A model generated the notes under the pieces. That model made no database searches and was not told the origin of the DNA. It saw nothing but the letters and a program-made list of their open reading frames with translations. Below, piece after piece: positions 1 to 64,000 of a DNA stretch of 64,000 bases. Both the position numbers and the translations under genes were made by a program. Positions within the stretch are counted from its first letter, which is position 1; every line of letters begins with the position of its first letter. The DNA lies in the NCBI RefSeq assembly GCF_025136295.1, contig NZ_CP062788.1, positions 1,581,001 through 1,645,000 on the forward strand, written 5' to 3'. This DNA is from Aestuariispira ectoiniformans. GTDB lineage: Bacteria; Pseudomonadota; Alphaproteobacteria; UBA8366; Aestuariispiraceae.

Positions 1-875
1 TTCAGGTCGCCGAAGAGCATGGGAACCAGTGCAAGAGAGGCGGCCAGCATGACCCACATGTCGATCTGGCGGATATCGGGAACGATCTCCAACGGGTGGA
101 CCATTGCGGTCAGGCCCAGAATGGACAGAATGTTGAACAGGCAGGAGCCCATGACATTCGCAACGGCCACATCGGCATGTTTGCGGCTGGCTGCAACAAT
201 GGTGGCGGCCAGTTCCGGCAGCGACGTGCCCAGTGCCACAATCGTCAGGCCGATAATCGACTCAGGCACGCCAAAGTCGGTTGCGATGTTGACCGCACCT
301 TCCACCAGCAGCCTTGCGCCGCCGACAAGGGCGCCCAGGCCCAGAAGCAGATAAAGCGTAATGACGGCGGGGTTGTCCGGCACATTCTGTAATTCGTCAA
401 CTTCACGTTCGTGCAGGTCCGCAACTTCGCCTTCCCGGCGGTCCTGGATATAGGACCAGGCAAGATAACCGACCAGAACGGCAACCATAATGGCGCCCTG
501 CCAGAAGACGATTTTCCCGGTCATGCCCAAAATGACCAGCAGGACCATCGAGGCCTGCATCATCAGGCCATCGCGGCGCAGGGCCTTGGGGTCACAGACC
601 AGCGGTGTGATCATGCCGCCGACACCGACTATCAGCAGAATATTGGAGATATTGCTGCCGACCACATTGCCAATGGCAAGGGCCGGTTGGCCGTCAATCG
701 CGGCCTGCATGGTGACGACTAATTCCGGAGCCGAAGTACCAAAACCGATAACCGTCAGACCGATCATGGCTGGAGAGACGCCCAGTTTTTTTGCCAATGC
801 AATGGCGCCGCGCAGGGCTCCCTCACCACCGACAAACAGCAAGACGAGGCCGACCAGAATTAGAAGTGCATCCAT
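1..875 (-). CDS. Calcium/sodium antiporter (CaCA family, YrbG-like), 3' end cut by the window
   Basis: Inner-membrane cation exchanger of the CaCA superfamily. Translating the minus strand from ATG at 875 gives MDALLILVGLVLLFVGGEGA and runs off the window edge, so about 291 residues are visible. Both alpha repeats of the family are present: GFGTSAPELVVT followed by GNVVGSNISNILL near the N-terminus, and ALGTSLPELAAT followed by ANVMGSCLFNIL in the second half. The acidic GTSxPE residues are those that coordinate the cation in this family. A charged cytoplasmic loop (about residues 135-160) separates the two halves. The gene is divergent from a Na/Pi cotransporter. The usual length is about 310-320 residues, so little is missing. 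Confidence 0.92.
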   Translation of the reverse strand, partial: MDALLILVGLVLLFVGGEGALRGAIALAKKLGVSPAMIGLTVIGFGTSAPELVVTMQAAIDGQPALAIGNVVGSNISNILLIVGVGGMITPLVCDPKALRRDGLMMQASMVLLVILGMTGKIVFWQGAIMVAVLVGYLAWSYIQDRREGEVADLHEREVDELQNVPDNPAVITLYLLLGLGALVGGARLLVEGAVNIATDFGVPESIIGLTIVALGTSLPELAATIVAASRKHADVAVANVMGSCLFNILSILGLTAMVHPLEIVPDIRQIDMWVMLAASLALVPMLFGDL

Positions 876-1281
876 GAAAACTACGACCAACCCCGAAGGG
901 ATCGGCTAACCCCAAAAATAATGAACCGTGAATTTGTTCCCCTCATATGCGGGCTTTACGCCGAAATGCAAGGGTGAAGTTTCCAATCAGGCGTGATGTG
1001 GCGGTGCTGTCTGGAGGCGGAAACATAGAGTAATGCCGCAGTTGACCATAGTGTTTATCTATACCGACGTCCAAAATACGGTTGTTCGGTTCCAATATTA
1101 CTTTTAGGTAGTCCTTGACGTATGTAATATTTCTGTAACATTACGAATTAAATGGCTCCCTAATGTTTGTCTTGATGGCAAGAATTAAGGAGTCCTATCA
1201 TTGCCGGTCGGTCCCGGATCGGTTGAACAGGTGAACGACCCGTCGTTTTGACGGGATAAAAACAAAAAGAAAGGTGGGGAC
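876..1281. other. 406-base intergenic region between divergent transporter genes
   Basis: No convincing ORF or RNA gene is visible here. The stretch around 1060-1170 is AT-rich and holds the Pho-box-like tandem repeat listed separately. A candidate -10 element, TTAAAT at 1148-1153, lies 8 bases beyond the second repeat. The remaining roughly 130 bases to the cotransporter start at 1282 would be an unusually long 5' leader; I see no riboswitch that I recognise in it. Confidence 0.5.
1122..1144 (+). promoter_or_regulatory. Candidate Pho box (PhoB site) upstream of the Na/Pi cotransporter
   Basis: Two direct repeats, TGTAATATTTC (1123-1133) and TGTAACATTAC (1134-1144), follow each other with an exact 11-base period. 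PhoB sites are made of 7-base CTGTCAT-like units spaced 11 bases apart, and both repeats fit that unit with TGTAAYA. The site overlaps a TTGACG hexamer at 1115-1120. The downstream gene encodes a phosphate transporter, which makes PhoB control plausible. This is an inference from repeat geometry and context. Confidence 0.55.
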
Positions 1282-2997
1282 ATGTCTGCGACAATGCTGT
1301 TGCTTAATCTGATTGGTGCGGTTGCTTTGCTGCTCTGGGGAATGCGGATGGTCCGCACCGGTGCACAGCGTGCATTCGGTGCCCGGCTGCGTCATTTCAT
1401 GCAGCGCTGGCTGACCAACCGTTTCGCGGCCTTCGGGGCCGGGCTTGGGGTTACGGGCCTTCTGCAAAGCAGTACGGCGGCCTGCCTCATGACTGCGGAT
1501 TTCGCCGCGCAGGGCGTGGTGGCGCTTTCCGTGGCGCTTGCCATCATGTTGGGCGCAGATGTCGGGACCAGTCTTGTCGCGCAGGTGTTCAGTTTCGATT
1601 TCTCCTGGGCCTCGCCTTTGCTGATCCTGGTTGGCTTCGCTACCTTCTCCAGCAGCCCGAAGAAGCGCCGGCGCAGCATTGGCCGCATTTTCCTGGGACT
1701 GGGGCTGATGCTGTTGTCGCTGAAGCTGATCGTCGCCAGTTCGGCCCCGCTTCGCTCGTCCGACACCATGCTGGTCGTGATCCGTGCGCTGGAAGGTGAA
1801 CCGTTGCTTGCGGTCCTGATCGCAGGGGTTTTGACCTGGCTGGCGCATTCCAGCCTTGCCACTGTTCTGCTGGTGGCGTCCTTGGCCGCATCAGGCTCCA
1901 TTTCCGAACAACTGGCTTTGACGCTTGTCATCGGGGCGAACCTGGGCGGGGCCTTGCCGCCGATCATGGCAACCTTGCACGGGGCGCGTGCGGGGCGCTG
2001 TGTCGCCATCGGCAATGCCTTGTTCAAGGTGGTGGGCGCGATGATCGTCCTGTCGTCCCTTGGCGTGATCATGCCTTATCTGGCGATGCTGGACCCTGAT
2101 CCGGTCCGGATGAGTGTCAACCTGCATACTGCATTCAATATTGGTCTGGCGGTCATCTTCCTGCCCCTGATCACCTTTTCCGCGCAGATTGTCGAACGCC
2201 TTGTGCCCGAGGAAACCTTGCCCGAGGAAGAGCGGATGCTCGAACGCAATCTCGGGTACCACGAGGATATGGACCCGGATATCGCCCTCACCAACGCGAC
2301 CCGCGAAGTTCTGCGTATGGGGGACCTTGTTGACGATATGTTGGAACGAACGATGACGTCTTTGCGCGAAGGCGGTGACCCGACGGATATTGCTGCCATC
2401 GGCCAACGTGACGACATGATCGACCAGCTTTATGAAGCCGTGAAACTTTATCTGACGGAAATGCGCCGTGAGGCCCTGGACGATGATGAAAGTCGGCGTT
2501 GCGGCGATGTGATGTCCTTTTGCACCAATCTGGAGCATATCGGGGACATTATCGAAAATATCGTCGATGCGGCGGTCAAGAAGCAGAAGAAGATGCTGCA
2601 TTTCTCTGCGGAAGGGCAGGAAGAGCTGGACCAGCTTTACAGCCGTCTCCACGACAACCTCCGTCTCGCGCTGGGTGTGTTTATTTCAGGTGATCTGCCG
2701 ATGGCCCGGAAGTTGTTGCGGGAAAAAGTGGCCTTCCGCGCCTTGGAGCAGCAGGCTGCCGAGAACCATTACAAGCGTCTGGAAGAGGGGCGCCCGGAGA
2801 CAATTGAAACGTCTGCCATGCATCTTGACGTTATCCGTGATTTGAAACGCGTTAACTCCCATCTGGCGTCTGTCGCCTATCCGATCCTGGAACAGGCGGG
2901 CGAATTGCGGACATCCCGTCTGCGTGCGGAGAAAAGCGGGGCGCAGTCCCCGGCAGGTGGCGCGTGGTCAGGACGGGAAGTTCACTCCAGTTCTTGA
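1282..2997 (+). CDS. Na/Pi cotransporter family protein with C-terminal PhoU domain
   Basis: Probable sodium-dependent phosphate carrier (NptA/YjbB type, 571 residues). The N-terminal half holds two Na_Pi_cotrans repeats, recognisable by GLLQSSTAACLMTADF (about residues 63-78) and the second QSS-like copy LAHSSLATVLLVASL (about 182-196), each set in hydrophobic helices. From about residue 345 onward there is a soluble, charged PhoU-like helical region with paired motifs around GDLVDDMLERTM and FCTNLEHIGDIIENIV. The family feeds phosphate in or exports excess; the direction cannot be read from sequence. ATG 1282 is preceded by AAGGTGGGG. The end converges on the RpiR gene 14 bases away, and a Pho-box-like repeat lies upstream. 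Confidence 0.9.
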   Translation: MSATMLLLNLIGAVALLLWGMRMVRTGAQRAFGARLRHFMQRWLTNRFAAFGAGLGVTGLLQSSTAACLMTADFAAQGVVALSVALAIMLGADVGTSLVAQVFSFDFSWASPLLILVGFATFSSSPKKRRRSIGRIFLGLGLMLLSLKLIVASSAPLRSSDTMLVVIRALEGEPLLAVLIAGVLTWLAHSSLATVLLVASLAASGSISEQLALTLVIGANLGGALPPIMATLHGARAGRCVAIGNALFKVVGAMIVLSSLGVIMPYLAMLDPDPVRMSVNLHTAFNIGLAVIFLPLITFSAQIVERLVPEETLPEEERMLERNLGYHEDMDPDIALTNATREVLRMGDLVDDMLERTMTSLREGGDPTDIAAIGQRDDMIDQLYEAVKLYLTEMRREALDDDESRRCGDVMSFCTNLEHIGDIIENIVDAAVKKQKKMLHFSAEGQEELDQLYSRLHDNLRLALGVFISGDLPMARKLLREKVAFRALEQQAAENHYKRLEEGRPETIETSAMHLDVIRDLKRVNSHLASVAYPILEQAGELRTSRLRAEKSGAQSPAGGAWSGREVHSSS

Positions 2998-3011
2998 GGT
3001 GGAAGGGCGCG

Positions 3012-3896
3012 TTAAAGTGATATCTGCGCCCTGTATTGTTCCAGCAAACCAATCCTGTCCTTGATCCGATCCCAATGCCGGTCCAGCAATGCACCGACAA
3101 GGGCTTCGGTCAGGACAAGGGTTGCGGCGTGGGAGTCCCAGCGCGCCTGGACGTCGATATGCAGGGGGAAGATATGCCGCGCCACGCGGGAGACGGGCGA
3201 CAGCCACTGATCCGTTATCAGGATGATGATGCCGCCCTTGGCCGCCGCCTGCTCTGCGAAAAGCTCCATGTCTTTCTGGTAGCGCCGGACATCGAAGACG
3301 ACCGTCACATCGCCCTTCTTCATGTCGGCGAGATTTTCCGGCCAGGTGCTGGAATGGTTGTCCAGCCGAAAGACATCCTCGCGGATCAGGCGCAGATGGC
3401 GATAGCAATAGCGCGCGATCGGATCCGTGATCCGGCCGCCCATCAGGTAGATGTTCCGCTCCGAATCCCCCAATAGCTCAACTGTCGAGTCGAAATCCGC
3501 ACGTGCGATACCGTCCAGCAGGGCCTGGATATTGCGGGCGGCGGCCAGCGCATGTTTCGACAGCGAGTCGGGTGTGCTTGGTTGTTGCGGGGCCTCGAAG
3601 ACCTGGGCGCTGCCGGTTCCCTGGCCACGGCTGAGCGGTGAGGCCAGCCGCGCCTTCACTTCGTTGCGGAGCGCGGACTGAAAATCCGGATAGCTGTCAA
3701 ACCCGATCTTGGCGATCAGGCGCAGGACCGTGGGGGCGCTGACCCCGGATTGGCTGGCAAAGTTGGAAACGGTTTCCAGGCCTGCCATGGGGTAATTGGC
3801 CAACAACCATTGTGCGGGTTTGCGTTCGGAAGGCGTCAGGCTTTCCAGCTTGCCGCGCAGTGTTTCGGCAATGGTGCTCGCTTTCGTCTCGCTCAC
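3012..3896 (-). CDS. MurR/RpiR family transcriptional regulator
   Basis: DNA-binding regulator of 294 residues with an N-terminal HTH_6 domain (about residues 10-85, including MAGLETVSNFASQSGVSAPT and VLRLIAKIGF) and a C-terminal SIS sugar-isomerase-like ligand domain (about 130-260, NIYLMGGRITDPIAR and GGIIILITDQWLSPVS). I chose GTG at 3896 because GAGGGG sits 8 bases before it; an in-frame TTG at 3911 lies inside that ribosome-binding site. The gene is divergent from the glutamine-synthetase/ALDH/ADH operon. A palindrome just upstream (3921-3936) and a weaker copy at the operon promoter suggest it controls itself and that operon. Confidence 0.9.
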   Translation of the reverse strand: MSETKASTIAETLRGKLESLTPSERKPAQWLLANYPMAGLETVSNFASQSGVSAPTVLRLIAKIGFDSYPDFQSALRNEVKARLASPLSRGQGTGSAQVFEAPQQPSTPDSLSKHALAAARNIQALLDGIARADFDSTVELLGDSERNIYLMGGRITDPIARYCYRHLRLIREDVFRLDNHSSTWPENLADMKKGDVTVVFDVRRYQKDMELFAEQAAAKGGIIILITDQWLSPVSRVARHIFPLHIDVQARWDSHAATLVLTEALVGALLDRHWDRIKDRIGLLEQYRAQISL

Positions 3897-3920
3897 GGCT
3901 TTTCCCCTCAAAATTGGTTC

Positions 3921-3936
3921 TGTAAAATTTATTACA
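3921..3936. promoter_or_regulatory. Candidate operator of the RpiR regulator
   Basis: The sequence TGTAAAATTTATTACA is an inverted repeat (TGTAA, six bases, TTACA) placed 24 bases before the RpiR start codon. It resembles the TGTA...TACA type of sites described for RpiR-family regulators such as HexR. A one-mismatch version lies at the promoter of the divergent operon (4073-4088). The assignment to this regulator is inferred from position. Confidence 0.5.
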
Positions 3937-4051
3937 GCCTAATCATGGGGCGGGGCAAGGATTTCTGGACAAATGGGTAAATTATCCGTCACGAAAGGCG
4001 TTTTTCGACGAAATATTGAAAAATAAACAGCGTGATTGCCGAATATCCTAT

Positions 4052-4088
4052 TTGACAGGGTTAAACGACCTATGTAACAATTTTTTCA
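4052..4088 (+). promoter_or_regulatory. Candidate promoter of the GS/ALDH/ADH operon with overlapping RpiR-like site
   Basis: TTGACA at 4052-4057 is a perfect -35 hexamer; 17 bases later comes TAACAA, a weak -10. The -10 region is covered by TGTAACAATTTTTTCA (4073-4088), which keeps the TGTAA half-site and has TTTCA where the stronger site next to the RpiR gene has TTACA. A protein bound here would block RNA polymerase. The operon start codon is at 4196. Confidence 0.4.
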
Positions 4089-4195
4089 AATCGGGGCGCC
4101 ATCCGCATTTTTGCGTAAAATCTGTTCCAGGCAGCAAGATGCCGGAAGGGCGATAAACCTGACAATCAACAGGCCATGTTCGGGGAGACAGCGGA

Positions 4196-5581
4196 ATGGA
4201 CGGAGCACAATTTATGAATGCGCGTGACGTGAAGACGGTGGCTGATGCCAAGAGAATCGTCCAGGAACGCGGCATCGACTATGTGAAAGTCGGCATCTTT
4301 GACGTCGACGGGATCATGCGCGGCAAATATATGAGCCGCGAAAAGTTCTTTTCCGCTCTCGACGGCGGTTTCGGTTTCTGTGATGTGGTGCTGGGCTGGG
4401 ACTCCAACGACCAGCTTTATGACAGCGCCACCTATACCGGCTGGCACACGGCCTATCCGGATGCGCCGGTGCGGATCATTCCGGAAAGCTGCCGCGAACT
4501 GCCGATGGAGGAAAATTCCATCCTCTTCCTGGGGGAATTCGAAGAAAAGGCGGAAACGGTGTGTCCGCGTGGCGTGTTGCGCCGGGTGCTGGACCGCGCC
4601 GACAAAATGGGCCTGAAAGCAACGGCGGCTTGTGAATTTGAATTCTTCGTCTTCGATGAAACGCCGGAAAGCGTGCGCGAAAAGAATTACAAGGACCTGG
4701 AAAACATCACGCCGGGTTTCTTCGGATATTCCATGCTGCGCAACTCTGTGCATTCCGAGTTCTATCACGACCTGCTCAACCTCTGCACCGAGATGGACAT
4801 GCCCATCGAAGGCCTGCATACGGAAACCGGTCCGGGTGTGCTGGAGGCGGCACTGGCCCATGATGACGCCTTGTCGGCAGCCGATAAGGCCTCGCTGTTC
4901 AAGACCTTCACCAAGATCCTGTGCCAGCGTCAGGGGTGGATGGCGACATTCATGGCAAAATGGTCCGGCGAATATCCTGGTCAGTCAGGGCATATCCATA
5001 TCTCGCTTGCCAACAAGGACGGCAGTTCTGCCTTCCATGACACCAGCAAGACGAACAATATGTCCGACACCATGCGCCATTTCATCGGCGGCCAGCAGGC
5101 CCTGATGCCGGAAATCCTGGCTATGGTTGCCTGCACGGTAAACAGCTATTCCCGTTTGATCCCGGGCTACTGGGCACCGACGGAGGCCACCTGGAGTGTC
5201 GACAACCGGACGACTGCCCTGCGCGCGATCCCCGGTGGTGAGAAATCCCAGCGCGTTGAATACCGCATTGCGGCGGCTGATATTAACCCCTATATCGCCC
5301 TTGCGGCGGCAATCGGCTCCGGCCTGTGGGGGATCGAGAATAAAATCGAACCGACCGCACCGGTCGAAGGCAATGCCTACGAGAAGAAATTCCCGGCCAA
5401 ACTGCAACTGCCGCAGACCCTTTACGAGGCAGCCGGTCGCCTGCGCAAGTCCAAGGCGGCGCAGGACCTGTTCGGTAAAGATTTCGTGGAACATTTCGCC
5501 CAGTCCCGTGAGTGGGAGGAACGTGAGTTCCGCAAGGCCATTACCAGTTGGGAAATGGAACGTTATTTCGAAATTATCTGA
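4196..5581 (+). CDS. Glutamine synthetase family protein (gamma-glutamylamine/-amide synthetase type)
   Basis: ATP-dependent ligase of 461 residues, likely joining glutamate to an amine or amino alcohol rather than to ammonia, as in PuuA, IpuC or GlnA4. GS landmarks are present: the metal-binding glutamate in AACEFEFFVFDE (about 143-154), TGPGVLEAAL, the SGHIHISL histidine, YWAPTEATWSVDNRTTALR and the R-x-E-Y-R-x-A-x-A-D-x-N-P-Y end signature. The tyrosine adenylylation region of GlnA is not recognisable. It heads an operon with aldehyde and alcohol dehydrogenases, which supports a catabolic role. ATG 4196 follows GGGGAGA; an internal ATG at 4214 is an alternative start. Confidence 0.88.
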   Translation: MDGAQFMNARDVKTVADAKRIVQERGIDYVKVGIFDVDGIMRGKYMSREKFFSALDGGFGFCDVVLGWDSNDQLYDSATYTGWHTAYPDAPVRIIPESCRELPMEENSILFLGEFEEKAETVCPRGVLRRVLDRADKMGLKATAACEFEFFVFDETPESVREKNYKDLENITPGFFGYSMLRNSVHSEFYHDLLNLCTEMDMPIEGLHTETGPGVLEAALAHDDALSAADKASLFKTFTKILCQRQGWMATFMAKWSGEYPGQSGHIHISLANKDGSSAFHDTSKTNNMSDTMRHFIGGQQALMPEILAMVACTVNSYSRLIPGYWAPTEATWSVDNRTTALRAIPGGEKSQRVEYRIAAADINPYIALAAAIGSGLWGIENKIEPTAPVEGNAYEKKFPAKLQLPQTLYEAAGRLRKSKAAQDLFGKDFVEHFAQSREWEEREFRKAITSWEMERYFEII

Positions 5582-5603
5582 TTTCGCCTGATCGACACAT
5601 CCA

Positions 5604-5619
5604 GGGGGCTTTGGCCCCC
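5604..5619 (+). other. GC-rich hairpin between ligase and aldehyde dehydrogenase genes
   Basis: GGGGGC, four bases, GCCCCC forms a compact six-pair stem without a following T run. It lies inside the operon, so it may stabilise or process the mRNA rather than end it. Confidence 0.4.
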
Positions 5620-5655
5620 GCCATACGCAAAACAATTCAGTTTGAGAGGTATTCC

Positions 5656-7047
5656 ATGACGGAAATGCTGCAAATCATCACGCCGGTTGACGGCAGCGTT
5701 TACGCCGAACGCCCGGCTGCCAACTGGGACCAGATCGATGCGGTCCTCGCCAAAGCCGACGCGGCCCAGAAATCCTGGAAAAAGACGCCGCTGGCCGAAC
5801 GTCAGGCGCTGATGACCAAAGCCCTGGAAGCGTTCCTGGCGAAGAAAGATGAAATCGCAGAAGAACTGTCCTGGCAGATCGGTCGTCCGGCCAGCCAGTC
5901 TCCCGGTGAGATGGGCGGTTTCGAGGAACGCGCGCGCTATATGATCGAGATCGCGCCGAAGGCTCTGGCCGACGTGGACCCGGGCCAGAAGGACGGCTTC
6001 AATCGCTTTATCCGCCGCGAACCTCTCGGTGTTGTCGCGATCATTGCCCCCTGGAATTTCCCGTATATGACGGCAGTGAACGGTGTCTTCCCGGCCCTTC
6101 TGGCAGGCAACGCAGTTGTCTTGAAACATTCGCAGCAGACCCTGCTCTGTGCGGAACGTTTCGCGGATGCCTTCAAGGAAGCTGGCTTGCCGGAAGGTGT
6201 GTTCCAGTATGTCCACACTGATCATGCCAATGCAGAACGCCTGATGGGCGACGCGCGCGTGGATTTCGTCAATTTCACGGGCTCCGTTCGCGGTGGTCAC
6301 GCGGTACAGCAGGCGGTTTCCGGCAAGTTTATCGGCACCGGCCTGGAACTGGGTGGCAAAGACCCTGCCTATGTCCGTGCGGATGCCAACCTGGACCATG
6401 CCATTGAAAGCCTGGTGGATGGTGCATTCTTCAACTCCGGCCAGTCCTGCTGCGGGATTGAACGCATCTATGTCCATGAGGATGTCTACGAACAATTCGT
6501 CGAAGGCTATGCCGCGCTGACCCGTCAGTACAAGCTGGGCAACCCGATGGAAGACGGTGTCAACCTGGGCCCGGTAGTACGGACTGCTGCTGCGGAATTT
6601 ATCCGTGGTCAGGTCGCCGATGCCGTGAAGGCTGGGGCGAAAGCCCTGATCGACCCGGCGGATTTTGCTGCGAACAAGGAAGGCACACCCTATCTGGCGC
6701 CGCAGGTTGTGGTCGATGTGGACCATTCCATGCGTGTCATGACCGAAGAAAGCTTTGGTCCGGTCGTTGGTATCATGAAGGTTTCCTCCGATGAGGAAGC
6801 GATCAAACTGATGAATGACAGCGAATACGGTCTGACTGCCTCGATCTGGACGACTGACGAAGAGGCTGCCCTGCGTCTGGGTGACGACGTTGAAACCGGG
6901 ACCTTGTTCATGAACCGCTGTGACTATCTGGACCCGGCCCTGGCCTGGACCGGTGTGAAGAATTCCGGTCGCGGTTGCACCCTGTCTTCCGTCGGTTTCG
7001 AGGCGCTAACGCGCCCGAAAAGCTTCCACCTGCGTACCAAGATTTAA
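5656..7047 (+). CDS. Aldehyde dehydrogenase family protein
   Basis: NAD(P)-dependent oxidation of an aldehyde to the acid, 463 residues, cytoplasmic. Visible ALDH landmarks: PWNFP with the oxyanion Asn (N134), VVLKHSQQT for cofactor binding, FTGS before the hinge, ELGGKDP with the general-base Glu231, and FFNSGQSCCG with catalytic Cys265 followed by a second Cys. ESFGPV near residue 372 is also conserved. I start at ATG 5656, preceded by GAGAGG, because the longer frame from 5548 runs back into the ligase gene and has no family homology. It is the middle gene of the operon and could oxidise the aldehyde made by the alcohol dehydrogenase downstream. Confidence 0.93.
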   Translation: MTEMLQIITPVDGSVYAERPAANWDQIDAVLAKADAAQKSWKKTPLAERQALMTKALEAFLAKKDEIAEELSWQIGRPASQSPGEMGGFEERARYMIEIAPKALADVDPGQKDGFNRFIRREPLGVVAIIAPWNFPYMTAVNGVFPALLAGNAVVLKHSQQTLLCAERFADAFKEAGLPEGVFQYVHTDHANAERLMGDARVDFVNFTGSVRGGHAVQQAVSGKFIGTGLELGGKDPAYVRADANLDHAIESLVDGAFFNSGQSCCGIERIYVHEDVYEQFVEGYAALTRQYKLGNPMEDGVNLGPVVRTAAAEFIRGQVADAVKAGAKALIDPADFAANKEGTPYLAPQVVVDVDHSMRVMTEESFGPVVGIMKVSSDEEAIKLMNDSEYGLTASIWTTDEEAALRLGDDVETGTLFMNRCDYLDPALAWTGVKNSGRGCTLSSVGFEALTRPKSFHLRTKI

Positions 7048-7080
7048 CCCGTCGATCGGCGATCTGAAGGACAAAGACGA

Positions 7081-8244
7081 ATGAGCACTAAAAAAGGAAA
7101 CTGGAATTACCCGACAGCGATGGTTTTCGGCGCGGGTACCATCACGCAGCTTCCCGAACAATGCAAAAAGCTGGGCATGAAACGCCCTCTGCTGATCACG
7201 GATTTCGGCCTGCGGGACCTGCCGATGGTCAAGGATGCCGTTGCTGCCTGTGAGGCCGCCGGTCTTGGTATCGGTCTGTTCGCGGATGTGAAAGGCAACC
7301 CGGTCGGCAAGAATGTGGATGATGGCGTTGCCGCCTATCACGCTGGTGACCATGACGGCGTTATCGCCTTTGGCGGCGGCAGTGGTCTGGATGCAGCCAA
7401 GGCCGTTGCACTGATGGCCGGTCAGGATCGCCCGCTTTGGGATTTCGAAGATGTCGGCGACAACTGGACCCGTGTGAAACCGGAAGGTGTCGCCCCGATT
7501 ATTGCGGTGCCAACCACCTCCGGCACCGGTTCGGAAGTGGGCCGTGCATCGGTTATCACCAACGAGGAAACCCATGAGAAGAAAATCATCTTCCATCCGA
7601 AGATGGTTCCCGCCGTGGTGATTTCCGACCCGGAACTGACGGTTGGTCTGCCGCCGCATATCACGGCTGCAACGGGCATTGACGCCTTCGTGCATTGCTT
7701 CGAGGCTTATTGCGCGCCGGGTTATCACCCGATGGCCGACGGTATTGCGTTGGAAGGCATGCGCCTGATCGCCGATGCCCTGCCGCGTGCTTATGCTGAC
7801 GGCACGGACATCGACGCCCGTGCCGACATGCTGGCGGCGGCCTCCATGGGGGCAACGGCTTTCCAGAAGGGCCTGGGCGGTGTGCACGCAATCGCGCATC
7901 CGGTGGGCGCTGTCTACGACACCCATCACGGTCTGACCAATGCGATCCTGCTGCCCTATGTGATGCAGCATAACCGCGATGCGATCGAAGATCGTATGCC
8001 GTTGCTGGCGCGTATCCTCGACCTGCCGGAAGCCAATTACGACGCCGTTCTGAAATGGGTATTGGATTTCCGGGCCAAGCTGGGCACGCCGAATACGCTG
8101 GCCGAAATCGACGTTCCTGCGGATCGGGCTGATGAAATCGGTGAAATGGCGGCTCGCGATCCGTCTGCCGGTGGCAACCCGAAACCGGTTTCCGCAGCAG
8201 ACCTGAAGGCGATCTTCATCGCTGCGGTGGAAGGCAAACTCTAA
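7081..8244 (+). CDS. Iron-containing alcohol dehydrogenase
   Basis: Group III (iron-dependent) alcohol dehydrogenase, 387 residues. The nucleotide-binding GGGSGLDAAKA (about residues 99-109), the VPTTSGTGSEV signature (about 142-152) and the metal-binding histidine motif GLGGVHAIAHPVGAVYDTHHGL (from about residue 265) are intact. Together with the preceding aldehyde dehydrogenase it would carry an alcohol through the aldehyde to the acid. The gene starts 33 bases after the aldehyde dehydrogenase, so the three genes probably form one transcript. The reader should treat the substrate as unknown. Confidence 0.92.
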   Translation: MSTKKGNWNYPTAMVFGAGTITQLPEQCKKLGMKRPLLITDFGLRDLPMVKDAVAACEAAGLGIGLFADVKGNPVGKNVDDGVAAYHAGDHDGVIAFGGGSGLDAAKAVALMAGQDRPLWDFEDVGDNWTRVKPEGVAPIIAVPTTSGTGSEVGRASVITNEETHEKKIIFHPKMVPAVVISDPELTVGLPPHITAATGIDAFVHCFEAYCAPGYHPMADGIALEGMRLIADALPRAYADGTDIDARADMLAAASMGATAFQKGLGGVHAIAHPVGAVYDTHHGLTNAILLPYVMQHNRDAIEDRMPLLARILDLPEANYDAVLKWVLDFRAKLGTPNTLAEIDVPADRADEIGEMAARDPSAGGNPKPVSAADLKAIFIAAVEGKL

Positions 8245-8297
8245 ACACGCTTCTTCCGACGTGTGTTGCCAACTGCACCGGCCCTTAATTGGGTCGG

Positions 8298-8315
8298 TGC
8301 AATTTTTTACAAGAC
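8298..8315 (+). promoter_or_regulatory. Shared 18-base motif, copy 1 (before first AraC gene)
   Basis: TGCAATTTTTTACAAGAC lies 29 bases before the first AraC-type gene. A copy with 16 of 18 identical bases lies before the second AraC gene (9219-9236), and one with 14 of 18 lies before azlC (10535-10552). The repeated placement in front of three neighbouring genes suggests a common binding site, probably for one or both AraC proteins. Confidence 0.5.
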
Positions 8316-8344
8316 CTATCCTTCTGCCTGGATACAATGGAGCC

Positions 8345-9217
8345 ATGTTAACAGGCATTGCGCAACAGGAAGCCGTCTACGAGGATGGGCTGCAAAGACA
8401 GGAGATGACGCGTTTCTGGATGGATTCGCGTTTTGATGACCTGGAATGCCTGCATGCGCGCTTTACCAAATATGTCTATTCGCCGCACACCCATGACACC
8501 TATGCCTTCGGGACCGTTATATGCGGGACCGAATTGTATCGCAGCCGCGGCTGTGAAAATGCCCTGAACGGTGGGGAATCCACTGTTATCAATCCGGGCG
8601 ACCTGCATGACGGGCGTCCCGCCGAAGGTGGTTACGAATATCGCATGTTCTATCCCTCTGTCGCCCTGATGCGGCGCGCGCTGGCCGAGGTCACGGAAAG
8701 TGACAGCGAGGAACTGCCCTATTTCAACAATTCCCATATGGCCGACCCGGAAATTTCGTCCCGGATCGCCAATCTGCATGTGTTGCTGGCCAATGGGGGA
8801 GATACCCTCGAGGCAGAAGAGAAGATGCTGGAGATGCTGACCCTGCTGATCCGGCGTTATGCGGATGGCAAACATGAAGCCAAGGCCTTGGGGCGCGAAG
8901 GGGGCGCCATTCAGCGCGTGCGAAACTATGTGGAAGATCAACTGGAAACGGATTTCCATCTGGAAGACCTGTCAGGTCTGGTGGATATGAACCAGTTTCG
9001 CCTGATCCGTTCCTTCAAAAAGGAAACGGGCCAGACGCCCCATGCCTATGTGATCAACCGGCGCATTGAGCGTGCAAAGCGTATGATGCGGGCCGGGGCG
9101 ACCCTGGCGGAGGTTTCCGTGGCCTGCGGCTTTTACGATCAAAGCCACCTGAACCGCGCCTTCAAAAAGACAGTTGGCGTTACGCCCAAGGTCTATCGCG
9201 ATGCTTGCCTGAGCTAA
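8345..9217 (+). CDS. AraC family transcriptional regulator (first of a tandem pair)
   Basis: Regulator of 290 residues with an N-terminal cupin-like AraC ligand domain (SPHTHDTYAFGTV, then NGGESTVINPGDLHDGRPAEGG, about residues 40-100) and a C-terminal double helix-turn-helix (about 190-288, LVDMNQFRLIRSFKKETG and VACGFYDQSHLNRAFKKTVGVTP). The HTHD and PGDLHD residues match the metal/ligand pocket region of this subfamily. It is a clear paralogue of the next gene. In many proteobacteria this subfamily sits beside amino-acid exporters. ATG 8345 is the first good start; a later ATG at 8405 is possible. Confidence 0.9.
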   Translation: MLTGIAQQEAVYEDGLQRQEMTRFWMDSRFDDLECLHARFTKYVYSPHTHDTYAFGTVICGTELYRSRGCENALNGGESTVINPGDLHDGRPAEGGYEYRMFYPSVALMRRALAEVTESDSEELPYFNNSHMADPEISSRIANLHVLLANGGDTLEAEEKMLEMLTLLIRRYADGKHEAKALGREGGAIQRVRNYVEDQLETDFHLEDLSGLVDMNQFRLIRSFKKETGQTPHAYVINRRIERAKRMMRAGATLAEVSVACGFYDQSHLNRAFKKTVGVTPKVYRDACLS

Positions 9218-9218
9218 T

Positions 9219-9236
9219 TGCAATTCTGTACAAGAC
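9219..9236 (+). promoter_or_regulatory. Shared 18-base motif, copy 2 (before second AraC gene)
   Basis: TGCAATTCTGTACAAGAC differs from the copy at 8298-8315 at only two positions. It lies 31 bases before the second AraC start, nearly the same distance as copy 1 from its gene, which fits autoregulation by a common protein. Confidence 0.5.
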
Positions 9237-9267
9237 AAAAGGGTTTCAATCTCGTTAATCAGGCCAC

Positions 9268-10134
9268 ATGTCCGCAATTCTTGATACACATGATCAATGC
9301 TCAGGCCAGTCCGCCAAAACGGGCTGGGCCCAGTTTTGGGTGGATCGTCACTTCCACGATCTGGAATATATGCATTCCATGGACCGGCAGCATTGTTTCG
9401 GACCGCATACCCATGACACATTCGTGCTGGGCAGTGTGGAGCGAGGCGGCCTGACCTATCACAGTCGCGGCTGTCAGGCGTCGTTGGCATCGGGGCAGGT
9501 TCTGGCGATCAACCCCGGTGATTTGCACGACTGCCGCCCGGCGGAGGGCGGGGCCAGTTATCGCATGCTGTATCCATCAGACCATATGATGGAGGAGGTC
9601 GCGGGCACATTGGGTATTCGCGGGGGAAGACCGCCGCGTTTCGTAACATCCACACTGGATGACCCCGAACTGGCTGTGCGGGTCTGCAGGCTGCACCGTC
9701 TGTCCCAGGCCGGTGTTGGGCGTTTGACGAGTGAAGGCGAGATGCTGGATATGCTGCGCCTGCTGTTCTCCCGGCATGGGGATGCGATCATTGTTGAGGA
9801 CCGGGTGACGGGCGATCATCGCCTGGTACGCCATGCCTGTGCCTATCTGGAAGAACATCTGGACCGGGATGTCAGCCTGTCGGAGCTTTCCGAGCAGCTT
9901 GCCGTCAACCAGTTCCGGTTGATCCGGGAGTTTCGCAAAGTGGCCGGGCTGACGCCGCATGCCTATCTGACGAACCGCCGCCTGGGGCATGCCAAGAAAG
10001 CATTGGCGCAGGGGCGCGGGCTGGCGCAAACGGCCGTGGACTTCGGTTTTTGGGACCAAAGCCATTTTCACCGCTGGTTCAAACGCGCCTTTGGCATTAC
10101 CCCCAAAGCCTATCAGGATGCCTATCGGACCTAG
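9268..10134 (+). CDS. AraC family transcriptional regulator (second of a tandem pair)
   Basis: Paralogue of the preceding gene, 288 residues, same architecture: cupin-like sensor (GPHTHDTFVLGSVERGG, then GQVLAINPGDLHDCRPAEGGA) and C-terminal AraC HTH (AVNQFRLIREFRKVAGLTPHAY, then DFGFWDQSHFHRWFKRAFGITP). Shared blocks such as NPGDLHD, RLIR-FKK/RK and TPHAY show that the pair arose by tandem duplication, while the spacer regions have diverged well. The sequence upstream repeats the 18-base motif found before the first copy. The gene converges on the DUF4242 gene. Its target may be the azlCD exporter 480 bases further on. Confidence 0.9.
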   Translation: MSAILDTHDQCSGQSAKTGWAQFWVDRHFHDLEYMHSMDRQHCFGPHTHDTFVLGSVERGGLTYHSRGCQASLASGQVLAINPGDLHDCRPAEGGASYRMLYPSDHMMEEVAGTLGIRGGRPPRFVTSTLDDPELAVRVCRLHRLSQAGVGRLTSEGEMLDMLRLLFSRHGDAIIVEDRVTGDHRLVRHACAYLEEHLDRDVSLSELSEQLAVNQFRLIREFRKVAGLTPHAYLTNRRLGHAKKALAQGRGLAQTAVDFGFWDQSHFHRWFKRAFGITPKAYQDAYRT

Positions 10135-10149
10135 AAAGCTGCCCGCCAG

Positions 10150-10422
10150 CTATTTGGCAGTAGTCGGGTCGATCATCCCGGTGACTTCCGTGATCTTGTT
10201 GGCCGGAAAACCGCTGAGTTTCGAATGGGCGATGACGTCATCCTCGCTATCAGCCAGATAGATGCAGAATGTCTTGTCTGCCGTCACGTAGGAATGTTCC
10301 CACTGCACCTTTGGTGCAAGTTTCGCCAAGGCTTCGTTGGACGTCGCCGCTGCCGTCGACAGGTCTTTCGGCGGCATTTTCCCGATGGCCGGAATATCGC
10401 GTTCGATGACAAAGCGTTTCAT
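10150..10422 (-). CDS. DUF4242 domain-containing protein
   Basis: Small cytoplasmic protein of 90 residues. The sequence MKRFVIERDIPAIGKM, the WEHSYVTADKTFCIYLA strand-rich core and HSKLSGFPANKITEV match the DUF4242 family (ferredoxin-like dimers, the SCO4226 group) in length and pattern. No enzyme activity is established for the family. ATG 10422 is preceded by GAAAGGGG. It is divergent from azlC and convergent with the second AraC gene. The region of 188 bases between it and azlC carries a hairpin and the third copy of the AraC-linked motif. Confidence 0.8.
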   Translation of the reverse strand: MKRFVIERDIPAIGKMPPKDLSTAAATSNEALAKLAPKVQWEHSYVTADKTFCIYLADSEDDVIAHSKLSGFPANKITEVTGMIDPTTAK

Positions 10423-10468
10423 GTGAGGGCCCCTTTCTGAAATTCTCCCCCCCTGTTGAGGTCATGAC

Positions 10469-10495
10469 CCCGCCAGCCGGTGCGGCGGGCCTCTT
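10469..10495 (+). terminator. Possible terminator upstream of azlC
   Basis: CCCGCC and GGCGGG form a stem around a nine-base loop, followed on the plus strand by CCTCTTTTT. It could end readthrough from the second AraC gene, insulating azlCD, or act in a leader. The stem is short, so the call is tentative. Confidence 0.4.
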
Positions 10496-10534
10496 TTTAA
10501 GGTAGATCGGATTCCGGCGTGTCGAGGGCCGTTA

Positions 10535-10552
10535 TGCAATTTTATCCAATAA
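10535..10552 (+). promoter_or_regulatory. Shared 18-base motif, copy 3 (before azlC)
   Basis: TGCAATTTTATCCAATAA shares 14 of 18 bases with the motif before the first AraC gene, including the first nine without a break. It lies 58 bases upstream of the azlC start. This placement links the exporter to the AraC pair. Confidence 0.4.
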
Positions 10553-10610
10553 ATCCCGGTGGCAGCCTGATAGCTTCTCACCAGTTCGGTTGTTGATAAG
10601 AGAAAAAGTA

Positions 10611-11339
10611 ATGTCGGATGGAATAGCGATAGCAGAGCAGGGAGGGAGCCCTCACTCCTCCTTTCTGCGTGGAATGTGGGATATGTTTCCATTGGCGGTC
10701 GGGGCCGCGCCCTTTGGTTTGATGGTCGGTGCGCTGGCGGCGCAGGCGGATCTGGGGCAATGGGATATCCTCATGATGAGCAGCCTGGTATTCGCCGGGG
10801 CAAGTCAGTTTACCGCCCTTGATATGTGGGCGACCCCGGTGCCGGCCCTGTCCATCATCGGTGTCACATTGCTGGTGAACCTGCGTCATGTCCTTATGGG
10901 GGCAGCGGTCGCCCCGCATATCCGGCATTTGCCCACCTGGTGCCGCTGGTCCTTTCTCTACGTCATGTCGGATGAATCCTGGGCCATGGTTCTGCGGTCC
11001 GCAGCCAAACGGAAACTGAACGCGGCCTATGTCCTGGGCGTGATCCTGCCCTTCTATCTGAACTGGCTGCTTTGGAGTGTGCTGGGCGTGACCTTCGGTC
11101 AGGTGGTCAAGGACCCGGAAACCTATGGTTTTGATTTTGTCTTCACCGCGGTCTTCATCACGCTTGTCATGGGGTTCTGGCGGGGTTGGAAATCTGCACC
11201 GTCGCTGGCCGCAAGCGCGGTGACGGCCTGGGTTGCCCATCGCTACCTGCCGGGTGTCTGGTATATCTTCCTGGGCGGTGTTGCAGGCGTGGTCGCGGGC
11301 GCGATCGCCTACAAGGAGGAGGCCGATCATGTCAAATGA
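10611..11339 (+). CDS. azlC: AzlC family branched-chain amino acid exporter, large subunit
   Basis: Integral membrane protein of 242 residues with several hydrophobic helices. The family pattern is clear: MWDMFPLAVGAAPFGLMVGALAAQA at the N-terminus, SLVFAGASQFTALDMW (about 56-71), and VNLRHVLMGAAVAPHI (about 90-105), the hallmark of AzlC. AzlC and AzlD together form a small-molecule exporter known for branched-chain amino acids or their analogues. ATG 10611 is used; an earlier in-frame TTG at 10590 is less likely. The stop codon overlaps the start of azlD, so the two are translationally coupled. Confidence 0.92.
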   Translation: MSDGIAIAEQGGSPHSSFLRGMWDMFPLAVGAAPFGLMVGALAAQADLGQWDILMMSSLVFAGASQFTALDMWATPVPALSIIGVTLLVNLRHVLMGAAVAPHIRHLPTWCRWSFLYVMSDESWAMVLRSAAKRKLNAAYVLGVILPFYLNWLLWSVLGVTFGQVVKDPETYGFDFVFTAVFITLVMGFWRGWKSAPSLAASAVTAWVAHRYLPGVWYIFLGGVAGVVAGAIAYKEEADHVK

Positions 11340-11631
11340 CCAGATGATTATCCTCACGATCCTGGGGATGGCAGCGGTGACGGCGCTGACGCGTTATAGC
11401 GGCTATTGGCTGATGGGACGTTTCGCTATCAAGGGCCGTCTGGCCGGTGCCCTGGAGGCTGTGCCCGGTGCGGTTCTGATCGCGATTATCACGCCGACGG
11501 CGCTGGATTCCGGCCCGGCGGAGGCCATTGCGGCGATTGTCACCGTCATCCTGGCACTTCGGGTGCCAACTCTGGCGGCCATCGCGGGCGGGGTCGGAAC
11601 CGTCGTCGCATTGCGTTATTTTATTGGTTGA
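11329..11631 (+). CDS. azlD: AzlD family transporter subunit
   Basis: Small membrane protein of 100 residues, about four hydrophobic segments, partner of AzlC in branched-chain amino acid export. MAAVTALTRYSGYWLM and the helix LEAVPGAVLIAIITPTAL followed by RVPTLAAIAGG fit the AzlD family. ATG 11329 has an excellent ribosome-binding site, AAGGAGGAGG, located inside the end of azlC, and overlaps the azlC stop by 11 bases. Equal expression of both subunits is therefore likely. Confidence 0.9.
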   Translation: MSNDQMIILTILGMAAVTALTRYSGYWLMGRFAIKGRLAGALEAVPGAVLIAIITPTALDSGPAEAIAAIVTVILALRVPTLAAIAGGVGTVVALRYFIG

Positions 11632-11669
11632 CGTGTAACGGCCCTCATTCAGAAAACACGGTATCGGTC

Positions 11670-11694
11670 CAGGCCCTTGCCTAGGCAGGGCCTG
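11670..11694 (+). terminator. Hairpin after azlCD
   Basis: CAGGCCCT pairs with AGGGCCTG, with an inner GCC/GGC extension and one bulged base. No T run follows, so it may be a Rho-independent-like stem of low efficiency or a 3' end stabiliser. It is the only structure between azlD and the cyclase gene. Confidence 0.4.
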
Positions 11695-11818
11695 CTATCC
11701 ATATATGCCCCCAGACGGATAGCGAGCCTTCGTGCCCGCGAAAATCAGACTGTTTTCACGCTGTTTATTGATAGAATGGCGGCATGGGCGGCGGACCACA
11801 GCAACAAAGGATGGGACC

Positions 11819-13036
11819 GTGAGTGAGATTTCAAAGGAATCCTGGGCAAAAGGCTTTTGGCCGGATCCGGTCATTGAGTGGGCGGCGACGTCTATGGTCG
11901 ACGGAAATGCGCCTGAGGTCTGGATCCAGGGACTGGCGGAAACCATCCTGGCGGGCGGCATCCCCATTTCCCGGATGAGGATCATGTTCCGTATCCTGCA
12001 TCCGCAACTCACAGCCCTGGGTTTTCGATGGGAGCGAGGCGACACGGAAATCGAGGTACATCGGGTTCTCCACGGCCTGGAAGGACGGGATATCTATCGA
12101 AACAGTCCCGTTCGTGTGCTGGACTCGGGCGAAGAAAGCGAAATCCGCCGCGACCTTACCCGACCGGTTGAAGATTTGGATTTTCCGGTTCTGCATGAAC
12201 TGAAGGAAGAGGGCATGACTGACTATCTTGCCCTGACGATTTTTACCTCCGTCAGTCGTAATGGCGTGGTGACCTTTGCCACAGACCAGGATGGCGGTTT
12301 TACCGAGCATGAGGTGGAACGCCTGCGTCAGGTCGTGCGTGCGGCCTCGCGCGCGGTGGAAATTTTGGTTCGTCATGAGACGGCCTTGTCTCTTTTGCGG
12401 GCCTATCTGGGCCATGAAACCGGGGGGCGCGTGCTGCGCGGTGCCGTTGAACGCGGTGACGGTCAAAGCCAGGATGCCGTGATCTGGTTCTCCGACCTGC
12501 GCGGTTCCACTAGATTGTCGGAGGAATTGCCCGCACCGGACTATCTTTCTTTGTTGAACAACTATTTTGATTGTCTTGCCGAACCGGTTATGGCGCGCGA
12601 AGGAGAGGTTCTGCGGTTTATCGGTGATGCTGTCTTGGCAATTTTCCCGGTACCGGCCAACGATGATGCAGGCTGGCAGCGCGCCTGCGAGAATGCGCTG
12701 GCTGCAGCGCGCGAGGCCGAACAACGTGTTGATGAGCTGAACAGGGCCCGGACAGAAGAAGGCCGCGATCCGATCGGTTACGGCATCGGCCTTCATCTGG
12801 GCCGCGTCCATTACGGCAATATCGGTACGGCAGAGCGGGTGGAATTCACGGTTGTGGGACGGGCCGCCAATGAGGCGGCCAAGATCGAGGCCATGTGCAA
12901 GCCGCTTAAACAACGCCTGGTGGTGTCGGAAGAGCTGACCAAATATCATCAGGGGCCCTGGGTACAACTGGGCCGTCACGCCATCCCCGGTACAAAGGCG
13001 GATATGGAGCTTTTCACGATGGGGGCCGCATCCTAG
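11819..13036 (+). CDS. Adenylate/guanylate cyclase domain-containing protein with altered catalytic residues
   Basis: Predicted class III nucleotide cyclase, 405 residues, no membrane helix. An N-terminal region with the WIQGLAETILAGGIPISRMRI pattern and a GAF-like stretch (about 130-185) precedes the catalytic domain (about 218-400). Both metal-binding aspartates are present: D226 in FSDLRGST and D270 in FIGDA. Two usual residues are exchanged: the purine-selecting Lys is Arg266 (LRFIGD), and the transition-state Arg of N-x-x-x-R is Lys355 (NEAAKIE). Activity could thus be low or altered. I chose GTG 11819, preceded by AAAGGA; an ATG at 11732 would add 29 residues that look non-conserved. 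Confidence 0.85.
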   Translation: MSEISKESWAKGFWPDPVIEWAATSMVDGNAPEVWIQGLAETILAGGIPISRMRIMFRILHPQLTALGFRWERGDTEIEVHRVLHGLEGRDIYRNSPVRVLDSGEESEIRRDLTRPVEDLDFPVLHELKEEGMTDYLALTIFTSVSRNGVVTFATDQDGGFTEHEVERLRQVVRAASRAVEILVRHETALSLLRAYLGHETGGRVLRGAVERGDGQSQDAVIWFSDLRGSTRLSEELPAPDYLSLLNNYFDCLAEPVMAREGEVLRFIGDAVLAIFPVPANDDAGWQRACENALAAAREAEQRVDELNRARTEEGRDPIGYGIGLHLGRVHYGNIGTAERVEFTVVGRAANEAAKIEAMCKPLKQRLVVSEELTKYHQGPWVQLGRHAIPGTKADMELFTMGAAS

Positions 13037-13159
13037 GACCAAGGGTGCGATGCAGCTTTGGACTCTTCGCAGGCAGGCATATATAAGTCGCGCAGTGTAT
13101 GATCTATCGGTGTGCCATTTTGTAAAATGGCGTCCTGCGCAATAGTGAGTAACCGTTCG

Positions 13160-14593
13160 ATGAGCCAACCTGCACGCGTTGAAGAAATCCCCTATCGGGA
13201 TCCGGCATCGCTGTTCCCGGCGTTTGCCGATCTGCCCTATCCGCTGTTCCTTGACAGTGCGATGGCCGAACCGCGTCTGGGCACGGTTTCCTATATTGCG
13301 GCGGACCCGTTCAAGGTTATCTGCACCGACGGGGCGACGACCACGATTGATGATGCGGCGGTCGACGGACAACCCTTCGATATCCTGAAGGCTGAACTGG
13401 CCCGCTATGAGCTGGAGCGCCATGAAGACCCCGATGTGCCGCCGTTTCAGGGAGGCGCTGCCGGTCTGTTCGGTTATGACCTTGCCTGGGGCCTGGAAAA
13501 CCTGCCGGACACGCAGTCCGATGAAATGCAGTTCCCGGCCATGGCGGTGGGGTTCTACGATGTGGTGCTGGCCTTCGACCATAATGCCAAACGCGCCTGG
13601 TTGATCAGTACGGGTCAGCCTGAGGCAACACAGGCCGGCCGGGAAAAACGGGCGTGTGAACGCGCTGCCCGGTTCCGCGACCTGCTGATCGACGAGGCCG
13701 ACTGGCCGGTGATGATCATGCCCGCGCTGGACTGGGAATACAGTGACAGCCGCGCGGAATATGAAGCGAAGGTCCAGAAGGTCATCGACTATATCTATGC
13801 AGGAGACATCTTTCAGGCCAACCTGTCCCAGCGATTTGCCGCCGACTTGCCGGACGGTTTCGACAGCCTCGCCTTCTATGGCCGCCTGCGTCAGATGAAT
13901 AGTGCGACTTTCTGCGGTTATTTTTCCACCGGCGATACGGTGATCGCTTCTTCATCGCCGGAGCGGTTCCTGAAGGTCGACGCCGGTCGGGTGGAAACAC
14001 GGCCGATCAAGGGGACCCGTCCGCGCGGTGAAACCGCGGCAGAAGACAGGGCCCTTGCCGCGGAACTGCTGGCCAGTGACAAGGATCGCGCCGAAAATGT
14101 GATGATCGTTGACCTGCTGCGCAACGACCTGTCGAAAAACTGTGCTCCGCATACGGTGACGGTGCCGGAACTATGTGCCTTGGAAAGCTATGCATCCGTG
14201 CATCACCTTGTCTCTGCCGTAACAGGGGCCTTGAAGGCTGGGCGGTCTGCTGTCGATTTGCTGGCGGGCAGTTTCCCCGGCGGGTCGATCACCGGTGCGC
14301 CGAAAGTTCGCGCCATGGAAATCATTGCGGAATTGGAACAGGAACGGCGCGGCCCTTATTGTGGCTCTCTCGGGTTTATCAGCTTTGCCGGGGATATGGA
14401 TACCAGCATCCTGATCCGAACCCTTGCGATCCGGAACAACCGGATCACCTTCCAGGCCGGAGGCGGCATTGTGGCCGATTCCGACCCTGCGGCTGAATAT
14501 GAAGAAACCCTGGTCAAAGGCCGTCGCCTGTTTGAGGCGCTCGCGGCCATGACGTCGGGGCGCGCAGAGCAGTCAAACAAGGCCGTGTCATGA
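13160..14593 (+). CDS. pabB: Aminodeoxychorismate synthase component I
   Basis: Converts chorismate plus ammonia to 4-amino-4-deoxychorismate, the first step of p-aminobenzoate synthesis for folate; 477 residues. The chorismate-binding domain fills the C-terminal two thirds: YIYAGDIFQANLSQRF, ASSSPERFLKV, the ETRPIKGTRPRG motif (the Lys in PIKGT is typical of PabB), ENVMIVDLLRNDLSK and the GSITGAPKVRAMEII signature. Anthranilate synthase (TrpE) is the alternative, but PIKGT and the neighbours favour PabB. Start at ATG 13160; an upstream ATG at 13112 is in frame but unsupported. The stop overlaps pabA by four bases (ATGA). Confidence 0.92.
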   Translation: MSQPARVEEIPYRDPASLFPAFADLPYPLFLDSAMAEPRLGTVSYIAADPFKVICTDGATTTIDDAAVDGQPFDILKAELARYELERHEDPDVPPFQGGAAGLFGYDLAWGLENLPDTQSDEMQFPAMAVGFYDVVLAFDHNAKRAWLISTGQPEATQAGREKRACERAARFRDLLIDEADWPVMIMPALDWEYSDSRAEYEAKVQKVIDYIYAGDIFQANLSQRFAADLPDGFDSLAFYGRLRQMNSATFCGYFSTGDTVIASSSPERFLKVDAGRVETRPIKGTRPRGETAAEDRALAAELLASDKDRAENVMIVDLLRNDLSKNCAPHTVTVPELCALESYASVHHLVSAVTGALKAGRSAVDLLAGSFPGGSITGAPKVRAMEIIAELEQERRGPYCGSLGFISFAGDMDTSILIRTLAIRNNRITFQAGGGIVADSDPAAEYEETLVKGRRLFEALAAMTSGRAEQSNKAVS

Positions 14594-15198
14594 TCCTGCT
14601 GATCGATAACTACGATTCCTTCGTCTACAATCTGGCGCGCTATTTGGAAGAGGCTGGGCGGGAGGTTCGTGTGATCCGCAATGATGCAATCACTGTGGAC
14701 GGGATTGTCGCTATGGCACCGGAAGCAATTGTGATATCGCCCGGCCCCTGCACCCCCAATGAGGCCGGAATTTCGCTTGAGGTGATCGAAAAGCTGGGGC
14801 CGACCATCCCCATTCTCGGTGTTTGCCTTGGTCATCAGGCCATCGGCCAGATCTATGGCGGCACTGTCGCCCGTGCTGTGCGACCGCTCCATGGTAAGAC
14901 CTCCGACATTGATCATGATGGGACTGGCGTTTTTGACAGTCTGCCCTCGCCCCTGAAAGTAACACGCTATCACTCCCTGGTCGTGCATTTGCCGGAAGAT
15001 GGGCAGGATTGTCCCCTCGTGGTCAACGCAACCGCGCCGGACGGTGAGATCATGGCATTTCGTCATTGCCAATATCCGATTTTCGGCGTTCAGTTCCATC
15101 CGGAAGCCGTGCTGACCGAAGGGGGGCACAAGCTTCTGGAGAATTTCCTCACGCAGTCGGATAAGGTGGGCGAGACTTGTGATGAAGCTGTGGATTGA
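14590..15198 (+). CDS. pabA: Aminodeoxychorismate/anthranilate synthase component II (glutamine amidotransferase)
   Basis: Class I glutamine amidotransferase of 202 residues that supplies ammonia to component I. The catalytic triad is complete: Cys79 in LGVCLGHQAIG, and His170 and Glu172 in VQFHPEAV. The N-terminal ILLIDNYDSFVYNLARYL and SPGPCTPNEAG are standard. In many alphaproteobacteria one such protein may serve both PabB and TrpE; the location between pabB and the lyase gene argues for a folate role here. Start and stop codons overlap both neighbours, showing tight translational coupling. Confidence 0.93.
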   Translation: MILLIDNYDSFVYNLARYLEEAGREVRVIRNDAITVDGIVAMAPEAIVISPGPCTPNEAGISLEVIEKLGPTIPILGVCLGHQAIGQIYGGTVARAVRPLHGKTSDIDHDGTGVFDSLPSPLKVTRYHSLVVHLPEDGQDCPLVVNATAPDGEIMAFRHCQYPIFGVQFHPEAVLTEGGHKLLENFLTQSDKVGETCDEAVD

Positions 15199-15988
15199 TG
15201 GTGTCCTCAAAGACGTAGACCGGGCGCGGATTGCGCCCAACGATCGCGGTTTCCTGTTGGCGGATGGCTTGTTTGAGACGATGCGCGCCGTTGACGGCAA
15301 GGTGCAGTTCTTCCATGCCCATTATCGCCGCCTTTGCGAGGGGATAAAGGTTCTGGGGTTTTATACCGAATGGACTGAAGACCTGCTGGACGAGGCCTGC
15401 CGGGACTTGCTGGCGGCCAATGACCTGGTCGATGCATCCCTGCGCCTGACGGTGACGCGTGGCACCGGGCCGCGTGGTCTTCTGCCACCCCATGACGTTG
15501 CGCCTACCATCATGCTGACGGCCTTCGGGATGACCCATGAACCACATACACTGCCTGCGGCGTCTCTGACGGTCAGCGATATCCGCCGTAACGAGGGCTC
15601 ACCGCTTAGCCGGATCAAGGCTCTTGGTTATCTGGATAACATCATGGCGCTGAGCGCCGCGCGCGATGCGGGATTTGACGACGCGGTCATGCTCAACAAT
15701 GCCGGGCGGGTCTGTTCTGCCACGGCGGCCAATATCTTTGCGATGACCGGACAGCGCCTTGTGACGCCGCCTTTGGAAGACGGCGTATTGGGCGGGATCA
15801 CGCGGGCGCGTCTGCTGAAAGCGGCGGCAGGGCAGGGATATGACGTGGTAGAGGAGAGCCTGGGTGTTGAGCAGCTCAAATCTGCCGACAGTTTGTATCT
15901 GACCAACAGCCTGATTGGAATCCGGCTTGTCGCGTCGCTCGACGGACAAGGCTTTGATACTGCAGCCTGCCCGATTCAGCTTGATTGA
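15182..15988 (+). CDS. pabC: Aminotransferase class IV, probable aminodeoxychorismate lyase
   Basis: PLP enzyme of fold type IV, 268 residues, expected to split aminodeoxychorismate into p-aminobenzoate and pyruvate. The PLP-binding lysine lies in SRIKALGYLDNIMA (about residues 140-153), followed by the class IV signature DAVMLNNAGRVCSATAANIF. A D-amino acid aminotransferase or branched-chain aminotransferase of the same fold cannot be excluded by sequence, but the pabB-pabA context makes the lyase the best call. ATG 15182 is used; a GTG directly before it could also serve. The 5' end overlaps pabA by 17 bases and the 3' end overlaps the opposite-strand DUF2817-like gene by 13. Confidence 0.85.
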   Translation: MKLWIDGVLKDVDRARIAPNDRGFLLADGLFETMRAVDGKVQFFHAHYRRLCEGIKVLGFYTEWTEDLLDEACRDLLAANDLVDASLRLTVTRGTGPRGLLPPHDVAPTIMLTAFGMTHEPHTLPAASLTVSDIRRNEGSPLSRIKALGYLDNIMALSAARDAGFDDAVMLNNAGRVCSATAANIFAMTGQRLVTPPLEDGVLGGITRARLLKAAAGQGYDVVEESLGVEQLKSADSLYLTNSLIGIRLVASLDGQGFDTAACPIQLD

Positions 15989-16926
15989 GGTTGTGGGCCA
16001 GAGGCCTTTTCGATTGCGTGCTCGATAATGGCTGACGCCTTTTTCCAGGTGGCGGGCTGCCAGCTCCTGTCGGTTGTATCCAGCAGAAATGAAAGGGCTG
16101 TGGCCCGGCCGGCTTCCGCCTCATAGCCGAAGCGGGCGACGGCGCCGCTGACGCTTGCGGATAATGTGTGCTGGGACAGGATATCATATAGGCCCACATG
16201 GCCAGCTTCGGCCGGGGAGGGCGCATTTTCGGTCAGTTCCTGCCAGAATGGTGCATCCTGACCGAACAATTCCACTGTTCCGGCTGGCCCGGGGGCTGTA
16301 CCGATTTCCAGGACAAAAACCGCCTCGCATTCGCGGAGCTTGTTTTCGACGATGGCGTCGATAACGCGGTTATCCCAGGCAGGCACGATAAGGTCCGAAA
16401 GAGGCCGGTTTTCAAGTTCCTGCCGACTGAATCCCGATGAAACGGCACTCTGGCCCTTGTCCAGCAGAAAGCGCGCCTCGGCACGGGCCAGCATGTCGTC
16501 GTCCCATTGCTGTGCGTCAGATGTTTCCGGTTCCGTTGGCTGTGTATCCGCTGTCTGCGTCGCAGGGGCAGGGACATCGCCGCCCTCCCATAGCGGTCCC
16601 TTGGGGTTGACTGCGTGGATCATCAAAAGCGATACGTCGCGGGGCAGACGGGTGTACAACTGTTGCCGGATTGCTGCGGTCATAACACCGGAGGCGAGAA
16701 AGGATGAACGTCCTCCCTCCGACGGTGCCAGAATCAAGACGGTCTTTGCCGCAGGGGAGCCGAACAGGGCGATATCCGCAAAGGCGGGCTTGCTGTCGTT
16801 TTCACTGCCGGTGGCCTGACCGGGAAAGGCGCTGACGCGAATGCCGGCCATGTCACAGGCAGCAAGAAAGCGTGCCCGTGCAAGACCCAGCGTATCGGAA
16901 AAACAGTCGAAGATTTCATCCCTCAT
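15976..16926 (-). CDS. DUF2817-like protein lacking the metallopeptidase motif
   Basis: Protein of 316 residues resembling the DUF2817 branch of M14-like metallopeptidases: ARARFLAACDMAGIRV, the hydrophobic TVLILAPSEGG, then LLMIHAVNPKGPLW. In the family the first block reads close to SGTHGVEG, whose His and Glu bind zinc; here the aligned positions are Glu70 and Arg73. The later family motif with NEDNVDLNRN is replaced by a Pro/Thr/Glu-rich stretch (about 117-143). It therefore looks like a non-catalytic relative. No signal peptide is seen. The assignment is by eye and moderately certain. Confidence 0.6.
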   Translation of the reverse strand: MRDEIFDCFSDTLGLARARFLAACDMAGIRVSAFPGQATGSENDSKPAFADIALFGSPAAKTVLILAPSEGGRSSFLASGVMTAAIRQQLYTRLPRDVSLLMIHAVNPKGPLWEGGDVPAPATQTADTQPTEPETSDAQQWDDDMLARAEARFLLDKGQSAVSSGFSRQELENRPLSDLIVPAWDNRVIDAIVENKLRECEAVFVLEIGTAPGPAGTVELFGQDAPFWQELTENAPSPAEAGHVGLYDILSQHTLSASVSGAVARFGYEAEAGRATALSFLLDTTDRSWQPATWKKASAIIEHAIEKASGPQPQSS

Positions 16927-17057
16927 GGGCGGAGATTAGCGAGAGTCGCCCCGGCTCTGCAACACAACAAAAGGCATCACAACTTTGCTAGCTCCGGCCT
17001 CATTACAGGCATGAAGCAGGAAATCCTGATATACTGGGCGTTGGAAGGTTTAGGACC

Positions 17058-17609
17058 ATGCGCTATTTGTTGACTGTCATCACCATCGTGATTGCCTTGG
17101 CTTCGTCTCCTGTTGCTGCGGATCAGAAGGACAAGCGTCTTCCTCCTCTGTTTGACCAGCTCTCCGAGGATATAGACAATGCGCAGGCGCATTCCCTTGA
17201 GTTGAAAATCTGGTCGATCTGGCTGGAAAGTGGCAATAGCGATATTGATGAGTTGATGCAGCAAGGCATGATGGCCTTGACCGTCGGTGGCTATCGGCAC
17301 GCCATTCGTCTGTTTTCCGAGATCGTGGAGCGGGCCCCCGATTACGCCGAAGGCTGGAACAAACGTGCGACGGTCTTCTATCTGATCGGACACCATCGCG
17401 AATCCATTGATGATGTGGAACACACGCTGGCGCTGGAACCCCGGCATTTCGGAGCGATTGCGGGGTTGGGCCTCAATCTGGAAGCGCTGGGGGAAAAGCA
17501 GGAGGCGATTGATGCCTATCGTGAAGCCTTGGCCGTAAACCCCCACCTGCAGCGTATTCGCGATCGCCTTGATCACCTCGTCAAGGAGTTGGAAGACCAG
17601 GCAATCTAG
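17058..17609 (+). CDS. Tetratricopeptide repeat protein with signal peptide
   Basis: Exported or periplasmic protein of 183 residues. It begins with a typical signal peptide, MRYLLTVITIVIALASSPVAA, cleaved probably after AADQ-region alanines. The mature part carries about three TPR-type helix pairs: LMQQGMMALTVGGYRHAIRLFSEIVERAPDYAEGWN..., HHRESIDDVEHTLALEPRHFGAIAGLGL and EKQEAIDAYREALAVNPHL. Such proteins act as scaffolds; no partner is evident. It is followed by a strong bidirectional terminator shared with pyk. Confidence 0.85.
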   Translation: MRYLLTVITIVIALASSPVAADQKDKRLPPLFDQLSEDIDNAQAHSLELKIWSIWLESGNSDIDELMQQGMMALTVGGYRHAIRLFSEIVERAPDYAEGWNKRATVFYLIGHHRESIDDVEHTLALEPRHFGAIAGLGLNLEALGEKQEAIDAYREALAVNPHLQRIRDRLDHLVKELEDQAI

Positions 17610-17632
17610 CCAGAGCTAGGCAACCCAGAACG

Positions 17633-17665
17633 AAAGACACCGCCTGTGGCGCAGGCGGTGTCTTT
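17633..17665. terminator. Bidirectional terminator between TPR gene and pyk
   Basis: A 14-base perfect stem (AAAGACACCGCCTG with its complement) surrounds a five-base loop. T-rich flanks on both strands allow it to end both converging transcripts. Confidence 0.85.
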
Positions 17666-17691
17666 CTTTGTTAAAGCATTTGGTTCCGGTG

Positions 17692-19146
17692 TTAGAAGCC
17701 GGAAACTTCGTGCAATTCGTCTTTCGGTCGGATGCGGGCAATGCGCAGGATATTGGTTTTGCCCGGCGTGCCGAAAGGCAGGCCTGCGGTGATGACGATC
17801 CGGTCGTCCGTTTCCACAAATTCGTCGATTCGTGCCTGATGGACGGCGGTTTCGATCATGTCTTCCATGCTGCGGGCATCAGGCGCGCGGCAGGAATGAA
17901 CGCCCCAGACAATTGCCATCCGGCGGGCGGTGTCTGTGCGCGGTGTCAGGCAGATGACTGGCATTTCCGGACGTTGGCGCGCAACGCGCAGCGTGGTCGA
18001 ACCGGACGTTGTGTAGGTCGCGATTGCCTTGGCATCAATGGTGCTGCCGATCTGCTGAACCGCTGCACTGATGGCGTCCGGGGTGGTGGCTTCCGGCTCC
18101 GGCCGTTCGGACGCCAGGTTCTTCCAATAGGCGTCGTCTTTCTGCACCCGGTTGATGATGCGGTTCATCATTTCCACCGCTTCCACCGGATATTTGCCAA
18201 CAGCGGTCTCCGCAGAGAGCATCACGGCATCCGCGCCTTCATAGACGGCATTGGCAACGTCGGTTGCCTCTGCGCGGGTCGGAACAGGGCGTTCAACCAT
18301 GGAATCCAGCATCTGGGTGGCGACCACAACCGGCTTACCGGCCCGGCGGCAGGCCCGCACAATACGGCGTTGCAGGATCGGCACGTCTTCCGGCGGCATT
18401 TCCACACCAAGGTCGCCACGGGCCACCATGATGCCGTCGGCCAGTTCCACGATTCCGTCAAGACGGTCGATGGCGGCCGGTTTTTCCAATTTTGCCAGAA
18501 CCAGCGCGCGGTCACGGACCAGTATCTTGGCCTCTTCGATATCTTCAGGGCGCTGCACAAAGCTGAGCGCACACCAGTCAACACCGGCTTCCAGGCCAAA
18601 TTCCATGTCGGCCCGGTCTTTCTTTGTCAGCGGTGACAGCGGCAGAACCACGCCGGGCACATTCACGCCCTTCCGGTCGGACAGGGGGCCGCCGACGACA
18701 ACTTCCGTATCGGCGAATTCCTTACCGCATTCGGTGACGCGCAGCTTGACCCGGCCATCGTCCAAAAGCAGCTCCGCACCCGTTTCCAGGGCGGCGAAGA
18801 TTTCCGGGTGGGGAAGCTGGATTCGGCTTTGATCGCCAGCCTTATCGGTCAGGTCCAGGCGAAAATGATCGCCTGTAGCCAGATCAATAGGGCCGTCACC
18901 AAATTGCCCGACGCGCAGTTTCGGACCCTGAAGGTCCATCATTACCGCGATGGGGCGGCCTGTCTCGTTTTCAACCTCGCGAATCGCGTCCAGGCGCTTC
19001 TTGTGCTCTTCATAGGCGCCATGGCTGAAATTCAGGCGGAATACGTCCACTCCTGCCCTGAACAAGGCATCAATTTTTTCCGGGCTGGAGGTGCCGGGCC
19101 CCAAGGTGGCGACGATTTTTGTGAGATGTTCGCGCCGAATGCGCAT
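17692..19146 (-). CDS. pyk: Pyruvate kinase
   Basis: Glycolytic enzyme making pyruvate and ATP from phosphoenolpyruvate, 484 residues, cytoplasmic. Family landmarks: TKIVATLGPGTSS, DVFRLNFSHG, MDLQGPKLRVG, TKKDRADMEF, MVARGDLGVEMP and the RAEATDVANAVYEGADAVMLSAETAVGKYPVEAV block. The C-terminal domain contains ATYTTSGSTTLRVARQRPEMP. I start at ATG 19146, eight bases after AGGAAGG; a TTG six bases upstream is less likely. The gene is divergent from the IclR gene and ends at the shared terminator at 17633-17665. Confidence 0.97.
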   Translation of the reverse strand: MRIRREHLTKIVATLGPGTSSPEKIDALFRAGVDVFRLNFSHGAYEEHKKRLDAIREVENETGRPIAVMMDLQGPKLRVGQFGDGPIDLATGDHFRLDLTDKAGDQSRIQLPHPEIFAALETGAELLLDDGRVKLRVTECGKEFADTEVVVGGPLSDRKGVNVPGVVLPLSPLTKKDRADMEFGLEAGVDWCALSFVQRPEDIEEAKILVRDRALVLAKLEKPAAIDRLDGIVELADGIMVARGDLGVEMPPEDVPILQRRIVRACRRAGKPVVVATQMLDSMVERPVPTRAEATDVANAVYEGADAVMLSAETAVGKYPVEAVEMMNRIINRVQKDDAYWKNLASERPEPEATTPDAISAAVQQIGSTIDAKAIATYTTSGSTTLRVARQRPEMPVICLTPRTDTARRMAIVWGVHSCRAPDARSMEDMIETAVHQARIDEFVETDDRIVITAGLPFGTPGKTNILRIARIRPKDELHEVSGF

Positions 19147-19297
19147 GATCAAAACCTTCCTGTATTAACTGCATATGGGTGATCTTGCGCCTGCGTTTTT
19201 TGTTCTTTGCCGCCATAATAAGCAAAATTGTCCAATTTTACAGCGTTTTTTCCCTATGCTGCGTCAATTTGAGGCTTGCTGGCGCGGTGGTGAATGA

Positions 19298-19320
19298 TAT
19301 TTTTCCATCTGGTGAAAATA
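19298..19320 (+). promoter_or_regulatory. Inverted repeat before the IclR gene
   Basis: A 23-base imperfect palindrome with arms TATTTT and AAAATA and a matching inner C/G pair lies 23 bases before the proposed IclR start. IclR proteins often repress their own genes through such AT-rich sites. The link is positional only. Confidence 0.35.
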
Positions 19321-19343
19321 CTGTGAAAAAATTGGATTCCAAT

Positions 19344-20213
19344 ATGGTGACGAGCACAAAGCGGCCCGGGAGTGGCGGGATGACCCGCCGCCGTGGCAGA
19401 CCTTCCACCAAAGCCGACAGTGCAATGGGGATGGACGGGCCGGTTCGGTCACTGACGCGGGCCCTGACACTTCTGGAGACGGTTGCCAGCCACCCTCACG
19501 GGATCAGTCTGGGTGATCTGGCGGAGCGCGTGGAACTTGCGCCATCCACGGCCCATCGGTTGCTGAAGGGGTTGGAGTTGCGCCGCTTTGTCCGTCAGGA
19601 CGAGGAACGCGGGCTTTGGTTCGTCGGGGTGCAGGCGTTTTTCGTTGGTTCCGCATTTCTACATGAGCGTGATTTTGTCGCCATTTCCCGTCCCTTCATG
19701 CGTCAGGCGATGGAACAGGGCGGAGAATCCGTCAACCTTGCGGTAAGGGATGGGGCGGACGCCATCTATCTGACGCAGGTCGAATGCCGTCAGATGATGC
19801 GCACCCAGGCAACGCCGGGCGGGCGTGCACCGCTTCATGCCTCTGCTGTGGGCAAGGCCCTGCTGTCGGGCCTGAACTGGCGACAGTCGGAAAGGCTGCT
19901 GTCCAGGCTGGACCTGTACAAGCTGACAGAGAAGACGTTGACGGATGTGGATATGGTCCAGGATGACCTTGATAAGGCTCGCCGACAGGGTTATGCGGTG
20001 GATGATGAGGAACACGCGGTTGGCTTGCGCTGTGTCTCCGCCCCCATCTTCAATGAATTCGGCGAACCGCTTGCGGCAATTTCCATGTCCGGTCCGATGG
20101 CGCGGATCGACGATGAACGTCTGGCAGAATTCGGGCGCCTGATGGCCGCAACGGCACGCGCCGTAACCGGAGAACTTGGCGGCCAGATGCCACCAGGTTT
20201 CGGGATGGAGTGA
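19344..20213 (+). CDS. IclR family transcriptional regulator
   Basis: Regulator of 289 residues. A basic N-terminal tail (TRRRGRPSTKAD) precedes the IclR winged helix (about 33-95: SLTRALTLLETVASHPHGISLGDLAERVELAPSTAHRLLKGL) and a GAF-like effector domain (about 110-280, ending with YAVDDEEHAVGLRCVSAPIFN and AAISMSGP). Start choice is uncertain: ATG 19344 is used, GTG 19323 and ATG 19380 are in frame. The longer frame back to 19179 is mostly non-coding promoter sequence. The gene is divergent from pyk and convergent with the UbiX-type gene, whose stop codon begins at the next base. Its effector is unknown. Confidence 0.88.
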   Translation: MVTSTKRPGSGGMTRRRGRPSTKADSAMGMDGPVRSLTRALTLLETVASHPHGISLGDLAERVELAPSTAHRLLKGLELRRFVRQDEERGLWFVGVQAFFVGSAFLHERDFVAISRPFMRQAMEQGGESVNLAVRDGADAIYLTQVECRQMMRTQATPGGRAPLHASAVGKALLSGLNWRQSERLLSRLDLYKLTEKTLTDVDMVQDDLDKARRQGYAVDDEEHAVGLRCVSAPIFNEFGEPLAAISMSGPMARIDDERLAEFGRLMAATARAVTGELGGQMPPGFGME

Positions 20214-20789
20214 TTATTCCTCCGGCATCCGCCAGCGTTTGACCTTGCCCGTGTCCAGGCCAAACAGATCCAGCACACGGCCTACATTATGATCGACCAG
20301 ATCGTCCAGATTTTCCGGCTTTGTATAGAAAGCGGGAACCGGCGGCGCGATGATGCCGCCCATCTCCGAGACGGTCAGCATATTGCGCAGATGGACATTG
20401 GTGAGCGGTGTTTCCCGCGTCATCAGGACAAGTCTGCGCCGTTCCTTCAGGACCACATCGGCAGCCCGGCTCATCAGGCTGCTGGTAACGCCGGTTGCAA
20501 TTTCCGCGAGTGACTTCATGGAGCAGGGGGCGATTACCATGCCTTCGGTCGGAAAACTGCCGCTGGAGCAGGGGGCGCCGACATCGCCGATCGGGTAGAC
20601 AACATCGGCCAGGGCCTTCACGTCCTTCGGCGACAGATCGGTTTCATATCCGATGGTCATTTCAGCCGCTTTCGAGAGGATCAAATGGCTCTCAACGCCG
20701 ATTTCCCGAAGGGTTTCGAGCATTCGGATGCCGAACACCGCACCGGAAGCACCTGATATACCGACAATTAGTTTTTTCTTGCTACTCAT
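20214..20789 (-). CDS. ubiX: UbiX family flavin prenyltransferase
   Basis: Predicted to prenylate FMN to make the cofactor of UbiD-type decarboxylases; 191 residues. The N-terminal KLIVGISGASGAVFGIRMLE is the family's FMN-binding start, followed by PCSSGSFPTEGMVIAPCSMKSLAEIATG and the LVLMTRETPLTNVHLRNMLTVSEMGGIIAPPVPAFY block. It may act in ubiquinone synthesis, or in aromatic-acid metabolism if paired with a UbiD elsewhere; no ubiD lies in this window. Start ATG 20789 is preferred over an extension to 20828. A 7-base inverted repeat lies in the promoter area. Confidence 0.9.
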   Translation of the reverse strand: MSSKKKLIVGISGASGAVFGIRMLETLREIGVESHLILSKAAEMTIGYETDLSPKDVKALADVVYPIGDVGAPCSSGSFPTEGMVIAPCSMKSLAEIATGVTSSLMSRAADVVLKERRRLVLMTRETPLTNVHLRNMLTVSEMGGIIAPPVPAFYTKPENLDDLVDHNVGRVLDLFGLDTGKVKRWRMPEE

Positions 20790-20802
20790 CACTCGACATC
20801 TC

Positions 20803-20847
20803 TGATGGCTGTAGTACCATATAGACATGACGCCTACAGCGTCATCA
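20803..20847. promoter_or_regulatory. Inverted repeats upstream of the UbiX-type gene
   Basis: ATGACGC and GCGTCAT form a perfect inverted repeat with a five-base spacer (20827-20845). The right part also belongs to a wider pair, TGATGGCTGTAG (20803-20814) against CTACAGCGTCATCA (20834-20847). Both are placed before the start codon at 20789 and could be an operator. Confidence 0.35.
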
Positions 20848-21065
20848 AGCGAAATGGGCCGAACCCCGGCCCAAAAAAAGAGCGCTTTGCGCTGATTTGG
20901 AATGAGTGGCTGTATGGGAGAGACTTCTACATACTAGAGTTTACAGCCTGAATGTTACCATTCGGTGAAAGTGTTCGGCTGTATCTGCCATTATTTCCCG
21001 CAAAGTGCCTTATGGAAGGCTGGGGCCTGCCCGCAAATGCAACTTGCAATAGCGGAGGTTTTTCC

Positions 21066-21239
21066 ATGAGCATACACGACCGCATCTCCTCGCTCAAAGC
21101 CCGCCACACGGAGCTTAAGAAACAGGTGGACCAGGAAATGGCCCGCCCTATGCCTGACGATGAGGTCCTCCGCGAACTAAAACATGAAAAACTCCATTTG
21201 AAGGACGAAATACACCATCTGGAACTAAGCGCCCACTAG
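21066..21239 (+). CDS. YdcH/DUF465 family small protein
   Basis: Highly charged, fully helical protein of 57 residues: MSIHDRISSLKARHTELKKQ, then LKHEKLHLKDEIHHLE at the end. This two-helix coiled-coil hairpin with LKxxKLxLKDEI is the DUF465 signature. Members are abundant small alphaproteobacterial proteins of unknown role. ATG 21066 is preceded by GGAGG at a good distance. A terminator follows directly. Confidence 0.88.
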   Translation: MSIHDRISSLKARHTELKKQVDQEMARPMPDDEVLRELKHEKLHLKDEIHHLELSAH

Positions 21240-21265
21240 AGCGCTTGTCCTACTGAAGGGAGAAG

Positions 21266-21298
21266 GAAGCCCGCAGGCCTCTGGAGGATGCGGGTTTC
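21266..21298 (+). terminator. Terminator after the DUF465 gene
   Basis: GAAGCCCGCA pairs with TGCGGGTTTC (one G-T pair) and is followed by TTCTTTGC. It lies 27 bases after the stop codon. Confidence 0.7.
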
Positions 21299-21313
21299 TT
21301 CTTTGCATATAAA

Positions 21314-21339
21314 AAAGCCGCCCAAAGATGGACGGCTTT
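21314..21339 (-). terminator. Terminator after the CheW-globin gene
   Basis: AAAGCCG and CGGCTTT form the stem, with two more G-C pairs inside after a mismatch. Read on the minus strand it ends in six T residues, as expected for an intrinsic terminator of the gene that stops at 21359. Confidence 0.8.
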
Positions 21340-21358
21340 GATTTCGGCATTTGCTGGA

Positions 21359-22459
21359 CTAACTGTCCAACGCCTTGATACGGGTTTCGTCGACCACCTT
21401 CATGATCTTGTCAACCTCCTCGTTGGAGGTATTCATCTCCACCAGTGTGGAATGAAGGGCGGTGCCTGCGGTGATGAAATGGTCGTCGGCAAGGCCGGGC
21501 TGGGTAATCAGCTTCATATAGGCCTGCTCCAACGTCGGGGTCTTAGAAACGCCGAAAGCTGCATTGAACAGGGCGACCAGCATGTCGAGCATATCCGGAT
21601 CGCTCACGTCCTTGAACAGGTCGGTCAGAACCGGGTCGCTGTCAATTTTCGCGGCATAAAGCTCGACGGCCTGCATGGCGCGGGCCTCGGCGTCTGCACC
21701 GGAGGCGGCTGCAGGGGCCGGATTGTCCGGAGCCTTTTCAACGGCCGGTGCAGGCTTCTTGTCTTCTTTTACCTTGGCGGCTGCGGGCTGGCTTGCCGCG
21801 CTCTCATTGTCTTTTCGGCCAACTTTCAGAACGACCTTGGCGGCATCGCGTTCATTGGTGTTGGCCTCAGGCTTTTTTTCCGCCTCGCTTTCGTCCGGCT
21901 TTTCGTCGGAATTCGCAGCTTTGGCCTGTTGTTTCTGGGCGGCGATCTGTGGCCGCGGACGACGGCGCGTGCGCGGCCGCGTCTTTTTAATGGTCTCTTC
22001 GTCCAGGATGCGTTCCACATCCAGAACCACCAGCAGGTCTTCCTCCAGGCGGAAAATACCAGAACAAACCCGCTTCAGGTTGTCGTCCAACGTCGCCGGG
22101 GCCTTGTCGAAGCTTTTCCGGGGCAGGGACCGCACGTCACCGATGCTGTCAACCAGCAGGGTGTAGAGGTCCCCTTTGTATTCGACCGTAACACTCATCT
22201 GTTTGCGATAGTCGTCGGTCGTCTCAGCACCCAGGCATTCGCGCAGGTCAATAACGGTGACGATGCGCCCGCGCAGGTTCAGGACGCCGGCAATGGCGCT
22301 CGGTGCGAGTGGTACAGGTGTGATCTGATCCGGCTCGACAATGTCCTGGACTTTGAGAATCGGTATCCCAAACAACTGGTTGTCCACCGTCATGGTGACC
22401 AGTTGTTCATCGTCACCGGTTGTCAGATCTTGAGTATCGGCTAAGGCAATGTCAGACAC
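21359..22459 (-). CDS. CheW-domain protein fused to a truncated-globin-like domain
   Basis: Protein of 366 residues in three parts. Residues 15-157 are a CheW coupling domain (VDNQLFGIPILKVQDIVEP, GVLNLRGRIVTVIDLR, YTLLVDSIGDVRSLP). Residues 158-258 are a charged, Ala/Pro/Lys/Glu-rich linker, apparently disordered. Residues 259-366 read like a group 1 truncated haemoglobin: LYAAKIDSDPVLTDLF, MLVALFNAAFG, LEQAYMKL, GLADDHFITAGTALHSTL and VDKIMKVVDETR. At the place of the proximal haem His there is Tyr314; His327 in DDHF is kept. GTG 22459 with GAGGAA upstream is the chosen start; a longer frame reaches 22543. No cheA or cheY is nearby. Confidence 0.8.
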   Translation of the reverse strand: MSDIALADTQDLTTGDDEQLVTMTVDNQLFGIPILKVQDIVEPDQITPVPLAPSAIAGVLNLRGRIVTVIDLRECLGAETTDDYRKQMSVTVEYKGDLYTLLVDSIGDVRSLPRKSFDKAPATLDDNLKRVCSGIFRLEEDLLVVLDVERILDEETIKKTRPRTRRRPRPQIAAQKQQAKAANSDEKPDESEAEKKPEANTNERDAAKVVLKVGRKDNESAASQPAAAKVKEDKKPAPAVEKAPDNPAPAAASGADAEARAMQAVELYAAKIDSDPVLTDLFKDVSDPDMLDMLVALFNAAFGVSKTPTLEQAYMKLITQPGLADDHFITAGTALHSTLVEMNTSNEEVDKIMKVVDETRIKALDS

Positions 22460-22638
22460 TTCCTCATTTCCCCAGTTGTTGTCGCCGCTAGCTCCCCTAG
22501 TCCAGCCAGGATTATGGTAATAGCAGATGCTTTGTTTATACAATCAAAAATCTTAACAGAGCCTTGACGTGAAACAATAATTGCGAGCGGATGGCGGAAT
22601 ATTTGAACATGTTCGCCGATGGAAGGGGGCAGGAAATT

Positions 22639-23262
22639 ATGGCCATATTGACCAACGGCCCGATTGAGACGGGACCGATTCTCATCCTGGCGCATGGCGC
22701 GGGTGCGCCAATGGATACGCCATTCATGACCTTTTTTGCCGAAGGGCTGGGGGCTGCCGGGATCGGCGTGATCCGATTCGAATTTCCCTATATGGCCGCA
22801 CGGCGGACAGACGGCAAAAAGCGTCCGCCGGACAGGGCGCCCAAGTTGCTGGATGCCTGGCGGGAGATCGTGGATAGATATTCCGGGCGCGACGTCTTTA
22901 TCGGCGGAAAGTCCATGGGGGGCCGTATGGCGACCTTGCTGGCATCGGAAGACCCGGAAGAGGCTATTAAGGGGGTGATCTGTCTTGGATACCCCTTCCA
23001 TCCACCCGGCAAGCCGGAAAAACTTCGTGTGGAGCATTTCCCGGATATCCGCGCACCTGTACTGATCTGTCAGGGGGAGCGCGACAGCTTTGGTAAACGG
23101 GACGAGGTTGAGGCGATGGCCTTGCCTGAAAGTTTTGATCTTCATTGGTGCCCGGATGGTGACCACGACCTGAAGCCGCGTAAGGCAAGCGGATTGACGG
23201 CTGAAGAGAACTGGCGCGCGGCTGTGGCAGCGGTTGCGGATTTCATTCGTGCCGGGCGGTAA
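22639..23262 (+). CDS. Alpha/beta hydrolase of the KANL3/Tex30 family
   Basis: Predicted serine hydrolase of 207 residues. It begins with ILILAHGAGAPMDTPFM, which forms the oxyanion region typical of this group, continues with RFEFPYMAARR, and has the nucleophile elbow GGKSMGGRMA (Ser in GKSMGG). The acid and His are expected at ICQGERDSFG and PDGDHDLKPR. The substrate is unknown. I prefer ATG 22639, with AGGA before it, since it gives the short N-terminus usual for the family; ATG 22591 is in frame. The TfoX-type gene starts three bases after the stop, so the two are probably co-transcribed. Confidence 0.85.
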   Translation: MAILTNGPIETGPILILAHGAGAPMDTPFMTFFAEGLGAAGIGVIRFEFPYMAARRTDGKKRPPDRAPKLLDAWREIVDRYSGRDVFIGGKSMGGRMATLLASEDPEEAIKGVICLGYPFHPPGKPEKLRVEHFPDIRAPVLICQGERDSFGKRDEVEAMALPESFDLHWCPDGDHDLKPRKASGLTAEENWRAAVAAVADFIRAGR

Positions 23263-23265
23263 CCC

Positions 23266-23613
23266 ATGGCAGTCTCGCGGGAATATCTGAACTATGTTCT
23301 GGATCAACTGGCCGGTATTCCCGGACTGTCCGCGCGCGCGATGTTTGGCGGGGCCGGGATCTACAGTGACGGCAGAATGTTTGCACTGGTCACGGACGAC
23401 TGTCTTTATTTGAAGGCGGATACCAAAAACCTGCCCATATTTGAGGCTGAGGGTGCCCGGCCATTTACCTATCGGCGCAGTGGAAAACCTGTGTCGTTGT
23501 CCTATTTCCTGGTGCCCGATGAAATCCTGGAGGACGACGTCCGGTTGAAAGACTGGGCGTGGCTTGCAATTTCTGCCGCGCGGCGGAAACCCGTAAAGAG
23601 AGAAAAGAGTTAA
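23266..23613 (+). CDS. TfoX/Sxy family protein (N-terminal domain only)
   Basis: Protein of 115 residues. ALSARAMFGGAGIYSDGRMFALVTDDCLYLKAD followed by RRSGKPVSLSYFLVPDEILED is the TfoX N-terminal domain pattern. Full-length TfoX of gammaproteobacteria, a competence regulator, has a second domain that is absent here; short versions are common in alphaproteobacteria and their role is not established. It lies three bases behind the hydrolase gene. Confidence 0.88.
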   Translation: MAVSREYLNYVLDQLAGIPGLSARAMFGGAGIYSDGRMFALVTDDCLYLKADTKNLPIFEAEGARPFTYRRSGKPVSLSYFLVPDEILEDDVRLKDWAWLAISAARRKPVKREKS

Positions 23614-23780
23614 TCAATTTTTATTAAATATCTTGAGGGTTGCATCTATTGCGGTAAGCATTCGTTAAGAAACTGATGATAGTTTCTAGCGCCGAGAGAG
23701 AGGATGGACCGGCGTGGAGAGCCCGTGAAGGGCACAACATGTTCGGGACAGCCGGAATTAGTGTTTCTGTAGGGGCGAAA

Positions 23781-24023
23781 ATGGGAATAATAATGGCTTC
23801 TTCGGATTATGATCCTGCCGAAATCAAGAAGCGGTCGGTTGTCATCGCCGGACACCGGACCAGTATTTCATTAGAGAATGTTTTTTGGGATTCTTTACGT
23901 AGCATTGCCAATGAACGCGAGATTTCAGTGAACCAGATGGTGACTGAAATCGACAAGCAACGGACGGGTAACCTGTCCAGCGCGATCAGGACCTATGTGC
24001 TGCAGTCCCTGATGACACAGTAA
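23781..24023 (+). CDS. Ribbon-helix-helix domain protein
   Basis: Small protein of 80 residues. The segment KKRSVVIAGHRTSISLENVFWDSLRSIANEREISVNQMVTEID matches the RHH_4 type of ribbon-helix-helix fold, with a beta strand followed by two helices, then a C-terminal helix SSAIRTYVLQSLM. It may bind DNA; no target is known. The start is chosen at ATG 23781 after AGGGG; ATG 23793 is possible, and the longer frame from 23676 looks non-coding. Confidence 0.75.
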   Translation: MGIIMASSDYDPAEIKKRSVVIAGHRTSISLENVFWDSLRSIANEREISVNQMVTEIDKQRTGNLSSAIRTYVLQSLMTQ

Positions 24024-24052
24024 GCGGCATCGGGAACAGCATGGCGATTGTG

Positions 24053-24079
24053 AGCGGCAGCCCCTTATGGGCTGCCGCT
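24053..24079. terminator. Hairpin at the end of the RHH and AsmA genes
   Basis: An 11-base perfect stem (AGCGGCAGCCC with its complement) with a five-base loop overlaps the AsmA stop codon. No T tract follows on either strand, so it could be a Rho-assisted or processing site between converging transcripts. Confidence 0.5.
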
Positions 24080-26836
24080 AATCCATTGTCCTGACGCCTT
24101 TATGGCGGGGTACTGCAAATCCCCATGGGCCTGAAGCCGGAAATGCGGCATATCCTGACGTCCGGTCTCAAACAGGTTCAGTTCCGTCGATATCCGGTTA
24201 TTCGCAAGATCAACCCAGCCACCGAAGGTTGCCGCCGCGTCCGGGGCGGTGGCGCGGATCTCGCGGAAATCAATCCGCCCCCCGTCGATCGACAGGTCAC
24301 CCGTTAGTGGTGCCTGGGATTTGGCATAATGTTGCTGGATGAAATGGGCGAGATTTTTTGCCTGCCGGATGCGGTTGTTGGCGCTCATCTCTTCCAGTGG
24401 GCGGATCGTTACCATCCCCGAGAGTTGCCCTTGTCCTTTGATGGCTATTGCGGGATTGTCCAGGAAGCCGGATCGTGCGGTCAGGTGGCCCGTTAGAACA
24501 GGGGCGCCGTCCACAACCAGATAGCGGCCGATGGACATGAACCGGTTGGTGAGAGGCCGCAGGCCGATCTGGAAATCCGTATCGAGATTGTAACCGCCCG
24601 GCGAGGCGAGCGCCTTGCCTGTGGCCGTCAGCGGTGCTTCCAGCCATTTCGCCTTGAAACCAGTCCATGTCAGGTCACCGTTCAGGTTCAGGCCTGTCGT
24701 ACCATTCACATCGCGAAGCTCCAGCCCCGGAAGGGAGAGGTTGCTGTCCTGAAGCTGCAACTCAAGACCCTCCGCACGCAAGGCGGTTTTTCCCCGAACT
24801 GACAGGCTGTGATCCTTTGCGTTGAACCGAATATCGGTCTGCATGGCCCCAAGCGGACCTGCCAGGACAATCTGGCCGACAGCATTACCGACATTGCGCA
24901 GGCGATTTCGCACCGACGCAGGCGCGCCCAGTCGCGTCACTGTCCTGTAGGGGGACGGCATCAGGAAGTTTACCTGGCTGGCGACCTGGTCCTGTTGCAC
25001 ACTGGCCTGACCGTTGATCTGCATCCCGTAAAAGTCGCCAACGGTGAAATTTTCAACCGCAAGGAAATTGCTGGAGCGGCGCAGTTTGACCGAAACGTCC
25101 CGGCTGGGGCGTCCAGCAAAGGTCAGGTGCTTGGCTGAAAATGCGATATCCCAGTCCAATAATGCCGGGGAGGGGGCCGATGAGCTGGCTGCGGCGGGGG
25201 AGACAAGGCCTCCCGCTTTGACATCCTGCGATGCCAGCAGCGCAAGCAGTTCCGGCAGGCGTTCATCCAGGGCGTAGGCGTCCAGATTCAGAACATCCGT
25301 CGCCAGTGACATGGAAAAGGAAGGCTGGCTGGTTAGCTGTGCATTGCCGGTGACGTTGCTTGTGTCCAGCCTGGCGGAGAAGCCCGGGAAAGAAATTTTG
25401 CCCGGCTCTACGGCAAGATTGGCGGCAATCTGGATGCTGCGCAGACGGTCTGCCGGTATTCCGGTGGCTGGCATTCCGGCCCAGCGTAGGAAGCGGCGAA
25501 GGTTGTCCGACTGGAAGGAGACGCCGCCCTCGAAATGTGGTTGCCCGTTCTGGGAGGACAGGAACCCGAGAACCGAAAGGTCAGACCCGCCGGGAAGCTG
25601 TATTCTCGAATGATCCAGGGTCACCGTTCCATCGCCGACGGCAATGTGAAAGCCCGTGTCTTTCATGACGGCCCCGCCAATGCGAACGGCATCGACGGAT
25701 ACTTCGAGGCCGAGACTGTAGCCGGGCTGGCTCAGAACGCCCAGGATATCCGTCGCCTGCATCAGGGAAGCAAGTCCCAAAGCCGGTCGTTTTGTTTTTG
25801 TATTCTTGTCTGAAGGCGAGGCATCACCTGTCTTTGTGACGGCTGCATCTTGTCCCGTCAGCAGTCTGTCCAGATCGAGGGGACGGACGGTCAGGACCGT
25901 GTCAATGTTGGGGTTCAGTCCCAGCCGCGCGGTCGTTGCGCCGGACATATGTATCGGGCCCCAATGGGCGTCGATATTGTTGAGGGTCAGCCGCTGATCG
26001 GCCAGCACATAGTCGGAGGCAACTTTCAGTTCCTGTCCCGCGAGTACGGCGGGGAGCTTACCGCTGTCGATGTTGAGCGAATCTCCGGCAAGGTTCAGTT
26101 CAACGCTTCCCGTGATCTCATTTTTCGGCGGCAGACCTGCGGACCGGGCTTTGAATTGCAGCGACTGGTTTCTTTCCGGCCAGGAAAATGTGCCCGACAT
26201 GCGATAAGGCACGTCGCCGGTTGGCAGATAGAGAGAGGTTTTGACCTCGCTCGTTTGTCCACGGAAGTTTCCTTCGCCTGTCAGGTCCAATCGGCTGACG
26301 ATCTTGTTGAGTGCAACGGTGCCGTTGAAGCCTGAAATCTCCAGTGGGGTCGTATCAGGCGCATAGGTCCAGGACAGTTGGCCATTGACGATTTCCACAT
26401 TATCCAGCGCGATTTTGGTCTCACTGCCGGACTTGCCGTCCGCGATTTCACCCGGCGTGGTGACAGTGTGTTCTGTCGGATTGCACAGGCGATCGGGGCT
26501 CAGGATTATGGCAGGTTCGACAAGACGCACTTTCTCTGCAACCAGGTCACCGGTAAAGGCTGCGGACAGCGGCACCTTCGCTTCCAGCCCTTTTGCGCTG
26601 AAAAGCGGTTTTGCACTCGTTTCGCCCAGGGAAAATGCGCCAACCTTCAGTGTTGGCGAGGGCAGCCAGTTCAGCGACACATCGCCGTAGATGGAAACGG
26701 GACAATTCGTCCGTTCTTCCAGGGCCTGTTGCAGAGTGGGTTTCAGACTGTTCCAGTCAAACAGGACGGGCAGCAGGAAGACCGCGCCGACGACGGCGAT
26801 CAACAATCCGATTGAGGCCAGTACGAGTTTCTGCAC
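24065..26836 (-). CDS. AsmA family protein
   Basis: Large envelope protein of 923 residues. The N-terminus is a single hydrophobic anchor (LVLASIGLLIAVVGAVFLLPVLFDW), followed by the AsmA start LKPTLQQALEERTNCPVSIYGDVSLNWLPSPTLKVGAF. The rest is long, beta-rich periplasmic sequence; near the C-terminus, SGMVTIRPLEEMSANNRIRQ and GDLSIDGGRIDFREIRA are AsmA_2-like. Family members bridge the periplasm and take part in phospholipid or outer-membrane homeostasis. I use GTG 26836, with GGAG upstream; the TTG at 26848 has no ribosome-binding site. Confidence 0.88.
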   Translation of the reverse strand: MQKLVLASIGLLIAVVGAVFLLPVLFDWNSLKPTLQQALEERTNCPVSIYGDVSLNWLPSPTLKVGAFSLGETSAKPLFSAKGLEAKVPLSAAFTGDLVAEKVRLVEPAIILSPDRLCNPTEHTVTTPGEIADGKSGSETKIALDNVEIVNGQLSWTYAPDTTPLEISGFNGTVALNKIVSRLDLTGEGNFRGQTSEVKTSLYLPTGDVPYRMSGTFSWPERNQSLQFKARSAGLPPKNEITGSVELNLAGDSLNIDSGKLPAVLAGQELKVASDYVLADQRLTLNNIDAHWGPIHMSGATTARLGLNPNIDTVLTVRPLDLDRLLTGQDAAVTKTGDASPSDKNTKTKRPALGLASLMQATDILGVLSQPGYSLGLEVSVDAVRIGGAVMKDTGFHIAVGDGTVTLDHSRIQLPGGSDLSVLGFLSSQNGQPHFEGGVSFQSDNLRRFLRWAGMPATGIPADRLRSIQIAANLAVEPGKISFPGFSARLDTSNVTGNAQLTSQPSFSMSLATDVLNLDAYALDERLPELLALLASQDVKAGGLVSPAAASSSAPSPALLDWDIAFSAKHLTFAGRPSRDVSVKLRRSSNFLAVENFTVGDFYGMQINGQASVQQDQVASQVNFLMPSPYRTVTRLGAPASVRNRLRNVGNAVGQIVLAGPLGAMQTDIRFNAKDHSLSVRGKTALRAEGLELQLQDSNLSLPGLELRDVNGTTGLNLNGDLTWTGFKAKWLEAPLTATGKALASPGGYNLDTDFQIGLRPLTNRFMSIGRYLVVDGAPVLTGHLTARSGFLDNPAIAIKGQGQLSGMVTIRPLEEMSANNRIRQAKNLAHFIQQHYAKSQAPLTGDLSIDGGRIDFREIRATAPDAAATFGGWVDLANNRISTELNLFETGRQDMPHFRLQAHGDLQYPAIKASGQWISGSP

Positions 26837-27000
26837 GTCCCACTCCAAATATCCGAGCCTGTCGACCGGGATGCCATGCTACAGGTCCGGTTGCAAATGT
26901 TAAGTGCTGTTTCAAGGCGTTGGATGCCCGGCCTCTGTTCGTTGCCGGTAAAAACAGCTAGAATGAACCTTGTCGGAGCAACGGAACCAGGTAGGCAGTT

Positions 27001-27204
27001 ATGGGTGACGTTATTAATTTGAGGCAGGTCCGCAAAGCCAGGAAAAGAGAGGCTGACGCGGCCAAAGCGGAACAAAACCGCCGGCAGCACGGCCGGACAA
27101 AAGGGCAGAAGGCGGCAGAAAAGGCGCAGCATGATCGGGACCAACGGGATCTGGACGGCAAACGGCTGGAAAGCGACGATCTGCCGTCCGATGAACCCGC
27201 CTAG
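27001..27204 (+). CDS. DUF4169 family protein
   Basis: Small basic protein of 67 residues: GDVINLRQVRKARKREADAAKAEQNRRQHGRTK at the N-terminus and LDGKRLES at the end match DUF4169, a short alphaproteobacterial family of unknown function. Almost the whole protein should be helical and strongly charged. Its TAG stop shares the palindrome CTAG with the TAG stop of the opposite-strand MFS gene. Confidence 0.85.
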   Translation: MGDVINLRQVRKARKREADAAKAEQNRRQHGRTKGQKAAEKAQHDRDQRDLDGKRLESDDLPSDEPA

Positions 27205-28400
27205 GCAGGTGTCGTTGCCCTGCGCAGAACGGCGTCCTTGATCGGCAGATGCACCAGCGCGGAGAAAAGTCCCAATGCGATGGATACACCCCAGGCACCG
27301 TCGTAGGAGCCGGTCAGGTCGAAGATAAAGCCTCCCAGATATGCCCCGAAGAATGCCCCGATCTGGTGGCTCATCATGACAATGCCGAAGAGGGTCGCCA
27401 CATAACGCGGGCCGAAAACCTGGGAAACGATCCCGGAGGTGAGCGGTACGGTGCTGAGCCATAGCAGGCCGAAGGCCGCAGAGAACAACAACACACTTGC
27501 CTCCGTGACAGGGAAAGCCATGAAAATTGCAATGGCTGCCGCGCGTGCCACATAAATTCCGCTCAACAGATATTTCATCCGGAAGCGCGTGCCCAGCGCA
27601 CCCGCGCCAAAGGTCCCAATCAGATTGAAAACTCCGATGACAGAAAGCGCGGTGGCACCGATCATTGGCGTCAGGCCGCAACTTGTCAGATAGACCGGCA
27701 GATAGGTCCCGATATAGACAACGTGAAAGCCACAGACGAAGAAACCGGCATTCAAAAGCCAGAAACCGGAATGCTTGCTGGCCTCACGCAGGGCGGAAGA
27801 CAGGGACTGGGTCGGTCCCGCATGTGCATCCTCACCCGTGCCGAGCCGCAAGGTGACGGCCAGCGGCAGGAACAGCAGTGCCACCGCGGCCAGGATATAG
27901 AGGGCTGATTGCCAGTCTGTCCATTGGATCAGGGATTGCGCCAGGGGCGGCAGAATGATCTGGCCGAACGAACCGCCTGCGGTCACGATCCCCAGGATCA
28001 GCGGCCGGTTCTTGTCCGATACGATCTTACCGACGGCGGCAAGGACAAGGGGGAAACCTGTTGCGCCGGTTCCCAGGCCGATCAGGACGCCTGCACCGCT
28101 GACGAATGTGAATTCCGATGACGCCAATGCCATCACCACGGTGCCGGCAGCATAGGTAAGGCCGCCGATTAGAAGAACCTTGAAGACGCCGAAACGGTCC
28201 GCCAGCCCGCCAGCAAAGGGGGTGAACACACCCCAAAGCAGGTTCTGTACGGCAATCGCCAGTGCGAATGTACTCTGGCTCCACCCGTTGGCATGGGTGA
28301 TCGGGTCCAGAAACAGCGCGAATGACTGTCGGACCCCCAGATTGAGGCTCAGGATCAAGGCCCCGGCAATCGCGATCGGAACAACCAGGCGTGCAACCAT
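27201..28400 (-). CDS. MFS transporter
   Basis: Twelve-helix major facilitator of 399 residues. It begins LVVPIAIAGALILSLNLGVRQSFALFL and shows the MFS loop motif GGLADRFGVFKVLLIGGL (about 64-81). Sequence style resembles the oxalate/formate or monocarboxylate-type MFS group, but the substrate cannot be set. The gene lies 94 bases downstream of a LysR gene on the same strand, so they may share a transcript. ATG 28400 is preceded by AAAGGAAACG. Confidence 0.88.
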   Translation of the reverse strand: MVARLVVPIAIAGALILSLNLGVRQSFALFLDPITHANGWSQSTFALAIAVQNLLWGVFTPFAGGLADRFGVFKVLLIGGLTYAAGTVVMALASSEFTFVSGAGVLIGLGTGATGFPLVLAAVGKIVSDKNRPLILGIVTAGGSFGQIILPPLAQSLIQWTDWQSALYILAAVALLFLPLAVTLRLGTGEDAHAGPTQSLSSALREASKHSGFWLLNAGFFVCGFHVVYIGTYLPVYLTSCGLTPMIGATALSVIGVFNLIGTFGAGALGTRFRMKYLLSGIYVARAAAIAIFMAFPVTEASVLLFSAAFGLLWLSTVPLTSGIVSQVFGPRYVATLFGIVMMSHQIGAFFGAYLGGFIFDLTGSYDGAWGVSIALGLFSALVHLPIKDAVLRRATTPA

Positions 28401-28494
28401 TTAACGTTTCCTTTGGAATGATCGTTCCATAATGGGGGAAGGGCCGATTGCGGTCTATCCCCATTTGTGGTTGGAAAAGACTTGTGAACGCAGG

Positions 28495-29421
28495 TCAGTT
28501 GTCGTCGCTGGTCGGGCGTTGCGCCTCTTCGTGCAGCCAGGCGCGGAAGGCCTGTATTTTGGGAAGGTCCAGATAATCTTCCGGACAGGCAAAATGATAG
28601 GAAGCCCCGGCAGGCAGCGCAATGTCCAGCGGACGGACAAGGGCACCGGATGCAACCGCATCGGCGATCAGGACGCTGCGCCCCAGCATGATCCCGCGCC
28701 CGGCCGTGGCGGCCATTGTCGTCAGATGCGTGTCATCAAAGGCAAGACTGCTGCTGAAATCTACATCTTCCAGCCCAAAGGCTTTCAGCCACTGTTCCCA
28801 ACAGATTCTTGTGTTGGGCAGGGGGCTGCCGCCATCCACCAGCAATCGATGTTGCAGCAGGTCTTCAACGGAATTGATCGGCGGCCCCTTCTGTAACAGC
28901 AAGGGACTGCAAACCGGCGTGATATCTTCATCCATAAGGTGTTCGGTATGCAGGGCGGCATAATTCCCCAGACCATAGCGGATACCGACGTCGATGCCCT
29001 CGCGGGTATAATCCATCAGGCGGCTGGAGGTTGCGATGCGCACGCAGATATCCGGGTGCTTGTCGGTAAAGCGGTGCAGCCGGGGAACAAGCCAAAGTGC
29101 CGCCAGAGACGGCATGGCCGTTACCGTAAGGCTCTGGTCCTGGCGGGTGTCCAGAAGCCTTCTTGTTTCATCCGACAACCGGTCGAGCATTTCCGTCAGG
29201 GTGGGCAGATAGCGCCGCCCCGCATCGGTCAGCATCAGGCCGCGCGGCTGGCGGACAAACAGCTCCAGTCCCAACCATTCCTCCAGGCTTTTCACCTGTT
29301 GGCTGATCGCAGATGCCGTTACATGCAACTCGTCCGCAGCGGCCACAAAGCTTTCCTGCCGGGCGGCACTTTCAAAGGCGCGAATGGCGTTCAGTGGCGG
29401 TAGGCGGCGTGCTGACGGCAT
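28495..29421 (-). CDS. LysR family transcriptional regulator (GcvA-like)
   Basis: Regulator of 308 residues. The N-terminal winged helix reads RRLPPLNAIRAFESAARQESF, HVTASAISQQVKSLEEWLGLELF, as in GcvA. The substrate-binding domain spans about 90-300 (SLAALWLVPRLHRFTDKHPDICVRIATSS, ICWEQWLKAF). It lies upstream of an MFS gene on the same strand and is divergent from a DUF1127 gene, with an inverted repeat in the 134-base gap. The target may be either neighbour. Confidence 0.9.
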   Translation of the reverse strand: MPSARRLPPLNAIRAFESAARQESFVAAADELHVTASAISQQVKSLEEWLGLELFVRQPRGLMLTDAGRRYLPTLTEMLDRLSDETRRLLDTRQDQSLTVTAMPSLAALWLVPRLHRFTDKHPDICVRIATSSRLMDYTREGIDVGIRYGLGNYAALHTEHLMDEDITPVCSPLLLQKGPPINSVEDLLQHRLLVDGGSPLPNTRICWEQWLKAFGLEDVDFSSSLAFDDTHLTTMAATAGRGIMLGRSVLIADAVASGALVRPLDIALPAGASYHFACPEDYLDLPKIQAFRAWLHEEAQRPTSDDN

Positions 29422-29446
29422 GGCTAAGTTATCCTGTCCCTGACCC

Positions 29447-29490
29447 TAAGATATTCCCGTTTGTAGCTTTGTAAGGGCAAACATATCTTA
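29447..29490. promoter_or_regulatory. Long-spaced inverted repeat between LysR and DUF1127 genes
   Basis: TAAGATAT (29447-29454) and ATATCTTA (29483-29490) are perfect inverted copies separated by 28 bases, with additional TTTG/CAAA pairing inside. The site is in the shared promoter region and suits a LysR-type tetramer. Confidence 0.4.
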
Positions 29491-29555
29491 TGTCTATGCT
29501 ATCCGGCGGGACAGGAAGATCCAAGGCCGGAATTCCTAGACTAAGGAGCAAAACC

Positions 29556-29780
29556 ATGCAAGACGTGACCAAGCCATGCCTCGCGAACTGCCGGCGTCCG
29601 GACCCGTCATGGTCCTTTACCTCGCCTTTGCGCACATTCTGGGACGTGCTGGGGAAATGGTATGCGCGTGGAATGGAGCGCCGCTATCTGGCCGAAATGG
29701 AATGTTATCTGCTGGATGACGCCGGGATCAGTTGTGATGAGGTTCGTAAAGAAGTGAGCAAGCCGTTCTGGCGACCCTGA
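29556..29780 (+). CDS. DUF1127 domain-containing small protein
   Basis: Protein of 74 residues. The C-terminal half, RRYLAEMECYLLDDAGISCDEVRKEVSKPFWRP, matches DUF1127, with the L-x-D-x-G-[IL]-S core. Some DUF1127 proteins of alphaproteobacteria affect RNA turnover and phosphate or stress responses; whether this one does is unknown. Start at ATG 29556 behind AAGGAG. Divergent from the LysR gene. Confidence 0.85.
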   Translation: MQDVTKPCLANCRRPDPSWSFTSPLRTFWDVLGKWYARGMERRYLAEMECYLLDDAGISCDEVRKEVSKPFWRP

Positions 29781-29789
29781 CATATGAAC

Positions 29790-29828
29790 GGGACAGGGCT
29801 GGCCCAGCGGTCCGGCCCTTTCTGTCCC
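29790..29828 (+). terminator. Terminator after the DUF1127 gene
   Basis: An outer stem GGGACAG/CTGTCCC encloses a second stem GGGCTGG/CCGGCCC with one G-T pair. The structure begins 10 bases after the stop codon. The T tract is weak. Confidence 0.5.
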
Positions 29829-29857
29829 TTGATCTCATGGTGCAAACGAGGCTTGAT

Positions 29858-29883
29858 CCGGTTGATAACATATTAACCGGAGG
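29858..29883 (+). promoter_or_regulatory. Inverted repeat abutting the cupin ribosome-binding site
   Basis: CCGGTT and AACCGG form a perfect six-base inverted repeat around an 11-base loop. The right arm shares its last two G residues with GGAGG, the ribosome-binding site for the start at 29888. It may be an operator or a weak translational switch. Confidence 0.35.
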
Positions 29884-29887
29884 CTTC

Positions 29888-30253
29888 ATGTCCAAAAGTG
29901 TTCAGAATATTGTCGACTTCGCCCAGGCACAGGCCGAGACCATTTCCTTCTCACCCGACGCAGACAAGGTCCTGAGCGGTAATCCCGCCCAGACCGTCAC
30001 CAATCTCTACGACGATGACAGTGGTGTTTTCAGCACTGGTTTCTGGACCGGTGAACCCGGCGTTCACAAGGTTTCCTATAGTGAGGAAGAATTCTGTCAC
30101 CTGTTGGCGGGCGAGGTGAAAATCTCGGACGATGCCGGTCAGTCCAAAACCTTCAAGGTTGGCGACAGTTTTGTCATTCCCGCCGGTTTCTCGGGCACCT
30201 GGGAAACGATAGCGCCTGCCCGCAAGATTTATGTGGTCTTCGAAAAAGGCTGA
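29888..30253 (+). CDS. Cupin domain-containing protein (DUF861/EutQ-like)
   Basis: Single-cupin protein of 121 residues. VFSTGFWTGEPGVHKVSYSEEEFCHLLAGEVKISDD and FKVGDSFVIPAGFSGTWETI are the two cupin motifs in the version of the Cupin_3 (DUF861) family, which usually lacks a full set of metal-binding histidines. Role unknown. ATG 29888 is used because GGAGG lies just upstream; the earlier ATG at 29837 gives an unrelated extension. A strong terminator follows. Confidence 0.88.
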   Translation: MSKSVQNIVDFAQAQAETISFSPDADKVLSGNPAQTVTNLYDDDSGVFSTGFWTGEPGVHKVSYSEEEFCHLLAGEVKISDDAGQSKTFKVGDSFVIPAGFSGTWETIAPARKIYVVFEKG

Positions 30254-30271
30254 CAGGCAATAGATAGAGAA

Positions 30272-30301
30272 AAGGCGGCGAGACAGGACGCTCGCCGCCT
30301 T
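30272..30301. terminator. Terminator between cupin and D-lactate dehydrogenase-type genes
   Basis: AAGGCGGCGAG pairs perfectly with CTCGCCGCCTT around an eight-base loop, between two converging genes. Confidence 0.75.
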
Positions 30302-30316
30302 GTTCCTTGTTCTGTC

Positions 30317-31714
30317 CTAGACGGAAATCATCTTGCCCGGGTTCATGATGTTATCCGGGTCGAATGCTTTCTTCAGGGCACGCATGAGGCTGATGGCCTC
30401 ACCGTGTTCTGCGGTGAGATAAGGCATCTTGCCGATGCCGATGCCATGTTCGCCCGTGCAGGTCCCGCCATAGGCAATGGCGCGGTGGTTCAATCGTTCC
30501 ACAAGTCCCTTGGCGCGTTTCATTTCTTCTGCGTCATCCGGATCGAACAGTAAAACCAGATGGAAGTTGCCGTCGCCCACATGGCCGACAATCGGGGCGA
30601 TCAGGCCGCTTTCCTGGACATCCTTTTGCGTTTCAAGGATGCATTCGGCCAGATTGCTGATCGGTACGCAGGCATCGGTCGCCATGCCCTTCTTGGTAGG
30701 CGCCAGGGTCTTGGCTGCAAAATAGGCGTCGTGACGCGCCTTCCACAATTTGTTGCGGTCCTCGGTCTTGCTGGTCCAGGCAAAGGCGCTGCCGCCGAAT
30801 TCATCGGAGATCGCCTTGACCTGTTCCGCCTGTTCCTGAACGCTGGCCTCGGTTCCGTGAAACTCGCAGAACAGGGTGGGTTTCGCCTCATACCCCTCCA
30901 ATTCGGAATAGGTGATGCAGGCCCCCATCTGAATATCGTCCAGCAATTCAATCCGTGCGATGGGGATGCCGGACTGGATCGTCAGGATGACGGTATTCAC
31001 GGCGCTTTCCAGGTCCGGATACTGGCACACCGCGCTGGAGATTGCCTCCGGGATACCGTAGAGGCGCAGTTGCACTTCCGTGATGATGCCAAGCGTTCCT
31101 TCGGAGCCGACAAAAATCCGTGTCAGGTCGTACCCGGCGGCTGATTTTCGGGCTCGTCCGCCTGTCTTCACAATGCGGCCATCGGCGGTGACGACAGTCA
31201 GCCCCAACACATTTTCGCGCATCGTGCCATAGCGTACCGCATTGGTGCCGCTGGCGCGGGTCGCGGTCATGCCGCCCAGACTGGCGTTGGCGCCGGGGTC
31301 AATGGGGAAAAACAGGCCCGTGGCGCGCAGATGTTCGTTCAACTGTTCACGGGTCACGCCGGCCTGAACGCGGCAGTCCAGATCCTCTGCATTCACAGAG
31401 AGAACTTCGTCCATCTGGGAAAGGTCGATGCTGACCCCACCTTCCAGTGCATTCAGATGCCCCTCCAGCGAAGTGCCGGTACCATAGGGAATCACCGGAA
31501 CCTTGTGTTCCGCGCAAATCCTGACCGCATCTGCCACGTCTTCGGTGCTTTTCGCGAAAACCACAAGATCCGGCGGATTGGTTGGAAACCAGCCTTCGCC
31601 GTGGCCGTGGTGATCCCGGACGGATTCCGCTGTGGATGCCTGATCTCCAAACCGCGTCAATAGCTTTTCCAGGGCCGGTTGATAATTTGCTTTGGTGGCT
31701 GTGCTCGTCCCCAT
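30317..31714 (-). CDS. FAD-binding oxidoreductase, D-lactate dehydrogenase (cytochrome)/GlcD type
   Basis: Flavoprotein of 465 residues that likely oxidises a 2-hydroxy acid such as D-lactate. The PCMH-type FAD domain shows PYGTGTSLEGHLNALEGGVSIDLSQMD, DPGANASLGGMTATRASGTNAVRYG and GSEGTLGIITEVQLRLYG; the C-terminal domain ends with GGTCTGEHGIGIGKMPYL and DPDNIMNPGKM. It is longer-standing and single-gene, distinct from the glcD of the operon at 54906. I start at ATG 31714, preceded by GGGAA, instead of the frame start at 31771. Confidence 0.92.
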   Translation of the reverse strand: MGTSTATKANYQPALEKLLTRFGDQASTAESVRDHHGHGEGWFPTNPPDLVVFAKSTEDVADAVRICAEHKVPVIPYGTGTSLEGHLNALEGGVSIDLSQMDEVLSVNAEDLDCRVQAGVTREQLNEHLRATGLFFPIDPGANASLGGMTATRASGTNAVRYGTMRENVLGLTVVTADGRIVKTGGRARKSAAGYDLTRIFVGSEGTLGIITEVQLRLYGIPEAISSAVCQYPDLESAVNTVILTIQSGIPIARIELLDDIQMGACITYSELEGYEAKPTLFCEFHGTEASVQEQAEQVKAISDEFGGSAFAWTSKTEDRNKLWKARHDAYFAAKTLAPTKKGMATDACVPISNLAECILETQKDVQESGLIAPIVGHVGDGNFHLVLLFDPDDAEEMKRAKGLVERLNHRAIAYGGTCTGEHGIGIGKMPYLTAEHGEAISLMRALKKAFDPDNIMNPGKMISV

Positions 31715-31847
31715 GACGTTTCCCAATATGTAATTGTCATTTGTTGGGGACGAGTATAGCGCCGCCGCCATGACCCGCCAACGTGAGGTGGGGCAAAGCT
31801 TCTGTTATCGGCGTTCACTAACGGAGGGTCGTAATGACGCAAGGCAT

Positions 31848-31879
31848 ATCGCCCCCCGCAGACATCTGCGGGAGGCGAT
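31848..31879. terminator. Strong hairpin after the chemoreceptor gene
   Basis: ATCGCC and CCCGCAG pair with CTGCGGG and GGCGAT across a four-base loop with one internal mismatch. The T run lies on the plus strand, although the gene just ended (the chemoreceptor) is on the minus strand. Confidence 0.6.
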
Positions 31880-31901
31880 TTTTCGGTTTGTGCGGTGCTG
31901 T

Positions 31902-33986
31902 CTAGTTGAGGATTTTGGACAGGCGGTCACGCAGGGTGTTGATCCCCTCGGAGACTTCGGCCGCGCCGGTGCGTACCTGCTGAGACAACTCACCCACATG
32001 GGCCGCACGGCTGGTCACCTCACTGATATCCTCCGTCACGCCACGGGTTGCCTCTGCAGCGCCACGGACGTTTGCGGTGATCTGGCGTGTGCCTTCGGTG
32101 CGGGCCTCGACGGTTCTGGAAATGTTGTCGGCCATTTCACTCATCTGCACGATCGTTTCCGAAATGGTCTGAATGGCATCCACCGTTACCTTCGTGCGGT
32201 TCTGCACCTGGGTGATCTGGGCGGTGATTTCCTCCGTCGCCTTTGTCGTCCGGTTGGCCAGATTTTTGACTTCGGAGGCCACCACGGCAAAGCCTTTACC
32301 AGCTTCTCCGGCCCGGGCGGCCTCGATGGTGGCGTTCAGCGCCAGCATATTGGTTTGATCGGCGATTTCGTTGATCAGGGTGATCACATCGCTGATCTTG
32401 CGGGCGTCTTCTGCCAGGGAAGTGACTGTCTCGCTGGCTTGCTGCGCCTCGTCGGAGACACGCCCCGCGACATCGCCGGACCGGCTGGCAAGGTCCATGA
32501 CTTCCCGGAAGGATTCGGTCACCTGCTCCGTCTCGCCGACCACGGATTCCGCGCTGTCGGTTGCCTGTTGTGCGGCGGCAGCAACAGTCTGGGAGCGACC
32601 TTCGGCATCCTGGGCCGATGAAGACATTTCATCAGCGATCCCTTCCAGGCGCTTCATGTTCTGCTGGATATCTGCGACAGTCACGCGAAGTTCGTCGTCC
32701 AGTTTCTGCGACATTTCCTGCAGCTTGTCCTGGATTTCCTTGCGCCGTGCCCGGTTGCGTTCTTCCTCATGGGCCTGCATTTCCTTCAATTCGACGGAAC
32801 TGCGCCGCAGTTTTTCCAGCGCACGTGCCATGACCGCCATTTCATCGCGGCCGGTTTTCGGGATGTCCACATCGGTTTCGCCATCACCGATCTGGTTCAT
32901 GGCGGTGGCAAAACGGCGCAACGGCCTGAAAGTCACGGATTGCAGGACCACCCAGCCGATGGCCCAGGCGACGACCAGTCCGGCAACAACAACGATGATT
33001 GCAAGGTTCCGTGTATTGGCAAGCGACTGGTTCAGGTTGCTCATATCGCGTGTGATCAGGGCGTGGGCCCAGGTGCCGCCAAAACTGTCCGGGATATCGA
33101 CACGCGTTGTCAGCATGTTTTCATTGGCCGGGACCGCTACCACGGATTCGTCTGCAGGCATTTCCGCGTTTCCGTCACCGGCGGCGTCTTCATTGGCGCT
33201 CTGGTTGTCTGTGGTTTCATCCGCGGCGGCCTGATCAGCATTGTCTTCCGATGCCGTCGCCGTGGGTTGGGGAAGGTCTTCCTCGAAGACGATGCCGTCA
33301 TTCACGTCGGTCAGTTTGAAGTCGCCGCCCATGGCGGTGTTGAGGCCGGGCAGGGTCACTTGCGGGTCCGTGACCAGCTCCATGAAACCGATGACACGGA
33401 AGCCGCCCAAGGGCGCGATGATGCTGTGAACGGGCCGGCCGTCCTTTGTGACCCAGCGATACATTGCGACCTGGCGTTGGGCTTTCTTGTCCCGGGCCAA
33501 AAGCTCGTCGACCAGACCTGGCGTCGACAGGACCGTCTCTCCCTGTCCCTTTGGGGACTGGGCCATGATCTTCATGTCGGCGTCGATGAAATTCACATTC
33601 ACAAATTGAAAGATGCCGTTTGTGAAGTCGGCGTGGCTGTAGACCTCGTCGGTCAGGGCCAGCAATGCCTTTTCGTTCTTGGTCTTCGCGGGACCGGTGA
33701 ATTCCGGGCGGCGTACCCAGTCAGACACCAATTTATTCAGCTTTCCTTCGTATTGCGTGCTGACGCGCTCGTTGACCAATACGCCTAGGGTGTCCTCGGA
33801 TGTGCCGACCAAAACGGAAAAGGTCAGTTTTCTGAATGAATCTGCGGTCCAGATCTGATTGGCTATGATACCGACGGAAAACAGGACCGACAGGATCAGC
33901 AGAACCCGCCTCAATGTCCAGATTGATGTTTGGCGATTGTCTTCCGGTACTTCCGTTGGTGTCCCAACGTCTGTGGCTTCGCTCAC
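31902..33986 (-). CDS. Methyl-accepting chemotaxis protein
   Basis: Inner-membrane chemoreceptor of 694 residues. TM1 is about 26-45 and TM2 about 327-350; between them is a 280-residue periplasmic sensor that includes an unusual Asp/Glu/Ala/Asn-rich insertion at about 237-291. A HAMP domain follows (about 350-405), then the signalling domain with the hairpin-tip block [33 protein letters not shown] and a short C-terminus without a CheR-tether pentapeptide. GTG 33986 follows GGAGGG and is preferred over the ATG at 34055, which lacks such a site. No other che gene is adjacent. Confidence 0.93.
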
Positions 33987-34313
33987 CTTGATAATCCCTC
34001 CGACTGTTTCCGCGATGGCTGCTTCGGCGGCGTCAGTACAGCAGGCCGGGTCCATGACCTAAGGGGGAGTCTAAGGTGGAAAGGTTAACTGAAACTAAAA
34101 CTGGACTGTAATGGCGGAACCGTCCAAGAACGGAACACGACACTCCCAGACCCCAATTGACCACCCCAAGCCCGATTTCAGGCACTAACCGCCGCTTCCA
34201 ACCATGCGGTTTTATATTCTTTATATGTCTAGAATCCTTAAAGGGTCAGCGGGTAGCCATCAACAGAATTTCGATAAAATTATATCTAATTAATTTGTCC
34301 GGGCCATACAGCT

Positions 34314-34730
34314 TCAGGCCAATTGTGCCTGCGCATCGTGACGGATGCGTTCCACCATGGCGACCAAGCCGTTGCGGCGGTTGGGACTTATATGACGGTC
34401 GAGGCCGACGCGGGTCATGAATTCCAGCGCATCGGTGTTCGCCACTTTTTCCGGGGACTGACCATCGTAGATCAGCATCAGAACGGCAATCAGGCCCTTG
34501 ACGATGAAGGCATCCGAATCGGCATTGAACCGCATGATCGGCGAGTTTCCTTCAAGGCGGCTGGTCATCCAGACCTGGCTCATGCAGCCGCGGACCTTGT
34601 TGTCCTCGACCATTTCCTCTTCCGGCATGGGCGGCAGCTTCTTGCCCAGGTCGATGATATAGCGATAGCGGTCTTCCCAATCGTCGAAGAGTTCGAAATT
34701 TTCCACCAATTCGTCGATACTGAGCGCCAT
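34314..34730 (-). CDS. SufE family cysteine desulfurase activator
   Basis: Protein of 138 residues that accepts sulfur from SufS for Fe-S cluster assembly. The active cysteine is Cys49 in VRGCMSQVWM, and DWEDRYRYIIDLGKKLP and GLIAVLMLIYDGQSPEKV are family blocks. SPNRRNGLVAMVERIR closes the fold. The rest of the suf operon is not here, which is common for sufE in alphaproteobacteria. A 258-base gap lies upstream of the chemoreceptor start on the far side. Confidence 0.93.
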   Translation of the reverse strand: MALSIDELVENFELFDDWEDRYRYIIDLGKKLPPMPEEEMVEDNKVRGCMSQVWMTSRLEGNSPIMRFNADSDAFIVKGLIAVLMLIYDGQSPEKVANTDALEFMTRVGLDRHISPNRRNGLVAMVERIRHDAQAQLA

Positions 34731-34830
34731 GTCTTTGTCCCGCCGTTGATTTGATCAGGGTTCATGCCTGATATAGGGGCAAAAGCCCGTTTGCAACACC
34801 TGCCTGATCTTCAGATATATGTGAGGCTGT

Positions 34831-35337
34831 CTACAGGCTGGTGGCGGATCGGGCCGCCTGATCGTAAAGCCCTGATAGCGCGCGTAAAACCCGTGCGGCG
34901 GCGCTGATTTCCTCCGCATGGACATTGCCCAATGCGCCAAGTGTCGCAACCAGACAGCTTTCCCGGACCTTGCGGTATTCCGCACAGGCCTCGCGGCCGG
35001 TCTCCGAAACCGAATAGAACTGTTCCTTGCCGCGTTTTTCCCGCTTGATCAGGTCGGCATTCAACAGCTTTTTGATCGCGTAGTTGACCGTATGCGTGTC
35101 CTCGACATTCAGCGTGAAGCAGATATCGGCCAGCCGTTTCTCCCGGTCGCGGTGGTTCAGTGTATGCAGGACCAACACCTCAAGGGGGCTCATGTCACCA
35201 CTGCCGCTGGCGGCCATACAGCGCGAAATCCAGCGGTAGAACGCATTGGATGCGACGATCAGGCCATATTCATATTCGCTGAGTTCGGCGGCCTGTTCTG
35301 AGACGAGATGGGCGGAGGAGACGATACGATCGGTCAT
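34831..35337 (-). CDS. Winged-helix MarR-type regulator (COG5631-like)
   Basis: DNA-binding protein of 168 residues. SPLEVLVLHTLNHRDREKRLADICFTLNVEDTHTVNYAIKKLLNADLIKREKRGKEQFYSVSETG contains helix-turn-helix plus wing of MarR type, and VASNAFYRWISRCMAASG is typical of the COG5631 group. It lies just downstream of the hydantoinase/oxoprolinase gene on the same strand, 137 bases away, and is a candidate regulator of that gene and of the divergent TRAP transporter. Confidence 0.85.
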   Translation of the reverse strand: MTDRIVSSAHLVSEQAAELSEYEYGLIVASNAFYRWISRCMAASGSGDMSPLEVLVLHTLNHRDREKRLADICFTLNVEDTHTVNYAIKKLLNADLIKREKRGKEQFYSVSETGREACAEYRKVRESCLVATLGALGNVHAEEISAAARVLRALSGLYDQAARSATSL

Positions 35338-35474
35338 ATGGGCCTTTCCAACTTCTCAAGCTTCGGTTGCTTCTCATTAGTAGTCTAGCGCCTCTGGGGC
35401 AAAGAAAAAACAGGCGACGCTCGGGGGAACGCCGCCTGCAACAGGTAGAGGGAGGGTATTCGTTTTTATTATTA

Positions 35475-38400
35475 TTAGTCCGGCTTGCCGAAGCCACCGG
35501 CACTGGGGGTTTGCAGGACGAAGACGTCACCGGGCATCACATGGCGTTTGTCGGTGCCGGTCATTTCTTCATGGCCGCCATCCGTGCGTTCGACCCAGTT
35601 GCGGCCCAGCTCACCCGGTTCGCCACCATTCATGCCATAGGGTGGCACTTTGCGGTGGTTGGACAGGATGACGACATCCATTTCTTCCAGGAAGCGCAGG
35701 CGGCGGGTGGTGCCGTCGCCGCCCTTCCACTTGCCCTTGCCACCGGACCCTTTGCGGATTTCGAAACTTTCCAGCAGGACCGGATAGCGGAATTCCAGGA
35801 TTTCAGGGTCGGTCAGGCGGGAGTTGGTCATATGGGTATGGACCGCATCCGTACCATCGAAACCGTCACCTGCACCGGAACCGCCGCAAACCGTTTCGTA
35901 ATACTGGTAAGTGTCGTTGCCGAAGGTGGTGTTGTTCATCGTACCCTGTGCACCGGACATCACGCCCAGCGCGCCGTAGAGCGTGTCGGTCACCACCTGG
36001 GAGGTTTCCACGTTACCGGCGACAACGGCGGCAGGATAAACCGGGTTCAGCATGGACCCTTCCGGGATCACGATGTCGATCGGCTTCAGGCAGCCTTCGT
36101 TCATCGGGATCTCGTCATTGACGAGCGTACGGAAGACATAGAGCACCGCTGCCCGGCAAACTGCGGACGGCGCATTGAAGTTGGTCGGCCGCTGTTCGCT
36201 GGTGCCGGTGAAGTCCACTTTTGCGGACCGGTTTTCCTTGTCGATGGTGACTGAAACCTTCAACACGCTGCCGTCGTCCATCGGATAGGTGAAGCTGCCG
36301 TCTTTCAGGACGTCTATGACACGGCGGACGGATTCTTCTGCGTTATCCTGGACGTGACCCATATAGGCCTGCACCGTCGGCAGGCTGAAATGGGTGACCA
36401 TCTTGCGCAGTTCCTGCACGCCTTTTTCATTCGCGGCAACCTGGGCATGGATGTCGGCCAGATTTTGCTGCGGATTACGTGCCGGATATTTGCCGGACTT
36501 CAGCAGGTCGATGAAGGCTTCTTCGCGGAAGCTGCCCTGGTCGATCAGCTTGAAGTTGTCGATAACGACGCCTTCTTCTTCCACATGCTTGGAATCGGGC
36601 GGCATGGAGCCCGGCGTGATGCCGCCCACATCGGCATGGTGCCCACGGCTGCCAACATAGAACAGGATTTCCTTGCCCGCATCGTCGAAGACCGGGGTGA
36701 CGACCGTGATATCCGGCAGATGCGTACCGCCGTTATAGGGGGCATTCAGCACATAGACGTCACCTGGCTTGATCGCATCCTTGTTGCCGTTGATCACGGC
36801 CCGGATGCTTTCCCCCATGGAGCCCAGGTGGACCGGCATATGCGGTGCGTTGGCAATCAACTGGCCCTTGGCGTCAAAGATCGCACAAGAGAAGTCCAGA
36901 CGTTCCTTGATGTTCACCGAATAGGCGGTGTTCTGCAGGGTATAGCCCATCTGCTCTGCGATCGACATGAAGAGGTTGTTGAAGACCTCAAGCATGACCG
37001 GATCGCAGTCGGTGCCGATGGCTTCCGTCCGCAACAGCGGTTCGACGCGGGTGATCACCAGGTTGCCGATTTCGGTCATGACAGCCTGCCAGCCCGGCTC
37101 GATCACGTTGGTGCCGGTGCGTTCCTTGATTACGGCAGGGCCGTTGACCACATTGCCCGGCTTCATCGCGTCACGGTCATAAACCGGGGCCTTGCAGTCA
37201 TTGCCCGCCATATAGGCATCAACTTCCGCCAGGGCTTCCGGCAGGTTGCCTTCATTGATGCTGCCGGTTTCACCCAGATCGAAGGTGTGGCCGACGGCTT
37301 CCGCCGCAATGGCTTCGGCAATCATCGGCTTGTCTCCCATGGTGAAGCCGAACCGGTTGCGATAGGCGTCTTCAAAGGCAGCCTTCATTTCCGCCAGGGT
37401 GCCGAAAGCCACCTCCATGGCATTGTCGGACCCTTCATAGCGGACATGGACCTTGCGAAGGACGTCAATCTTTTCCTCTGCGATTTCCTGATCATGAACT
37501 TCCTTGAAGGCTTCTTCGCCCAAGGCGTTCAATGCCTTTTCCAGCAGCGGGATATTTTCTTCGGTAAAGGGCAGTTCCTCGGCCTGTTCCCGAAGGGCGC
37601 GCACATCCGCCAGACCCATGCCATAGGCAGACAGAACGCCAGCAAAGGGGTGCAGCATAACCTTGGTCATGCCAAGCGCGTCAGCCACAAGGCAGGCATG
37701 CTGTCCGCCAGCACCGCCAAAGCAGGTCAGTGTGTATTCGGTCACATCGTAACCGCGCTGCACCGAAATCTTTTTGATGGCGTTGGCCATGTTTTCGACG
37801 GCGATCTTGAGGAAGCCGTCGGCGACCTCGACCGCGCTGCGCTCGTCGCCGGTGGCTGCCTTGATCTCGCGGGCCATGGCTTCAAACTTTTCGCGTACCA
37901 CATCCTTGTCCAGCGGCTGGTCCTGGTTGGGACCGAATACCGGCGGGAAGAATTCGGGCTGAAGCTTGCCCAGCATGACGTTGCAGTCGGTGACCGTCAG
38001 CGGGCCGCCGCGGCGATAGGCGGCCGGACCGGGATTTGCACCCGCGCTCTCCGGACCGACACGGTAACGCGACCCGTCGAACATGCACATGGAGCCGCCA
38101 CCGGCGGCCACTGTGTGAATCTGCATCATCGGTGCGCGCATTCGCACACCGGCGACCAGGGTTTCAAAGGCGCGTTCATATTCACCGTCGTAATGGGCAA
38201 CGTCGGTGGAGGTACCGCCCATGTCGAAGGTGATGATCTTGCCGAAACCGGCCTGTTCAGAAGTGCGGACGGACCCCACAATACCGCCCGCGGGGCCGGA
38301 TAGGATCGCGTCTTTGCCCTGGAACAGGGCCGCATCCGTCAGGCCGCCATTGGATTGCATGAACTGCAAACGTACATCGCCCAGTTCACCGGCGACCTGC

Positions 38401-39092
38401 TCTACATAGCGGCGCAGGATCGGGGACAGATAGGCATCGACCACGGTCGTGTCGCCCCGGCTGACCAGTTTCATCAGCGGGCTGGTCTCATGCGATGTGG
38501 AAACCTGGGTAAAGCCGATTTCCCGGGCCATGTCTGCGATCTGCTTTTCATGGTCTGAATAACGGTAACCGTGCATGCAGACGATGGCGACGGATCGGAT
38601 GCCGTCGTCAAAGACCGCCTGAAGGCGCGGGCGCAGGTCGTCGAGGTTCAGCGGCGTCAGGATCTTGCCACTGGCGTCAACGCGTTCCTCGACCTCTTCA
38701 ACTTTCTCGTAAAGCAGTTCGGGCAGGATGATCCGGCGATCAAACAGACGCGGACGGGCCTGATAGGCGATCCGCAGCGCGTCGCGGAAACCCTCGGTGA
38801 TGACCAGGGCCGTGCGGTCGCCTTTGCGTTCCAGCAGCGCGTTGGTCGCAACGGTCGTGCCCATCTTGACGGCGTCGATTCGTTTGGAGGGAATCGGATC
38901 ACCGTTTTTCAGGCCAAGAAGCTCGCGAATGCCCTGAATGGCTGCGTCTTTGTAGGCCTCCGGGTTTTCCGACAAAAGTTTATGCGTCTGCAGGCTGCCA
39001 TCCGGACGGCGCGCGACGATGTCGGTGAATGTGCCGCCACGGTCAATCCAGAATTGCCAGCCACATTCGTCCTTGCGGTCTGTTTCCGCCAT
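35475..39092 (-). CDS. Fused hydantoinase A/B, 5-oxoprolinase-type amidohydrolase
   Basis: ATP-dependent cyclic-amide hydrolase of 1205 residues, HyuA and HyuB in one chain. The HyuA part (about 1-690) starts with [19 protein letters not shown] and includes [38 protein letters not shown] and [15 protein letters not shown], all of the actin-like ATPase fold. The HyuB part (about 700-1200) contains [39 protein letters not shown] and the [31 protein letters not shown] region. The length and fusion match 5-oxoprolinase (typically about 1200-1290), but other cyclic imides or hydantoins are possible. It is divergent from a TRAP transporter that could import its substrate. Confidence 0.9.
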
Positions 39093-39210
39093 GTTTCTAT
39101 TCCCTCTCCACTAGCATGAACCTGGCCTTCCCATCGGCCCTGCTGTCATCTGAAATAGTGCCGGTTTCCCAATTGTCCGGCAATCAGGATGACAGCGCAG
39201 TGAATTTACA

Positions 39211-39239
39211 TTGACAATTTATCGATAATTTATCAACAT
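39211..39239 (+). promoter_or_regulatory. Promoter-operator before the TRAP transporter genes
   Basis: A 26-base imperfect palindrome (39211-39236) is centred on ATCGAT, with outer arms TTGACA and TATCAA; 11 of 13 base pairs match. The left arm is also a perfect -35 hexamer, TTGACA at 39211-39216, with CAACAT as a weak -10 17 bases on. Binding by a dimeric repressor would block transcription; the MarR-type protein at 34831 is the nearest candidate. Confidence 0.5.
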
Positions 39240-39390
39240 TATTTTTGCGATCACCTGATGGGAGTTTTTCGGGTATGGTCGTGGTAGACGTTGTTTTCGC
39301 CTGCCGGTTGTCCGGGTTTGTCCGGTGCAATCACCCGGGTGTGGGAGCCCGGGGAGCAGGGGATTAAGACACTCAAAGGGAGAGGTATCT

Positions 39391-40359
39391 ATGAAACCCA
39401 CGCATCTAATCGCCGCTGCGGTTGGAGTGGCTCTGTCGGCCACTGCTGCTTTTGCTGATGAATGGAACATGCCGGTTCCGTATTCGGATTCCGTTTTCCA
39501 CACGCAAAACATTTACAAATTTGCCGAGGATGTTGAGAAAAGCACCGATGGCAAGCTGACGATCAAGGTTCACAGCGCCGGTTCGCTGTTCAAACATCCT
39601 GAAATCAAGAATGCTGTTCGCAGCGGCCAGGTGCCGGTTGGCGAATTCTTGCTGTCGCGTCTCAGCAACGAAAACCCGGTTTTCAGCGTTGACACCCTGC
39701 CGTTCCTGGCAACCAGCTATGACGCTGCTGAAAAACTGTGGAATGTATCGCGTCCGAAGATCGAAGCACTGCTGGACCAGCAGGGCCTGAAAGTCCTGTA
39801 TGCCGTGCCGTGGCCGCCGCAGGGTCTTTACACCAAGAAAGACGTCAACGAACTGGCTGACCTGAAGGGCCTGTCCTTCCGTGCCTACAACGCCGGCACC
39901 GAGATGCTGGCCGACAAGGCTGGTATGGCCCCGACCCAGGTTGAGGCTCCGGATGTCCCGCAGGCCTTTGCAACGGGTCGTGTCGACGCGATGATCACGT
40001 CGCCGTCCACGGGCGTATCCTCCAAATCCTGGGATTTTGTCACCAACTATTACGACACCCAGGCCTGGTTGCCGAAAAACATCGTGGTCGTGAACAAGAA
40101 ATCCTTCCGCCGTCTGGACAAGGACGTGCAGGAAGCTGTTCTGGCGGCTGCTGCCCGTGCGGAAAAGCGCGGTTGGGAAATGTCCAAGGCGGAAACCTCT
40201 GCCAAGACCAAAACCCTGGAAGAGCACGGTGTGAAGGTTTCCAAGCCAAGCCCGCTTCTGGCTGAAGAACTGAATGCCATCGGTCAGGCAATGGCTGCTG
40301 AATGGCTGAAAGAAGCCGGCAAGGATGGTCTTGAAATCCTGCGTGACTTCAAAGGCTAA
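39391..40359 (+). CDS. TRAP transporter substrate-binding protein, DctP type
   Basis: Periplasmic solute receptor of 322 residues with a signal peptide (MKPTHLIAAAVGVALSATAAFA, cleavage before DEW). The mature part follows the DctP fold: FAEDVEKSTDGKLTIKVHSAGSLFKHPEIKNAVRSGQVPVGEF, LSFRAYNAGTEMLADKAG with the substrate-carboxylate Arg region, and the DAMITSPSTGVSSKSWDFVTNYYD segment. The ligand is likely an organic acid or cyclic amide. ATG 39391 sits behind AAAGGGAGAGG. A hairpin separates it from the membrane subunit genes. Confidence 0.93.
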   Translation: MKPTHLIAAAVGVALSATAAFADEWNMPVPYSDSVFHTQNIYKFAEDVEKSTDGKLTIKVHSAGSLFKHPEIKNAVRSGQVPVGEFLLSRLSNENPVFSVDTLPFLATSYDAAEKLWNVSRPKIEALLDQQGLKVLYAVPWPPQGLYTKKDVNELADLKGLSFRAYNAGTEMLADKAGMAPTQVEAPDVPQAFATGRVDAMITSPSTGVSSKSWDFVTNYYDTQAWLPKNIVVVNKKSFRRLDKDVQEAVLAAAARAEKRGWEMSKAETSAKTKTLEEHGVKVSKPSPLLAEELNAIGQAMAAEWLKEAGKDGLEILRDFKG

Positions 40360-40377
40360 AAGCCAAGCACTATGATA

Positions 40378-40404
40378 CTGCGCCGGTAGCTGTTACCGGC
40401 GCAG
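40378..40404 (+). terminator. Intra-operon hairpin between DctP and DctQ genes
   Basis: CTGCGCCGGTA pairs with TACCGGCGCAG around a five-base loop and is followed by TTTTCATTT. It looks like a partial terminator that lets the soluble receptor be made in excess over the two membrane subunits. Confidence 0.75.
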
Positions 40405-40443
40405 TTTTCATTTAAATAGAACACTACCGGGCGGGGAGATGAT

Positions 40444-40992
40444 ATGCGAAACGCTCTGGATGGGTTGTATAAGGCCAGTACTGGTCTGGCGGCCTTTTTT
40501 CTTCTGGCTATCTGTATAATGGTCCTGGCGCAGGTCGGTTGTAACATCGCAAATGCGCTGATCGGCTGGTCCACGGGGGTGAGCGGCGATTACACGATTC
40601 CGTCCTATGCGGAATTTGCAGGCTTCTTCCTGGCGGCGTCCTCATTTTTTGCTCTGGCGGGAACATTCCGTGGCGGCGTTCACATTCGCGTCAATCTGAT
40701 GATCCAGCATCTGGTTGGTATCAAGCGCCGGATTGTGGAGCTGTGGTGTGTGGCCGTTGCCTTGGTCATGACGGCATATTTCTCCTATTACATGCTGGAG
40801 CTTGTTCTGGAATCCTGGGAATACAACGACATGTCGCCCGGTATTATACCGGTCCCGCTCTGGATTCCTCAAAGCGCCCTGGCCTTGGGGCTCATCGTGT
40901 TCACAATTGCCTTGCTGGATGCTTTCGTTGCCGTTCTGAAGGGGGCGGAACAGGCCCATGGCGAGCCGGATCTTGCGGAATCGGGAGAATAA
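40444..40992 (+). CDS. TRAP transporter small permease, DctQ type
   Basis: Membrane protein of 182 residues with four hydrophobic helices: LAAFFLLAICIMVLAQV, YAEFAGFFLAASSFFALAG, LWCVAVALVMTAYFSYYMLELV and SALALGLIVFTIALLDAF. The FRGGVHIRV motif after the second helix is a family landmark. It pairs with DctM in the sodium-driven transport complex. The start codon lies 84 bases after DctP and the stop 3 bases before DctM. Confidence 0.92.
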   Translation: MRNALDGLYKASTGLAAFFLLAICIMVLAQVGCNIANALIGWSTGVSGDYTIPSYAEFAGFFLAASSFFALAGTFRGGVHIRVNLMIQHLVGIKRRIVELWCVAVALVMTAYFSYYMLELVLESWEYNDMSPGIIPVPLWIPQSALALGLIVFTIALLDAFVAVLKGAEQAHGEPDLAESGE

Positions 40993-40995
40993 GTC

Positions 40996-42297
40996 ATGGA
41001 ACAATTGTGGATGGCCCTGGTTCTCCTGGTGGTTCTGTTTTTCCTGTTGGGAAGCGGTATCTGGGTTGCGCTGTCGTTATTAGGTGTCGGTCTCGCCGGC
41101 ATGGCGATTTTCACCTCTGCGCCTGTGGGGCAGGTTTTGGCGTCAACCGTCTGGGGGGCCAGCAACAGTTGGGCCCTGGCGGCGCTTCCCCTGTTTATCT
41201 GGATGGGTGAAATCCTGTTCCGGTCACGTCTGTCGTCGGACATGTTCAATGGCCTGTCACCCTGGCTGAGCGGCCTCCCGGGGCGCCTGTTGCATGTCAA
41301 CGTGCTGGGCTGCGGGATCTTTGCCGCTGTTTCCGGTTCGTCGGCTGCCACCGCCGCGACGGTCGGCAAGATGTCGATCCCGGAGCTGACCAAACGCGGG
41401 TATGACAGCAAGATGGTTCTCGGCACGCTTGCCGGGTCCGGGACTTTGGGGCTGTTGATCCCGCCGTCGATCATTCTGATCGTTTACGGCGTGGCGACGG
41501 ACCAGTCCATCGCCCGTCTGTTTGTCGCCGGTATTCTGCCGGGCGCGTTGCTGGTCGGCCTGTTCATGGGCTATGTCGCGATCTGGTCGCTGCTGAACCG
41601 TGACAAGGTTCCTGACGATGTTGAACGGCTCAGCTTTATCGAAAAGGTCAAGCGAACCCGCAGCCTGTTGCCGGTCGTCTTGTTGATTGCCGGTGTGGTC
41701 GGTTCGATCTACGCCGGTGTGGCATCCCCCACGGATGCAGCAGCAGTCGGTGTGGCGCTGGCGCTTTTGCTGACCTGGCTGAGTGGTGATCTGAGTTGGG
41801 AAAGCTTCCGCGATGGTCTGGTCGGGGCAACCAAGACAAGCTGCATGATCGCCTTCATCCTGGCGGGCGCGTCCTTCCTGACGGTTGCCATGGGCTTCAC
41901 GGGTATTCCGCGGATGCTGGCCGAATGGATCGGAGGCATGGGGCTGTCGCCTTATGCCTTGTTGGCGGCTTTGACGGTTTTCTTTGTTGTTCTCGGCTGT
42001 TTCCTGGACGGTATTTCTGTTGTGGTCCTGACCACGTCGGTCATTTTGCCGATGGTTGAAAAGGTTGGTATCGACACCCTGTGGTTCGGTATCTTCGTGG
42101 TGATCGTCGTGGAGATGTCGCAGATCACGCCGCCGGTCGGCTTCAACCTGTTCGTGTTACAGGGGCTGACAGGGAGAAACATCCTGGAAATCGCCAAGGC
42201 GGCGTTGCCTTTCTTCCTGCTGATGGTGCTGGCCCTGGCCATCATCGTCTGGGTGCCTGAACTGGCAACCTATCTGCCCAACAGCATGGGCCGTTAA
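40996..42297 (+). CDS. TRAP transporter large permease, DctM type
   Basis: Transport subunit of 433 residues with about twelve hydrophobic segments. Family motifs include LPLFIWMGEILFRS, GCGIFAAVSGSSAATAATVGKMSIPEL, GSGTLGLLIPPSIILIVYGVATDQSI and VEMSQITPPVGFNLFVLQG near the end. It carries out sodium-coupled uptake of the ligand delivered by the DctP protein. It is the last gene of the TRAP set and converges on the histidine kinase gene, 7 bases away. Confidence 0.93.
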   Translation: MEQLWMALVLLVVLFFLLGSGIWVALSLLGVGLAGMAIFTSAPVGQVLASTVWGASNSWALAALPLFIWMGEILFRSRLSSDMFNGLSPWLSGLPGRLLHVNVLGCGIFAAVSGSSAATAATVGKMSIPELTKRGYDSKMVLGTLAGSGTLGLLIPPSIILIVYGVATDQSIARLFVAGILPGALLVGLFMGYVAIWSLLNRDKVPDDVERLSFIEKVKRTRSLLPVVLLIAGVVGSIYAGVASPTDAAAVGVALALLLTWLSGDLSWESFRDGLVGATKTSCMIAFILAGASFLTVAMGFTGIPRMLAEWIGGMGLSPYALLAALTVFFVVLGCFLDGISVVVLTTSVILPMVEKVGIDTLWFGIFVVIVVEMSQITPPVGFNLFVLQGLTGRNILEIAKAALPFFLLMVLALAIIVWVPELATYLPNSMGR

Positions 42298-42304
42298 TTC
42301 AAGG

Positions 42305-44092
42305 TCAGTTGTGGTCGCCGCCGGGTTTGGGGGCGGCCACGACCTTGGTCAGGTCGGCGGGAAAAGTGATGTGGAACTGGCTGCCTTCGCCGGGTTCCGA
42401 GGTCACGATAATCCGGCCATGCAACGTCTCTTTGACCAGATCCTGAATGATGGGCATACCAAGGCCGCTGCCGCCCTGGTCCCGTTTGGTCGTGAAATAA
42501 GGGTCAAACAGCTTTTCACGAACCTCAGGCGTCATGCCTTTGCCGTTGTCGGTAAAGGCCAGCCTTAATTCGTCACCGGCCTGATGTACCTCTATTCCTA
42601 TACGGCCCTTGGAAGACAGGTCGTTGTCGAAGGCGTGGATCAGGGCATTGGTCATCAGATTGGTGATCACCTGTGACAGGGCCCCGGGTTCGGTATTGAT
42701 TTCCAGGTCGTCGGGGCAGTCGAGGAAGATTTCCACCTCTTTGAATTTTTTTGTGCGGGGCCGGATGCTGCGCAGGATATCTTCCAGATATTCACACACG
42801 TTGATGGTCTGGATTTCCGCATGACTGACATCCACGGCAACGCGTTTGAAGCTTTGGATCAGGTCGGCCGCACGTCGCAGGTTGGTTTCCAGAATCTGGA
42901 ACCCTTCGCGGCTGTAGTCCAGATAGGTTTCCATATCCGACCGTTTGATGGTTCGCTCTTCAAAGGCCCGCGCCAATTGTTTGGTGCGTGCGCGCAACGC
43001 ACTGGTTGTTGTGACCGCGCTGCCGAGAGGGGTGCTGGTCTCATGGGCGATGCCTGCGACCAGATCGCCAAGCGCGGCCATTTTCTCTGCATGGATTAAC
43101 TGGCTTTGGGCCCCTTCCAGGGCTTTGAGGGCTCCTTCGGCGCGCTTCATCGCATGACGGGTGCGGCGTTCCGCCTGCTGTCGGGCGATGGCGCTGCCGA
43201 TCACGTTGCAGAATTGGGTAAGAAGGTCGGATTCCCGCGACGTCCACTGCCGGTCTTCTGTATAGCATTCCATGGTCACAAGGCCGATCAGGCTGCGTTG
43301 GAACATGATGGGGTGGACTTGTAGGGCTTTCAGTCCCGTCTCTTCGAGAATGTCCCGATCCAGTGCCGCTTCGGATGGTAAATCGTCCAGCTTGTTCAGC
43401 AGGACCGCTTTCCCCTTGTTGAGGGATTGCTCGATCCAACGCAGAGAGGGCAGAGGGATCGTATGAATGCCGGGGTTTTCGCCGTCGATACGGTCACTGA
43501 TCCACTGGCGGGCACGGATAACGGAGCTCTCATCCGTCAATGGTGCGAGGGCGACCCGGTCAACATTCAGATAGATGCCCAGATTGCGCAACGAGTCCGA
43601 AATGGCATTGGCGATATCGATGCCGAGCAACTGCCCGGAAATATTGCTCATCAGCTTGTCGGCTTCGGCGTCGTGGCACAGTTCGGCTTCGGCTTCCTTG
43701 CGCTCTGTGATGTCCTGCAGGCAGAAGGCAAGATGCATTTTGCCGTTCAGCTCGACCAGGCCGAGGTCCATGAGGACAACGATCAACCTGTTGTCGGCAG
43801 TCATGACGACAGCCTCACGGGCCTGGATGCGGCCGTCCTGTTTCAGCTTGTCCCGAAGGTTTCGGGCATGGTCGGGTGAGCGGACAAGCTCGTTTTTAAT
43901 GAGGCTCAGGTCCCCGTCATCAGGAATATTGAAAAGTTCGCGGCAATGGGACGTTGCCCAGAGAACATCCTTGTCATCCGCATCCAGGACGACTGCGGCG
44001 ACGGGCAGGGCTTCAAGGAACTGTAACGCAACATCGTTATCCGACGTCCCGGCAAGTATCTCCTGAAGGTTATAGCGTTCTGCCTTTCCCAT
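42305..44092 (-). CDS. Sensor histidine kinase with PAS and GAF domains
   Basis: Soluble kinase of 595 residues, no membrane segment. PAS-like domain about 20-130 (LEALPVAAVVLDADDKDVLWA, CLQDITERKEAEAEL), GAF domain about 145-305 and a HisKA/HATPase core from about 330. The phosphorylated residue is His350 in AGIAHETSTPLG, the HPK4-type H-box. The N-box NLMTNALIHAF and G-boxes DNGKGM and GGSGLGMPII are complete. No response regulator is adjacent, so its partner is unknown. I begin at ATG 44092; the frame extends to ATG 44200, but that extension lacks clear homology. Confidence 0.88.
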   Translation of the reverse strand: MGKAERYNLQEILAGTSDNDVALQFLEALPVAAVVLDADDKDVLWATSHCRELFNIPDDGDLSLIKNELVRSPDHARNLRDKLKQDGRIQAREAVVMTADNRLIVVLMDLGLVELNGKMHLAFCLQDITERKEAEAELCHDAEADKLMSNISGQLLGIDIANAISDSLRNLGIYLNVDRVALAPLTDESSVIRARQWISDRIDGENPGIHTIPLPSLRWIEQSLNKGKAVLLNKLDDLPSEAALDRDILEETGLKALQVHPIMFQRSLIGLVTMECYTEDRQWTSRESDLLTQFCNVIGSAIARQQAERRTRHAMKRAEGALKALEGAQSQLIHAEKMAALGDLVAGIAHETSTPLGSAVTTTSALRARTKQLARAFEERTIKRSDMETYLDYSREGFQILETNLRRAADLIQSFKRVAVDVSHAEIQTINVCEYLEDILRSIRPRTKKFKEVEIFLDCPDDLEINTEPGALSQVITNLMTNALIHAFDNDLSSKGRIGIEVHQAGDELRLAFTDNGKGMTPEVREKLFDPYFTTKRDQGGSGLGMPIIQDLVKETLHGRIIVTSEPGEGSQFHITFPADLTKVVAAPKPGGDHN

Positions 44093-44345
44093 TGAGGAAC
44101 TATACCCCTCATAGTGTTCAAACCATACCCCAAAAGATTGAATAGGCCTGGAACCCTTAACAAGACATAATTTTCGTTTTCGATCTTTGATGAATGTCAT
44201 TCCAGTCGCAATGGTTTTGCCCTATGGAGCGCTGTCATGTCGCATTTTTAGGGCTTGCGGACTTATTTTCGATTGGGGATGAGTGTTGTGAGCCATAGAT
44301 TGGCGACATTCGTGTGGCACGACGAAAACAAAGCAGATAGGGAAA

Positions 44346-45239
44346 ATGATGGGTGACAGAGATCTCCGGGGCAAGCCGATTGCCGATAAGATCCTGGCGC
44401 AGGTCGCCGCGGATGCGGCCGAACTGACCGAGGCCGGTTGGGCGCCAAAACTGGTATCAATCACGGTCGGCGATGTTGAGGCTGTTGATGTGTATGTGCG
44501 CAACCAGCGCCGTGTGGCCGAACGGTCCGGCATCGGCTTCGAAGAACGGAACTTTCCCGCCGATGTAACCCAGGCGGAACTGCAGGCCGCCGTTGCCAAT
44601 ATGAATGTGGATCCCAGAGTATCGGGGATTATCATTCAGCGTCCGGTGCCGGAACAGATTTCAGTCAAGGCCCTGCAGGGGGCCATCCATCCGCTGAAGG
44701 ATGTGGAAGGGATGCACCCGACGTCGATCGGTAACATCGTTTATAACGAGGTGGATCTGGCGCCCTGTACGGCAGCGGCGTCCGTTGAAATGCTGAAGGC
44801 TACCGGCCTGCCGCTGGCGGGATTGGAAGTGGTGGTCATCGGACATTCGGAAATTGTCGGTAAGCCGATTGCCTTTCTGCTGATGGCCGAAGGGGCAACC
44901 GTGACGGTCTGTCACCATATGACGCGCAGCGTGCCGATCCACTCCCGCCGGGCCGATGCCATTTTTGTGGCGGTGGGCAAGCCGCGCCTGATTACAGGCG
45001 ATATGATCAAACCCGGCGCGGCTGTCATTGATATCGGCATCAATGCGATTGAGGAAGACGGGCAGGAAAAACTGGTCGGTGATGTGGATTATGACAGCGC
45101 TAGCGAAGTGGCCGGGTGGATCACACCGGTGCCGGGCGGCGTCGGGCCCGTGACGGTCTCCGTTCTGATGCGCAACACCATCGTGGCGTTGAGGCGCCAG
45201 AAAGAAGCCTATGACGCCAGCTTTGGCGACAGGAACTGA
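44346..45239 (+). CDS. folD: FolD-type methylenetetrahydrofolate dehydrogenase with changed cyclohydrolase residues
   Basis: Folate enzyme of 297 residues. A gap-free alignment by eye to E. coli FolD over the first 130 residues places Tyr50 and Gln98 in register, but Lys54 is Gln54 (VYVRNQRR) and Asp121 is Glu121 (LKDVEGMHP). Lys and Asp are required for the cyclohydrolase half-reaction. The NADP region is preserved (VVVIGHSEIVGKPI) as is PVPGGVGPVTVSVL near the C-terminus. It may thus be mainly a dehydrogenase, or have altered activity. The gene converges on the TetR gene. Confidence 0.85.
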   Translation: MMGDRDLRGKPIADKILAQVAADAAELTEAGWAPKLVSITVGDVEAVDVYVRNQRRVAERSGIGFEERNFPADVTQAELQAAVANMNVDPRVSGIIIQRPVPEQISVKALQGAIHPLKDVEGMHPTSIGNIVYNEVDLAPCTAAASVEMLKATGLPLAGLEVVVIGHSEIVGKPIAFLLMAEGATVTVCHHMTRSVPIHSRRADAIFVAVGKPRLITGDMIKPGAAVIDIGINAIEEDGQEKLVGDVDYDSASEVAGWITPVPGGVGPVTVSVLMRNTIVALRRQKEAYDASFGDRN

Positions 45240-45244
45240 TTGTT

Positions 45245-45895
45245 CTAGTCTGTTGTCCGGACCGGCGCGGCTGATGGGATGCCATAGCCGCGCAGGAACA
45301 TGTCTACCGCATTGGTGACATGCTGCTTCAGGTCGGGGGTGTTGGGTTCCCACCCGACCTGGGTCATCTGACGGAAGTCATAGTCCGCCTTCATCAGGCT
45401 CATAAAGAAGGTGGCGGCCTGCATGGCGTCGACCTTGGGCATTTCACCCTTGTCCATCTGTTCCTCAAAGTATGACTTGAGGATACGGCGGCCCGTCATC
45501 AACCCGCTTTCGTAAAACACTTTGCCCATATGGGGGAAGCGGGGAACCTCGCCCAGGAACAGGCGCAGACAGCGGATGGTTTCCGGTTGGGTGAGGAAGG
45601 TCATCAGGTTCATGCCGAATTCGATCAGGGCGTCGCGCAACGGCAAATCCGTAAAGTTGATTTCCTTGATGATGTCAATGACCTTGCTTGTGCTGTCACG
45701 CACAACGGCCTCGAAGACACCATCCTTATTCCCAAATAACTCATAAATCGTCCGGCGGGACCCACCGACTTCGGCGGTGATCATTTCCAATGTGGTGCCG
45801 GAGAGGCCGTGTTCGCAAAACAAATTGCGGGCCGCTTCAAGAATAGCAGCGCGGCGCATTTCCATCTTTTGATCGATTTTTGACAGGGTGGACAA
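45245..45895 (-). CDS. TetR/AcrR family transcriptional repressor
   Basis: Repressor of 216 residues. N-terminal helix-turn-helix at about 14-60 (RRAAILEAARNLFCEHGLSGTTLEMITAEVGGSRRTIYELFGNKDGVFEAVV), then an all-helical ligand domain of the TetR_C_7 type. It is divergent from an EmrA/EmrB efflux pair. Two copies of an 18-base inverted repeat lie between the genes, over the pump promoter. The start is uncertain: TTG 45895 has GGGAA upstream, while ATG 45865 would remove ten residues that are not essential for the fold. Confidence 0.9.
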   Translation of the reverse strand: MSTLSKIDQKMEMRRAAILEAARNLFCEHGLSGTTLEMITAEVGGSRRTIYELFGNKDGVFEAVVRDSTSKVIDIIKEINFTDLPLRDALIEFGMNLMTFLTQPETIRCLRLFLGEVPRFPHMGKVFYESGLMTGRRILKSYFEEQMDKGEMPKVDAMQAATFFMSLMKADYDFRQMTQVGWEPNTPDLKQHVTNAVDMFLRGYGIPSAAPVRTTD

Positions 45896-45917
45896 TCGTT
45901 ATTCCCGAGCTTTTTAC

Positions 45918-45946
45918 TTGACCTTGGTACTGCCCAGTACCATATT
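45918..45946 (+). promoter_or_regulatory. Efflux promoter with TetR operator 1
   Basis: TTGACC at 45918-45923 and CATATT at 45941-45946 form a -35/-10 pair with a 17-base spacer. The spacer is filled by the perfect 18-base palindrome TGGTACTGCCCAGTACCA (45925-45942). A TetR dimer here would exclude RNA polymerase. Confidence 0.75.
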
Positions 45947-45954
45947 GCGCAAAA

Positions 45955-45972
45955 TGGTACTGGTCAATACCA
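45955..45972. promoter_or_regulatory. TetR operator 2
   Basis: TGGTACTGGTCAATACCA repeats operator 1 with the same two-base centre; one arm differs at one of eight positions. Its centre is 30 bases from that of operator 1, about three helical turns, which would put two dimers on the same DNA face. Confidence 0.7.
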
Positions 45973-45990
45973 AACAGATTGAGTGAGCAG

Positions 45991-47094
45991 ATGAGCCCCA
46001 AGAAAGTTATTCTTCCCCTTCTGGCAGCAGCGGTTATCGGTGGCGGTGGCTATTATGGATATAGCTGGCTGACCGAGGGCCGCTTCCATGAAAGCACGGA
46101 TAACGCCTATCTGCAGGCTGATGAGGTGGCCGTGTCGCCCAAGGTCTCAGGCTATGTCAAAGACTTGCGGGTGAAGGAAAACCAGGCGGTGCGCGAAGGT
46201 GATTTGCTGCTCGCCATCGACGATGCGGATTATCGGGCTGAACTGGACCGCGCGGATGCTGCCTGGCAGTTGAAGAAGGCGGCGCTCGAGACCATGCATG
46301 AGCAGATTTCCCTTCAGGAGGCCGCCATCACTCAGGCTGCTGCCAATGTGGACATTGCACAAGCGGAACTGGGCCGGGCCAGTGACGATTTCAAACGTTA
46401 TAAGGACCTGGTCGGCAAGGGCGCTGCCAGTCGCCAGAAATTCGACCACGCCAAGGCCGACCGCCAGAAGGCGCGTGCGGGGTTGCACGCCGCCCAGGCG
46501 ACGCTGGCGGTTGAAAAGGGGCGACTTTCCGTCCTGAAGGCGCAAAAAGTCGAAGCACAAAGTGCCGTTGCCCAGGCCGCAGCCACCAAGGCTCTGGCAC
46601 AGCAGGCCCTGAATGATACCCGAATTCGCGCACCTTTTGACGGTGTTGTCGGCAACCGGTCCGCCCAGGTCGGGTCGCTGGTGTCGCCGGGCCAGCAATT
46701 GCTGGTGCTCGTGCCGTTGCCCGGGGTCTACGCGGTTGCGAATTTCAAGGAAACACAGATTTCGCGAATGGCCCCCGGCCAGAAGGCCGAGATCGAGGTC
46801 GATGCCTTCCCGGATGCAAAAATCACCGGGCGGGTGGAAAGCTTCTCTCCGGCCACGGGGGCGCAGTTCAGTCTTTTGCCGCCGGAAAACGCCACGGGGA
46901 ACTTTACCAAGATTACACAACGTGTCCCGGTTCGCATCCGCCTGGACGACAGCAAACTTGCCAAGGCCCTGCGGCCGGGCCTTTCTGTCGTGGTCGACGT
47001 AGATATCCGCGATGACAGTGGTGCTGCCCATGCAACGGGCACGGGGCTTGCCAGCGTTGTGACGCCGAACCAGAAACTGACGGGTCTTAACTGA
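45991..47094 (+). CDS. HlyD family secretion protein (EmrA-like)
   Basis: Periplasmic adaptor of 367 residues for a multidrug efflux pump. One N-terminal anchor (VILPLLAAAVIGGGGYYGYSW), then the lipoyl half-motif TDNAYLQADEVAVSPKVSGYVKDLRVKENQAVREGDLL, a long coiled-coil hairpin (about 75-200), the second half-motif DTRIRAPFDGVVGNRSAQVGSLVSPGQ and a beta-barrel domain. ATG 45991 is used; a TTG four codons earlier is unlikely. Its stop codon overlaps the start of the EmrB-type gene (ATGA-type overlap), confirming coupling. Confidence 0.93.
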   Translation: MSPKKVILPLLAAAVIGGGGYYGYSWLTEGRFHESTDNAYLQADEVAVSPKVSGYVKDLRVKENQAVREGDLLLAIDDADYRAELDRADAAWQLKKAALETMHEQISLQEAAITQAAANVDIAQAELGRASDDFKRYKDLVGKGAASRQKFDHAKADRQKARAGLHAAQATLAVEKGRLSVLKAQKVEAQSAVAQAAATKALAQQALNDTRIRAPFDGVVGNRSAQVGSLVSPGQQLLVLVPLPGVYAVANFKETQISRMAPGQKAEIEVDAFPDAKITGRVESFSPATGAQFSLLPPENATGNFTKITQRVPVRIRLDDSKLAKALRPGLSVVVDVDIRDDSGAAHATGTGLASVVTPNQKLTGLN

Positions 47095-48692
47095 TGGCCC
47101 GCAGGACCGCCAATGAAGGTGAGGGAGTTGGTGCGGCCGCTGCTGCCCCTCAGGAAGAGACTGTCGACAGGACACAGTTCATCGGCTGGCTGGCGATGGT
47201 TGTCGGCATGTTCATGGCGATCCTCGATATCCAGATTGTTGCCAGTTCCCTGGAAAACATCCAGGCGGGACTATCCGCAAGTCCGGACGAAATCGGTTGG
47301 GTGCAGACATCCTATCTGATCGCCGAAGTGGTTATGATCCCGCTGTCGGGCTTCCTGTCGCGGCTGATGTCGACACGATGGCTCTTCGTTGCCTCTGCGG
47401 CGGGCTTCACGATCATGAGCGTCGCCAGCGCAATGGCATGGTCCATCGAATCCATGATCTGGTTCCGTGCGGCGCAGGGCTTTCTGGGCGGGGCTATGAT
47501 CCCGACCGTCTTTGCCTCAACCTATATGATCTTCCCGAAAAGCAAACAGAACGGCGCCAGTGTGATGATTGGCCTGATCGCCACCATGGCGCCGACAATC
47601 GGGCCGACACTTGGCGGATATCTGACCCAGTCCATGTCCTGGCACTGGCTGTTCCTGATCAATGTAGGTCCCGGCGTTCTGGTTGCCTTGGTCGTGGCGG
47701 CGACAATGAAAATCGACAAAGGCGATCGTTCTCTTCTGCGCGGGTTTGATCTGTCGGGGCTTTTTGCCATGGCGGTTTTCCTAGGCAGCCTGGAATATGT
47801 GCTGGACGAAGGGCCGAAGGATGACTGGTTTGATGAGCGGGCCATCATTTACGGCACGATCATCTGTGCCGTTTCGGCCGCTTACTTTTTCTGGCGTATG
47901 ATCCGCTATGACAAGCCGATCGTTGACCTGACCGCGTTCAGTGACCGGAACTTTGCCGTTGGCTGTCTGTTTTCCTTTGCCCTGGGGATCGGCCTTTACG
48001 GCAGCGTCTATGTCCTGCCGCTGCTACTTGCTCGGGTAAGGGGCTATGACAGCCTGCAGATCGGTACGATCATGGCGATCACGGGGATTTGCCAGTTCAT
48101 TTCGGCACCAATTTCCGGGCGGTTGATGCGCGTGGTCTCGCCGCGAACCTTGCTGACGATTGGACTGATCCTTTTCGCAATAGGCCTGGGGCTGAACGGT
48201 TTCCAGAACAGCCAGGTTTCCTTCAATGAGCTGATCCTGCCGCAGGCGCTGCGCGGTGTGGCGATCATGTTCTGCATGTTGCCGATCACCAACCTGGCGC
48301 TGGGGACATTGCCACCGGAAAAGCTGAAAAATGCGTCCGGCCTGTTCAACCTGACCCGTAACCTTGGTGGGGCGATTGGTCTTGCCGGGATCAATACGCT
48401 TCTGGACAACCGGATTGACCTGCATTTCGATCAGTTGGCCAACCATATCAATCCGGCAAGCACGGCTTTCCAGAACACTCTGGCGCTTCTCACCGCACGA
48501 TATGAGTCTCTGGGGATAAGCAATCCGGGGGCGGCGGCGATGAAAAGCATCACGAATATCGTAGGGCGTGAATCGACCATGATTGCCTTTAACGATGTGC
48601 ATCTCGCAATGGCCGGTATTTTCGTTCTGGCCCTGGTGATGTTGCCGCTGGTGCGCAAGCCGACGGCGATGGGGTCTGCGCCCGCGCATTGA
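47094..48692 (+). CDS. DHA2 family multidrug MFS transporter (EmrB-like)
   Basis: Fourteen-helix drug/proton antiporter of 532 residues. WLAMVVGMFMAILDIQIVASSLENIQAGL is the N-terminal DHA2 motif (LDxxIV), followed by WVQTSYLIAEVVMIPLSGFLSRLMSTR and FLGGAMIPTVFASTYMIFP, then GPTLGGYLTQSMSWHWLFLINV (motif C). It forms a tripartite system with the adaptor and an outer-membrane channel encoded elsewhere. Expression is probably held by the divergent TetR protein and released by an unknown drug-like ligand. Confidence 0.93.
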   Translation: MARRTANEGEGVGAAAAAPQEETVDRTQFIGWLAMVVGMFMAILDIQIVASSLENIQAGLSASPDEIGWVQTSYLIAEVVMIPLSGFLSRLMSTRWLFVASAAGFTIMSVASAMAWSIESMIWFRAAQGFLGGAMIPTVFASTYMIFPKSKQNGASVMIGLIATMAPTIGPTLGGYLTQSMSWHWLFLINVGPGVLVALVVAATMKIDKGDRSLLRGFDLSGLFAMAVFLGSLEYVLDEGPKDDWFDERAIIYGTIICAVSAAYFFWRMIRYDKPIVDLTAFSDRNFAVGCLFSFALGIGLYGSVYVLPLLLARVRGYDSLQIGTIMAITGICQFISAPISGRLMRVVSPRTLLTIGLILFAIGLGLNGFQNSQVSFNELILPQALRGVAIMFCMLPITNLALGTLPPEKLKNASGLFNLTRNLGGAIGLAGINTLLDNRIDLHFDQLANHINPASTAFQNTLALLTARYESLGISNPGAAAMKSITNIVGRESTMIAFNDVHLAMAGIFVLALVMLPLVRKPTAMGSAPAH

Positions 48693-48764
48693 TATCCCGT
48701 CATAGGGGTTTCACCAAATAGGTGCTAGGATATCCACCGGACAACTTTTCGGGGAGTCGGGTGG

Positions 48765-49652
48765 ATGACCAAGGCATTTTCGCTGGCATCGTGGAATGTG
48801 GAACATCTGGGCCGGAAACGGGGGCTTTCGAGGGCAGAGCGGGACCGGCGCCTGGATCGCGTCATCGACTTCCTGCAGGCGGGTAATGGCGGCAACCGGC
48901 CCGATGTTTTCGCCATTTATGAAGTTGAAGGCCGGGACGTCTATTCCAAATTCGTCCGCGCCTTGCCTGACTATAACTTTTTCATCAGCGAGGGAATCCA
49001 GATGCAGGAAATCCTTGTTGGTGTGCGGTCCGGGCTGACTGCCTTTATTACCCAACGCGACGAGTTCAAATCCCAGCAACTGACGTTGCGCCCCGGTGCG
49101 CTCCTTACCCTGCATGTGGATGGGGATGATTACAGCATTCTCTTCATGCACGCCAAAAGCATGCCTGATCCGAAAGGTTTTGGCCTGCGTCAGGCCATGC
49201 TGGCAGAGGCATTCAACCTCAAAAATGCGCTGAACCGGGCGCGTGAGGCACGGCGTCAGGATGATCCCACCCTGGCAGACCATCCGGCGAATTTCATGGT
49301 GATCGGGGACCTGAACACCATGGGCGTGAACTACCCGACCGATTCCCGGGTTCTGGTTTCAGGCGAGACGGAGGCCGACGAACTGGGCCATAGTGCGGCC
49401 CGCCGGGAGATGAAAAAACTGGTGAAGAGCCATGACACGTCATGGATCGGGGTTTTGGGCGGCGCGACGGTCAAATCGGCCCTGGATCATGTCATTGCCG
49501 CGGAACATATGACGTTCAAAGCCTTCGCAAATAATGCGCAGGTGGATGTCAGGGGGTGGGTACAGCAGCCGACGGAGGCCGAGCAACTTCAATGGTCAAA
49601 CGAGTTTTCCGACCACAGCCTGCTGTACCTCGAGGTGGAAAAGGCCGATTAG
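48765..49652 (+). CDS. Endonuclease/exonuclease/phosphatase family protein
   Basis: Metal-dependent phosphodiesterase-fold protein of 295 residues, no signal peptide. Catalytic blocks of the EEP fold are in order: LASWNVEHLG with the Asn, FAIYEVEG with the metal Glu, MHAKSM, VIGDLNTMG (G-D-x-N), and FSDHSLLYLEV (S-D-H) at the end. The substrate could be DNA, a phospholipid head group or an inositol phosphate. ATG 48765 follows GGGGAG. The stop codon overlaps that of the convergent LysR gene. Confidence 0.87.
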   Translation: MTKAFSLASWNVEHLGRKRGLSRAERDRRLDRVIDFLQAGNGGNRPDVFAIYEVEGRDVYSKFVRALPDYNFFISEGIQMQEILVGVRSGLTAFITQRDEFKSQQLTLRPGALLTLHVDGDDYSILFMHAKSMPDPKGFGLRQAMLAEAFNLKNALNRAREARRQDDPTLADHPANFMVIGDLNTMGVNYPTDSRVLVSGETEADELGHSAARREMKKLVKSHDTSWIGVLGGATVKSALDHVIAAEHMTFKAFANNAQVDVRGWVQQPTEAEQLQWSNEFSDHSLLYLEVEKAD

Positions 49653-50512
49653 AATTCCTGGCTGTGGCGTGAGGCCACGTCGCGTAGCCCTGTGATCGCG
49701 CGCTCCATTGCATGTTCATCCCGGGGGCGCGAGGAATAGACTATATAGGCCGGACGACTGATCTCCTTACTGTCGGGCACGGGGAACAGGCGGCCCGACT
49801 TGATCTGTGATTGAACGACCCGGATCGGGAAATAGCCGGAACCACCGTTTTTCAGGATGTATTGCAATCCCAGTGCGCCCAGTCCTACCGCAACAGCAGG
49901 AGGCGGCAGGTCGGGATGAGTTTCGGTGTGAATGGCGCGGAACTGATCCCCCCAGTCAACAAAGACATAGCCGGGATTTTTCTCGGGCGGCGGTGCGTTT
50001 TCTTCGGTGGCGACCAGGATCAGTTTCTCCTCCAGCAGCGGCTCGATGATGAAGCCGGACATCTGCCGGGGGGAATACATAACGCCCAGGTCCAGAATGC
50101 CGTCCGCAAGCTGGCGTGACATGCTGGTGGAATAATCGGCCTCCACCCGGATGGCGATGTCCGGTGCGTTCTTCCGCATCCAGGGCATCCAGCGCAGGAC
50201 GAGACGATCCCATAGGCTGACCTGTGCACCAAGGCCGATGATCCCGCTATAGCCCTTGGGGAGTTTGACCTCCAGGCGCGCCTGCTGCCAAAGTCGCATC
50301 ATGTTCAGGGCATAACGTTGGAACTGTTGACCGGTGGCGGTGAGTGTCACCCCGGAATGGCTGCGGTTGAACAGGCTGCGCCCCAATTCCTCTTCCAGAC
50401 CGCGAATACGGGCGCTGATGGTGGACTGCGTAACGTTCAGTTTTTCCGCTGCCTTGTTAAAGTTACCGGTGTTCGCGATTTCGATGAATGTTCTAATTTG
50501 ATCCAGATGCAT
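49649..50512 (-). CDS. LysR family transcriptional regulator
   Basis: Regulator of 287 residues. MHLDQIRTFIEIANTGNFNKAAEKLNVTQSTISARIRGLEEELGRSLFNRSHSGVTLTATG is the canonical LysR winged helix (1-61); the periplasmic-binding-protein-like effector domain spans about 90-280. Start at ATG 50512 is preferred to the frame start at 50527. It is divergent from an MFS gene, and a T-N11-A box lies in the 138-base gap. The MFS gene is the probable target. Confidence 0.9.
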   Translation of the reverse strand: MHLDQIRTFIEIANTGNFNKAAEKLNVTQSTISARIRGLEEELGRSLFNRSHSGVTLTATGQQFQRYALNMMRLWQQARLEVKLPKGYSGIIGLGAQVSLWDRLVLRWMPWMRKNAPDIAIRVEADYSTSMSRQLADGILDLGVMYSPRQMSGFIIEPLLEEKLILVATEENAPPPEKNPGYVFVDWGDQFRAIHTETHPDLPPPAVAVGLGALGLQYILKNGGSGYFPIRVVQSQIKSGRLFPVPDSKEISRPAYIVYSSRPRDEHAMERAITGLRDVASRHSQEF

Positions 50513-50532
50513 AGGGCGTCTCCGCAAAGGCT

Positions 50533-50547
50533 ATCGATATTTTCGAT
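50533..50547. promoter_or_regulatory. LysR box (T-N11-A) between LysR and MFS genes
   Basis: ATCGATATTTTCGAT contains the inverted arms ATCGA and TCGAT and an exact T-N11-A pattern at 50534-50546. It lies 21 bases before the LysR start, where autoregulatory sites are usual. Confidence 0.5.
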
Positions 50548-50650
50548 CATTCTGCGATAAATAAATCGTTTCTCAAATAGCCAATCTTTGGCCATCTATA
50601 GGGGCATCACCCATTTAGGATCGGGCGGTTACGTTCCGCCCCATAGAAAG

Positions 50651-51904
50651 ATGCATGTTCGTCACCCAATCTGGCTACGTAAGGCAGGCGCTCCCGGCGC
50701 CGAAGCTTTTGCAATTCTATTCACCTTTGAAAGCTTTGCCCGCGCGACGATGTCCTCGGTCCTGCCGCTCGATGCCCTGCGATATCTGGGTGATGCCAGC
50801 TCGGTCAGCAGCCTCTATTTTCTGATTGGTCTGGTCGGCATTGCCTGTGGCTTTTGCGTGCCCTTGTTTATTCAGTGGACGGCCCGGCGGTGGGTTTATA
50901 CAGGCGGGGCGCTGATTTTGGCGGCTGCGCCGGCATCCATGATGGCGGGTACGCTGGAAGGCCAGATTGCGGGCATGTTGTTCCGGGTCATCGGGACGGT
51001 CACCCTGACCATCTGCCTCAACCTCTATGTGCTGGACTATATCGCCAAGCATGAACTGAGCAAGGCAGAGCCCAAGCGGGTTTTCTATTCTGCTGTGGCC
51101 TGGACGACCGGCCCTGCCCTCGGCACCTTTCTCTATACCCAGGTTGCCCCGGAAGCAGCCTATGCCACGGGGCTTGCATTCGCCCTGATCAGCCTGACCT
51201 ATTTCTGGCGCTTGCGCCTGTCGGACAAGTCGCCGATCGGGGCAGCGCGCAGGCCCGCCCCCAATCCATTGGCGAATATCGGGAAGTTCCTGCGGCGTCC
51301 GCGTCTGGTTCTCGGCTGGATTGTTGCCCTGGGGCGCAGTTCCTGGTGGGCCATGCTGTTTATCTATACGCCGATCTTTGCCGTGCAGACAGGGCTTGGC
51401 GCGATGGTGGGCGGGATGCTGGTCTCCACGGCGTCCGGGTTCTTGTTCCTGTTGCCGCTGCTGACGCGCTTTTTGCGGGCCAAAGGTTTGCGCCGCGTCC
51501 TGACCCTGGGCTTTGCGGGGGCAGGCCTGTCAACCGCGGCAATCGCGGCCACTATCGACTATCCCTATGTAGCGGTCGGTTTCCTGTTGTTGTCCGCCGT
51601 TTTTGTGGTGCTGCTGGATCTTGTCGGGAATATGACCTTCCTGCTGGCGGTCAAACCGGGTGAACGGTCCGATATGACATCGGTCTATGCCACCTATCGC
51701 GATGTGGCGGAAATTTCTGCGCCGGGTGTGTTCTCCATTGTCCTGCGCAGCTTTGACCTGGCCGCCGTCTATCTGGTCACCAGCTTTGTCATGCTTGGGA
51801 TGGCGAGACTGGCCATGGTTGTTCACCCGCGCCTGGGACTGGATCGCGCGTATGACAGCAAGTACCAGAATGCGGACAGGATCGCGGGTGCCGCAGGCAG
51901 TTAG
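50651..51904 (+). CDS. MFS transporter
   Basis: Membrane transporter of 417 residues with about twelve helices (FEAFAILFTFESFARATMSSVLPLDALRYLG-type start, then FLIGLVGIACGFCVPLFI, TGGALILAAAPASMMAG, FLLLSAVFVVLLDLVGNMTFLLAV). Classical MFS loop motifs are weak, so I cannot name the subfamily. ATG 50651 is used in place of an upstream TTG. The LysR regulator is divergent; the GNAT gene converges from the other side, 6 bases away. Confidence 0.85.
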   Translation: MHVRHPIWLRKAGAPGAEAFAILFTFESFARATMSSVLPLDALRYLGDASSVSSLYFLIGLVGIACGFCVPLFIQWTARRWVYTGGALILAAAPASMMAGTLEGQIAGMLFRVIGTVTLTICLNLYVLDYIAKHELSKAEPKRVFYSAVAWTTGPALGTFLYTQVAPEAAYATGLAFALISLTYFWRLRLSDKSPIGAARRPAPNPLANIGKFLRRPRLVLGWIVALGRSSWWAMLFIYTPIFAVQTGLGAMVGGMLVSTASGFLFLLPLLTRFLRAKGLRRVLTLGFAGAGLSTAAIAATIDYPYVAVGFLLLSAVFVVLLDLVGNMTFLLAVKPGERSDMTSVYATYRDVAEISAPGVFSIVLRSFDLAAVYLVTSFVMLGMARLAMVVHPRLGLDRAYDSKYQNADRIAGAAGS

Positions 51905-51910
51905 GCGCGA

Positions 51911-52369
51911 TTAGAAGGACAGTTTCATCCCGGCGTGGGTCTCCTCGAAACCCAGGGCTTCGTAAAAGCGTTTGGCATCCGGGCGGCGTATGTCGGTGGT
52001 GAGCTGCACAAGGCCGCAACCGGCGTCGCGGGCCTGTTCTATGGCATATTTGAAAACCCTCGTGCCGATTTGCTTCCCACGGTGCCTGGATGAAACGCGT
52101 ACACCGTCGATCTGTGCGCGTTTCATACCCTTGCGGGCGAGACCGGGAATGATGGTCAACTGGATGCAGGCGACAACCTTGCCATCAATCTCCCCGACCA
52201 GAATGTCGTTGCCTTCCTGCGCCGTAATGGCGGCCATGGCCTCGGTATAGTCGGCGGCGAGAGGGCGGCTGTTGTCCTCGCGCGTTGCGCCGATTTCATC
52301 GTCGGCCAGAAGATCGACAATGGCGGGGAGGTCATCAGCCTCCGCATGGCGAAAGGAGAGGTCCGGCAT
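51911..52369 (-). CDS. GNAT family N-acetyltransferase
   Basis: Acetyl-CoA-dependent acyltransferase of 152 residues. The fold is visible from LSFRHAEADDLPAIVDLLADDEIG through ACIQLTIIPGLARKGMKRAQIDGVRV to the acetyl-CoA loop SSRHRGKQIGTRVFKYAIEQARDAGC (R-x-x-G-x-G/I type) and RRPDAKRFYEALGF. The acceptor is unknown. ATG 52369 overlaps the stop of glcF (ATGA), so it is the last gene of the glcDEF transcript. Confidence 0.9.
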   Translation of the reverse strand: MPDLSFRHAEADDLPAIVDLLADDEIGATREDNSRPLAADYTEAMAAITAQEGNDILVGEIDGKVVACIQLTIIPGLARKGMKRAQIDGVRVSSRHRGKQIGTRVFKYAIEQARDAGCGLVQLTTDIRRPDAKRFYEALGFEETHAGMKLSF

Positions 52370-53655
52370 CAGGCTATCCCTTCGGGTTTGGGGCCGCCGG
52401 TTGCCCAGTCCAGAAGCTCCACCGTGTGGACCATGGGGATTTCCGTGCCGCTGCTGATCTGGGTCATGCAGCCGATATTGCCGGCGGCAATCACATCGGG
52501 TTTCGTTGCCTCGATATTGGCGACCTTGCGATGTTTCAGCCTGTCGGCGATTTCCGGCTGCATCAGGTTATAAGTCCCCGCCGATCCGCAGCAGAGATGG
52601 CCTTCGGCGGGTGAGACAACCTCAAAACCCGCCTTTGTCAGAAGCTGTTTGGGCAGGTCGGTGATCTTCTGACCATGCTGCATGGAACAGGCGGAATGGT
52701 AGGCCACGCGCAGTTTTGCCGACGTCTCGGTTGCCGGTAACTCGATATCGTACAGGAATTCAGTGACATCCTTGGTGAGGGCCGAGACGCGGGCGGCGTT
52801 TTCCGCCATAGCCTCATCGGTGCGGAACATGAAGCCGTAGTCTTTTACCGTCGTGCCGCAGCCCGATGCGTTGATAATGATGGCATCCAGACCCTTGCCA
52901 TCCATTTCCCTGACCCAGGCATTGATATTGGCACCTGCCTGGGCATGGCTTTTTTCCACCTTTCCCATGTGATGGACCAGCGCCCCGCAGCAACCCGCAC
53001 CATCGGGGATAACAACGTCATAGCCGCAACGGGTCAGCAGGCGCACGGTGGCCTCATTAATTGCCGGGTCCAGAACTTGCTGCGCACAGCCTGTCATCAA
53101 GGCCACCCGCCCCTTACAAGCCCCATTCGCACGGTGGGTCTGGGGAATGTCGGCCAGGGACGGACGTTCCAGCTTTTTGGGCGCCATGCGGATCATGCCT
53201 TTCAGCCGTCCCGGCATTAGCGGGGCCAGCGGCCGTGCCAGCCAGGCCCCGGCAAGCGCGATGCGGAAAAGTCCCGGGTTGGGCAGGACGGTGGCCAATA
53301 TGGTCCGTAGCATCCGTTCCGGCAGCGGGCGCTGATAAGTCTTTTCGATATGATGGCGGGCGTGGTCCACCAGATGCATGTAATTCACGCCCGACGGGCA
53401 GGTGGTCATACAGCTCAGGCAGCTTAGGCAGCGGTCGATATGTTTGACCAGTTTGTCGGACGCCGGTTTACCTTTCTCCAGCGTGTCCTTGATCTGATAG
53501 ATGCGTCCGCGCGGACTGTCCAACTCGTCGCCCAGGGTGACGTAGGTCGGGCAGGTGGCCGTGCAAAAGCCGCAATGCACGCATTTGCGCAGGATGCTTT
53601 CCGCTTCCTGGATATCCGGGTCGGCCAGTTGGGCCAGCGTGAAATTCGTCTGCAT
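52369..53655 (-). CDS. glcF: Glycolate oxidase iron-sulfur subunit
   Basis: Subunit of 428 residues that passes electrons from glycolate to the respiratory chain. Two 4Fe-4S motifs are complete: C25-C28-C31-C35 in CVHCGFCTATCPTYV and C76-C79-C82-C86 in CLSCLSCMTTCPSG. Two CCG domains follow, GCCGALVHHMGKVEKSH and CCGSAGTYNLMQPEIADRL. ATG 53655 starts four bases after the glcE stop; the frame start at 53709 is upstream of any homology. The end is coupled to the GNAT gene. Confidence 0.95.
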   Translation of the reverse strand: MQTNFTLAQLADPDIQEAESILRKCVHCGFCTATCPTYVTLGDELDSPRGRIYQIKDTLEKGKPASDKLVKHIDRCLSCLSCMTTCPSGVNYMHLVDHARHHIEKTYQRPLPERMLRTILATVLPNPGLFRIALAGAWLARPLAPLMPGRLKGMIRMAPKKLERPSLADIPQTHRANGACKGRVALMTGCAQQVLDPAINEATVRLLTRCGYDVVIPDGAGCCGALVHHMGKVEKSHAQAGANINAWVREMDGKGLDAIIINASGCGTTVKDYGFMFRTDEAMAENAARVSALTKDVTEFLYDIELPATETSAKLRVAYHSACSMQHGQKITDLPKQLLTKAGFEVVSPAEGHLCCGSAGTYNLMQPEIADRLKHRKVANIEATKPDVIAAGNIGCMTQISSGTEIPMVHTVELLDWATGGPKPEGIA

Positions 53656-53659
53656 TCCG

Positions 53660-54895
53660 TTATCCTCCCACCACCATACGGCCCGGATTGAACAGGCCGT
53701 GTGGGTCAAAGCTGGCCTTCAACCGTTTGGAAAGGGCCGTAAGGGCGGGGGGCTGCGGTTCAAAAACCGGGATGGCGGCGCGCAGATCTGCACTGCCGCG
53801 GATCAGGGTCGCATGTCCGCCGAATTGGGAAACGGCATCCCTGACAAGGCCGTCGGCGCCGGTCTTGGGCGCGTCCGTTGCCAGCCAGATCAGGCCGCCA
53901 CCCCAATCCAGAAAGGCATCGACCCCCTTCAACTCGCGTAAGGCTGCGATGACCGAAGGGCCATTTGACGGGGCGGTGGAAATTTTCCAGACCACGCGGT
54001 CATCACCCGCCTGACAGAAGGGGGAGACGTCACGTATTTCGGTCCAGAAGGTGTTGCTGTTGTGGCTGTGGAGTTCTTCGGTTTCGCCGAAGCCCGCGAG
54101 GCGTTTGCGCAAGTCGTCACAGCGATAGGCCACTGACGGGGCGGGGCCTTCCACCCGGATGGCGATAAGCGAGGCTCCCGACTGACGGACATAATCGACC
54201 TGCGACAGGGCGGCGGCGGTTTCCGGCAGCCAGCAGGCGGCGGAAACCTCATTCGGGCTGTTGAGGGCGGATGCCATCGCCCGGGAGGCGTCTTTCAGGG
54301 CGACGCCCCGCACCAGAACAGTGCGGGACTTTTCCGGGCGCGGCAGAACCTTGACCGTGACTTCATGCATGGCCGCCAGCGTGCCCCAACTGCCGCAAAG
54401 CAGCTTACAAAGGTCATAGCCGGTGACGTTTTTCACCACGCGTCCGCCTGATTTGAAGGCTTCGCCCCGGCCAGAGACCGCCTTGAAACCGAGGAAATGG
54501 TCCCGTACCGCACCCGCCTGCACCCGGCGAGGACCGGCAAGATTGCTTGCGATCAGCCCGCCGATGGTTCCCTTGTTATCCCGGCTGCCGGTCAGCAATG
54601 CGCCATAGTTCGGCGGCTCGAATGCCAGCATCTGGTTTTTCTCGGCAAGTGCCGCCTCGATTTCCGCCAATGGCGTTCCGGCCCTGGCAGAGAGGATCAG
54701 TTCTTCTGGCTCATAAAGGGTGATGCCGCTGATCCCGCTCAGGTCCAGGTTCGTCGCAGTACGCTCGCTACGACCGATCGTGTCCTTGCTGTTCAGGCCG
54801 TGCAGATTTAGCGGCTTTTCTTCGGATGCCGCCCAGGATACGGCCTCAAGAAGTTGTTCCGGCGTCTCCGGTTTCAGGGTCGAAAAGTCAGTCAT
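53660..54895 (-). CDS. glcE: Glycolate oxidase FAD-binding subunit
   Basis: Second, shorter flavin-type subunit of glycolate oxidase, 411 residues. The FAD_binding_4 region shows LNLHGLNSKDTIGR, ITLYEPEELILSARAGTPLAEIEAALAEKNQMLAFEPP and GGLIASNLAGPRRVQAGAVRDHFLGFKAVSGRGEAFKSGGRVVKNVTGYDLCKL, all typical of GlcE. The C-terminus SFDPHGLFNPGRM is the family end motif. ATG 54895 lies 10 bases after glcD, confirming a common mRNA. Confidence 0.95.
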   Translation of the reverse strand: MTDFSTLKPETPEQLLEAVSWAASEEKPLNLHGLNSKDTIGRSERTATNLDLSGISGITLYEPEELILSARAGTPLAEIEAALAEKNQMLAFEPPNYGALLTGSRDNKGTIGGLIASNLAGPRRVQAGAVRDHFLGFKAVSGRGEAFKSGGRVVKNVTGYDLCKLLCGSWGTLAAMHEVTVKVLPRPEKSRTVLVRGVALKDASRAMASALNSPNEVSAACWLPETAAALSQVDYVRQSGASLIAIRVEGPAPSVAYRCDDLRKRLAGFGETEELHSHNSNTFWTEIRDVSPFCQAGDDRVVWKISTAPSNGPSVIAALRELKGVDAFLDWGGGLIWLATDAPKTGADGLVRDAVSQFGGHATLIRGSADLRAAIPVFEPQPPALTALSKRLKASFDPHGLFNPGRMVVGG

Positions 54896-54905
54896 GAATG
54901 GCCCC

Positions 54906-56393
54906 TCAGAAACGCGGGATGTCGGGAAAGGGCAATTGCCCCTTGTGAATATGCATGCGGCCCAGTTCCGCACAGCGATGCAACTCCGGGAACACCTTGC
55001 CGGGGTTCAGATATCCGCCGCTGTCAAAGGCGCATTTGACTCGCTGTTGCTGTTTCAGGTCGGCCTCGTTGAACATGGACCCCATCAGGTCGCGTTTTTC
55101 AACACCGACCCCATGTTCCCCGGTCAGTACACCGCCGACTTCAACGCAAAGCTTGAGGATATCAGCACCGAATTCTTCTGCCTTGTCCAACTCGCCCGGC
55201 TTGTTGGCGTCATACATGATGAGCGGATGCAGATTGCCGTCGCCTGCATGGAACACATTGGCGACGCCCAATCCGTAATGATCGGACAAGCGGCGCATTT
55301 CCGACAGGACCTTGGGCAGTTGATGGCGCGGGATGGTCCCGTCCATACAGTAATAGTCCGGGGTGATCCGGCCGACGGCGGGGAAGGCGGCCTTGCGCCC
55401 GGCCCAGAAACTGAGCCGTTCCTCGTCAGTCTGGGAAATACGCAGGGATGTTGCACCTTTGCTTTCGGCGATTTCCTTCACCCGGTCGATCAGATAGTCC
55501 ACCTCCGCTTCCGGACCGTCCAGTTCCACGATCAACAGGGCTTCCGCGTCCCGGGGATAACCCGCATTCACGAAATCCTCCGCCGCATTGATGGCGGGAT
55601 GATCCATCATCTCCATGCCGCCGGGGATGATCCCCGCGCCGATGACGGCGGCAACGCAATCGCCTGCGGCCTCAGAACTGTCAAAGCCGATTAAAAGGGC
55701 GCGGGCTGTCTCCGGCCGGGGGAGCAGGCGCACGGTGACTTCGGTAACAACCCCTAACAGTCCTTCCGACCCTGTCAGCAGGCCCAGCAGGTCATAGCCA
55801 CCGGAATCCATATGCTTGCCGCCGATACGCATGATCTCGCCGTTCATGGTGACCAGTTCGATGCCCAGCAGGTTGTTGGTGGTCAGGCCGTATTTCAGGC
55901 AGTGCACGCCGCCGGAGTTTTCCGCCACGTTGCCGCCAATGGTGCAGGCGATCTGGCTGGACGGGTCGGGCGCGTAATAGAAACCGTCGGCGATTACGGC
56001 GTTGCTGATCCCCAGATTGGTGACGCCCGGCTGGACCCGCGCACAGCGGTTGTCGTAATCGACTTCCAGGATACGGTTGAATTTGGACAAGCCCAGCAGG
56101 ATGCCGTCGGCCAGAGGCAGCGCGCCGCCGCTGAGCGAGGTGCCAGCGCCGCGCGGGACAACCTTTACCCCATTCTCATGGCAGTATTTCAGCACGTCGG
56201 CCACCTGATCCACCGTTTCCGGCAGAACCACAATCAGCGGCAGGGTCTTATAGGCGGTGAGGCCGTCGGTCTCGAAAGGACGTAGTTCGTCTTCGTCGAC
56301 AATCACGCCCTCGCCGGGCACGATCCGGCGCAAATCTTCAGCGATATTGAGACGACGCGCGATTACATCGGCGTCGGGTTTCGGCATTTCCAT
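54906..56393 (-). CDS. glcD: Glycolate oxidase FAD-linked subunit
   Basis: Catalytic flavoprotein of 495 residues that oxidises glycolate to glyoxylate. Landmarks: PRGAGTSLSGGALPLADGILLGLSKFNRILEVD, GGNVAENSGGVHCLKYG, GSEGLLGVVTEVTVRLLPRPE and the C-terminal VLTGEHGVGVEKRDLM, all found in GlcD. I start at ATG 56393; the frame extends to 56609 without homology. It is the first gene of the glcD-glcE-glcF-GNAT operon. No GlcC-type GntR regulator is beside it; the divergent AraC gene is 244 bases away. Confidence 0.95.
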   Translation of the reverse strand: MEMPKPDADVIARRLNIAEDLRRIVPGEGVIVDEDELRPFETDGLTAYKTLPLIVVLPETVDQVADVLKYCHENGVKVVPRGAGTSLSGGALPLADGILLGLSKFNRILEVDYDNRCARVQPGVTNLGISNAVIADGFYYAPDPSSQIACTIGGNVAENSGGVHCLKYGLTTNNLLGIELVTMNGEIMRIGGKHMDSGGYDLLGLLTGSEGLLGVVTEVTVRLLPRPETARALLIGFDSSEAAGDCVAAVIGAGIIPGGMEMMDHPAINAAEDFVNAGYPRDAEALLIVELDGPEAEVDYLIDRVKEIAESKGATSLRISQTDEERLSFWAGRKAAFPAVGRITPDYYCMDGTIPRHQLPKVLSEMRRLSDHYGLGVANVFHAGDGNLHPLIMYDANKPGELDKAEEFGADILKLCVEVGGVLTGEHGVGVEKRDLMGSMFNEADLKQQQRVKCAFDSGGYLNPGKVFPELHRCAELGRMHIHKGQLPFPDIPRF

Positions 56394-56636
56394 GAATGTC
56401 GATCCTATGCTCCCTGGGAAGCCTGACAAAGGCAGGCATTCTTCTCTTTGGCGAATACTATAAGTGCATACCACGAAGGCGAAAAGACCCTGCCCCAGTC
56501 TATTCTTGTGACGGGGGAGAAAGGATGCGCCCGACGGGGGCTTCCGTCGATCGTGGATTGCTGTCACAATTACCTTGGATTTTAGATAAAAGGCGAGTGG
56601 CGGTTCCAAGGGGACTTCCAGGTTATTTCAGTCCGC

Positions 56637-57632
56637 ATGGGCATTGGGGGGCAAGTGGCGAAAAACAGCAGCACCGGGGCAGGGGCGCCCTTTCAGCGTT
56701 TGTCGACGATGTCGCAACGCGAGGATCACCGCTTTGATTTCTGGCGCAGTCTGCACCCCCTGATTGATCTCGAAATACCAGACCGGCAGAAGGCAAAGAA
56801 CTATCGTGCGGAACTGCTTCATAGCGTCGGCGAGGACGGCACCGGCTTCGGCTTGACGCGCTCCGATGACACGATCGCGCATTTTGCCAAACCTGACGGT
56901 GCCTTCGTTCTCTTTACAATTCCATTGTCGGGCCAGGTGAACCTGGATTATGGACAGGATAGTCGGCAGACCCTGACGGCCTTGTCAGGCGTAACTGTGG
57001 TGGATGGTGCCCGGCCGATGACAACGGAAACAAGAGGGCTTTCCCATCTCTACCTGATGTTGGACCGTGACCGTGTCGTCCGGGCCCTTGGCGCGCGGGA
57101 TGAGCTTTTGGCGGATGGCGTTGTTTCCCTGCCGCCGGGCGGGCTGACGGCCATGCTGGCATCTCATCTGATGACGATGGCACGTGAAGGGGAGCAATTC
57201 GACGCAGAAGCAGGCGAGATTGCCATGAAGGCGGCGGCGGATCTCGCCTTGGGGGCCATAGCACAGGCCGGTCGGGCCGATGCACCGCTGGATGGTGAGC
57301 GTCATGGCAGTGCGCTTTATGTGGCGGCATGCCGCTATATTGAACTGAACCTTGGTAATCCGGACCTGACCGCAGAGACGATTGCGCAGAGCCTGGGTTG
57401 CTCCCGCACTCATCTTTATCGTGCCTTTGAAAACAGGAACAGTGGCATAGGAGAACGCATTCGGGTGGCCCGCCTCACCTATGCGACAGGACTGCTGTCA
57501 TTGGACCCGGCACGGCCTATCAAGCAAATTGCCCATGCGTCCGGTTATGGCTCGGCCGCGGCCTTTGCCCGTGCGTTTCGCGATCACACGGGGCTTAGCC
57601 CGACCGAATACCGGCTGAGGCCGTTGAGTTGA
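56637..57632 (+). CDS. AraC family transcriptional regulator (AraC-binding-like N-terminal domain)
   Basis: Regulator of 331 residues. The N-terminal region (about 60-210, FVLFTIPLSGQVNLDYGQDSRQTLTALSGVTVVDGARPMTT) fits the AraC_binding_2 type seen in FeaR-like proteins. The C-terminal HTH is intact: DLTAETIAQSLGCSRTHLYRAFENRNSGIGERIRVARLTYA and IKQIAHASGYGSAAAFARAFRDHTGLSPTEYR. The start is uncertain, with ATG 56637 and ATG 56709 both open. A tandem direct repeat lies directly downstream, before the SulP gene, so that gene is the likely target. Confidence 0.88.
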   Translation: MGIGGQVAKNSSTGAGAPFQRLSTMSQREDHRFDFWRSLHPLIDLEIPDRQKAKNYRAELLHSVGEDGTGFGLTRSDDTIAHFAKPDGAFVLFTIPLSGQVNLDYGQDSRQTLTALSGVTVVDGARPMTTETRGLSHLYLMLDRDRVVRALGARDELLADGVVSLPPGGLTAMLASHLMTMAREGEQFDAEAGEIAMKAAADLALGAIAQAGRADAPLDGERHGSALYVAACRYIELNLGNPDLTAETIAQSLGCSRTHLYRAFENRNSGIGERIRVARLTYATGLLSLDPARPIKQIAHASGYGSAAAFARAFRDHTGLSPTEYRLRPLS

Positions 57633-57659
57633 CCGTCTTCTCTCGCGGAAATGCCAGCC

Positions 57660-57687
57660 ATGGGACATCTGGTGGCATGATGGGACA
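57660..57687 (+). promoter_or_regulatory. Direct repeats between AraC and SulP genes
   Basis: ATGGGACA occurs at 57660-57667 and again at 57680-57687, exactly 20 bases apart. AraC-type proteins bind such tandem sites about two helical turns apart. An additional inverted ATGCCA/TGGCAT pair surrounds the first copy. Confidence 0.4.
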
Positions 57688-57785
57688 CACTGCATAGCCC
57701 ATTCTGATTATCCTGCGGAAAAATATGACTTTTCCTCCATGACCGTCACCATGCGGACAGGAAGGGAAGGCTCCGGGGACATGAA

Positions 57786-59999
57786 ATGAGCTTGCTGCAA
57801 ACAACAGAAATAAAACCCGCCTCCTATCTGGCCGACCTGATGGCGGGTGGGCTGGCGGCGATGGACAATTTCCTTCTCTGCATTGCTTTCGCGGCCCTTC
57901 TGTTCGGGGGCAGTCTGGAGCCCTATCTGGGCCCCGGCTTAAGCCTCTTCCTGATTGGCTGTGCCATTACGGCGACTGTCGTCGCACTGACCTCCGGGTT
58001 GGCCTGCAACATTGCCGGAACCCAGGAAAAGGCCCCCGCGATCCTTGCAGGGTCAACCCTGCTTGTGACACTGCAGGATGCACGCCTGGGAAGCTCGGAC
58101 GAACATATGATAACCGTGGTCGTGCTGATTGCATTGACCACATTCCTCTTCGGGGCTGTGTTGCTGTTGGTGGCGCGGTTCAATCTGGGGCGCTTCATCC
58201 AGCTTATCCCCTTTCCTGTTATCTGCGGGTTTCTTATCGGGGCCGGCTGTCTTCTTGTCCTGGCCGCGCTCAAGCTTGTGCTGAATCCGGCAGAGGGAAT
58301 TTTTGCCGCCCTGTACGGCCTATCGGCATCGCAGGGCTGGTTGCTGGCGGCTGCCATCCTTGCGGGAATTGCCTTGTTTACTGTAATGCGCCTTGTCCCG
58401 GGTAGCGTCACACTGCCTGTGGCGATTGTGCTGATGGTGGCGGGGTTTTACGGCATTGCGCTGTTCTCAGGTCATGACATGGATATCCTGCGTCAGACCG
58501 GGTGGCTGTTCGATGTTCGAATGAGCCAGTCCGGCAACAGCTTCGACTTTTTGGAGGCTGTTCCGGATGTAGGCATGGTGCTGTCGGCATTGCCGCTTGT
58601 TCTGTCGGTGGTCTTCCTGTCGGTGGTTGCGGCGATGATGAACCTGCGCGCCCTTGATATCAGCGATCTGGGGCCGCTGGACCTACGCCGGGAGCTGCGG
58701 TCCCACGGAAAGGCGAATGTTGTGGCGGCCCTGGCTGGCGGGTTGCCGGGATACAGCATGGTGGGCCTCACGGTCCTTGGTGCGCGCTTCGGGGCGTCGT
58801 CGCGTCTTGCGGGGTTGACGGTCGGCGGGCTTTGCCTGCTGTCTGTCTATATCGGAACCGAAATCGTGGCCTGGCTGCCGAAATTCATTGTCAGCGCGAT
58901 CATGCTGGTCGTCGCTTTTGAGTTTTTCAACGACTGGCTGGTCAGGCAGGTTCGATTCCTTGGCCGGGTTGACCTCGCCATCGTGGTTATTATCGCGGTC
59001 GTCATTACCCTTTTCGGTTTTCTGGAGGGGATTGCCGTCGGGATTCTCATTTCCTCTGTCGTTTTTGTTATCGAATATGCCCGCATTCCGGTCATCGACC
59101 GCATTGAAACGCTGGCAGAGCGCGGCTCGCCGGTACAGCGTGCGCCCGCCGCGCAGGAGTATCTGAGGGAGGTGGGGAAGAGTGCGATTATCTATCGCCT
59201 GAAAGGCTATTTGTTCTTCGGTTCTGCCAGCCGCGCCTGTGAGCAGATCCGACAGGATGTCCTGAGACGCGGCGGCATTGTGCGCCATGTGGTGCTGAAC
59301 CTGGGCTATGTGCATGGGGCCGATGTTTCGACCCTGCAATCCCTGACGCGCCTGACCCAATTTCTGGACAGTCAGCGGATTACCCTGACCCTGTGCGGTG
59401 TTTCACTTCGCCGGAAGTCCTTCATAGGTGGACGGTTTCAGGATTTCCCGTCTGTGGAATTTGCTGCCACCACCAGCGATGCCGCAGAGATGCTGGAGGA
59501 CCGCCTGATGGTGGGCTGGTCAGAGAATATGGGGCGCGATGACGACAGCGGCCTGCAGGGCCTTATGCGCCTGTGTGACACGGAGGCACGCGCGAAGGCG
59601 TTGTATGCCCATCTGCCCAAAGGTCATTTCAAGGATGGTGATGTGGTCTTCCATCAGGGGGACGCAGACCAGTCGGTGTTGCTGATCGACAGAGGGCGGG
59701 TGGAAATTGTCCATCAGGGAGGCGCAGACAGGCGCCGGACGCGTATCCGTACGTTTCTGCCGGGGGTTATGATTGGGGAGATGGCCTACTATCTGGGCCA
59801 TGGCGTGAGAACGGCCAGCGCCATTGCCCGCGGGCAGACGGATGTTTGCTATCTGTCGCTACCAGCCCTGCGGCAATTTGCAAAAGACAGGGAAGAATGC
59901 CTGCGCCTGGAGGCGGCTTTCCATGAGTTGATGGCCGCGATGATGGCGGAACGTCTGGATTTCCTGAACCAACGGGTGGAGATGCTGGAACACCAGTAA
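57786..59999 (+). CDS. SulP (SLC26) anion transporter with STAS and cyclic-nucleotide-binding domains
   Basis: Membrane protein of 737 residues. The SulP core occupies about 1-430 with many hydrophobic helices (LVDLMAGGLAAMDNF-type start, AGTQEKAPAILAG, GLPGYSMVGLTVLGARFGASSRLAG). A STAS domain follows at about 450-570 (KSAIIYRLKGYLFFGSA, VVLNLGYVHGADVSTLQSL), and a cNMP-binding domain at about 600-720 whose phosphate cassette reads IGEMAYYLGHGVRTASAIA, with the Gly-Glu and Arg kept. Transport may thus respond to cAMP or cGMP. The anion could be sulfate or bicarbonate. ATG 57786 is used, near GGAAGG. Confidence 0.9.
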   Translation: MSLLQTTEIKPASYLADLMAGGLAAMDNFLLCIAFAALLFGGSLEPYLGPGLSLFLIGCAITATVVALTSGLACNIAGTQEKAPAILAGSTLLVTLQDARLGSSDEHMITVVVLIALTTFLFGAVLLLVARFNLGRFIQLIPFPVICGFLIGAGCLLVLAALKLVLNPAEGIFAALYGLSASQGWLLAAAILAGIALFTVMRLVPGSVTLPVAIVLMVAGFYGIALFSGHDMDILRQTGWLFDVRMSQSGNSFDFLEAVPDVGMVLSALPLVLSVVFLSVVAAMMNLRALDISDLGPLDLRRELRSHGKANVVAALAGGLPGYSMVGLTVLGARFGASSRLAGLTVGGLCLLSVYIGTEIVAWLPKFIVSAIMLVVAFEFFNDWLVRQVRFLGRVDLAIVVIIAVVITLFGFLEGIAVGILISSVVFVIEYARIPVIDRIETLAERGSPVQRAPAAQEYLREVGKSAIIYRLKGYLFFGSASRACEQIRQDVLRRGGIVRHVVLNLGYVHGADVSTLQSLTRLTQFLDSQRITLTLCGVSLRRKSFIGGRFQDFPSVEFAATTSDAAEMLEDRLMVGWSENMGRDDDSGLQGLMRLCDTEARAKALYAHLPKGHFKDGDVVFHQGDADQSVLLIDRGRVEIVHQGGADRRRTRIRTFLPGVMIGEMAYYLGHGVRTASAIARGQTDVCYLSLPALRQFAKDREECLRLEAAFHELMAAMMAERLDFLNQRVEMLEHQ

Positions 60000-60034
60000 G
60001 CTGTTGGCGCCTGCCTGCCCTCTCTGCCAACAGC

Positions 60035-60060
60035 GAAGGCCCGGCAAATGCCGGGCCTTC
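60035..60060. terminator. Bidirectional hairpin between SulP and cpdB genes
   Basis: GAAGGCCCGGC and its exact complement form an 11-base stem around four bases. It sits between converging genes; flanking T runs are short on both strands. Confidence 0.7.
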
Positions 60061-60083
60061 ATTCTGCTTGTATCAGCCTGTCG

Positions 60084-62018
60084 TTACAGATTGAGACCGA
60101 ATTTGGAGAAACCGTTTTCGCCCTGGCCCAGAACTTTTATCTTGTCACTGACAATGACGTCAGCCGCCGCGGGGGAGCTTTCAAAAGTTACCTGCACATC
60201 GCCGGGCAGGTCCTTGAACGTCCAGTTGTTGTCCGCGCTGGGGTCCAGTGTGCCCAGAGAGAAGATATAATTGGCAAGTACGGTGCGGTTCTCATCCGGT
60301 GCCTCGATGATGATGTTGGAACCATCGAGACCCGGGAAATGGCCGCCGCCGCTGGCACGGTAATTGTTGGTGGCAACGATGAATTTTGCCTTGGGGTCGA
60401 TCGGCTTGCCATTGAAGCGCAGGTTCTTGATGCGATGCGCTTCCTGGTTCACCACTTCGCCATTCTTGTTGTAGCGGGCCGGTTCGCTGACATCGATCTC
60501 ATAGGTGACGCCATCGATGACATCGTAGTTATAGCTGGGGAATTTGGGGTTCAACAGCGGCTGTTCGCCGCCGTCGGCTGAAATCCGGTTGAAGGCGCCA
60601 GCCGACATTTCCAGCCATTCCCGCACCGTTGCGCCATCAATCAGAACCGCACGCAACGTGTTGGGGTAGATGTAGAGATCAGCCACATTCTTTAGTGCGA
60701 TCGCGCCCGGTTCGATGTTGGTGTAATAGTCCGGCCCGCCACGACCGCCAGCCTTGAAGGGCGCACCGGCGGACAGCACGGGGATGCCGTCATATTCACT
60801 GCCCTTTGTCAGGCGCTCCACATACCATTTCTGTGCGTTTGTCACGATCTGGATGCTGGGGTCGTCCTGGACCAGGGCAAAATAGCTGTGGATGCGTGCC
60901 GTAGTCTCGCCCACGCCTTCGCGCATATAGGCGATGGTCGCCTCATGCTCTTGTTTGATTGCGTCCAGGATATCCTGTTCCGCCTTGACCAGCGGGATGG
61001 CCTTGCGTCCTTCTCGTTTGTAGATGGCGCGGGTCTTGCCCGACGCATCTGCGACCGTCCATTTGCCCTTCGCATCCACATCCAGTGTCATATCGACCAA
61101 ACCCAGATGGCTGCCCCAAAAACCGGGCATGACCACCGGAATACCATTGATGCTGCCCTTGGCGAGGTCAACGCCGGGCAGGTCTTTATACCCGTCGGAG
61201 GGGAAAACCTGATGGGCGTGACCGGTCAGGATCGCGTCGATTCCCGGAACCTTGGACAGGTAATAGGCGGCGTTTTCGTCCATGCCCTGTTCGGTTACCG
61301 CAGTCAGGCCCGAGTGGGGAACGGCGATGACGATATCCGCCCCTTTGGCCTTCATTTCCGGAACGAAGCGTTTGGCGGCTTCCACGATATCGCCGGTCAC
61401 AACCTTGCCATCCAGGTTGGTCTTGTCCCATTGCATGATCTGGGGCGGGACGAAGCCGATCACGCCAATCTTGAGAGTATGTTTCTTGCCGTCGTGGTCC
61501 GTAACTTCCCGGTCGAGCAGGATATAGGGTGTGAAATAAGGATCGTTATTGGAGAGGTCGTCGTCGCCGTCCGGTTTATAGATGTTGGAGGAGACATAGG
61601 GGAAATTCGCGTCGTTAATGCTTTCCTTCAGGAAATCCAGGCCATAGTTGAATTCATGGTTACCCAGGTTGCCGGCATCATAGTCAAGCAGGTTCATGGC
61701 TTTATAGACCGGGTGAACCTCACCTGCCTTCAGGCCGTGTTCCTTGGCCATGTAATCGCCAAGCGGGTTGCCCTGGATCAGGTCGCCGTTGTCGATCAGG
61801 ATACTGTTTGTCGCCTCGGCGCGGGCGTCGCGAATCAGTTTTGCCGTCTTTGCCAGGCCATGCGTGTCGGAATGGCGGTCGCGATAATAGTCATAGTCCG
61901 CCAGATGGACGTGAATATCCGTCGTTTCCATGATGCGCAGGTCAACGGTGGCCGCGAAAGCCGAAGAGGCGCTGCCCAGCAATAAAGCAGCCGTGAAGGA
62001 AAGCCCAAGCCTTTTCAT
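60084..62018 (-). CDS. cpdB: 2',3'-cyclic-nucleotide 2'-phosphodiesterase/3'-nucleotidase
   Basis: Periplasmic bifunctional enzyme of 644 residues that breaks down 2',3'-cyclic nucleotides and 3'-nucleotides from RNA decay. The signal peptide MKRLGLSFTAALLLGSASSAFA precedes the metallophosphatase domain: METTDIHVHLADYDYY, IDNGDLIQGNPLGDY, GNLGNHEFNYGLDFL and ILTGHAHQVFP carry the metal ligands. The C-terminal 5'-nucleotidase domain includes RAVLIDGATVREWLEMSAGAFN and YNYDVIDGVTYEIDVSEPARY. Length matches E. coli CpdB (647). It converges on the SulP gene. Confidence 0.96.
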   Translation of the reverse strand: MKRLGLSFTAALLLGSASSAFAATVDLRIMETTDIHVHLADYDYYRDRHSDTHGLAKTAKLIRDARAEATNSILIDNGDLIQGNPLGDYMAKEHGLKAGEVHPVYKAMNLLDYDAGNLGNHEFNYGLDFLKESINDANFPYVSSNIYKPDGDDDLSNNDPYFTPYILLDREVTDHDGKKHTLKIGVIGFVPPQIMQWDKTNLDGKVVTGDIVEAAKRFVPEMKAKGADIVIAVPHSGLTAVTEQGMDENAAYYLSKVPGIDAILTGHAHQVFPSDGYKDLPGVDLAKGSINGIPVVMPGFWGSHLGLVDMTLDVDAKGKWTVADASGKTRAIYKREGRKAIPLVKAEQDILDAIKQEHEATIAYMREGVGETTARIHSYFALVQDDPSIQIVTNAQKWYVERLTKGSEYDGIPVLSAGAPFKAGGRGGPDYYTNIEPGAIALKNVADLYIYPNTLRAVLIDGATVREWLEMSAGAFNRISADGGEQPLLNPKFPSYNYDVIDGVTYEIDVSEPARYNKNGEVVNQEAHRIKNLRFNGKPIDPKAKFIVATNNYRASGGGHFPGLDGSNIIIEAPDENRTVLANYIFSLGTLDPSADNNWTFKDLPGDVQVTFESSPAAADVIVSDKIKVLGQGENGFSKFGLNL

Positions 62019-62166
62019 AATCTATCCCCAATAAAGCGATTCTTGACCATAAGGTCAGTAATTCGCGGTAGGATAGCACCGAATTCGAGGCGAGTCTTGA
62101 GGCTTTCGCGGCTGTCAGAATACTGTCATGAAAGGCTGGTTTTTGGAGGGGGGAACCGGAAACGAC

Positions 62167-62191
62167 AAAACCGCGCCGAAGCGCGGTTTTT
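62167..62191 (-). terminator. Terminator downstream of rpmJ
   Basis: AAAACCGCGC and GCGCGGTTTT pair perfectly around CGAA, which reads TTCG on the minus strand, a very stable tetraloop. It lies 45 bases after the rpmJ stop codon. Confidence 0.8.
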
Positions 62192-62235
62192 GATCGTATC
62201 TGTTCCAATCGGCCTTGGCCGACTGGCAACAAAAC

Positions 62236-62361
62236 TTAGCCCTGGCGTGCTTTGAAACGCGGGTTGGTTTTGTTGATCACGTACACCCGGCCCTTGCGGC
62301 GGATGACGCGGCAGTTCTTGTCACGCTTTTTAAGCGTCTTCAGCGAGCTGGCGACTTTCAT
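62236..62361 (-). CDS. rpmJ: 50S ribosomal protein L36
   Basis: Basic protein of 41 residues translated from the minus strand: [17 protein letters not shown] at the start and [21 protein letters not shown] at the end. The length and the lack of the second pair of zinc-binding cysteines match the alphaproteobacterial C- type of L36, usually a stand-alone gene. ATG 62361 follows AGGAG. A strong terminator lies downstream. Confidence 0.97.
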
Positions 62362-62486
62362 CTTATTTCTCCTGCAAGCTGCCACGAGTAGCCCCGGGCG
62401 CGCGGGTTATCCAAATTCGCGGCGGAACATAAGGATGGGCGGGGGGACTGTCAACAGGTAGTTTTGCCCGAAAGGTGTTTTTCGGC

Positions 62487-63443
62487 CTAAATTGTTTCAC
62501 TTCCCCGGGTCGCATGGATACGCATATAGCGCAACTCCCCGGATTCCAAGGCGCGTACCAGCCGCAGCCAATATTGCGCCTCATGCATCAGTTCATTGAC
62601 CGTGTCGCGGTCCAGGTCCGACTTTTGGAGTTGATTCACATAGGTCGACCAACCGTTCAGCACCAGCGTGCGGTATTCGTCGGTCCTGTCCTCATGAATA
62701 TGAAGGTTCATGCTGAGGTTCAGCACGGCACGCTTATATTCCGCCATGGTCCATGGCAGCGGCTTGGTCGGGTGGTTTTCCTGCCAGATCGCAACTGGGC
62801 GCGCGTCAATCGAATCGGGTTGCTTGAGGACATAGTCGGTGATCAGAAGGTGCCCGCGCGGCTTCAGGGAATTGAAGGCCTTTTCGATCAGGCTGCCTCG
62901 GCTAGGATAGGCGAACATGGACTCGCGGATCATGATTGCGTCGTAACGCTTTTCCGGCAATTCCAGCTTGTTCGGATCAAAGGTCTGGATCGGGGCCCTT
63001 TTTTCCATGCCATGCTTGATGGAAAGGTCGTTGGCGAGGTTGGCGAGTTCCGGGTCTGCCTCCATCCCCTCAATCCACAGGTTGAATTGCTTGGACAATT
63101 CGCGAGTGCCACCGCCCAATCCCGCACAGAGGTCCAGAACGGTCTTCGTTTCGTTCAGTCCCAAAGGTTTGGCGAGCATCATGGTGTATTCGGTGCCGCC
63201 CGGATGAACGACCTCTTCCTGGTCTTCCCCGCCCCAGAGCCTGGTCAGGAAGGACACGCGGCTTTCCGGCCAGTTCGTATCCTCTTCTTCGACGTCATCC
63301 ACATGAATGGCATTGCTGTCCGAATGATCCGGATCATCGCGCTCGAGCTTCAGATACGACTCAGCATCAACGCCCTCCCACCACGCCTTGAAGCGTAACC
63401 GGAAGGGAATCTTCGGTTTATCTTTTGGGCTCTTTGGCGCCAT
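62487..63443 (-). CDS. SAM-dependent class I methyltransferase
   Basis: Protein of 318 residues. The SAM-binding motif I is TVLDLCAGLGGGTRELSKQF (about 102-121), followed by the acidic IEGMEADPELANLA and motif RYDAIMIRESMFAYP. The C-terminal HLLITDYVLKQPDS fits motif VI/post. The N-terminal 80 residues are charged and low in hydrophobics, with a run of Asp/Glu around residue 50. It resembles small-molecule or phospholipid methyltransferases; the substrate is open. ATG 63443 is the first in frame. Confidence 0.82.
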   Translation of the reverse strand: MAPKSPKDKPKIPFRLRFKAWWEGVDAESYLKLERDDPDHSDSNAIHVDDVEEEDTNWPESRVSFLTRLWGGEDQEEVVHPGGTEYTMMLAKPLGLNETKTVLDLCAGLGGGTRELSKQFNLWIEGMEADPELANLANDLSIKHGMEKRAPIQTFDPNKLELPEKRYDAIMIRESMFAYPSRGSLIEKAFNSLKPRGHLLITDYVLKQPDSIDARPVAIWQENHPTKPLPWTMAEYKRAVLNLSMNLHIHEDRTDEYRTLVLNGWSTYVNQLQKSDLDRDTVNELMHEAQYWLRLVRALESGELRYMRIHATRGSETI

Positions 63444-63563
63444 CTGGTTAAAAAACCCCGAAACTCCAGGACATTACTTAACCTATTCTTTTACGATTCG
63501 CGTGCCAAGAAAAGAATGTTTGTTTTTTAGGCTAAATTCCGAAGCGAAAACGGGGGCTCAAGA

Positions 63564-63592
63564 AAAAGCCCCGCTGAATTAGCGGGGCTTTT
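63564..63592. terminator. Bidirectional terminator between methyltransferase and clpA
   Basis: AAAAGCCCCGCT and its full complement form a 12-base stem around a five-base loop, with A/T tracts on both sides. It follows the clpA stop codon on the minus strand. Confidence 0.85.
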
Positions 63593-63614
63593 ATTTGAAA
63601 CGTTCAAATCACAC

Positions 63615-64000
63615 TCAACGATCAACTGTCGCCGGCAGTTTTGATTTCGGTTTCTTTGCCCGGCGGGTTTCCGGATAGCTGAAGGTCAGTTTGTTTTCTT
63701 TTTCATCCACGCCAATCCTGGCAATGCCGCCATTTTTCAGCTTGCCGAACAGCAATTCTTCCGACAGCGGCTTTTTGATATGCTCCTGGATCACACGGGC
63801 AAGAGGCCGAGCGCCATAAAGCTTGTCATAGCCTTTCTTGGCCAGCCACTCCCGTGCTTCGTCGGTCAGTTCGATGGTGACCGAGCGGTCTGCCAACTGG
63901 GTTTCCAACTGGAAGACGAACTTGTCGACCACACGGTGGATCACATCCTCGCTCAGGTGGCTGAACGGAATGATGGCATCCAGGCGGTTGCGGAATTCCG
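63615..64000 (-). CDS. clpA: ATP-dependent Clp protease ATP-binding subunit ClpA, C-terminal part (5' end outside window)
   Basis: Only the last 128 residues or so are inside. Reading in from the edge gives FRNRLDAIIPFSHLSEDV, the sensor-type region of the second AAA+ module, then VTIELTDEAREWLAKKGYDKLYGARPLARVIQEHIKKPLSEELLFGKL, the ClpA/B D2-small domain. The basic tail RRAKKPKSKLPATVDR ends the chain, unlike ClpB or ClpC. ClpA unfolds proteins for ClpP. The missing N-terminal part lies beyond 64000. Confidence 0.93.
   Translation of the reverse strand, partial: EFRNRLDAIIPFSHLSEDVIHRVVDKFVFQLETQLADRSVTIELTDEAREWLAKKGYDKLYGARPLARVIQEHIKKPLSEELLFGKLKNGGIARIGVDEKENKLTFSYPETRRAKKPKSKLPATVDR

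Follow-up and report, generated by a model that had tools for sequence, protein, structure and literature searches.

The locus analysed here raises the question of what a globin-like domain does on CheW, which couples all chemotaxis receptors to their kinase. The gene lies in a window of 64,000 nucleotides of the genome of the marine alphaproteobacterium Aestuariispira ectoiniformans (the window being the whole stretch of DNA that was analysed), and the following features were assigned in window coordinates.

21359..22459, minus strand: CheW–globin fusion CDS, 366 aa plus stop, GTG start, read from 22459 to 21359.
21998..22405, minus strand: CheW domain, residues 19–154 (Pfam PF01584, E-value of 2.5e-34).
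21704..21979, minus strand: charged linker, residues 161–252, 92 aa (by composition, rich in A, K, P and E; low identity).
21362..21703, minus strand: group 1 truncated-globin-fold domain, residues 253–366, 114 aa (sequence and fold matches).
21518..21520, minus strand: codon of Tyr314, at the proximal-His (F8) position (alignment to THB1 and haem-type orthologues).
21314..21339, minus strand: terminator-like hairpin followed by a T run, directly 3' of the CheW–globin gene (fold of -18.4 kcal/mol, z of -3.84).
22591..24023, plus strand: hydrolase-like gene and gene for a small conserved protein, adjoining the CheW–globin gene and kept in most family genomes compared.

The start of the fusion ORF (MSD or VSD) is kept across relatives. 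The PF01584 match covers model positions 1–136 of 138 (118 bits) and thus represents a full-length CheW-like domain. The normal CheW domain and the charged linker of about 100 residues described in the original prediction are both found in the protein. Neither MCPsignal nor Response_reg was detected in it by Pfam, which separates it from the globin-coupled chemotaxis sensors and from CheV (CheW fused to a C-terminal receiver domain), respectively. The small conserved protein of the adjoining pair is encoded at 23676–24023 (plus strand) and is perhaps of the ribbon-helix-helix type.

The C-terminal domain, when searched alone, had no match in Pfam (and hence none to Bac_globin) or in NCBIfam, and relatives and profiles were therefore used. 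With the single sequence, the seven best phmmer matches in the PDB were all truncated haemoglobins (E-values of 2.6e-4 for THB1 4xdi, 2.1e-3 for 1uvx, 3.2e-3 for 2ksc, and 5.3e-3 for 1dly), and profiles built from three Tyr-type sequences and from 17 fused relatives reached 1.5e-5 and 1.1e-35, respectively, against truncated haemoglobins. An AlphaFold model from the three Tyr-type sequences only, an alignment that contained no canonical globins, had a pLDDT of 84.7; with this model, Foldseek ranks 1 to 22 were all truncated haemoglobins, and VIA-align gave Z values of up to 10.9 (reached with THB1 over 109 residues). With 17 sequences the pLDDT was 90.7 and the matches were unchanged, the lower value of the control model being due to its alignment of three sequences only. 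A VIA Z value of about 10 is by itself no proof of a globin fold in an all-helical domain and was taken in combination with the sequence evidence. By similarity of both sequence and fold, the domain (residues 253–366) has the group 1 truncated-globin fold, in agreement with the original prediction, whose proposed profile search and AlphaFold model both returned truncated haemoglobins. That it is an unrelated helical bundle has a negligible probability: the isolated domain lacks a Pfam match and all-helical folds readily yield middling structural scores, but truncated haemoglobins were matched by sequence alone whether the query was one sequence, the three Tyr-type sequences, or the profile of the family, and in orthologues the corresponding region has a full Bac_globin match. 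The likeness is also not due to chance, because the CheW–globin fusion recurs in about 20 genomes.

These genomes, found by the search of relatives that had been proposed at the outset, belong to three families of one order. Within the window's family, all the close CheW orthologues that were read have the same layout, as do members of two further families; named carriers are Curvivirga aplysinae, Aestuariispira insulae, Hwanghaeella grinnelliae, and Marivibrio halodurans, together with Pacificispira spongiicola (in the NCBI taxonomy, Aestuariispira and Hwanghaeella are placed in Aestuariispiraceae, Rhodospirillales). In comparison with the three closest relatives, identity was 83–87% in the CheW domain, 59–72% in the globin domain, and 25–38% in the linker, which appears from these values to evolve fast. 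Because the globin domain keeps this level of amino-acid identity across three genera at saturated synonymous sites, beside so divergent a linker, it is regarded as being under purifying selection. The frames are intact in all genomes read. An Aestuariispiraceae-type CheW–globin was also present in a sequence titled ‘Mesoflavibacter sp.’ (L045, CP051228.1; Bacteroidota), which looks mislabelled or mixed. The CheW proteins of other Rhodospirillales (L052–L057) have long C-terminal tails without a globin; what is conserved among these tails is another stretch (LMTDLNAYES ... KARKKANRNRRPVSERWQEVLEEKAR).

The fusions of the sister families keep His F8 and Tyr B10 and are textbook group 1 globins, with Bac_globin matches of 3.5e-18 and 2.1e-16 (60–66 bits, cut-off 21). 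The residues of the window domain are different. Tyr314, correctly numbered and placed at the proximal-His position in the original prediction, aligns opposite the proximal His of THB1 (ASHRRL) and of the haem-type orthologues; the Phe-Tyr pair expected at B9–B10 is Tyr-Ala at residues 268–269 (B10 being Ala269), and Asp-Ala and Gly-Val occupy the positions of the Gly-Gly turns, which are altered in Aestuariispira and Curvivirga as well. Tyr314 is not a conserved residue, F8 being Tyr in only 5 of the 11 members of the window's family and otherwise Leu (3), Val (1), Ser (1), or His (1). His F8 is thus found in 1 of 11 fusions inside the family (L045/L031, the sole such member) versus 8 of 9 outside it (Fisher p = 0.0009, with related members counted as independent). 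Tyr B10 is almost always lost in the family, in a pattern parallel to that of F8. Both residues are kept in all 26 stand-alone or receptor-borne globins, whereas in many lineages His F8 is gone from the globins embedded in CheA or CheW, suggesting that it is the fold rather than the haem that is retained by the CheA/CheW core. Haem binding has probably been lost in the window's family while the fold stayed conserved, and we infer that the window domain contains no haem.

The alternative that haem is still bound through Tyr314 or another residue, and that the whole array is tuned by a domain responding to O2, NO, or redox state, appears unlikely. Tyr is a haem ligand in other proteins, such as catalases, the five family members with Tyr F8 include distant genera, and the sister families have haem-type residues. 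However, members of the same architecture have Leu, Val, or Ser at F8, and the domain of the window gives no Bac_globin match; because F8 varies and Tyr B10 and both Gly-Gly turns are gone, loss of haem is a simpler reading than ligation by Tyr. The same residues leave the gas- or redox-sensing adaptor that had been envisaged at first unsupported for the window protein. Of the two possibilities considered at that time, namely that haem is bound differently or that the domain became a protein–protein or ligand module, they speak against the former and fit better with the latter. The original prediction included neither the haem-type fusions of the sister families nor the same module inside CheA.

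Three CheW-domain matches were identified in the genome, two of which lie inside CheA, so that the fusion protein is the sole stand-alone CheW; receptor-domain matches numbered 32. As the only stand-alone CheW, it should serve the whole array: it would be the adaptor between the receptors and CheA, and presumably all receptors depend on it as their coupling protein. Its gene lies outside the che cluster, about 1.66 Mb away, and no cheW was found within that cluster in the window genome. We take the gene order of the cluster to be cheA-cheY-cheB-cheR, beside chpT, ctrA, and fliI, the names being given by recognition of the sequences; the identity of its CheA was checked by Pfam. A chemoreceptor signalling domain is encoded in a 718-aa frame of the window (31989–32495, minus strand), about 9.5 kb from the CheW–globin gene. 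The only other PF01152-like match in the window genome (0.051) is a stand-alone truncated globin, 140 aa long and group 3-like by eye (L121:1465-1887, plus strand; C1 near 1.389 Mb).

Globins are also found inside the kinase. When named genomes were searched with the fusion, CheA kinases of Kordiimonas, Eilatimonas, Rhodothalassium, and Emcibacter relatives were matched as well; in these, a globin-like domain is located between P1 (phosphotransfer) and P3 (dimerization), and one of the kinases passes the Bac_globin cut-off (9.2e-7). A class-wide survey (386 genomes; 20 regions read) identified CheA globins in 15 other alphaproteobacterial genomes, some of them (L153, L155, and L156) with all the haem residues that were checked. 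These domains sit in the P1–P3 interval, the normal place of P2. Two CheA proteins (L165:4353-7952 and L166:2-2620) contain two truncated globins, one in the P1–P3 interval and another that interrupts the first of the CheW-like (P5) domains; this inserted globin keeps His F8 and Tyr B10. As judged from these relatives, the chemotaxis core has acquired such globin domains more than once. In a phylum-wide survey (397 genomes), frames of about 1,000 aa with a globin match were confined to Alphaproteobacteria, and outside this class no frame with a globin match was longer than 320 aa (lengths alone being considered).

Several further observations were made on these proteins. The CheA globins of the Emcibacter group (L061–L065, L068, L074, L077, L080, and L084) have Phe or a similar residue at F8, but His is conserved at B10 and may be a haem ligand that has changed position. 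A PAS-containing protein that begins with a group 1 truncated globin of the haem type is encoded in two genomes of the same genus (L154:3968-6832 and L172:3941-4990); L154 is a PAS-repeat chemoreceptor, and the frame of L172 ends at a contig edge. A CheA of Azospirillum obtained in a plasmid search as a named candidate for a CheA-globin was rejected, its match falling solely outside the globin part. The P1–P3 linkers of CheA in the window genome (L120:9517-12345) and at L174–L180 and L184–L188 are mostly of low complexity but carry a short conserved motif (roughly ELQAAFDxAxYKGPGDP), and a shortened form is also present where the globin is absent.

CheA-globins and CheW-globins never occurred together in the 15 genomes and 29 loci compared. 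In the 15 CheW-globin genomes (a set that excludes G016, which has no CheW-globin), switching the filters off still gave no match to a globin in CheA, whose P1–P3 stretch resembles a disordered linker. Conversely, the CheW encoded beside a CheA-globin (29 loci) is plain and ends 2–10 residues past its domain. This exclusivity rests on few independent changes, because all CheW fusions may go back to one evolutionary event. A tree was built from 80 globin domains, but its columns are too few to distinguish a shared origin of the CheA and CheW globins, with passage of the module between the two proteins, from separate captures of stand-alone globins; in it, the stem before the Tyr-type clade is very long (2.68 changes per column).

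With somewhat better than even confidence, we regard the protein as a CheW with a tethered globin-fold domain that descends from a haem protein and serves the CheA/CheW baseplate as a haem-independent accessory module. The ancestral CheW-globin, to judge from the sister families, most likely bound haem; the ligands would then have been lost in the window's family and the domain kept as a haem-independent module. Since the rings of the baseplate are built from CheW and from P5 of CheA, the flexible linker would hang the globin domain beside the kinase. The globin in CheA is a module in the P2 position, and the placements in CheA and CheW exclude each other; the globin may therefore do the same job in either protein. 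It would be a docking or regulatory module, with CheY, CheB, or another protein as partner, or serve for dimerization, rather than being a sensor of the receptor type. The fold, the fusion, its conservation, the loss of haem-ligand residues, and, in the genomes read, the exclusivity with CheA-globins are established at the sequence level. From these we infer the array location and the docking role of the module. Against this reading, the exclusivity is built on the few changes mentioned above, one family member retains His F8, the gene is apart from the che cluster, and a tethered domain could act away from the array.

Another explanation is that the domain directly senses a non-haem ligand in the vacated pocket and signals to the array. 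Stressosome proteins of the RsbR type have non-haem globin domains, and a stressosome chain (3zta) was among the VIA matches (Z of 7.8). The globin domain of HemAT is reported to bind ethanol with no involvement of haem (PMC7542364), which is a precedent for such a ligand. However, a long disordered linker is an unobvious route for a conformational signal; we consider direct sensing of this kind improbable. It is quite doubtful that the domain is a decaying, now functionless remnant of a haem sensor: the loss of the haem residues and the very long stem in the tree would fit with decay, but the identity retained among three genera at saturated synonymous sites, the intact frames, and the confident predicted fold argue against it.

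If the module reading is extended beyond the window's family, truncated globins may be a recurrent part of the alphaproteobacterial CheA/CheW core that replaces P2 and is placed on either the kinase or the adaptor, having once been array-gating haem sensors and repeatedly become haem-free modules; this generalization is tentative, and we rate it as possible rather than probable. If true, haem sensors once gated the whole array at the baseplate and not at a single receptor. Sensing of gas or redox state in chemotaxis is commonly seen as a matter of receptors, but a globin on the sole CheW, or in CheA, would act on all receptors simultaneously, and these proteins prompt one to ask whether the baseplate is itself a site of sensing or docking. 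The haem-type fusions of the sister families and the presumably haem-less ones of the window's family, which share one architecture, offer a natural comparison of a globin fold after haem loss.

In the literature searched, from which subscription papers were mostly absent, no CheW-globin, CheA-globin, or globin in the place of P2 was found, and globins in chemotaxis were described on receptors only; CheW-globins or CheA-globins may have been described elsewhere. The HemAT-type globin-coupled sensors resemble the window protein in linking a globin to chemotaxis signalling, but their globin is on the receptor and not on CheW, as originally stated and as confirmed by a 2026 review of aerotaxis for the known globin-coupled chemotaxis sensors (PMC13401364); the PAS/Bac_globin receptor of Corallococcus coralloides is a further receptor-borne case (PMC6194562). 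To the group 1 truncated haemoglobins (trHbN; PF01152; e.g. THB1 4xdi and Mycobacterium tuberculosis HbN 1idr) the window domain is similar in fold and profile over its whole length, but it is fused to CheW and has the proximal His, Tyr B10, and both Gly-Gly turns replaced. CheV likewise combines a CheW domain with a C-terminal accessory domain, which is a receiver there and a globin fold here. The N-terminal domain of RsbR in stressosomes, a globin fold that signals without haem, would share the haem-free state but differs in globin class and output; the Z value to the stressosome chain 3zta was only 7.8. P2 of Escherichia coli CheA, a dock for CheY and CheB, occupies the same P1–P3 interval as the CheA globins, but its fold is ferredoxin-like and not that of a globin.
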